The translations under genes and the position numbers were made by a program. From the NCBI GenBank assembly GCA_012838795.1, contig DUOO01000042.1:1-34225 (forward strand): a stretch of DNA of 34,225 bases, in the 5' to 3' direction. This DNA is from Clostridiaceae bacterium (GTDB lineage: Bacteria > Bacillota > Clostridia > Saccharofermentanales > DTU023). Positions 1-34,225 of this stretch are shown in pieces; positions within the stretch are counted from its first letter, which is position 1, and each line of letters opens with the position of its first letter. Under the pieces are notes generated by a model. It was not told where the DNA came from. It saw only the letters and a program-made list of their open reading frames with translations, and searched no databases.

Positions 1-122
1 AAGTAGTTGAAGTAAAAAGATCGGTCGAACCATCAGAAAGTAATTATGAATCTTTCTACGAAATTTATAAATCCGTCTATCAATCATTAAAAGAAGACTA
101 TAAAAAATTAGCAAATATTTAA
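1..122 (+). CDS. C-terminal end of a probable FGGY-family sugar kinase (partial)
   Basis: The open frame runs in from the left edge (first full codon at base 3) and stops at 120-122, giving about 39 residues. The tail has the pattern YESFYEIYKSVYQSLK followed by a short charged end. This resembles the C-terminal helix of xylulokinase-type FGGY kinases (Y-x3-Y-x-IY+SLY-x-LK). The catalytic part lies outside the window, so neither substrate nor family can be proved. A weak 5-bp hairpin (119-133) overlaps the stop, but no good terminator is visible before the rpsL promoter. The assignment rests on a short C-terminal pattern only. Confidence 0.5.
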   Translation, partial: VVEVKRSVEPSESNYESFYEIYKSVYQSLKEDYKKLANI

Positions 123-180
123 CTTGCCGTTAAGTAAAGTTTAGTTCTAGCCAAAATGAAAAATGCAAAAAAGATTAGGC

Positions 181-209
181 TTTACAACACTATTTTTTAC
201 TGATAGAAT
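181..209 (+). promoter_or_regulatory. Promoter of the str operon (rpsL)
   Basis: The -35 box TTTACA (181-186), a 17-base spacer and the -10 box TAGAAT (204-209) fit a sigma-A promoter. TG at 201-202 makes it an extended -10 element (TGATAGAAT). Transcription would start near 216, giving a leader of about 88 bases before rpsL. The same nine-base -10 element occurs in the rpoB promoter. Confidence 0.6.
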
Positions 210-225
210 AAATTGCTGTATTTTG

Positions 226-265
226 GGCAATTGGGTTTTTATCTATTGTGATTATGCCAATTGTT
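226..265 (+). promoter_or_regulatory. Predicted hairpin in the rpsL 5' leader
   Basis: CAATTGG (228-234) and CCAATTG (257-263) are inverted repeats that can pair in the leader RNA, with G-U pairs extending the stem by about two. The loop is 22 bases. The stem ends about 26 bases before the AAGGAGG ribosome site at 291-297 and has no T tract, so it is not a terminator. It could stabilise the mRNA or serve as a regulatory target, but no function is shown. Confidence 0.35.
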
Positions 266-304
266 GAGAAAACAGATTAATAACAAATGAAAGGAGGAAA
301 GTAG

Positions 305-724
305 ATGCCTACATTTAACCAGCTGGTCAAAAAAGGTCGCTCAACCAAAAAAGACAAGTCGGATTCGCCGGCATTGGGTTATGGAATGAACTCATTGCGT
401 GGTCGTGCTTCGAGATACAATTCACCGCAAAAACGCGGAGTTTGTACTTCAGTAAAAACAACTACACCGAAAAAACCGAATTCGGCATTGCGTAAAGTTG
501 CCAGAGTACGTCTGACCAATCAGATGGAAGTATCAGCGTATATTCCGGGTATCGGTCACAACTTACAAGAACATAGTGTTGTTTTAATTCGCGGTGGTCG
601 TGTCAAGGATTTGCCGGGTGTTCGTTATCACGTGATTCGCGGAACATTGGATACAGCAGGCGTAACAGATCGCAAACAGGGTCGCTCAAAATATGGAGCG
701 AAGAGACCAAGATCCGTCAAATAA
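305..724 (+). CDS. rpsL: 30S ribosomal protein S12
   Basis: S12 is a decoding-centre protein of the small subunit. The 139 residues carry the family signature [13 protein letters not shown] (residues 52-64) and the loop [13 protein letters not shown] (97-109). Lys56 and Lys101 are the residues equivalent to the two classical streptomycin sites (Lys43 and Lys88 with the initiator Met counted in E. coli); both are wild type. Asp102 is the position methylthiolated by RimO in other bacteria. Compared with E. coli there is a segment of about 13 extra residues after residue 25, as usual in Firmicutes. The ATG is preceded by AAGGAGG at 291-297. First gene of the rpsL-rpsG-fusA-tuf cluster. Confidence 0.97.
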
Positions 725-874
725 GAAGACGGAATCGATCGGTTGGACAATCTATGTCGCAGAAGGCCTCTATTTTTCCTCGTGAAATATCAGGGTCGTT
801 CTGGCTCGACACGATCCAAACCGTGAGTACCTATGATTTCGGTAGTACCGTATAATCATGAAAGGAGGGAAGAA
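725..874 (+). promoter_or_regulatory. rpsL-rpsG intercistronic region with possible RNA structure
   Basis: This 150-base spacer is unusually long for an str operon. CGGTTGGA (near 739-746) can pair with TCCAAACCG (815-823, one bulged A), enclosing smaller stems such as GTCG/CGAC (near 795-810). The spacer ends at the rpsG ribosome site. In E. coli the equivalent spacer is the binding site for translational repression by S7. Whether S7 binds here is inference; the structure was folded by eye. Confidence 0.3.
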
Positions 875-1345
875 ATGCCAAGAAAAGGCCATGTTCCAAA
901 GAGAGAGATTTTACCTGATCCGCAATACCATGACTTGAAGGTTGCAAAATTAATCAATGTGGTAATGCTGGACGGTAAAAAAACTCTGGCTCAAAGAATT
1001 GTTTACGGCGCATTTGATATCATCAAAGAACGCACAAACCAAGAGCCGTTAGAAGTTTATTATCAAGCTTTAGAGAATGTTATGCCTATGCTGGAAGTTA
1101 AAGCCAGACGTGTTGGCGGTTCGAACTATCAAGTTCCGATTGAAGTTCGTCCCGAAAGACGTCAAACCTTAGCTTTGCGTTGGATTGTCAATGCTGCTCG
1201 TGCACGTCATGAACGTAGCATGAAACAGCGTTTAGCCAATGAAATTTTAGACGCAGTTAACAGTACCGGTTCAGCATTCAGAAAAAAAGAAGAAATGCAT
1301 CGTATGGCAGAAGCAAATCGTGCTTTCGCCCATTACAGATGGTAG
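875..1345 (+). CDS. rpsG: 30S ribosomal protein S7
   Basis: S7 nucleates assembly of the 30S head by binding the 3' domain of 16S rRNA. The protein starts [11 protein letters not shown], contains the [17 protein letters not shown] core (residues 79-95) and ends in AHYRW, at 156 residues, the normal length. An in-frame ATG at 833 would add 14 residues, but the AAAGGAGG ribosome site at 861-868 lies just before the ATG at 875, and S7 proteins start with MPR, so 875 was chosen. Second gene of the str operon, with a possible autoregulatory structure upstream. Confidence 0.97.
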
Positions 1346-1399
1346 GTTAAACCATCAGAAAGTATATTATGAAATTGTTAATGAAAGGAGTTTACCCGC

Positions 1400-3469
1400 A
1401 TGCCTAGAGAATTTTCATTAGAAAATACAAGAAATATAGGCATAATGGCGCATATTGATGCCGGTAAGACCACGACGACAGAAAGAATTCTATATTATAC
1501 AGGGAAAATTCATCGTTTAGGGGAAACCCATGACGGTGCTGCCACCATGGACTGGATGGTGCTGGAACAAGAACGTGGTATTACAATCACTTCAGCTGCT
1601 ACTACAGCCCAGTGGAAAAACCGGAGAATCAATATCATCGACACACCGGGACATGTTGACTTTACTGTTGAGGTGGAGCGTTCTTTGCGTGTTCTGGACG
1701 GTGCTGTAACGGTATTTTGTGCTAAAAGCGGTGTTGAACCCCAAACTGAAACTGTTTGGCGCCAGGCGGACACTTATGGTGTTCCCCGATTGGCCTATAT
1801 CAATAAAATGGATATTTTAGGTGCCGATTTTTTCAATGTCATAGATATGATCAGAGATCGTCTGGGTGCTAATCCGATTCCGATTCAATTGCCGGTCGGC
1901 AAAGAAGAAAATTTTACAGGTATTATAGATTTAATGACTATGAAAGCTGTAATTTACAAAAATGATGAAGGAACCAAGATCGAAGAAGAAGATATTCCGA
2001 CAGAGATGATGGATCAGGCTAAATTTTATCGTGATCAAATGGTTACGGCTATTGCCGAAACAGATGATGACCTGGCAGAAAAATTCTTGATGGAAGAGGA
2101 GATTTCTGTTGAAGAATTGAAAAATGCTTTACGTAAAGCGACAATCAGTACAGAAATTGTGCCGGTTGTTTGCGGTTCATCATACAAGAATAAAGGTGTG
2201 CAGTTGCTTTTGGATGCGGTTGTTGATTATATGCCGTCCCCGTTGGACATTCCGGCGATTGACGGTATTAATCCCGTAACCGGTGAAGAAGACAAACGTC
2301 ATGCCGATGACAGCGAGCCTTTTTCCGCCTTAGCTTTCAAGATTATGACAGACCCGTTTGTCGGTAAATTATGCTTTTTCAGAGTTTACTCAGGCACGTT
2401 GAAATCCGGATCTTATGTCTATAATTCAATTAAAGAGCAGCGAGAACGCATCGGGCGCATTTTGTTAATGCACTCTAATCACCGTGAAGAAACCGATATA
2501 GTATATTCAGGAGATATAGCAGCAGCAGTCGGTTTAAAAAATACATCTACCGGTGAAACTTTGTGTGATGAGAATAATCCGATAGTATTGGAATCCATGG
2601 ATTTTCCGGAACCTGTTCTCTCGGTTGCAATTGAACCGAAATCCAAAGCTTCACAAGAGAAATTGATTATTGCTCTGGCAAAATTGGCGGAAGAGGATCC
2701 GACCTTTAAGACCAGAACAGATAGTGAAACCGGACAAACTTTGATTTCAGGTATGGGCGAATTACATTTAGATATTATTGTAGATCGTTTATTCCGAGAG
2801 TTTAAAGTTGAGGCAAATGTCGGGGAACCACAGGTTGCGTACAGAGAAACTATTACGAAATCGGTTGAAGCGGAAGGCAGATTTGTTCGTCAAACAGGCG
2901 GCAGAGGTCAATATGGGCACTGTGTTGTTCAATTTGATCCGTTACCTGCCGATCAAACGTATGAATTTGTTGATAAGATTGTCGGAGGGTCAATTCCCAG
3001 AGAGTACATCGGATCGGTTGATGAAGGAATCCGTGAAGCTTTGCTTTCCGGTGAAATCGCCGGCTATCCCGTAGTAGGTATAAAAGCAACTTTGATTGAC
3101 GGCTCATATCATGATGTAGACTCATCTGAATTGGCTTTTAAAATTGCCGGATCAATGGCATTGAAAGAAGCCATGCGCAAAGGCAGTTCAGTGTTATTAG
3201 AACCCATGATGAAAGTGGACGTAGTTGTACCGGAAGATTATTTGGGTGATGTTATGGGTGACTTGAGTGCACGTCGCGGGCAGATTTTAGGCAATGAGCC
3301 CCGTGGCAATGCTGCAGTTATTTCAGCCTACGTACCATTATCCGAAATGTTCGGTTATGCAACTAACTTACGTTCCAGGACGCAAGGGCGCGGTACATTC
3401 GTAATGCAAATTGATCATTATGAAAGAGTGCCTGCCAGTATAACAGAGAGCTTTTATGCTCATTATTAA
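1400..3469 (+). CDS. fusA: Translation elongation factor G
   Basis: EF-G is the GTPase that drives ribosomal translocation. At 689 residues the length is normal for Firmicutes. The G motifs are intact: [12 protein letters not shown] (residues 17-28), RGIT in switch I (59-62), DTPGH (81-85, His85 being the switch II catalytic histidine) and NKMD (135-138). Domain IV and V segments such as GGRGQYGH and [16 protein letters not shown] are present. AAAGGAG at 1384-1390 precedes the ATG. The gene follows rpsG by 54 bases and is followed by tuf, the canonical str order. Compare the divergent paralogue at 7636-9708. Confidence 0.97.
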
Positions 3470-3508
3470 TTGATAAAACAGCTCATTAGTTGAATGAACT
3501 GTTAATGA

Positions 3509-3536
3509 TTGCCAAAGTGCAATAAATGTGTAAAAT
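3509..3536 (+). promoter_or_regulatory. Possible internal promoter before tuf
   Basis: TTGCCA (3509-3514), a 16-base spacer and TAAAAT (3531-3536) lie in the 136-base gap between fusA and tuf. A separate tuf promoter would fit the high demand for EF-Tu. Assigned by sequence match only. Confidence 0.45.
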
Positions 3537-3605
3537 ATAAAGAGATAATTAAAAGAAAGAAATAATGATCAGTAATAAGCTGTATCAATAAGGAGGATCT
3601 TTTTA

Positions 3606-4808
3606 ATGGCTAAAGCAACGTTTGAAAGAAATAAGCCGCACGTTAACGTAGGAACCTTAGGTCACGTAGACCATGGTAAGACAACACTTACTGCCGCAAT
3701 TACCAAAGTACTTGCTATGCAAGGCGGTGCAAATTTTACAGATTATGCGAATATCGATAAAGCACCCGAAGAAAGACAACGTGGTATCACAATCAGCACA
3801 TCACACGTAGAGTATGAAACTGTAAATCGTCACTATGCTCACGTTGATTGTCCCGGCCATGCTGACTATATCAAAAACATGATTACCGGTGCCGCTCAAA
3901 TGGACGGCGCTATCCTGGTAGTTTCAGCTGCCGACGGTCCGATGCCGCAAACACGTGAACATATCTTGTTAGCTCGCCAAGTTGGCGTTCCGACAATTGT
4001 TGTTTACATGAACAAAACTGACCAAGTTGATGACGAAGAACTATTAGAATTAGTTGAAATGGAAGTTCGTGAACTCTTAAGCGAATACGAATATGACGGA
4101 GATGATACTCCTGTAGTTCGCGGTTCAGCTTTACTGGCTCTCGAAAGTACAAGTGATGACCCGAGTGCACCTGAATATGCTTCGATTCTTGAGCTGATGG
4201 AAGCAGTTGACGATTTTATTCCTACACCTGACCGTGCAACCGATTTACCGTTTGCAATGCCGGTTGAAGACGTTTTCACAATTACCGGTCGTGGTACAGT
4301 TGCTACCGGACGTATTGAACGTGGAACGATTAAACTGCAATCTCCGGTTGAAATCGTTGGAATGCAAGAAAAACCGACCAATACAGTTGTTACAGGTATT
4401 GAAATGTTCCATAAAATGATGGATCAAGGTGAAGCCGGAGATAACGTGGGTCTTTTGTTACGTGGTGTAGACCGTGACGGTGTTGAACGTGGTCAAGTTA
4501 TTGCAGCTCCCGGAACAATCAAACCACACACAAAATTTGTCGGTCAAGTTTACGTATTAACTAAAGATGAAGGTGGACGTCATAAACCGTTCTTCACAGG
4601 TTATCGTCCGCAATTCTATTTCCGTACAACTGATGTTACAGGTATTGCTAACTTACCTGAAGGAACAGAAATGTGCATGCCCGGTGACCATACTTCAATG
4701 ACAGTTGAATTGATCACGCCGATCGCTATTGAAAAAGGCTTGAAATTCGCTATTCGTGAAGGTGGTCGTACAGTAGGATCCGGTTCAGTTACCGACATCA
4801 TTGAATAA
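3606..4808 (+). CDS. tuf: Translation elongation factor Tu
   Basis: EF-Tu delivers aminoacyl-tRNA to the ribosome as a GTP complex. The 400-residue protein has GHVDHGKT (19-26), RGITI (59-63), DCPGH (81-85) and NKTD (136-139), then domains II ([13 protein letters not shown]) and III ([15 protein letters not shown]). The fourth G motif is NKTD where most bacterial EF-Tu has NKCD; the Lys and Asp that contact guanine are kept, so activity is not in doubt. The C terminus is GSVTDIIE. The ATG is preceded by AAGGAGG (near 3590-3596). Last gene of the str operon, with a strong terminator 99 bases downstream. Confidence 0.98.
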
Positions 4809-4906
4809 TCAAATTTATCCGGCGCAGTTGATAAAATCAGCTGAAATCAGAAAACTAAATATTCAAACAAAACAATTATCGATTAGTTATTAACTTACTC
4901 GATTAA

Positions 4907-4949
4907 AGAAAGAGGGTACACCGTTAAGGCAGTACCCTCTTTCTGTTTT
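4907..4949 (+). terminator. Rho-independent terminator of the str operon
   Basis: A perfect 13-bp stem pairs AGAAAGAGGGTAC (4907-4919) with GTACCCTCTTTCT (4932-4944) around a 12-base loop and is followed by GTTTTAT. It closes the rpsL-rpsG-fusA-tuf unit. Confidence 0.88.
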
Positions 4950-4981
4950 ATAAGCTTGAATAATGAAATTTTTATAAAGCG

Positions 4982-4990
4982 TGTTACAAT
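4982..4990 (+). promoter_or_regulatory. Possible extended -10 element before the flavodiiron gene
   Basis: TGTTACAAT (4982-4990) matches an extended -10 box (TGnTAtAAT). No good -35 box sits at the right distance. It lies between the str terminator and the 5027 start, where a promoter is needed. Confidence 0.33.
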
Positions 4991-5026
4991 TAAACAATAA
5001 ACAAGATATTCGGAGGGTATTAATAA

Positions 5027-6232
5027 ATGTATTATAAGCGAATAATTACAGATGATGTTTATTATGTCGGCGAGAGTGATCGGCGATTGGAAAGATTTGA
5101 AAATATGTTTGAATTGCCGAATGGCGTTGCTTATAACTCATATTTGATTGTAGATGAAAAAACCGCATTGTCAGACGGTATAGATGAAACTGTTTCTGAG
5201 AGATATTACGAAAATATTCGTTTTGCTTTAGACGGCAGAGATTTAGATTATTTGATTGTCAATCATGTCGAACCTGATCATTGCAGCAGTATCAATAATG
5301 TTTTGAGAGAGTATCCGCAGGCTGTCATGGTTATTACGCAAAAAGGCCTGCAATTCATGGAACAATTTTACAATTTAGATTACCGGGACAGGGTAATGAT
5401 TGTAAAAGAAGGTGATCGATTAGATTTAGGTAAACATCAATTAGAATTCATCATGGCACCAAATGTACATTGGCCGGAAGTTATGGTGACCTATGACCAT
5501 ACCGATAAAATATTATTCAGTGCTGATGCTTTCGGTGCTTTCGGTGCAATTGAAGGACATTTATTTGCCGATCAGGTAAATTTTGAACGTGATTGGCTTG
5601 CTGAAGCCCGTCGTTACTATATCAATATCGTTGGCCGGCAAGGTGCTTCGGTGATGCGACTTTTCAAAAAACTGGAAGGTAAAGACATCAATTTAATAGC
5701 ACCGTTACATGGACTTGTCTTCAGAACTCCGGATATGATTTCGATGATTCTGGAGAAATATACCAAATGGGCAACATATGAACCGGAAGAACAAGGTGTA
5801 GTATTAGTTGCTGCTTCTATGTATGGAGATTCCCAAAACATGAATGATATACTGGCGGCGATGTTGGCGGATCGCGGTGTAGAAAATATTCGTGTTTACG
5901 ATGTATCTAAAACTCCGGTCTCCGCAATTATTGCGGACTTGTTCAGATTTTCCAATGCAGTTTTTACGTGTTTAACTTATAACACTTTACTATATCCGGG
6001 AATGGATGCTTTAATGCGTGAACTGGTGATGCTCAATTATTCAAATCGCAGAATATCGTATTTGGAAAATCAAAGCTGGGGTGGCAGAGCCTTAGACATA
6101 GCCCAAGAAATATTCAGCAAATCTAAAAATCTGGAAGTCGTGGGAGAACCGTTCAAAATCAAAAGTTCAGTTGCACCGGAACAAATGGATGATTTATTGA
6201 AATTAGCAGATGAAATTGCAGCATCAGTATAA
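5027..6232 (+). CDS. fprA: FprA-type flavodiiron protein (O2/NO reductase)
   Basis: Flavodiiron proteins reduce O2 to water or NO to N2O in the cytoplasm of anaerobes, protecting oxygen-sensitive enzymes. The N-terminal metallo-beta-lactamase-like domain (about 1-250) shows the full di-iron ligand set: His80, Glu82, Asp84 (HVEPDH), His148, Asp167 (SADAFG) and His228 (PLHG). The C-terminal flavodoxin domain (about 255-401) begins VAASMYGDSQNM, the FMN phosphate loop. No rubredoxin or flavin reductase extension is present, so electrons must come from a separate partner. The 401-residue length is typical. GGAGGG (5012-5017) precedes the ATG. Monocistronic as far as visible. Whether it prefers O2 or NO cannot be told from sequence. 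Confidence 0.93.
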   Translation: MYYKRIITDDVYYVGESDRRLERFENMFELPNGVAYNSYLIVDEKTALSDGIDETVSERYYENIRFALDGRDLDYLIVNHVEPDHCSSINNVLREYPQAVMVITQKGLQFMEQFYNLDYRDRVMIVKEGDRLDLGKHQLEFIMAPNVHWPEVMVTYDHTDKILFSADAFGAFGAIEGHLFADQVNFERDWLAEARRYYINIVGRQGASVMRLFKKLEGKDINLIAPLHGLVFRTPDMISMILEKYTKWATYEPEEQGVVLVAASMYGDSQNMNDILAAMLADRGVENIRVYDVSKTPVSAIIADLFRFSNAVFTCLTYNTLLYPGMDALMRELVMLNYSNRRISYLENQSWGGRALDIAQEIFSKSKNLEVVGEPFKIKSSVAPEQMDDLLKLADEIAASV

Positions 6233-6353
6233 AACGATCATAAATATAATAACATCTCGACCATACGAAAAAGATGACTAAAATAAAAAAACGGATCGGT
6301 CGAAGCAGACTTTGCAAATAATATTGAACAAAGATTGAAGATCTAAGAGCAGG

Positions 6354-6382
6354 CAGGATCGTTTTGGTCATTGATGATCCTG
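6354..6382 (+). promoter_or_regulatory. Inverted repeat just upstream of the dus gene
   Basis: CAGGATC (6354-6360) and GATCCTG (6376-6382) form a 7-bp stem with a 15-base loop, ending 25 bases before the ATG at 6408. There is no T tract, and no clear ribosome site follows. It could be an operator or a leader hairpin; function unknown. The rest of the 6233-6407 gap shows no gene. Confidence 0.3.
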
Positions 6383-6407
6383 TGCGTTGAAATGACGGAA
6401 TCGATTA

Positions 6408-7436
6408 ATGCACAAAGAAAAATTGAATATAAATGCTATAAGGGATTATCTCAGAAAACCGCTTGAAGTAGGTAATTTGATAATAAACAACAGATTAGCT
6501 TTGGCACCGCTGGCAGGAACTTCTGAAGTCATTTTTCGCTCAATTTGCTGCGAGTACGGAGTAGGATTGACGACGACCGAACTGGTAAGTGCACGAGGTA
6601 TTTGTTATGACCCGGAATTAAAACGCAATTATCAATATTTAGCAATAGATCCGGAACAGGAAAATGTAGTAGCGATTCAACTTTTCGGACATGATCCCGA
6701 AGATTTTAAACAAGCAGCACAAATTATTTTACAACATCCTATTTTGACGCAAGTATCAATGTTTGATATAAACATGGGTTGTCCTGTAAAAAAGGTTGTT
6801 AAAGACGGAGCAGGTTCTGCCTTGATGAAATCACCTGATTTAGCACAAAACATAGTTAAGGTAGTTGTAGAAGTTGCAGATAAATATAATAAACCTGTCA
6901 GTGTGAAAATTCGTTCAGGCTGGGATCAAGATTCAATTAACGCACCGGAATTTGCCAAATTAATGGAAGATGCAGGTGCAAAAATGATTACGGTACATGC
7001 CAGAACTCGTAGTCAGATGTATTCCGGACAGGCAGATTGGAATATCATTAAACAAGTCGTGGAACGGGTTTCAATTCCTGTATACGGCAATGGTGATTTG
7101 ACGGATATCGATTCGATTTTACGCATGCATCTGCTGACAGACTGTTCCGGTTTTGCAATCGGCAGAGCCGCACAAGGTAATCCTTGGATTTTTGCCGCAA
7201 TATTGAATCAGGATTTTAACCCGACACATCAGGAATGGTTAAGAGTGATAGAACGCCATGTATCAGGTATGATCGAAAAAACAGGTGATGAAGCAACAGC
7301 AATCAGAAAAATGCGAGCACAGCTATCTGCGTATTTAAAAGGCAAAAGACATGCGAGTAAAGCACGTAATGAAATTATGCAGTGTACATCGAAAAGTCAA
7401 TTAACAGAAGTGTTAAAGCGGATTGATAAAGTGTAA
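6408..7436 (+). CDS. dusB: tRNA-dihydrouridine synthase (DusB-like)
   Basis: Dus enzymes use FMN and NADPH to reduce uridines in the tRNA D-loop or variable region. The TIM-barrel shows LAPLAGTSEVIFR (residues 32-44), the FMN/NADPH signature NMGCPVKKVVK with catalytic Cys125, VSVKIRSGWD, ITVHARTRSQMYSG and the phosphate-binding GRAAQGNPWIF. In 342 residues it covers the barrel and the C-terminal helical domain. The N terminus is about 18 residues longer than in most DusB. No clear Shine-Dalgarno site precedes the ATG at 6408, and there is no other Met near the expected start, so the start is less certain than the identity; a TTG near residue 19 is an alternative. Confidence 0.9.
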   Translation: MHKEKLNINAIRDYLRKPLEVGNLIINNRLALAPLAGTSEVIFRSICCEYGVGLTTTELVSARGICYDPELKRNYQYLAIDPEQENVVAIQLFGHDPEDFKQAAQIILQHPILTQVSMFDINMGCPVKKVVKDGAGSALMKSPDLAQNIVKVVVEVADKYNKPVSVKIRSGWDQDSINAPEFAKLMEDAGAKMITVHARTRSQMYSGQADWNIIKQVVERVSIPVYGNGDLTDIDSILRMHLLTDCSGFAIGRAAQGNPWIFAAILNQDFNPTHQEWLRVIERHVSGMIEKTGDEATAIRKMRAQLSAYLKGKRHASKARNEIMQCTSKSQLTEVLKRIDKV

Positions 7437-7513
7437 AGGACACAATGCATATTCTTCTTTACTTTTCATGCCTGCCCAACAATGAGTTTGCATGATCATC
7501 CGAAAAATGGAGG

Positions 7514-7543
7514 TTGAAATTCTGCGACATAGCATAGTATAAT
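7514..7543 (+). promoter_or_regulatory. Promoter of the EF-G-like gene
   Basis: TTGAAA (7514-7519), an 18-base spacer and a perfect TATAAT (7538-7543) lie in the 199-base gap after dus. The start point would be near 7550, about 85 bases before the ATG. Confidence 0.62.
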
Positions 7544-7635
7544 GAACAGTGCGGTTTGGAATAAGCAAACTATTTGAAATTGTTATTAATAAGGATTTTA
7601 CGATAAAAAAACAAAACAAATGAGGGGGATCGGAT

Positions 7636-9708
7636 ATGAAAAGTTATCCTGCTAACAAAATAAAAAACATTACCTTTATGGGACATGGAGGATCCGGAAA
7701 AACGACAGTAATTGAAGCAATGCTGTTCAATTCCGGTGCCATTCAGAGAATGGGTAAAGTAGACAGTGGAAACACAGTTACCGACTTTGATGTTGAAGAA
7801 AAACGTCGTGGTATTTCTACTAATACGTCATATGCTGCTTGTGAGTGGAAAGATAATAAATTTAATTTAATCGATACACCGGGCGATTTTGATTTTCTGG
7901 GTGAGCAAATGCTCGGCATGCAAGTTGGTGATGTAGTTTTATTGGTGGCAGCAGCAAAAGACGGAGTTGCCGTAGGTGCTGAGAAAACGATCCGCTTAGC
8001 TTCACAGAATAATAAGCCTTTAGCGATTGTGATTAACCAAGTTGATGAGCCGAATGCAGATTACGGAAAAACTCTGACAGCTTTCCAGGATCAATACGGC
8101 AATAAAATTGTACCGCTTGTTTTGCCTGTTATGGAAGGCGGAATCATGAAAGGTCTGGTTGATGTATTAGCTAAACAAGCTTTCCATTTTGCAGACGGTA
8201 AAAGCACAAAAATTGAGATCCCTGCTGATCTGGAAGATCAAGTCGAAGAATATCATGAAATGCTTGTCGAACAAATTGCTGAATCGGATGATGATTTGAT
8301 GACAAAATATTTTGAAGGTGAACCGTTTACTTTGGAAGAAGAAGAGGAAGGTTTACGCAATGCGATTCAAAGCCAAAGTATTTATCCGGTTCTTGCGACA
8401 TCATCAGCCGACAATAAAGGTGTAATTTATCTGATGGATATGATTGCCAAATACTTCCCGTCGGCAGCAATGCAAGAAAGTGTAGTTGCTGTAAAACCTG
8501 ATGGTACGGAAGTGGAATTAACTTGTGATGAAAACGGACCGTTATCCGCATTTATTTTCAAAACGGTAATTGATCCGTTTGTTGGACGTATTTCAATCTA
8601 TCGCGTATATTCCGGCAAAGTTAAAGATGGCGTTCCGGTTTATAATTACACAAATGATCAGGAAGAAAGAGTCAACGGAGTATATTATTTACAGGGAAAG
8701 AAACAGATTTCTACCAATGAAGTTATTGCCGGAGATATCGGTGCTTTGACTAAACTCAATGTTTCGTCCACGAACCAAACTCTGACTTCGAAGAGTAATC
8801 CGTTGTTGATTAAGCCTGTTGATTTACCATTACCCTATTTGACATTGGCGATTGAAGCAGTCAAAAGCGGTGAGGAAGATAAAATCATGCAAGGCTTGAA
8901 TCGTTTGCGTGATGAAGATACTACATTTGATGTTCGTAATGATGCTGAAACCAAACAAATGTTAGTTTCCGGAATTGGCGAAGTTCAACTGGACGTTTTA
9001 TGTCAAAAACTAAAAGCCAATTACGGAACTGAAGCAAGATTAGTTGAAGCAAAAGTTCCGTATCGTGAAACAATCCGTAAACAAGTTGAAGTCCAGGGTC
9101 GTCATAAAAAACAATCGGGCGGCAGCGGACAGTTCGGTGATGTCTGGATCAGATTTGCGCCGGGTACGGAAGATGAACTGGAATTTGACGAAGAAATCTT
9201 TGGCGGTTCAGTTCCGAAAAACTATCATCCTGCCGTTCAAAAAGGATTGGAAGAAGCTTGCGAAAGCGGAGTTTTGGCAGGTTATCCGGTAGTGAGACTG
9301 AAAGCGACTCTATACGATGGCTCGATTCATCCGGTTGACTCCAATGAAATGTCATTCAAATTAGCTGCCAAACTTGCTTACCGTAACGGCTTACCCAAGG
9401 CCGATCCGGTGTTGCTTGAACCGATTGCGAAATTAAAAGTAACCGTACCTGATGATTATTTAGGAGATATCATGGGTGATATGAGCAAACGTCGCGGTCG
9501 TATTTTAGGTATGGGTGCAGATTCCAATGTAGGTTTCCAAAGTGTAGATGCGGAAGCGCCGATGTCCGAATTAGGCAAATATGCGACTGATCTCAAGTCA
9601 ATGACTCAGGGCCGAGGCTGGTTCAGTATGGAATTTGCCCGTTACGAAGAAGCTCCGCGTGATGTTGCAGACAAAGTTATCGCCGAAGCTAATCGTGAAC
9701 AGGAATAA
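7636..9708 (+). CDS. Elongation factor G-like protein (EF-G2 type)
   Basis: The 690-residue protein has the full EF-G domain order: GTPase domain (1 to about 280), domain II (VIDPFVGRISIYRVYSG), domains III-V (GIGEVQLDVL, KKQSGGSGQFGDV, APMSELGKYATDLKS). It is clearly distinct from FusA at 1400-3469. The P-loop GHGGSGKT (16-23) is intact, but the switch II motif is DTPGD (80-84) with Asp where EF-G has the catalytic His, and the guanine motif is NQVD (134-137) instead of NKxD. Such paralogues are common in anaerobic Firmicutes and their role is mostly unknown; some EF-G-like families act in ribosome recycling or protection. GAGGGGGAT at 7622-7630 precedes the ATG. Own promoter and terminator, so expressed alone. 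Confidence 0.9.
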   Translation: MKSYPANKIKNITFMGHGGSGKTTVIEAMLFNSGAIQRMGKVDSGNTVTDFDVEEKRRGISTNTSYAACEWKDNKFNLIDTPGDFDFLGEQMLGMQVGDVVLLVAAAKDGVAVGAEKTIRLASQNNKPLAIVINQVDEPNADYGKTLTAFQDQYGNKIVPLVLPVMEGGIMKGLVDVLAKQAFHFADGKSTKIEIPADLEDQVEEYHEMLVEQIAESDDDLMTKYFEGEPFTLEEEEEGLRNAIQSQSIYPVLATSSADNKGVIYLMDMIAKYFPSAAMQESVVAVKPDGTEVELTCDENGPLSAFIFKTVIDPFVGRISIYRVYSGKVKDGVPVYNYTNDQEERVNGVYYLQGKKQISTNEVIAGDIGALTKLNVSSTNQTLTSKSNPLLIKPVDLPLPYLTLAIEAVKSGEEDKIMQGLNRLRDEDTTFDVRNDAETKQMLVSGIGEVQLDVLCQKLKANYGTEARLVEAKVPYRETIRKQVEVQGRHKKQSGGSGQFGDVWIRFAPGTEDELEFDEEIFGGSVPKNYHPAVQKGLEEACESGVLAGYPVVRLKATLYDGSIHPVDSNEMSFKLAAKLAYRNGLPKADPVLLEPIAKLKVTVPDDYLGDIMGDMSKRRGRILGMGADSNVGFQSVDAEAPMSELGKYATDLKSMTQGRGWFSMEFARYEEAPRDVADKVIAEANREQE

Positions 9709-9779
9709 TCCTTTTGAACAGAAAGTTTTTTCAAATATCACGGAGAATAAATAATATTTTTCTGAAATGACAATAAAAC

Positions 9780-9820
9780 AAAAAGGCTGCCTTACAAAAA
9801 TGGATCAGCCTTTTTGCTTT
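9780..9820 (+). terminator. Rho-independent terminator after the EF-G-like gene
   Basis: AAAAAGGCTG (9780-9789) pairs with CAGCCTTTTT (9806-9815) around a 16-base loop, followed by GCTTTTTG. A good intrinsic terminator 72 bases after the stop codon. Confidence 0.85.
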
Positions 9821-9886
9821 TTGTTGTTAAACACATTACACTGTTTGAGGAATTGTTAAATCAGATAATAATTAAAAGGAGAAAAC

Positions 9887-10540
9887 ATGCAAATAGACGG
9901 TATATTGTTCGATTTTGACGGAACGTTGTTTGATACTATTTCTTTAATTGTTGAGAGTTATCACTATACTTATCGTAAACATAATAAACGTGAACATTCT
10001 GCAGAAGAAATCAAAGCAGGAATCGGATTACCTTTAGAAACAGTATTTAATAATGAATATCCGGAAGACGGCGCGGATTTATTGAAGACCTATCTTGAAT
10101 ATAATAATAAACATACAGCTACCGGCTACGGTATGTTTTTGGGAATCGGTCCGATGTTGGATGGTTTACGCGAATTAAATGTTCCTTTGGGAATTGTTAC
10201 GGCAAAACGTTTTAACAATGCGGTTGTTACACTTGAAACTTCAGGATATAAAGATTATTTTTCCGGTATCGTTACAAAATTTGATACCGATATCCACAAA
10301 CCAAATCCGGAACCGTTGTTTTTAGGTATGAAAAAACTGGGATTAAGTGATCCGACTAAGATTATGTATGTGGGAGATAGTGTTTTTGATATTCAAGCTG
10401 CTAATAACGGTAATTTTATCTCTGTAGCTGTTGATTGGACACAAATTAATCCTGAATTGATGCGAGCAGAAAATCCGGATTTTTGGATTGATCATCCGAT
10501 GGATTTGGTAGAACTGGTAAAAAAATTGCGAGTTGCTTAA
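9887..10540 (+). CDS. HAD-superfamily phosphatase (PpaX/Gph-like)
   Basis: Haloacid dehalogenase hydrolases form an aspartyl-phosphate intermediate on the first Asp of DxDGT. All four motifs are visible: DFDGT (residues 9-13), Thr105 in GIVTAKR, Lys138 in HKPNPEP, and GDSVFD (163-168). The cap is helical and lies between motif I and II, as in the phosphoglycolate phosphatase and pyrophosphatase PpaX subgroup. At 217 residues the length is normal. AAAAGGAG (about 9874-9881) precedes the ATG. The substrate cannot be told from sequence; phosphoglycolate, pyrophosphate or a sugar phosphate are all possible. Confidence 0.85.
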   Translation: MQIDGILFDFDGTLFDTISLIVESYHYTYRKHNKREHSAEEIKAGIGLPLETVFNNEYPEDGADLLKTYLEYNNKHTATGYGMFLGIGPMLDGLRELNVPLGIVTAKRFNNAVVTLETSGYKDYFSGIVTKFDTDIHKPNPEPLFLGMKKLGLSDPTKIMYVGDSVFDIQAANNGNFISVAVDWTQINPELMRAENPDFWIDHPMDLVELVKKLRVA

Positions 10541-10578
10541 AAAATAATAATACATTAAGGTTTGAATAAAAATATGGC

Positions 10579-10606
10579 TTGAGAAATCGGCCTAATGATA
10601 TATAAT
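10579..10606 (+). promoter_or_regulatory. Promoter of the parvulin-type foldase gene
   Basis: TTGAGA (10579-10584), a 16-base spacer and TATAAT (10601-10606) stand 53 bases before the ATG at 10660. Confidence 0.55.
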
Positions 10607-10659
10607 AATTGAGTTAAAGTAAATTATAAGGTGAAGAACCTGATTTAGGGTGAGAATCA

Positions 10660-12306
10660 ATGAGCTTAAAGAGAACAAAAAAAGAAGATGAAGTCTGGAA
10701 ATCAGATAAAGTACGTCAACAGCGTAAAGAACGTTTGGCAAAAATGAAAGCCAAGGACGGTTATAAAAAACCGATTAGGGATAATAATAAGATTGTCCGT
10801 ATAGTTTCAATATTAGTTGTATTAGCTATAGTTATAGGTTTTGGCGGCTGGTTCGCAATGAAAAACGGTCTGCGTCAAAGATATGCCAAAGCTTTTACAG
10901 TTCGCTACGATGCCGACGCAAAAGCAACAACCGAGACAGATGAAGATTCTGAAACCGAAGAAGCGGATAAAGAAGATACTGCCCCGAAAGGTGAAGTGAT
11001 TGATAAAATTACCGTTGCTGAAGCAAATATTTATTTAGGCAATATCAGTCAGCAAATTTTACAAGGAGCAGGAGCTTTTAGCCAACAAGGTCAAGATGCA
11101 TTAAGTCAACCTTCAATGTATAATCCGGAAGGCACATTGCGTGATGATTTGTTATTGAGTGTTGAGCAATATGCCAAAAGCGGCAGTTATAATTATTGGA
11201 AAGCTAAGCAAGAAGGCTTGAAGCTGGATGAAAGTGATCAGAAACAAATTGACAGTAATATCGAGCAGCTGGAATCTATTGCCAGTCAAAGTCAGGTTAC
11301 TTTAGGTCATTTTCTCAGCATTATCTACGGACCGGGAGTTAATGAGAGTGTTTTGCGTGAATTCTTAGAAAAGAATCTTTTGGCTTCTAAATATTCAGAA
11401 CAAGTTAATGACTCATTAGTCTATGATGAGGTAACTGTAAATCAAAAATATGATGAAGATCCTGATGCTTATAATGAAGTAAATTATCGCAGCTATTTTT
11501 TTGCCGGTAAAGATACTTCAACTGAAACATCTGAGGAAATAACTGCAGAAGATTCGGCAGAACCGGTTGTGGACATGGCAACAGCAAAAAAGAATGCAGA
11601 AGAATTTGAAAGCAAAGTTACCGATGAAGCAACTTTCGAAGTAGAGGCTGATAAATTAGGTTCGACAGATTCTGAAACTCAAGATCCTGATAAAGATGCA
11701 ACTTTAACCACAGCAGCGAAAAAAGCGTATATGACACCTGAATTGGGTGAATGGTTATTTTCTGATGAACGCCAGGCTTTAGATAAAACGGTGATTGAAG
11801 AATCCGGCGGTTACAGAGTTGTAATGTTTATTGAGAAATACAAACCGGTTGAAAAAGTTTACGATTCACGTCATATTTTAATTGGAGTTGACGAAGAAGA
11901 TCCGGAAAAGACCGATGAAAAATCCAAAGCTAAAGCAGAAGAGATTTTAGCAGAATATGAATCAGGCGAAAAAACAGCAGAAGCTTTTGCTGAATTAGCA
12001 GTTAAATATTCTGAAGATCAAGGTTCAGCTTCTAACGGCGGACAGTATAAAGAAATTTCTACGGGACAATTTGTTGCGGAATATGAAACATATTGTCTGG
12101 ATCCTGCCAGAAAACCGGGCGATGTGGAAATAGTAAAAACCGTACATGGTTATCATATTATATATTTCGAGGGTACTACGGAAAAATGGTATTCAACCAT
12201 TGTCAATGAATTGAAACAAGCTGATCTGCAGGAAATCTACATGGATGTTGATTTGCACACGAACATTACCCGGGAAAAGGGAATAAAATATTTCGGTAAA
12301 CCATAA
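10660..12306 (+). CDS. Membrane-anchored peptidyl-prolyl isomerase (PrsA/SurA-like, parvulin domain)
   Basis: A foldase expected to act outside the cytoplasmic membrane on secreted proteins. The 548 residues begin with a Lys/Arg-rich cytoplasmic segment (1-45), one membrane span (about 46-67), and an acidic linker rich in Glu, Asp and Thr (84-108). A SurA_N-like helical region follows, then a parvulin domain from about 401 to 504 with the ends SRHILIGV and VHGYHIIYF (His405, His496, His499). Unlike classical Gram-positive PrsA it is anchored by an N-terminal helix, not a lipobox cysteine. A second acidic low-complexity stretch (about 285-305) splits the chaperone region. TTAGGGTGA before the ATG is a moderate ribosome site. 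A trigger-factor or pure chaperone role is less likely. Confidence 0.82.
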   Translation: MSLKRTKKEDEVWKSDKVRQQRKERLAKMKAKDGYKKPIRDNNKIVRIVSILVVLAIVIGFGGWFAMKNGLRQRYAKAFTVRYDADAKATTETDEDSETEEADKEDTAPKGEVIDKITVAEANIYLGNISQQILQGAGAFSQQGQDALSQPSMYNPEGTLRDDLLLSVEQYAKSGSYNYWKAKQEGLKLDESDQKQIDSNIEQLESIASQSQVTLGHFLSIIYGPGVNESVLREFLEKNLLASKYSEQVNDSLVYDEVTVNQKYDEDPDAYNEVNYRSYFFAGKDTSTETSEEITAEDSAEPVVDMATAKKNAEEFESKVTDEATFEVEADKLGSTDSETQDPDKDATLTTAAKKAYMTPELGEWLFSDERQALDKTVIEESGGYRVVMFIEKYKPVEKVYDSRHILIGVDEEDPEKTDEKSKAKAEEILAEYESGEKTAEAFAELAVKYSEDQGSASNGGQYKEISTGQFVAEYETYCLDPARKPGDVEIVKTVHGYHIIYFEGTTEKWYSTIVNELKQADLQEIYMDVDLHTNITREKGIKYFGKP

Positions 12307-12412
12307 TTTATCAACGAATAGTAATTGTTATTAAAAAATTCAGAAAATTAATAAAAATACAAAAAGCATAAAAGACTGTCAAAAAATTCGAAAAAATATG
12401 CTTAAAATAATA

Positions 12413-12441
12413 TTGACATCGAAAAAGCGACATGATAGAAT
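12413..12441 (+). promoter_or_regulatory. Promoter of the rpoBC operon
   Basis: Consensus TTGACA (12413-12418), 17-base spacer, TAGAAT (12436-12441) with TG at 12433-12434 forming an extended -10. This is close to an ideal sigma-A promoter. The start point would be near 12448. Confidence 0.78.
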
Positions 12442-12456
12442 ACTCTACCGTGTCGC
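12427..12456. promoter_or_regulatory. Inverted repeat around the rpoB -10 box (possible operator)
   Basis: GCGACA (12427-12432) and TGTCGC (12451-12456) are perfect inverted arms separated by 18 bases that hold the -10 box and the start point; T-G and G-C pairs would extend the arms inward. The left arm is in the promoter spacer and is not transcribed, so it would act at DNA level as a repressor or activator site. No binder is known. Confidence 0.4.
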
Positions 12457-12616
12457 TGTTTATGCACAAATTAATTTCTTGTGAAAAATAGTCAAAAAAA
12501 TGGCTCGTTTTAGTTTATAAGCAGTCATTATATCATTTGAAGCAGTGCGGTCAAAGAAAAGTCAGCGACCTGCACATGCCACATTTCCGTGTGGTCATAT
12601 CGAGAGGTGATTATTG

Positions 12617-15600
12617 ATGGTAAAGCCCGTTCAATGTGGACGTGTTGAGAGAATATCTTATTCGAAAATCAATGAAGTACTTGATATTCCGGATTTAGTT
12701 GAAATTCAAAAAAGCAGTTATCAATGGTTCCTGAATGAAGGCATTAGAGAAGTTTTAGACGGTATCTCGCCCATTCGGGATTTTTCTGGTGATATTGAAC
12801 TGTCATTCCTGGAAACCGAATTTGATACAAATGATCCCAGCTATCCGCTTGAAGAGTGTAAAGAGCGTGATGCGAATTATGCTGCTCCAATGCGAGTTAT
12901 GGTCAGGCTACATAATAAAAAAGAAGATATTGTAAAAGAACAACAGATTTATATAGGTGAGTTCCCGATAATGACCGATACCGGTACTTTTATTATTAAC
13001 GGTGCGGAAAGAGTCATTATTTCTCAACTTGTGCGTTCACCGAGTGCGTATTTCGGTCAAGATAAAGATCGCAACGGTCTCGACATCTACACTGCGCAAA
13101 TCATTCCGAATCGCGGTGCTTGGCTGGAATATGAAACAGACGGTAACGGGATTGCCTGGATTCGCGTGGACAGAACACGTAAGTTCCATTTGACAATCTT
13201 TTTGCGAGCATTGGGTTTCGGCTCGAATAAAGAACTTTTAGATATCTTCGGCGAGGAAGAAGTTCTGAAAGCAACAATGGAAAAAGACGGTTGCAACAAC
13301 CAGGAAGACGGTTCTCAAGAGATGTTTAAAAAGTTGCGCCCGGGTGAGGTATACACAGCAGAGGGTGCAGCCAACTATCTCAATAATATGTTCTTTGATG
13401 CCAATTGTTATGACTTGGCTCATGTCGGTATTTATAAAATAAATAAAAAATTAGCTATCAGCAGAAGAATTGCCGGTCACCGTTTAGCTGAAACAGTGGT
13501 TGATAAAAACGGTGAAATCATTGCTCTGGAAGGTGAGGTCATTTCAATTGATGTTGCTGAAACCATTCAGAACGCAGGTGTTAACAATGTCGATATTTTC
13601 CCGCTTAAACGTGAAGGTCATTCAATCATCGAACACGAAAACAGCGTAAGAGTTATCGGCAATAACTCTGTAGATGCGATGGTATACCTTGCCAATCGAA
13701 TGCCTGAACTGGATCTCAGCGATTTGAACTTGGAAGAATTAGGTATTACGGAAAAAGTATACACTCCTGTCCTGGATGAAATAATTCTTGAAGCTGAACA
13801 AGCGGAACAACCGATGGAAAAACTCAAATCATTGATCAGATCAGCAAAAGAACAACTTTGTCCTTTACATTTAACAATAGATGATATAGTGGCAAGTATT
13901 TCTTATTTCTTGGGTATCCGTTACGGAATCGGACATACAGATGATATTGACCATTTAGGTAATCGTAGAATCCGTTCGGTTGGTGAATTGTTACAAAATC
14001 AAATGCGTGTAGGTTTTACCAGAATGGAACGTGTCGTGCGCGAAAGAATGCAAGCGATGCAGGATATTGATGAAGCAACACCTAAACAGATTATTAATAC
14101 GCGACCGGTGAGTGCTGCGATCAAAGAGTTCTTCGGTTCATCACAATTATCGCAGTTTTTGGATCAGCCGAATCCTCTGGCGGAATTAACTCATAAACGC
14201 CGTTTATCGGCACTGGGTCCCGGAGGTTTATCACGTGAGCGAGCCAACTTCGAAGTGCGTGATGTTCACTCATCACACTATGGCAGAATGTGCCCGATTG
14301 AAACTCCGGAAGGTCCGAATATCGGTTTAATCAACTCTTTGGCAACCTACGCCAGAGTAAATCGTTACGGTTTCCTGGAAACTCCCTACCGTATCTATAA
14401 TAAAGAGAAAGGAATTGTTACCAAGGAAATCAAATATTTGACAGCTGATGAAGAAGATTATTTCAACATTGCACAAGCGAATGAGCCGTTGAATGATGAC
14501 GGCAGCTTTGTTAACTCAAGAATATTCTGCCGTTATCGTGATCAATTTTTGGAATTGCCGCCGGAAGAAATCGACTATATGGACGTTTCACCTAAACAAT
14601 TGGTTTCGGTTGCGACAGCATTGATTCCTTTCTTGGGTAATGATGACGCTAACCGTGCTTTGATGGGTTCAAACATGCAACGTCAGGCCGTACCGCTGAT
14701 TAAACCGGAATCACCGATAATCGGTACAGGCATGGAATATAGAGCAGCCAAAGACTCAGGAGTTTGTGTTGTATCGAAACATAACGGAGTTATCAGCCAT
14801 GTAGCTGCCGATGAAATCAGAATTCGGGATGAAGAAACAAATAAAGAGATTTCTTACGATGTATTAAAATATAAACGCTCCAACCAAGGAACCTGTAAGA
14901 ATCAAATACCCTTGGTCAGAATTGGTGAACAAGTTAAAACCGGGGATATTCTTGCTGACGGTCCTTCAACCGACAACGGTGAATTGGCACTCGGTAAAAA
15001 TGTATTGATCGGTTTCATGGCTTGGGAAGGTTATAACTACGAAGACGCTGTTCTGATCAGTGAGCGTTTAGTTCAGGATGACGTTTATACTTCCATTCAC
15101 ATTACGGAATACGAATGTGAAGCCAGAGACACCAAGCTCGGTCCGGAAGAAATTACACGTGAAATCCCGAATGTAAGTGATGAAGCACTCAGCAATCTGG
15201 ATGAAGAAGGTATCATCAGAATTGGAGCGGAAGTGCAGGCCGGTGATATCCTGGTAGGAAAAATTTCGCCTAAAGGCGAAACGGAATTGACTCCGGAAGA
15301 ACGTTTGTATCGTTCAATCTTCGGGGAAAAAGTTCGAGAAGTCAGAGATACTTCGACTAAAGTTCCTCACGGCGAGGCGGGTGTAGTCGTTGCGATCAAT
15401 GTTTTCGACCGTGATCACGGTGATGAACTGAAACATGGTGTAAACAAACTGGTCAGAGTCTATGTTGCTCAGAAGAGAAAAATCTCGGTAGGTGACAAAA
15501 TGGCCGGCCGTCACGGTAATAAAGGTGTTGTTTCTTTAATTTTACCTCAAGAAGATATGCCTTATCTGGAAGATGGCACACCTTTGGATATCGTTTTGAA

Positions 15601-16336
15601 TCCGTTGGGTGTTCCTTCACGTATGAATATCGGACAGCTTCTGGAAGTACATTTGGGGTTAGCTGCTGACAAACTTGGTTGGAAAGTTGCAGTCCCCGTA
15701 TTTGACGGTGCCAATGAAAATGATGTTGTTGAAGCATTGAAGAGCGCAGGCTTGAATGAAGACGGCAAGATGGTACTCTATGACGGACGAACCGGTGAAC
15801 CGTTTGAAAATAAGATTACCGTAGGAATCATGTATTATATGAAATTGAACCACTTGATAGATGATAAAATTCATGCTCGTTCAATCGGACCGTACTCCTT
15901 GGTAACACAACAACCGTTGGGCGGTAAAGCACAATTCGGCGGTCAACGTTTCGGGGAAATGGAAGTCTGGGCACTTGAAGCATACGGTGCCAGCTATACT
16001 TTACAAGAAATGCTTACAGTAAAATCGGATGACATTCTTGGCCGGACCAAGACTTATGAGGCGATTGTCAAAGGTCAAAATATTCCTGAACCCGGAGTGC
16101 CTGAAGCCTTCCGCGTTTTAGTCAAAGAGTTACAAAGCTTGGCATTGGATGTAAAAATATCATCTTCTAATGAAGAAGTTGAACTTGAAGAATCAGTTGG
16201 AGCAGATGATACGTCGGATATTTCTCGCGAACAGATCGAAGAATTGTTCGGTGAATCGACTGCAGAAGGTTTGTCAGAAGCAGGATTTATGGCAGGCATC
16301 TTGCAACAAGATGGTTCACTTGATTTAGGCGAATAG
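12617..16336 (+). CDS. rpoB: DNA-directed RNA polymerase beta subunit
   Basis: The 1239-residue beta subunit of the core enzyme. The rifampicin pocket falls on E. coli numbering: [16 protein letters not shown] (505-520) then [13 protein letters not shown] (525-537), with Gln513, Asp516, His526, Arg529 and Ser531 all wild type. Position 518 is Pro and 515 Leu, natural variation. Downstream are [26 protein letters not shown] and the C-terminal clamp-contact [20 protein letters not shown], followed by an acidic tail. An overlapping TTG at 12614 would add one residue, but GAGGTGA (12604-12610) is spaced six bases from the ATG at 12617, so the ATG was chosen. Cotranscribed with rpoC, 71 bases downstream. 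Confidence 0.98.
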
Positions 16337-16407
16337 TATAAACCTGATTCCTGGCTCAATGAGTTTCATTATATTTAACGTTTTGCTTGATAAAGATAAG
16401 GGGATAT

Positions 16408-19400
16408 ATGTCAGATATTAAAAATTTTGATTCAATTAGTATAGGCTTAGCTTCACCGGAGAAAATTCTGGAATGGTCACATGGGGAAGTAACCAAAGCT
16501 GAAACGATAAATTACCGAACCTTAAAACCGGAACGTGACGGATTGTTCTGTGAAAAAATCTTCGGTCCGACCAAAGATTGGGAATGTCATTGCGGTAAAT
16601 ATAAGAAAATCCGTTATCGGGGAATTGTATGCGACCGTTGTGGTGTTGAAGTGACCAGAGCAATCGTCAGACGTGAACGTATGGGCCATATCAAATTGGC
16701 TGCCCCGTGTTCACATATTTGGTATTTCCGGGGAATTCCCAGCAGAATGGGTTTGATTCTCGACATGAAACCGCGTGACATCGAAAAGGTTCTCTACTTC
16801 GCTTCATATGTGGTTTTAGATGGTGGAGAAACAGATTTTGTTGTAAAACAAATTATTACGGAACAACAATATCGCGAAGCATATTTTGAATACGGACGCG
16901 ATGCTTTTGACGCCAGAATGGGTGCAGAAGCAATCAAAGTTCTTTTGGAAAGAATTGATCTCAAAGAATTGGCAACCGAATTACGAATTGAAATGCGCGA
17001 ATCACGAGGTCAAAAAAAGATCAGAATTATCAAACGTTTGGAAGTTATTGAAGGATTCTTGAAATCCAACAACAAACCGGAGTGGATGATACTGGAAAAT
17101 TTGCCGGTCTTACCACCTGAATTGCGTCCGATGGTTCAATTGGATGGCGGACGTTTTGCGACCTCAGATCTTAATGATCTCTATCGCAGAGTAATCAATC
17201 GTAACAATCGTTTGATCAACCTGCAGCAACTTGGTGCTCCTAATATCATCATCCGCAATGAAGAAAGAATGTTGCAAGAAGCGGTTGATGCTTTAATCGA
17301 TAACGGCCGCCGCGGCCGTGCCGTAACCGGTGCCGGTAATCGCGCGTTGAAATCCTTATCAGATCTTTTGAAAGGAAAACAAGGCCGTTTCCGTCAAAAC
17401 TTGCTGGGTAAACGTGTTGACTATTCCGGTCGTTCGGTTATTGTTGTCGGTCCGAAATTAAAATTACATCAATGTGGTTTACCGAAAGAAATGGCCCTGG
17501 AATTATTCAAACCTTTCGTAATGCGTGAAATTATTAATGAAGGATATGCACATAATATTAAAACAGCTCGTCGTTTAGTCGAAAAAGCTTCCGATTTAGT
17601 TTGGGATATTCTGGAAGAAGTTATTAAAGATCATCCGGTTTTACTCAATCGCGCTCCTACTTTACACAGACTCGGCATTCAGGCATTCGAACCTGTTTTG
17701 GTAGAAGGCAGAGCGATACAATTACATCCTTTAGTCTGTCCGGCTTATAATGCGGACTTCGACGGTGACCAAATGGCTGTACACGTACCTCTTTCGGCTG
17801 AAGCTCAAGCAGAAGCACGTTACTTGATGCTCTCATCCAATAATATTTTGAAACCGCAAGACGGTAAACCGGTTGCTGTACCGAATCAGGATATGGTTAT
17901 GGGCATCTATCATATGACCATTGATAAAGAAGAATGTAAAGGTGATGGCAGAGCTTTCATTGATTTGAATGAAGCGATTATGGCTTATTCACAAAATGAA
18001 ATAGAAATGCATTCTCGAATCAAAGTTCGTATGAAAAAAGAAATCGACGGCGAAATCAAATCCGGTATTGTAGAGAGCACTTATGGTCGTTTCCTCTTCA
18101 ACAGCAAGATTCCGCAAGATTTGGAATTTGTTGATCGCAGCAAAGAAGAAAATCTCTTCGCTCTAGAATGTGATTTTCTGGTTGATAAAAAACATATGGG
18201 TCAGATTATCCAGCGTTGCATCCATCAACATGGCATCACGAAAACGGCCGGTATTCTGGATGATATTAAAGATCTGGGTTTCCATTATTCAACTGTCGGC
18301 GGAATTTCGATCGGCGTTTTTGATATGGTTGTACCAAATGTTAAAGAAAAATATATTGCTGAGGCAGAAGAGAAAGTTACTCAAATCAACCGGCAGCATG
18401 AACGTGGTTTATTAAATGAAGACGGTCGTTATCATGCAGTTGTTGACACATGGATGAAAACAACCGACGATATTACTAAAGCTCTGAAAGATAGTCTGGG
18501 CAAGTATAATCCTGTTTATATGATGTCTGAATCTGGTGCCCGCGGTAACATCAATCAGATAAAACAGCTGGCAGGTATGCGTGGCAACATGACCGATACA
18601 TCAGGAAAGACTCTGGAAATTCCGATTAAGTCGAATTTGCGTGAAGGTATGAATGTTGCTGAATTCTTTATTTCGTCGCACGGTGCGAGAAAAGCACTTT
18701 CGGATACAGCCCTTAAAACTGCTGAGTCGGGATATTTAACCAGACGTTTGATCGACGTTGCTCAAGATGTAATTATCAGCAGCGACGATTGCGGAACAGA
18801 TGAATTTATCGAAGTTTCAGCAGTTACGGTAGGCAGTACCCGCAGTAAGCGAGTTATTGAAAGATTGTATGATCGAATCAACGGTCGTTATGCTGCCAAA
18901 GATGTCATTCATCCGGAAACTCAAGAGATTATTGTATGCCGCAACCAATTGATCACAGACCGAATGGCACGCGAAATTGAAGAAGCAAATATTGAGAAAG
19001 TTGCTGTACGCAGTAATTTAACTTGTCATTGTAAACATGGCGTTTGTTCAAAATGTTACGGACTTAATCTGGCGACAGGCGGACCGGCAGTAGTCGGTGA
19101 AGCAATCGGCATCATGGCTGCCCAATCAATCGGTGAGCCGGGAACCCAGTTGACAATGCGCACTTTCCATACGGGCGGTATTGCATCAGGTGATGACATC
19201 ACTCAGGGTTTACCGAGAATCGAGGAATTATTTGAAGCCAGAAAGCCTAAGAGTCAAGCAGTTCTTTCTGAACTTACGGGTGTTGTGAAAATCAAAGAAA
19301 CCAAAAAACAGATGAATGAAGTAACGGTAACGGATGCTGACGGTGAAACCAAGAAATATAAGATCCCGTTTTCCACTCCGTTATTAGTCCAAGAAAATGA

Positions 19401-19959
19401 TACTATCGAGAGTGGCGATTTAATTACCGACGGTTCAGTGAATCCGCATGATATCATGAAGATAAAAGGACCTAAAGGAGTCCAACGATACATCATTAAT
19501 GAAGTTTTGAAAGTTTATAAGAACAACGGTGTTGATATTAATGACAAACATATTGAGATTATTGTCCGTCAGATGTTGAAAAAGATAAAAATCGAAGATC
19601 CGGGTGATACGGATTTCCTGACAGGAACCATGGTGGATATGTTCGAATTCGAAGAAGCCAATAAAACGGCTGAACGCGAAGGCCTGGAACCTGCGGAAGG
19701 CGAACGGGTATTACTAGGTATCACCAAAGCCTCTTTAGCAACGGAATCATTCTTATCAGCTGCTTCATTCCAAGAACAAACCAGAGTATTAACCGACGCG
19801 GCTGTCAAAGGTAAAGTCGATGAGCTACGCGGTTTGAAAGAAAATGTTATTTTAGGAAAATTGATTCCTGCAGGAACCGGCTTACAAAAATATCGGGATA
19901 TTTCAGCTACACCTGTGATCGAAGAAAACAAAGAATTCTTTGAAGATTCGTATTATTAA
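16408..19959 (+). CDS. rpoC: DNA-directed RNA polymerase beta' subunit
   Basis: The 1183-residue beta' subunit carries the catalytic magnesium site NADFDGD (Asp450, Asp452, Asp454). The N-terminal zinc ribbon is Cys60, Cys62, Cys75, Cys78; the second zinc site is Cys795, Cys873, Cys880 and Cys883. The trigger-loop/bridge region contains [20 protein letters not shown]. An in-frame TTG at 16387 would add seven residues, but AAGGGGA (16398-16404) is correctly placed for the ATG at 16408 and the [10 protein letters not shown] start fits the family. No large Gram-negative insertion is present. The next gene starts 14 bases after the stop and is probably in the same transcript. Confidence 0.98.
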
Positions 19960-19973
19960 TAAGGTAAGTAAAT

Positions 19974-22900
19974 TTGAATAACAATAATGATAATCGTTTA
20001 GGATTTGATATTGGCTCGACTACAATTAAAGCTGTAGTTTTGGATCCGGAAGACAATATAATCTTTAGTTCTTATCAGCGGCACAATTCCGATATCAGAG
20101 GCGGAATTGAAATGATTCTCGGAGAAATCAATGCTGAATTTCCGGAACAACTATTTAAAATCAGCTTGACCGGTTCAGGCGGTTTAATGGTTGCTCAAAT
20201 TTTAGATGTTCCTTTTGTCCAGGAAGTTATTGCTGAAACAGAAGTAATAGAACGTTATTATCCTGAAACAGACTGCATTATTGAACTCGGCGGCGAAGAT
20301 GCAAAAATTACTTTCCTTAAACCTCAGACTGAACAAAGAATGAACGGAACCTGTGCCGGCGGCACAGGTTCTTTTATCGATCAAATGGCGCAGCTATTAC
20401 AAACTGATACAATAGGTCTTAACAAATTAGCTAAACAATATAAAACAATTTATCCGATAGCCTCACGATGCGGAGTTTTTGCCAAAAGCGATTTACAACC
20501 ATTGTTGAACGAAGGTGCACCAAAAGCTGATTTAGCAGCATCCGTTTTGCAGGCAGTAGTCAATCAAACCATTGCCGGTCTGGCACAAGGACGTCAAATC
20601 AAGGGTAACGTAATTTTCTTAGGAGGACCGCTGTATTTTCTGTCTGAGTTACGATTCGCATTTGAAAGAACTCTGGCAACTCAGGTAGATAAATTTGTTG
20701 TGCCGGAAAACGCCCAATTGTATGTTGCAATCGGAGCGGCAATGTTGTCCGATGAAAGTCGTTTAGTCGATCTGAATGAAGCTATTGCCCGTTTTCATAA
20801 AGCAGATCAAATCGGCAGTGATGTTTTAACCATGTCTCCGCTTTTCAAAAATCAAGAAGAACGCGAGGCTTTTAATGCACGTCATGCTAAAGCATCGGTT
20901 GAAATTCATGATATTACAACAGCAAAAGGACCGTGTTTTTTGGGGATTGATGCCGGCAGTACGACTACGAAAGCTGTATTAATTAATAAGCAAGGTGATT
21001 TAGTTTATAGTTGGTACGGCAGTAATGGCGGCAGTCCGGTCAAAAGCACCATAACAATTCTGACAGAGCTTTATGGAATTTTACCTGAAGAAGCTTGGAT
21101 TGCAAATTCCTGTGTAACCGGTTACGGTGAAAAATTGATCCAAGCTGCATTAAAAGTTGATCAGGGCGAAATTGAGACTATGACCCATTATCGCGGCGCA
21201 GAATTTTTCTTGCCGGGTGTGGATTTCATCATTGATATCGGCGGGCAGGATATGAAATGTATGCATATCAAAGACGGTGTAATTGATCATATTATGCTGA
21301 ATGAGGCTTGTTCTTCAGGTTGCGGTTCATTTCTCCAGACTTTTGCCTCATCAGTTGATTTAGGAATAATCGATTTTGCCCAAGCTGCTTTAGAAGCGGA
21401 GAATCCGGTTGATCTCGGTTCGCGCTGTACGGTATTCATGAATTCCAGAGTAAAACAAGCACAAAAAGAAGGTGCGACAGTCGGCGATATCTCAGCAGGT
21501 CTGTCTTATTCCGTCGTGCGCAATGCACTGTACAAAGTAATCAAAATCAAAGATCCGGCAGATATGGGTAAGCATGTTGTGGTTCAGGGCGGAACCTTTC
21601 TCAATGATGCCGTACTTCGCTGTTTTGAACAAATTTGCGGCAGAGAAGTTGTGCGACCGAACATTGCAGGTCTGATGGGAGCTTTCGGTTCAGCTTTAAT
21701 AGCCGGACAACGTTGGGATAAAGTTTCGGAGTCCAAAATTCTGACCTTGCCTGAACTTGCTGAATTCAGTATGGATACGACTTTTGAAAATTGCGGTCTG
21801 TGTCCCAATAATTGCAAATTGACAATTTCTACTTTTTCCGACGGCAGTAAATTCATTTCAGGCAACAGATGTGAACGCGGTGCCGGTGTAGAGGTAAAAA
21901 CGGAAGACAAATTACCGAATCTCTATAAATATAAATATAACAGAACTTTCAAATATTATAAGCCGTTAAAACCGGCAGAAGCCAAACGCGGAATGATCGG
22001 TTTGCCCCGGGCGCTTAATATGTATGAGAATTATCCGCTGTGGTTTACTATTTTTACCGAACTCGGATTCCGGGTAGTATTATCAGGAAAATCTGATCAT
22101 AAAATGTTTGAAAAAGGTATGAGTACAATACCCAGCGAGAGCGTTTGCTATCCGGCAAAAATGACTCACGGCCATATCCAGGATTTAATCAATAAGAAAA
22201 TTAAGACTATTTTTTATCCGGGTATACCATATGAGGTACAGGAAGATATAAATAGCGATAATCACTATAATTGCCCGATTGTAGTTTCCTATCCCGATGT
22301 TATCAGAAACAATATGGATAGTGTTACTGAATCCGAAATCAGATTATTGACTCCTTATTTGCCGCTGCACAATCAGAAAAAGCTGATTGAACGTCTGGTT
22401 GAAGTATTGGCAGATTGGAATATTACGAAATCGGAAATCAAACAAGCCGTAATAAAAGGCTATCAGGAAATGGCTGCCTATAAAGAAGATATCCGGCAAA
22501 AAGGTGATGAAGTTGTTGCCTGGCTGAAGGCTAATCAGAAAAAAGGCATTGTTTTGGCAGGCAGACCGTATCATGTTGATCCTGGTATCAATCACGGAAT
22601 TCCGGAATTAATAAACTCACTGGGAATGGCGGTTTTAACTGAAGATTCAGTTGCTCGTCCCGGCTATTTGGAACGTCCGATCAGAGTTGTCGATCAATGG
22701 ACTTATCACTCCAGACTCTACGAAGCGGCAGCATTTGTTGCCGAAAATGATAATTTGGAATTGGTTCAGCTCAATTCTTTCGGTTGTGGAATTGATGCGA
22801 TTACTACCGATCAAACTGAAGAAATTCTGGAAAGTCAAAACAGATTATATACTTGTTTGAAAATTGATGAAGTAAGCAATCTGGGAGCAGCTCGCATTCG

Positions 22901-24599
22901 TTTGCGCTCTTTGAAAGTAGCCATGGATGAACGTGAAACTGAGAAACAGCGTTTTACCCGTTTAATCTCAGCAAAAGAACAAGTTGAGCATGAAGTAAAA
23001 CAATTAGATAAAGCTGCCCGGATCGCTGAATTAGAACGGAACAAACAATCGCCGGTGCCATACTTAAATCATCGTGTTGAATTTACAAAAGAGATGTCGG
23101 AAACATATACGATTTTAGCACCTCAAATGGCGCCGATTCATTTTGAATTAATTGAACAAGCTTTAAAGCCGAGCAAAATCAAGTTGAAAATATTGAAAAA
23201 AACCAGTGCTGAAGATATAGAAGTAGGTTTGAAATATGTACATAACGATGCTTGTTTCCCGACAATTATAGTTGTCGGACAATTCATCAATGCTTTACAG
23301 AGCGGCCAATATGATCTTGATAAAACTGCATTGGCAATTACTCAAACCGGTGGAGGTTGCCGCGCAACCAACTATGTAGCTTTTTTACGTAAAGCTTTAG
23401 CGGATGCAGGTATGCCGCAAGTTCCGGTAATTGCTTTGAGTGCTCAAGGTATAGAATCAAATCCCGGTCTGCAACTGAGCTTGCCCGATTTGCACAGAGT
23501 TATTCAGGCAGCGGTTTTAGGTGATCTGTTTCTGACTTGTCTGTTAAGAATTCGTCCATATGAAAAAATTCCGGGCGAAGCTAATCAGCTGTATCGCAAA
23601 TGGATGGATATCAGCGGGGCTTATTTAAGACGTGAAGATAAAACTTACAATTTCAAAACATTGATTACGGCAATTGTTGAGGCTTTCGATAACTATGAAA
23701 TGTTGGATATACCACGTAAACCGCGTGTGGGTGTTGTCGGAGAAATACTGGTAAAGTTTCATCCCGATGCCAACAATCAGGTAGTCAATGTAATCGAACA
23801 AGAAGATTGCGAAGCCGTGATGCCGGGATTAATTGATTTTTTCCTTTATTGTGCTTTTAATCCGCAGTGGAAAGCCGATTATTTAGGTAATAGCAAATTT
23901 GCTGCTTTAGGCGGTAAATTGATCATTTCGATATTGGAAAAGTATCGAAAACATGCTAAAAATTGTCTAGCCAAAACCAACGGTAAATTCATGTTGCCAA
24001 ATTCAATCTATGAAATGGCGGAATCGGCGCAACAGATTGTTTCTTTAGGTAATGCAATGGGTGAAGGCTGGTTCTTAACAGCAGAAATGGTTGAATTAAT
24101 TGAAGCCGGAGCACCCAATATTATTTGTGTACAACCTTTTGCCTGCTTGCCGAACCATGTAACCGGCAAAGGTATGATCAAAGAAATTCGTCATCAATAT
24201 CCGCAAAGCAATATTGTAGCAATTGATTATGATCCCGGTGCCAGCGAAGTCAATCAGCTGAACAGAATCAAGCTGATGATATCAACCGCAATCAAAAACG
24301 AATACGGTGATCAGGCTAAAGCAATCAAAGCCATTCAAAAAGAAAAAATTGCCGCTTCAATAAAAGAATCTTTTAATTTGGAAGAAGAAAATTTCAGTCC
24401 TGAAGAAAAACCCGGCATAACTGACCAAATTCGCGAGAAAGGTGCCAAAGTAGCTGCCTCGGTATTAACTAAAGGTTCTGAAGCGATCAGCAAAGTCAAA
24501 GAAACCAAATCCAGAGCGGCAGACACAGTTAAAGGTGTCGGCTCACAAGTAGTATCTACGATCAAAGACACTGGCAATCAATCTCAGACTCAAAGTTAA
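19974..24599 (+). CDS. Giant acyl-CoA dehydratase activase fusion (two BadF/HgdC ATPase domains plus HgdB-like region)
   Basis: Family members activate 2-hydroxyacyl-CoA dehydratases or act as ATP-driven low-potential reductases with [4Fe-4S] or double-cubane clusters. The first ASKHA ATPase domain (about 9-265) has [19 protein letters not shown] and Cys127 and Cys166, the same numbers as the cluster ligands of HgdC. The second (about 324-590) has [18 protein letters not shown] and Cys446, Cys450 and Cys485. A Cys607-x2-Cys610-x3-Cys614 motif with Cys633 may bind another cluster. A DUF2229-like part (about 670-890) and an HgdB/D-like part ([13 protein letters not shown]) follow. The start is TTG, forced because an in-frame stop lies at 19965; AAGGTAAG serves as ribosome site. 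The tail (about 1472-1541) is Lys/Ala/Val/Thr-rich and not typical. Physiological substrate unknown. Confidence 0.88.
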
Positions 24600-24617
24600 G
24601 TCAGAAGAATCGGTGAG

Positions 24618-24977
24618 TTATTTTCCGCACTGATCACGATACTGATGCTTCCGGCAGATGGATCCGGTCGACTTTAGTTCACCCTTCAGATAGCTTTCGA
24701 CTGCAGTTTTTGCATTACCGGCAGCTCCCAAGATTACTTCAATATTTCTTTCATTGAAAATTTCAACAGCGCCTCCGCCCATACCGCCGCTGATCACGAC
24801 ATTTGCACCGAGATCTGCCAGGAAATTGGGTAAAAACCGGGGTCTGTGTCCGGGATTAGCAATGGTTTCACTCTTAATGATTTGATTATTCTCAGTATCA
24901 AAAATCATGAAGTTATCACAATGTCCGAAATGTTCTGTTATTATTCCGTTATCAAGTGCTACAACTATTTTCAGCAT
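24618..24977 (-). CDS. NifX/NifB-family protein (dinitrogenase iron-molybdenum cofactor domain), copy 2
   Basis: The 119-residue protein has the RNase H-like fold of the NifX/NafY/orange-protein family, proteins that carry or protect metal-sulfur clusters. It starts MLKIVVALD, has the metal-site-like HFGHCDNF (residues 16-23) and the conserved ANVVISGGMGGGAVEIF. The Cys/His-bearing tail (ICRKHQYRDQCGK) is unusual. No nitrogenase genes are near, so a nitrogen-fixation role is unlikely. GGAGG lies upstream of the ATG. It is the last gene of the DUF134-NifX-MinD-MinD-MBL-NifX operon, and its stop lies only 18 bases from the stop of the convergent activase gene, with no terminator visible between. 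Confidence 0.82.
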   Translation of the reverse strand: MLKIVVALDNGIITEHFGHCDNFMIFDTENNQIIKSETIANPGHRPRFLPNFLADLGANVVISGGMGGGAVEIFNERNIEVILGAAGNAKTAVESYLKGELKSTGSICRKHQYRDQCGK

Positions 24978-25017
24978 TTTTAATATCCTCCAATTTATAT
25001 ATTTTTTATTATTTTAT

Positions 25018-25839
25018 TCAGATTATAATTTCACTACCTGCTGCGAGGTATTCAACTCTGTCACCCATGACCGATTTCAACATTTTATAAGGTTCTATGC
25101 CTGTGCAATGGCAGGTATAATACTTTGTTTTTGTTTCAATCAAATATTTGCCGATTTTATCTATCCTTTCCGGAGTTTCATAATTAGCGGAACCGCCGGA
25201 AAGATGAAAACCGCCGATTACATAATCAGGCATTCGTCCTTTGAGCAAATGAAAATGCTCCAGAATATTGACAATGCCATTATGGGCACAACCGGTAATC
25301 AAAAGAATTTTGTTGTCTTCTTCTATGATGAGATTTTGTTCATGGGCGAAAGTATCCTGTACCTTTTGCCCGTTCTGCTCCATAAGCAAATTGTTATTTG
25401 ATTTTAGAGGTGCTTCTTTTTGAATGACGTTTGAGAATAGTTCGAGTCCATCGCAAATCAAAAAGATATCTGAAGTGAATACGATTTGTTTATTTTCTTT
25501 AAGTTTATCATCCAGTCCGATATAATCTACTTTACCATTAGGACGGACGGAATAATATTTGCCGAAAGCAAGTTGATGTATGAATATCGAAGCCTTTGTG
25601 TTTTCATTAAAAAAAGCTTTCAGGCCTCCGCCATGGTCGTAATGGCCATGAGAAATTATAAGAAAATCAACATCAGCAATGTTTACATTAAGTTTTTCAG
25701 CATTTCTCAGAAATAATTCACTTGCACCCACATCAAACAATATTTTATGTTCCTTTGTTTCAATGTATAGGCTAAGACCATGCTCGCAGCCAAAGTCTTC
25801 CGATATTGCAATGTTTTCTGCCAGAGTTTTAATTAGCAT
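25018..25839 (-). CDS. Metallo-beta-lactamase-fold hydrolase (COG1237 type)
   Basis: A 273-residue hydrolase with the MBL metal motif HGHYDHGGG (His64, His66, Asp68, His69), a later ITGCAHNGIVNI and a C-terminal YYTCHCTGIEPYK segment. The HCTG end is typical of the group annotated as 7,8-dihydropterin-6-methyl-(ribofuranosyl)-aminobenzene-phosphate synthase-like enzymes, but that name comes from distant archaeal members and the substrate here is unknown. AAAGGTGGTGA precedes the ATG, placed in the last codons of the upstream ATPase gene (gap three bases), so the two are translationally coupled. Constant neighbourhood with MinD-ferredoxin ATPases suggests a role with metal clusters or redox cofactors. 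Confidence 0.8.
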   Translation of the reverse strand: MLIKTLAENIAISEDFGCEHGLSLYIETKEHKILFDVGASELFLRNAEKLNVNIADVDFLIISHGHYDHGGGLKAFFNENTKASIFIHQLAFGKYYSVRPNGKVDYIGLDDKLKENKQIVFTSDIFLICDGLELFSNVIQKEAPLKSNNNLLMEQNGQKVQDTFAHEQNLIIEEDNKILLITGCAHNGIVNILEHFHLLKGRMPDYVIGGFHLSGGSANYETPERIDKIGKYLIETKTKYYTCHCTGIEPYKMLKSVMGDRVEYLAAGSEIII

Positions 25840-25842
25840 AAT

Positions 25843-26718
25843 TTAGTCACCACCTTTTTCAAAAAATACATTCATTAATTTGTGATAAATTTCTTTAACT
25901 GCAGTGCCTGATCTGCAATCTATGTCAACAATAGTCTGCCCGTTGTTGACAGCTTTTACTGCATCGCGATCAAACGGTATTCTGCCGGCATAAAGTAATT
26001 TTTGCTTTTTACAGAATTCTTCGATTTTTTCTGTGTTTTCAATATTATTGTCATATTTATTGACACATACGGCCATTTTTATTGCAAAATTTGCTGCTGT
26101 ATTGATAATGCGCTCCAGATCGCTGATACCTGAAATTGACGGTTCTGCAACGATCAAAACCATGTCCGCACCACTAAGCGAAGCAATAACAGGGCATCCT
26201 AAGCCGGGAGAACCGTCAATAATAGCCAGACGAGCATTAACTGCTGCTGATTTCATCCGTTTTTTTACTTCTGTGACAAGCAATCCTGAGGAGCCGCTGC
26301 CCATTTTGAGTTGTGCTGTTGAGAAAACTTTTTTGTTATCAGAATACAGCATCATTTCTCCATCCAAAGAAGGTAACATAGTTATTGCTTTTACGGGACA
26401 AACATATTCACAAACTCCGCAGCCTTCACAAGCAAAGGGATCAACTGAATAATTGTCATGGTTAGAAATTGCGTAGAAACGACAGTATTTCACACATTGA
26501 CCACATCGGATACATAATTCATCATTGATTTGTGCCTTTGACAGCCCGTAATAATCGGTTTTATCCGGTTCGGTTGCCCATGTGGTTATCAGGTGCAAAT
26601 TAGGTGCATCAACATCACAATCGGCATATGCTTTGGCATTTGCAAGCTTGATTAACGCACTCGCTATTGTCGTCTTTCCTGTACCGCCTTTACCGCTGAG
26701 GACAAGCAATTGCTTCAT
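25843..26718 (-). CDS. MinD-superfamily ATPase with two inserted [4Fe-4S] ferredoxin motifs, copy B
   Basis: The 291-residue P-loop ATPase has a deviant Walker A, SGKGGTGKTT (8-17), DCDVDAPN (33-40) and DGSPGLGCP. Between the strands it carries two ferredoxin motifs: Cys69-x2-Cys72-x2-Cys75-x3-Cys79 and Cys97-x2-Cys100-x2-Cys103-x3-Cys107. This is the COG1149 architecture, found in pairs in anaerobes and in the orange-protein cluster of Desulfovibrio. The likely role is ATP-driven electron transfer or metal-cluster handling; this is inference. Its start overlaps the end of copy A by 29 bases, with AAGGAGGTG before the ATG, so the two are made in step and may act as a heterodimer. Confidence 0.88.
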   Translation of the reverse strand: MKQLLVLSGKGGTGKTTIASALIKLANAKAYADCDVDAPNLHLITTWATEPDKTDYYGLSKAQINDELCIRCGQCVKYCRFYAISNHDNYSVDPFACEGCGVCEYVCPVKAITMLPSLDGEMMLYSDNKKVFSTAQLKMGSGSSGLLVTEVKKRMKSAAVNARLAIIDGSPGLGCPVIASLSGADMVLIVAEPSISGISDLERIINTAANFAIKMAVCVNKYDNNIENTEKIEEFCKKQKLLYAGRIPFDRDAVKAVNNGQTIVDIDCRSGTAVKEIYHKLMNVFFEKGGD

Positions 26719-27556
26719 TGAGCACCTCCTTGATCACTCTATTTAATAAGGAAGAGAAGAACTCCCGATACTTTTCACTTTTTCTAACTGCTATCTCGGC
26801 TTGTGAATTCAATTTTCCAAGGTCAATATTAAACGGAATTTTTGTCAAAATTTTAATGTTATTTTCAACACAGAAATTTTCTGCCGGATTTTCATCATCT
26901 AAACATTTGTTAAGAACTACTCCGAACGGCTTATTAAATATTTTGACCAATTCATATACCATATTGAGATTGTGAACACCGAACAATGTAGGTTCAGCAA
27001 CTAATATGCAATAATCCGCATCTTTGATACTTTCCATTACGATACAGGCGCTTCCCGGGGGACAGTCAATAATTATATGCTTACTTGTTTCTGATTTCTT
27101 ATCAAATAGTAGTTTTTTGATGATGGGAATTCCTGAAGCTTCTCCGATATTCATGATTCCTGTATATGTATCTACATTGCCGGAAATTCCTTTTTGAACT
27201 TTGCCAATAACCTTTTCTTTTTCCGTCAATGCTTTTTCAGGACAAACCAGGCTGCATCCGCCACAAGAATGGCAGATATCGTCAAAAACAATCAGATTGT
27301 CTTTGACATAGGCAAGAGCGTTATATCTGCAAAAATCGACACATTTTCGACAACCGATACATAATTCGGGATCTGCTTGCGGAACCTTTACCGATACACT
27401 GTGCTCTGCAAGAATTTCAGGCTTAAAAAACAAATGACCGTTTGGCTCTTCTATATCACAGTCTATATAGATTGATGTTTTTGCTGCCGCAGCTAAATTA
27501 ACCGATATCAGAGTTTTACCTGTACCGCCTTTGCCGCTGAGCACAGCTATTTTCAT
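26690..27556 (-). CDS. MinD-superfamily ATPase with two inserted [4Fe-4S] ferredoxin motifs, copy A
   Basis: The 288-residue paralogue of the next gene. Deviant Walker A SGKGGTGKT (7-15), DCDIEEPN (32-39) and IIDCPPGSAC; ferredoxin motifs are Cys66, Cys69, Cys72, Cys76 and Cys95, Cys98, Cys101, Cys105. An in-frame ATG farther up (27622) would run 22 residues into the NifX gene and lack the conserved start; MKIAVLSGKGG at 27556 fits the family and has GGAGA upstream. The start codon follows the stop of the NifX gene by one base. Tandem A/B copies probably form one complex. Function as for copy B; no partner enzyme of known activity is encoded nearby. Confidence 0.88.
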   Translation of the reverse strand: MKIAVLSGKGGTGKTLISVNLAAAAKTSIYIDCDIEEPNGHLFFKPEILAEHSVSVKVPQADPELCIGCRKCVDFCRYNALAYVKDNLIVFDDICHSCGGCSLVCPEKALTEKEKVIGKVQKGISGNVDTYTGIMNIGEASGIPIIKKLLFDKKSETSKHIIIDCPPGSACIVMESIKDADYCILVAEPTLFGVHNLNMVYELVKIFNKPFGVVLNKCLDDENPAENFCVENNIKILTKIPFNIDLGKLNSQAEIAVRKSEKYREFFSSLLNRVIKEVLNEAIACPQR

Positions 27557-27557
27557 A

Positions 27558-27926
27558 TTAGCAGTCTCCGTTTCCGTGAAAACCGGCATGAATTTCATCG
27601 AGCAATGAGAGTTTACCTGCAATCAAAGCGTCGATATTGTCTTTTGCTGAACCCTCGATTGATTTATAGATTTTTATTTCAGCAGATTTCAGTACTTTAG
27701 CTGCATTTTCTCCCAAACGGAGAACAAGCAAAGTATCTGCCGTATGATCTGCGACTGTTTGTGCAGCCTTGATCCCGGCTCCGCCGGTATCTGCTGTTCC
27801 GCTGTTATTAATATATCGACTTTCTTCCGTTTCCGTATCATATATCAGGAAATAGGGTGTACGTCCAAAAGATGCACATACACCGGAGGTTAGTGTTTTT
27901 TCATCTACGGGAATTGCTATTTTCAT
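27558..27926 (-). CDS. NifX/NifB-family protein (ORP-like), copy 1
   Basis: The 122-residue NifX-type protein starts MKIAIPVDEKTL and has VCASFGRTPYFLIYDTETEE and the glycine turn TADTGGAGIKAAQTVAD, the family core. It lacks the HFGH-like His pair of copy 2. Its C terminus is GFHGNGDC. Relatives include NifX, NafY and the Mo/Cu-binding orange protein, all carriers of metal-sulfur clusters. A TTG at 27938 is part of the ribosome site (TTGGAGAAG), so the ATG at 27926 was chosen. It lies between the DUF134 gene and the ATPase pair, in tight coupling with the latter. The metal bound, if any, cannot be told. Confidence 0.82.
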   Translation of the reverse strand: MKIAIPVDEKTLTSGVCASFGRTPYFLIYDTETEESRYINNSGTADTGGAGIKAAQTVADHTADTLLVLRLGENAAKVLKSAEIKIYKSIEGSAKDNIDALIAGKLSLLDEIHAGFHGNGDC

Positions 27927-27970
27927 AATCTTCTCCAATTCTCTTTTTACTTATTAGTATAATGTTGAAG

Positions 27971-28339
27971 TTATTTGCAACTTGTATTCATACATTTTTT
28001 GCGCCGCTGCTTGAGACATCCATGACCGCAGCCATTGCCCAGTCCGTTACAAAGTCGGTACTCACCGCCTTCAATATGTAGTACCATTCCGTTTACCAAA
28101 GATTTTGCCAACTTCTTCCTGGCATCACCATAAATACCCTGAACGGTGCTGCGGGCGATATTCATTTGTTTGGCACATTCTTCTTGGGTGAAACCTTCCA
28201 AATCGATCAGCCTGATAGTTTCATATTCGTCTACAGTCATATTTACATGGTTTTCTGCGTTTGCCGGCAGATCCAGAGGACCAAATCTGTTATTTTCAGG
28301 TAAACAGCAAACATTTCTACACTTCATCGGCCTTGCCAT
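27971..28339 (-). CDS. DUF134/UPF0251 Cys-rich DNA-binding protein
   Basis: The 122-residue protein begins MARPMKCRNVCC, has a sigma-region-4-like helix-turn-helix (about 35-80; key piece GFTQEECAKQMNIARSTVQ) and ends with a Cys/Gly/Lys-rich tail (Cys97, Cys104, Cys108, Cys116, Cys121). UPF0251 members are predicted DNA-binding proteins of unknown function that often stand next to NifX genes. First gene of the minus-strand operon, just below a promoter with two palindromes, so it may be the regulator that senses metal or redox state through its cysteines; this is inference. GTAGGTAATG precedes the ATG at a slightly long distance. Confidence 0.88.
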   Translation of the reverse strand: MARPMKCRNVCCLPENNRFGPLDLPANAENHVNMTVDEYETIRLIDLEGFTQEECAKQMNIARSTVQGIYGDARKKLAKSLVNGMVLHIEGGEYRLCNGLGNGCGHGCLKQRRKKCMNTSCK

Positions 28340-28420
28340 AGTTCATTACCTACATCAGATTATTATTAATTATCTTAAAATGATTGTTCTCTTGGTTTTT
28401 AAAATAGGTTTTCCTTACAG

Positions 28421-28440
28421 TTAATGGCATATGCCATTAA
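28421..28440. promoter_or_regulatory. Perfect 20-bp palindrome over the start site (operator O1)
   Basis: TTAATGGCATATGCCATTAA is an exact palindrome centred at 28430/28431, at about +1 to +20 of the minus-strand promoter. Position and symmetry are those of a dimeric repressor site. Core TGGCATATGCCA recurs, with one mismatched pair, 36 bp away. Confidence 0.7.
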
Positions 28441-28445
28441 TTAAT

Positions 28446-28473
28446 ATCATATAACATTGGTGGCATATGTCAA
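28446..28473 (-). promoter_or_regulatory. Promoter of the DUF134-NifX-MinD operon
   Basis: On the minus strand TTGACA (28473-28468), a 16-base spacer and TATGAT (28451-28446) form a good sigma-A promoter. Transcription would start near 28438, about 100 bases before the DUF134 start codon. Confidence 0.65.
28461..28472. promoter_or_regulatory. Second palindrome at the -35 box (operator O2)
   Basis: TGGCATATGTCA is the same 12-bp core as O1 with one changed base, and overlaps the -35 box of the minus-strand promoter. Its centre is 36 bp from that of O1, between three and three and a half helical turns. Confidence 0.55.
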
Positions 28474-28483
28474 TAAGTATTTT

Positions 28484-28511
28484 TTGTAAAACTTGTAACT
28501 CGCTGTAAAAT
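28484..28511 (+). promoter_or_regulatory. Possible promoter of ssrA
   Basis: TTGTAA (28484-28489), a 16-base spacer and TAAAAT (28506-28511) lie upstream of the tmRNA 5' end (28550). A precursor leader of about 30 bases with a small stem (TCCGG 28527-28531 with CCGGA 28539-28543) would be removed by RNase P. An alternative reading with TATCTT as -10 is possible. Confidence 0.4.
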
Positions 28512-28549
28512 ATGCTATCTTGGATATCCGGTATTGTGCCGGACAATTT

Positions 28550-28923
28550 GGGGATGCACTGGTTTCGACGGGATTGTTGAAATTAGGATAGCGAGTAGAG
28601 GGTTCCGTTGGCCTCTTTAAAAAGCGGAGAAATTTTTAAATGCCGAAAAACAACCGGTATTAGCAGCTGCTTAATAATTGCTGCTCCGGGAACCGCCTGA
28701 TCTGCAAGGCGAATTCCCTGTCGATTCGCAGACCTTGCCTTTAGGAGGTTAAATAGGTAAACCTTCATTTCAAAGCTTTGCGATTTGATTGTATTATGAA
28801 GCTACTGCCATTGAACTTCGTCATTAAAGGTCAATGTCAGGAAAAATAAAGTAATGACTGCACTCGGAGAAATCTTAACGGAGGCATTTTCGGACACGGG
28901 TTCAACTCCCGTCATCTCCACCA
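28550..28923 (+). ncRNA. ssrA: Transfer-messenger RNA (tmRNA)
   Basis: tmRNA rescues stalled ribosomes and tags the unfinished protein for proteolysis. The 5' end GGGGATGCACTGGTTTCGAC and the 3' end (T arm GGGTTCAACTCCC, then ATCTCCACCA) form the tRNA-like domain: GGGGATG (28550-28556) pairs with CATCTCC (28913-28919), then A and an encoded CCA. The tag frame probably starts with GCC at 28642 and reads AEKQPVLAAA, followed by two TAA stops (28672-28677). The 374-base length is normal. One-piece form, not permuted. SmpB is not encoded in the window. Confidence 0.95.
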
Positions 28924-28936
28924 AATTTAATTATAT

Positions 28937-28986
28937 AAAGCTTGTAATGTGCTTGTACGGGTAACTACAGGCTTTTTGTTTTTTTC
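28937..28986 (+). terminator. Rho-independent terminator of ssrA
   Basis: AAAGCTTGTA (28937-28946) pairs with TACAGGCTTT (28966-28975), one T-G pair, loop of 19 bases, followed by a T-rich run to 28985. Confidence 0.75.
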
Positions 28987-29043
28987 TGACCAAAAACAGT
29001 TTAGATTTTAGTTTAGACAATGAAGAGAAAAGGAAATAAGGAA

Positions 29044-29577
29044 ATGAAAAGAGTATTTATTTTACTGCTATCTGTAATCATGATTTTGTCTGTCGGATGT
29101 GAAAGGAAGAGTATTGGCACAAACTTAAAAACGGTTGGTGATAAAGTCCTTGAATCTGATTCTGATTTTTCTAATTACAAAGAGATTTTTTCTGATTATC
29201 AAGGTGCGAAAGAGATTACGGAATTTGATAAAAATGTTACTGCGGAAATACCGGTAATAATAATCGGTGATTATTTTTGCAGTGTCTTTTTTATAAATAA
29301 TCGGACGATTAACAGTTTATCACTTGTTTTTTATTCAGAAGATAACGATTTAACCGTAGATGAACTTGAAGAAAAACTTGTGCAAGAATTAAAAAAGGCG
29401 TATCCAAAACTCGAACATTACGAAGAAATAATCAAGGGCAAAGTGTATGAAGGCGAACAATTTTCTGATACCGAAAACGGTTTTTCAGTAGTGTTAACAA
29501 AATATATAGATGATTCGTTTTATGATGATAATATAACAATTACATATTCGAAAGACAAATTGTTTAAAAACAAATAA
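29044..29577 (+). CDS. Putative lipoprotein of unknown function
   Basis: Not a recognised family. The 177-residue product starts MKRVFILLLSVIMILSVGC, a short lysine-arginine start, hydrophobic core and lipobox LSVGC, so it is probably lipid-anchored outside the membrane. The mature part (about 155 residues) is acidic and rich in Asp, Glu, Ile and Tyr, with no motif seen. An upstream in-frame ATG at 29020 has no ribosome site; AAAAGG (29028-29033) fits the ATG at 29044, giving a cleaner signal peptide. It is markedly more AT-rich than the core genes and lies right behind tmRNA, a common integration site, so horizontal origin is possible. Confidence 0.65.
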   Translation: MKRVFILLLSVIMILSVGCERKSIGTNLKTVGDKVLESDSDFSNYKEIFSDYQGAKEITEFDKNVTAEIPVIIIGDYFCSVFFINNRTINSLSLVFYSEDNDLTVDELEEKLVQELKKAYPKLEHYEEIIKGKVYEGEQFSDTENGFSVVLTKYIDDSFYDDNITITYSKDKLFKNK

Positions 29578-29699
29578 ACAACAATAACAGCCTGTTTTAT
29601 TATCTCAATATTGAAAGAAACATTTAATGATAATATGTTAGATGAATTTGTTAATATATAGATGGTAAATTCGTTTAGATGTTATAAATTGGAGGATAC

Positions 29700-30338
29700 A
29701 TGCTCAATTCACTGATAAAAAAGAATGAGAAATGGTGGTTCTTGATCATCATAGGCATTTTAGTGATAGGACTGTTGGGAGCCATTTTGGGAGATAAAGC
29801 AGATAACGATGCTGAAACACCGGAAAATAAAGTCGAAACTCTGTTCGAAGAATTACCGGCTACTATTCCATATGAAGATTCTGATTTTAAATTGATTAGT
29901 GTTGAAATGTTTGAAAACGAGTATGAGAACAGTTTTACACAATATTTTATTGTTATTCTTGATGTTTCGGATTTGACTGAAAAGCAACAAAACGATTTAT
30001 TTAAAAAGGATCTGCACTTTAATAGTAATTTTTCTTTTGACGGTAAAACATATGATGTTAACTATGTAAATAAAATCCGGTATAAAGATATTCAAAATAT
30101 TTATTTGTATCTTAAAACCGATTCAACCGAAGAAATCAGAGATAGCGTTTCTGATTTAGACTTTACAATAGAATTATGGACAGATCCGGACCAAAAATCG
30201 GAAGTAGATACATATAAGTATCAAGTTAACTTTAAAGCACCTCATAAGACAACTAAAGAAATGGAAGACATTGATCTTGAATATTTTATTAAAGGATTGC
30301 GCAAGAAGGAAGAAAGCTTTCAAGATCTTTTATATTAA
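29700..30338 (+). CDS. Membrane-anchored protein of unknown function
   Basis: Not a recognised family. The 212-residue protein has a short cytoplasmic start (MLNSLIKKNEKWW), one membrane span (about 13-31, LIIIGILVIGLLGAILG) and an acidic extracytoplasmic domain rich in Asp, Glu, Tyr and Phe. The pattern of alternating charged and aromatic residues suggests a beta-rich domain, but no motif is seen. GGAGG at 29691-29695 precedes the ATG, four bases away, a short spacing. AT-rich like its neighbour. The two genes are 122 bases apart, and a shared transcript is possible; no terminator is seen between or after. Confidence 0.6.
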   Translation: MLNSLIKKNEKWWFLIIIGILVIGLLGAILGDKADNDAETPENKVETLFEELPATIPYEDSDFKLISVEMFENEYENSFTQYFIVILDVSDLTEKQQNDLFKKDLHFNSNFSFDGKTYDVNYVNKIRYKDIQNIYLYLKTDSTEEIRDSVSDLDFTIELWTDPDQKSEVDTYKYQVNFKAPHKTTKEMEDIDLEYFIKGLRKKEESFQDLLY

Positions 30339-30395
30339 ACAAAAAAACCAGGCTGCTCCTGTGATTACTTTGCTTTAGTTGATAAGGATAAAAGC

Positions 30396-30424
30396 TTGAA
30401 ACATTGATATATCAAAGCTATAAT
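30396..30424 (+). promoter_or_regulatory. Promoter of the tRNA-Thr gene
   Basis: TTGAAA (30396-30401), a 17-base spacer and TATAAT (30419-30424). The start point would be near 30431, giving a 5' precursor leader of about 56 bases, longer than usual. Confidence 0.72.
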
Positions 30425-30436
30425 AATGAACTGACA

Positions 30437-30486
30437 GAGATAAACCGTTGATTTTTCAACCACCACCCGTTATCTCCGCCATATTT
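30437..30486 (+). repeat. Imperfect copy of the tmRNA 3' end in the tRNA-Thr leader
   Basis: Bases 30466-30486 match the last bases of ssrA and beyond (28908-28928) at 18 of 21 positions, including CCCGT, ATCTCC, CCA and ATTT. A TTCAAC block (30455-30460) also matches the T arm (28901-28906), with a three-base shift. Within this copy GAGATAA (30437-30443) can pair with TTATCTC (30470-30476), and GTTGA (30447-30451) with TCAAC (30456-30460). It may be an attachment-site remnant or a decayed tRNA-like element. Confidence 0.45.
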
Positions 30487-30561
30487 GCCTGAGTGGCTCA
30501 GAGGTAGAGCAATTCACTCGTAATGAATCGGTCGCGGGTTCGATTCCCGCCTCAGGCTCCA
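30487..30561 (+). tRNA. tRNA-Thr (anticodon CGU)
   Basis: A full cloverleaf is visible: acceptor GCCTGAG (30487-30493) with CTCAGGC (30551-30557), D stem GCTC/GAGC, anticodon stem ATTCA/TGAAT with loop CTCGTAA and anticodon CGT (30519-30521), T arm GCGGG-TTCGATT-CCCGC, discriminator T and encoded CCA (30559-30561). Reads ACG codons. It has its own promoter and terminator. Confidence 0.95.
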
Positions 30562-30566
30562 ACTGT

Positions 30567-30601
30567 AAAGCACTGACATATTAGAGTTTCAGTGCTTTTT
30601 T
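30567..30601 (+). terminator. Rho-independent terminator of tRNA-Thr
   Basis: AAAGCACTGA (30567-30576) pairs perfectly with TCAGTGCTTT (30589-30598), 12-base loop, run of six T. Confidence 0.88.
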
Positions 30602-30964
30602 ATATTCTGAATCAATCATAGATGGTTATCTATGGGCCGGGAGATTAATCGGATAATTCGGTTTATTTCCAACAACAACTCCATAATAATTTAGTAATAA
30701 TAGATGTAAAAAAACTGAGACCCATTATCTTCAGAGCCTGCAGGATTGTATCAACCACTCAATCCTCAGCCACAACGAAAACCCTCGGTATATGGACTCA
30801 CTGAAAAACCTGTCACCCCCCGTGTTTGCATATGTTATTCTTACCAAGCTCTAAACTATTTTTTGCTTATAAAGGTCTGAGTGTAGTTTGTTGTTTTACA
30901 GAAAAAAAGTGAAAAGATAATCAGAATAACTTGCAATAATAGCCTGTATATTTGTATTTTGAGT
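30602..30964. other. Gap of about 360 bases without a visible gene
   Basis: No coding frame longer than a few dozen codons and no recognisable RNA gene on either strand. One 7-bp inverted repeat, AGGATTG (30742-30748) with CAATCCT (30760-30766), is not followed by T. The stretch about 30720-30850 is less AT-rich than its flanks and might be gene debris, but nothing can be named. Confidence 0.4.
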
Positions 30965-30994
30965 TTGCAATTATCATCTATTTATATGTATAAT
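30965..30994 (+). promoter_or_regulatory. Promoter of the metal-resistance operon
   Basis: TTGCAA (30965-30970), an 18-base spacer and TATAAT (30989-30994), directly followed by the operator palindrome. Confidence 0.65.
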
Positions 30995-31018
30995 ACAATC
31001 AAATAATTATTTAATTGT
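30995..31018. promoter_or_regulatory. CadC/ArsR-type operator over the start site
   Basis: A 24-base palindrome with arms ACAATCAAATAA and TTATTTAATTGT, 22 of 24 bases symmetric, begins right after the -10 box. It resembles the TCAAATAAATATTTGA operator known for the CadC repressor of the Staphylococcus cad operon. The ArsR-family gene at 33498-33872 is the obvious candidate binder. Confidence 0.65.
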
Positions 31019-31091
31019 TTAATTGTATTGTTTTAAATTTAGAAGTTGTTTTCCGGTTTTCCGAAAATGGGCGAGGAGGTGTGAAGATCAT

Positions 31092-31310
31092 ATGAAAAGA
31101 TCATTTAAATTACAAAATCTGGGCTGTGCAAATTGTGCAGCTAAAATTGAAAACGACATTGCACAATTGGCCGGAGTTAATTCAGTCAGAGTTAATTTTA
31201 TGACGGAAAAGTTAATTTTAGATGCTGATCAAGAAGAATTTGTATCAATCCTGGATCAAGCACAAACCATTGCGAGCAAATATGAACCTGATCTTTTAAT
31301 TATCAAATAA
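31092..31310 (+). CDS. Free-standing heavy-metal-associated (HMA) domain protein
   Basis: The 72-residue protein is a single HMA domain: GCANC motif with Cys12 and Cys15, then AAKIENDIAQLAGVNSVRVN, the usual ferredoxin-like fold. It would bind a soft metal ion and hand it to the pump encoded next. An open frame from 31023 would add 23 residues, but GAGGAGGTG (31074-31082) and the start MKRSFKLQNLGC favour the ATG at 31092, at a long spacing of about 11 bases. It directly follows the operator and promoter, so it is the first gene of the efflux operon. A copper chaperone role is possible, but the neighbouring pump is of the Zn/Cd type. Confidence 0.82.
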   Translation: MKRSFKLQNLGCANCAAKIENDIAQLAGVNSVRVNFMTEKLILDADQEEFVSILDQAQTIASKYEPDLLIIK

Positions 31311-31368
31311 GGATTGCAAGGCGGACAAAATTTTAGTATTACGTGTTGAAACAGGGAAGCACTAAATT

Positions 31369-31398
31369 CTAAAAAGGATTACCGGTTTTTAGGGTAAT
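31369..31398 (+). promoter_or_regulatory. Two overlapping hairpins before the P-type ATPase gene
   Basis: CTAAAAA (31369-31375) pairs with TTTTTAG (31386-31392), while ATTACC (31378-31383) pairs with GGTAAT (31393-31398). The two stems exclude each other. They lie in the 119-base gap between the HMA gene and the ATPase gene, which lacks a clear ribosome site. Confidence 0.28.
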
Positions 31399-31429
31399 AA
31401 TGCTTTAATTTAATATAACATTTAACATT

Positions 31430-33373
31430 ATGAATAAAATAAAAAATCTAAATAAAAGTGAAAAAATATTATTAATTCGAATTTTCTTCTCAGCTTTTGC
31501 GTTTGTTCTGCTCTTACCTTTATATTATGGTAAATCAGTTGATCGGAGTAATAACTGGACTATTTTTAATCCCGATGGGGAAAATTATCTTTTCTTGATA
31601 ATTTATCTGATCATTTATTTTATTATTGGCTATGATATCATACGAACCGCAATTCGTAATATTTTCAAAGGAACAATATTCGATGAAAATTTCCTCATGA
31701 CTATTGCGACAATCGGTGCATTTTTAATCGGAGAATATCCGGAAGGAATTGCCGTAATGTTGTTTTATCAAGTCGGTGAATTTTTTCAAAGACAAGCTGT
31801 CAACAAATCAAGAAAATCGATTGCAGAATTGATGGAAATTGCACCGGAATATGCGAATATTATGCTCAATGGTGAGCTAACTCAGGTAGATCCCTATGAA
31901 ATAAGTGTTGATGACGAAATCATCGTCTTGCCGGGTGAACGTATCCCTCTGGACGGAACAGTTCTGACCGGAAGTTCTGCAATTGACACCTCAGCTTTGA
32001 CCGGGGAATCTTTACCCCGGGATGTATTTCCCGATGATCAAGTAATCAGCGGCTGTATCAATCTTTCAGGAAAACTGACGCTTAAAGTAGAAAAGGAATA
32101 TGATGATTCTACAGTCGCCAAAATCCTGGAATTAGTTGAAAATGCTTCCGATCAAAAAGCCGAATCCGAAGTTTTTGCCACAACTTTCGCCCGTTATTAT
32201 ACACCGATTGTTGTTTTGGCGGCTCTGGTTATTGCGATCCTTCCGCCTCTTATATATAAGCAAGCATTCAGCATTTGGTTGAAACAATCTTTAGTTTTTC
32301 TGGTTGTTTCCTGTCCTTGTGCATTAGTCGTATCGATACCTCTAACTTTTTTCGGCGGAATCGGCGGTGCTTCGAAAGCCGGAATTTTAGTCAAAGGCAG
32401 TAATTATCTTGAATATTTAGCCAAAACTAAAAAAATCATTTTTGACAAAACCGGAACTCTGACTAAAGGAAATTTTGCAGTCAGTCAAATTTGTCCGTTA
32501 AGTTCAAGCGGAATTTCCGGAGAAACTTTATTAGAAATAGCTGCCTATAGCGAATATTATTCAAATCATCCAATTGCAGCGGGCATTATTGCAGCATATG
32601 GAAAATCGATTGATCCTGATTTAATAGAAAATGCAGAAGAAATCAGTGGTCATGGTATACTTGCCAAAATTGACGGAAACACCGTATTATCCGGCAATGC
32701 CAAATTAATGCAAAAATTTAAAATTGAATTTCCCGGCAACAATGAATTCGGGACAATCGTATATGTGGCTCTGAATAATAAATATTTAGGTTATCTTGCA
32801 ATTGAAGATCAAGTGAAAACGGATGCCGGACGAGCAATCAAAGATTTACATCAAATCGGTATTTCAGAAATTTCCATGTTTACCGGAGACCAAGATCTAA
32901 CAGCCAATAAAATATCCGGACAATTGGGACTCGATAAATATCAGGCTGGGCTTTTGCCGGCGGAAAAAGTTGAACATTTAGAAAAAGCTTTAACTGAAAA
33001 AACCGATGCCAATGAATTAATTGCTTATGTCGGAGACGGAATTAACGATGCACCTGTTCTGGCAAGAGCAGACATCGGTATTGCCATGGGAGGAATGGGT
33101 TCAGATGCGGCAATTGAAGCTGCTGATGTGGTAATTATGAATGATCAACCTTCAAAAATAGCTGAAGCAATTTTAATCGGTCGCAAAACATTTCGTATTG
33201 TCAAACAAAACATCATTTTTGCCTTGGGAGTCAAATTCGTAATTATAATTTTAGCAATATTAGGAATTGCCAACATGTGGCTGGCAGTTTTTGGCGATGT
33301 GGGGGTTACAATTATTGCAGTATTTAATGCAATGCGTGCTCTCAATCCCAGGCTCTCGATAAGACATACTTAG
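31430..33373 (+). CDS. cadA: P1B-2-type heavy-metal (Zn/Cd/Pb) exporting ATPase
   Basis: A 647-residue membrane pump that exports divalent soft metals with ATP. Motifs: CPC (Cys295-Pro296-Cys297) in the sixth span, TGES in the actuator, DKTGT with phosphorylated Asp339, SNHP (the HP locus) and GDGINDAP. Near the end GVKFVI supplies a Lys in the seventh span and FGDVG the DxG of the eighth, the signature of the Zn/Cd/Pb subgroup, not Cu. The N terminus lacks an HMA domain, which is encoded separately by the upstream gene. No ribosome site is seen before the ATG at 31430, and no better start exists after the in-frame stop at 31406. Regulated by the upstream operator, by inference. Confidence 0.92.
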   Translation: MNKIKNLNKSEKILLIRIFFSAFAFVLLLPLYYGKSVDRSNNWTIFNPDGENYLFLIIYLIIYFIIGYDIIRTAIRNIFKGTIFDENFLMTIATIGAFLIGEYPEGIAVMLFYQVGEFFQRQAVNKSRKSIAELMEIAPEYANIMLNGELTQVDPYEISVDDEIIVLPGERIPLDGTVLTGSSAIDTSALTGESLPRDVFPDDQVISGCINLSGKLTLKVEKEYDDSTVAKILELVENASDQKAESEVFATTFARYYTPIVVLAALVIAILPPLIYKQAFSIWLKQSLVFLVVSCPCALVVSIPLTFFGGIGGASKAGILVKGSNYLEYLAKTKKIIFDKTGTLTKGNFAVSQICPLSSSGISGETLLEIAAYSEYYSNHPIAAGIIAAYGKSIDPDLIENAEEISGHGILAKIDGNTVLSGNAKLMQKFKIEFPGNNEFGTIVYVALNNKYLGYLAIEDQVKTDAGRAIKDLHQIGISEISMFTGDQDLTANKISGQLGLDKYQAGLLPAEKVEHLEKALTEKTDANELIAYVGDGINDAPVLARADIGIAMGGMGSDAAIEAADVVIMNDQPSKIAEAILIGRKTFRIVKQNIIFALGVKFVIIILAILGIANMWLAVFGDVGVTIIAVFNAMRALNPRLSIRHT

Positions 33374-33417
33374 ATCTTTATTAAACAACATTAAAACAAC
33401 GAATTTTTTCTTCATTG

Positions 33418-33474
33418 AAAAGCCTCCGGAGTTCATGTCGTTAACTTTTACACAATTGGAACTCCGGAAGCTTT
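33418..33474. terminator. Bidirectional terminator between the metal pump and the ArsR gene
   Basis: AAAGC-C-TCCGGAGTTC (33419-33434) pairs with GAACTCCGGA-A-GCTTT (33459-33474), a 10-bp stem, one C-A mismatch and a further 5 or 6 bp, loop of 24 bases. T-rich ends on both strands suit the two convergent genes. Confidence 0.72.
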
Positions 33475-33497
33475 ATATGTAAGAAAAACTTTAGCAA

Positions 33498-33872
33498 TTA
33501 CTTATGATAGTGGCGTTTGCTCGGACAAACCATATTGAAATAACTGTCAATCATCTGATGGATTAAATTCGCTAAATCGGTTTCCGCCAATTTATAATAA
33601 ACCTCTTTACCGTCACGACGACTGGTAATTAAGCCATGAAGCTTCAGACTTCTTAAATGATGTGCTACAGCAGCCGGACTCATATCAACAGCAGATGCAA
33701 TATTAATACCACATTCTTCCGTATGACAAAGAATCCACAGAATTCTTAAACGAGTACTGTCATTAAGTTGTTTAAACAAATCTGCAGCCTCTATAAATTT
33801 TTCTTCAGACGGCATCAGAGCCAAAATCTTTTCTGTATCTTTCCCATGATCATGCGGTAATTTGTCAGTCAT
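33498..33872 (-). CDS. ArsR/SmtB-family metal-responsive repressor
   Basis: The 124-residue winged-helix protein has the ArsR core: LFKQLNDSTRLRILWILCHTE, then the recognition helix VDMSPAAVAHHLRSLKLHGL and the wing RRDGKEVYYKL. The CadC-type metal motif ELCVCD is here EECGIN, keeping one Cys only, and the alpha5 zinc-site residues of CzrA are not conserved. Other candidate ligands are HDH near the N terminus and CPSKRHYHK at the C terminus. An open frame from 33905 adds 11 residues, but GGAGG before the ATG at 33872 decides the start. Convergent to the pump gene, downstream of the serpin by 45 bases. Likely represses the 30965 promoter. Confidence 0.87.
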   Translation of the reverse strand: MTDKLPHDHGKDTEKILALMPSEEKFIEAADLFKQLNDSTRLRILWILCHTEECGINIASAVDMSPAAVAHHLRSLKLHGLITSRRDGKEVYYKLAETDLANLIHQMIDSYFNMVCPSKRHYHK

Positions 33873-33917
33873 TGGATTTCCTCCTCCCTTGAGTTTTGCA
33901 TTCAACCTTAGGATTAA

Positions 33918-34225
33918 TTAAAACGAAACGACCTCTACATCATCAATTTCCAGCATTTGACCGACGAAAATCGGGATTTGGAGTTCGGCATCGATGATGA
34001 AATATAAGAAAGGACTTGTCAAATAAACCGTTTTTTCTTCAGGTTCCTCTATGGCTGTCTCATCTTTCATTTCCACTGCTGTTGCAGCAGCTGCTTTGGT
34101 TCCCTCGGCATCAACTTCCAGAAATGTTTTATGTAAGATGCGGCTAATTACAATCGGATTAACACTTTCAAAACCGTTTGAAAAATCAGAATAATCAGCA
34201 TTAAAAGCATCTGTCATTCCTAAGG
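33918..34225 (-). CDS. C-terminal part of a serpin (partial)
   Basis: Serpins trap serine or cysteine proteases by a suicide mechanism. The frame continues past the right edge: the last codons give LGMTDAFNADYSDFSNG, a serpin hallmark, followed by VISRILHKTFLEVDAEGTKAAAATAV, the strand and hinge that begin the reactive loop, and the end PFLYFIID-AELQIPIFVGQM. The hinge with Thr and small residues (GTKAAAATA) is of the inhibitory type. The reactive loop is acidic (many Glu) and about five residues longer than that of alpha-1-antitrypsin. Only about the last 101 residues are seen; signal peptide and localisation are unknown. A Met at 34217 is internal, not the start. Confidence 0.88.
   Translation of the reverse strand, partial: LGMTDAFNADYSDFSNGFESVNPIVISRILHKTFLEVDAEGTKAAAATAVEMKDETAIEEPEEKTVYLTSPFLYFIIDAELQIPIFVGQMLEIDDVEVVSF

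Follow-up and report, generated by a model that had tools for sequence, protein, structure and literature searches.

The window, the whole stretch of 34,225 nucleotides analysed here, carries on its minus strand a metal-cluster operon that opens with a gene of the DUF134/UPF0251 family (Table 1). The gene order of this operon, with the metallo-beta-lactamase-fold gene last, is shared by many relatives. The TTG start listed for the first MinD/NUBPL-type ATPase is probably too far upstream. Many loci begin with a DUF5320 gene, which places the palindrome pair described below about 400 bp upstream of DUF134; in this window the interval from the pair to DUF134 contains no such gene. A tmRNA gene (28550-28923, tag AEKQPVLAAA) is divergent from DUF134 and was not found in the DUF134 loci of 30 relatives; this neighbourhood is not conserved. 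Farther along the window, two consecutive frames of 185 and 212 aa (29020-30338) have no Pfam match. They are followed by a gene for a heavy-metal-type P-type ATPase (31023-33905); a small frame upstream of it contains GCANC, which resembles a metal-binding motif, and an ArsR-type regulator is encoded convergently.

Table 1. Features of the DUF134 operon and its promoter region in the window
Feature	Position	Strand	Basis or remark
MBL-fold (metallo-beta-lactamase-fold) hydrolase	25018..25839	-	PF00753, E 2.1e-11; last gene of the conserved set
MinD-type P-loop ATPase (2) with inserted 4Fe-4S ferredoxin domain	25843..26718	-	Domain matches
MinD/NUBPL-type P-loop ATPase (1) with inserted 4Fe-4S ferredoxin domain	26690..27622	-	Domain matches
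NifX-like protein (Nitro_FeMo-Co domain)	27558..27938	-	PF02579, E 1.3e-20
DUF134/UPF0251 protein, 122 aa, proposed repressor	27971..28339	-	PF02001, E 2.9e-19; covariation; AlphaFold2 model, Foldseek
Operator 2 (putative), TTAATGGCATATGCCATTAA	28421..28440	-	Promoter-distal member of the pair; spans about +1 to +20 of the transcript; equivalent site in relatives
Predicted -10 box TATGAT, spacer 16 bp	28446..28451	-	Sequence; conservation in paired loci
Operator 1 (putative), TTGACATATGCCA	28461..28473	-	Contains the -35 hexamer; same position reads TTGACA in 114/115 paired loci
Predicted -35 box (DUF134 promoter), TTGACA	28468..28473	-	Sequence; conserved in 114/115 loci

Two palindromes precede the DUF134 gene. 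TTAATGGCATATGCCATTAA (28421-28440) is a perfect 20-bp palindrome with a 12-bp core at 28425-28436 and is the only perfect palindrome of at least 16 bp in the window, for which a first-order Markov model expects 0.025 palindromes of at least 20 bp. TGGCATATGTCA (28461-28472) has one mismatch to this core and lies at a start-to-start distance of 36 bp. Both points made in the sequence-only reading, two matching palindromes 36 bp apart and a near copy of the core that overlaps the -35 box, hold in position and sequence, and the site at 28461-28473 takes in TTGACA. The core at up to two mismatches occurs three times in the window against 1.5 expected; by itself it is common enough that support comes from the occurrence of two sites together and from their conservation. 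The genome contains one instance of the pair pattern. A third genomic copy, TGGCATATGYCA on contig C49, is the sole other one and lies within a coding frame, and it was set aside as a chance match.

Read along the minus strand, operator 1 with the -35 box comes first, followed by the -10 box, operator 2, the leader and, at 28339, the start codon of DUF134. This geometry recurs among 115 paired loci: the spacer between the boxes is 16 bp in 90, the -10 box is TATAAT in 63 and deviates from it by at most one base in 101, and operator 2 starts 5-15 nt past it. The distance between the sites varies between 32 and 41 bp without a fixed relation to the helical repeat; this variability suggests independent blocking and gives no indication of a rigid cooperative contact. 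Strong promoters covered at both ends indicate repression. Two like operators overlap the core promoter of the operon that encodes the regulator itself, the arrangement that marks a two-operator autogenous repressor. The sequence-only reading had proposed a two-operator repression layout, and sites over the -35 box and at +1 are positions from which a repressor would be expected to act.

The evidence is comparative throughout: conservation, co-occurrence, covariation, promoter geometry and regulon were all computed. For conservation, DUF134 loci were gathered by protein similarity alone, with the motif ignored. Two TGRCATATGYCA sites 32-40 bp apart and within 700 bp upstream of DUF134 are found in 61 of 80 loci, so the palindrome is conserved upstream of orthologous DUF134 genes, which had been named beforehand as the check on the idea. 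Two more loci have the pair at about -818 and some others end at contig edges, while the reversed sequence of the same 80 loci (774 kb) gives 0 pairs. Isolates among the sources include Oscillibacter, Clostridium, Herbinix, Thermoclostridium, Anaerosporobacter, Anaerovirgula and Thermoactinomyces; metagenome sources are labelled Synergistaceae, Negativicutes and Anaerolineaceae, bin labels that may be wrong.

Whole genomes were searched with the pattern TGACATATGN{24,32}GNCATATGNC. It is carried by 41 of 148 relatives, that is by 40 of 90 with a DUF134 match and by 1 of 58 without (p = 8e-10, from a Fisher test that treats species as independent and so overstates significance). In the lone carrier without a match, the pair sits at a contig end and adjoins a DUF5320 gene. 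Across the phylum, 48 of 348 genomes carry the pattern and all 48 have a PF02001 protein, a family present in 232 of the 348. When a close DUF134 relative is defined as a best E of at most 1e-36, a cut set by eye at an identity gap, the pattern occurs in 39 of 50 genomes with such a relative versus 9 of 298 others (p = 6e-33, overstated in the same way). The other 11 of the 50 lack a strict pair, and some may have degenerate or single sites; in four of the nine carriers without a close relative (G176, G371, G393, G486) DUF134 lies in a longer frame. The pattern read backwards has 0 matches in every genome searched, and these zero controls, together with the effect size, are a stronger argument than the p values. 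Of seven same-genus genomes, the window's own included, five (G001, G002, G003, G005, G006) have neither a detectable DUF134 nor the pair, and the system is thus patchy within the genus.

Pairs that lie away from DUF134 mostly precede partner genes of the operon. They are found before NifX-MinD-MinD (L117), DUF5320-NifX-MinD (L140, L142), DUF5320 and MBL-fold genes (L138), a group of DUF5320, NifU-like and NifX genes (L188), and lone NifX-like genes (L144, L192). Pieces of a split-up operon tend to retain an operator pair. Three cases are less clear: one pair lies between DUF5320 and FeoA/FeoB-like genes (L128), one adjoins an antiporter-like gene (L131) and one precedes a glutamate-synthase-like gene (L103). 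A pair before an apparent spore-germination gene (G153; L208) occurs without a close DUF134 and is perhaps spurious. In three of the longer frames mentioned above (L182, L203, L204), DUF134 runs on into NifX-like sequence with the operator pair directly upstream; for L203:1557-2294, Pfam confirms DUF134 and Nitro_FeMo-Co in one protein.

The DUF134 protein of the window belongs to PF02001 (69.9 bits, curated cut-off 27) and falls short of the NCBIfam equivalog PRK04217 (58.2 bits, cut-off 115). Judged by its sequence, it is a divergent branch of its family. Its nine cysteines agree with an earlier estimate of nine or so. Cys11 (95%) and Cys97 (94%) are conserved in the window's class of DUF134 and absent from the other class, and Cys104 and Cys108 are common in both. 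Sigma-70 region 4 models match the protein at E of about 1e-5, at or near the cut-off, and only such region 4-like matches were found in its 122 aa, without the region 2 that a sigma-70 factor combines with region 4. The AlphaFold2 model is confident in the helix-turn-helix only and weak elsewhere (mean pLDDT 63); sigma-factor region 4 ranks first in Foldseek, at E-values of 0.06 or worse. The recognition helix spans approximately residues 62-70 (ARSTVQGIY) and aligns with region 4.2 of the organism's own sigma factor (QEECAKQMNIARSTVQGIYGDARKKL in the alignment). By this alignment, residues 64 and 68 are the positions that we take to be equivalent to E585 and Q589 of E. coli sigma-70. E585 and Q589 contact the -35 element.

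Specificity was investigated by comparing each protein column with the operator bases in the 115 DUF134 proteins that have an upstream pair. The strongest column by far for base 3 of the second operator is 64 (z 26.8; next 4.7). Ser64 goes with G at this base in 23 of 23 proteins and Thr64 (n=88) with A in 71, G in 16 and T in 1 (Fisher p = 1.3e-13 for Ser/Thr64 versus base 3). On a tree computed with the recognition helix excluded, the residue changes between Ser and Thr 12 times, and the independent contrasts on the best tree run as predicted in about 10.5, opposite in 0 and without difference in 1.5. The sign test on these contrasts (median p 0.0005) has to be read with care, because the tree is weakly resolved and one contrast only lies on well-supported branches. 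The sixteen Thr64 proteins with G at base 3 mean that residue 64 is not the whole code. Several of these exceptions have Arg68 or outer C/G changes; operators like GGGCATATG go with Arg68. It is suggestive that residue 68 would be a second specificity position for outer operator bases; on the tree, the association of residue 68 with these bases has no significance. DUF134 had been named earlier as the candidate binder, a role that both the co-occurrence and the covariation of helix and operator favour.

Taken as a whole, the palindromes are very probably an operator pair for DUF134, which would be the autogenous repressor of its own ORP-like metal-cluster operon. For this promoter we infer that DUF134 binds, dimerises, represses and is released by a signal. 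A DUF134 dimer would read each palindrome through its sigma-70 region 4-like helix-turn-helix, with operator 1 covering the -35 box and operator 2 the transcription start, so that RNA polymerase would be kept off or held at the promoter. DUF134, the NifX-like protein, the two MinD-type ATPases with ferredoxin domains and the metallo-beta-lactamase-fold protein would all be repressed. Residue 64 would set base 3 of the half-site, Ser reading TGGCAT and Thr mostly TGACAT (the contrast of TGGCATATGCCA and TGACATATGTCA), and residue 68 seems to influence the outer half-site bases. The most plausible release signal would be the state of a metal or Fe-S cluster, with either the conserved cysteines or the NifX-like partner as sensor; the cysteines and the NifX fusions make this a reasonable guess, no more.

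Different roles for the protein and different binders were also considered. DUF134 might bind the sites yet activate, or switch between activation and repression with cluster state. A helix-turn-helix that resembles sigma region 4 would suit this, as would the overlap with the -35 box, which is compatible with activation in some systems. Near-consensus boxes (TTGACA in 114/115 loci, TATAAT in 63/115) hardly need help, however, and a protein bound at operator 2, at or just past +1, would block polymerase, which leaves activation an unlikely reading. It is likewise unlikely that the palindromes are bound by another, unlinked regulator of anaerobes with DUF134 as just one of its targets. The few genomes that have a pair without a close DUF134 relative could be explained this way, but an unrelated binder does not predict that, of all DUF134 columns, it is one in the recognition helix that follows the operator base most closely. 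Furthermore, DUF134 is present in nearly all carriers and the sites are mostly confined to the DUF134 gene set.

The palindromes sit between DUF134 and ssrA, the divergent tmRNA gene, in the window and could in principle serve the latter. This is very improbable: the 30 relatives' loci have no tmRNA though most of them carry the pair, same-genus genomes without DUF134 are also without the pair, and the promoter elements within the pair point to DUF134. On these grounds ssrA was rejected as the regulated gene. Hardly any credence is given to a chance arrangement or to an RNA stem-loop in the leader. Palindrome 2 would indeed be transcribed, yet site 1 is outside the transcript of this promoter and equally conserved, and chance is refuted by the conservation tests, with 0 pairs in the reversed controls.

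The preferred reading, autogenous repression by DUF134, has partial parallels in known systems. A NifX/ORP-type gene with MinD-type Fe-S ATPases is the gene content by which ORP complex genes are recognised, and the window has it. The orp operons of Desulfovibrio vulgaris (ORange Protein complex, DVU2103-2109) are controlled by sigma54, DVU2106 and IHF (PMC3897727, PMC6345978). Their gene set is related, with a NifX/ORP-type protein and MinD-type Fe-S ATPases, and the D. vulgaris regulator also has palindromic binding sites and, by overlapping its own sigma70 promoter, represses it (PMC3897727, PMC6345978). That regulator is a sigma54 enhancer-binding activator, whereas the protein predicted to act here is small and sigma-region-4-like, at what appears to be an ordinary sigma70 promoter; no enhancer-binding protein was found among the operon genes examined. 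Sigma-70 region 4 itself (SigR 5fgm; E. coli SigE with -35 DNA 2h27) shares with DUF134 a helix-turn-helix of about 45 residues, by profile and by fold with weak Foldseek scores, and TGACA, the half-site sequence, also forms the core of the -35 consensus. In contrast to a sigma factor, DUF134 is without region 2 and appears to read a palindrome. Textbook two-operator autogenous repressors likewise have two like operators that flank the promoter and the regulator gene in the operon; the differences are that the DUF134 family is without a characterised member and that operator 1 includes the -35 hexamer itself.

Tsac_2480 (UPF0251) is among the secondary mutations in adapted rex-deletion strains of Thermoanaerobacterium saccharolyticum (PMC5886521). 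The searchable literature yielded no DUF134/UPF0251 regulator or operator, in line with the sequence-only reading, which knew of no described UPF0251 operator; judged by title and abstract, none of the 40 papers listed among the 52 that contain one of the motif strings concerns this system. A widespread family without known function thus gains a predicted operator, promoter architecture, regulon and specificity residue, and these predictions can all be tested with short oligonucleotides. The regulon marks a metal-cluster set made up of DUF5320, NifX, MinD-ferredoxin ATPases, a metallo-beta-lactamase fold and sometimes a NifU-like protein, and the DUF134 signal, if found, would tell the purpose of this gene set in Clostridia. 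A broader proposal, offered tentatively as possible rather than probable, is that DUF134 repressors descend from or converge with sigma region 4 and retain its specificity for the -35 element, read an inverted TGACA repeat and so mask the hexamer of sigma, use a one-residue code at the E585-equivalent position and sense an Fe-S or molybdenum-type cluster via their cysteines or a NifX partner, which in some species is fused to DUF134.

The other class of DUF134 has the helix SRPTFFRI. A de novo inverted-repeat search upstream of its genes (helix SRPTF) gave nothing significant. In a targeted scan, a third of shuffled sequences reach the score of a single hit, so that only high-scoring cases with two sites are suggestive. 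About six loci seem to have a related pair, TTGACATANGTTCATAA / TTATGAACANATGACCA, approximately 40 bp apart upstream of DUF134 (L152, L153, L156, L157, L161, L176), and L181 a single site of this kind. The two-operator layout may hold, with a shifted sequence, for more of the DUF134 family.
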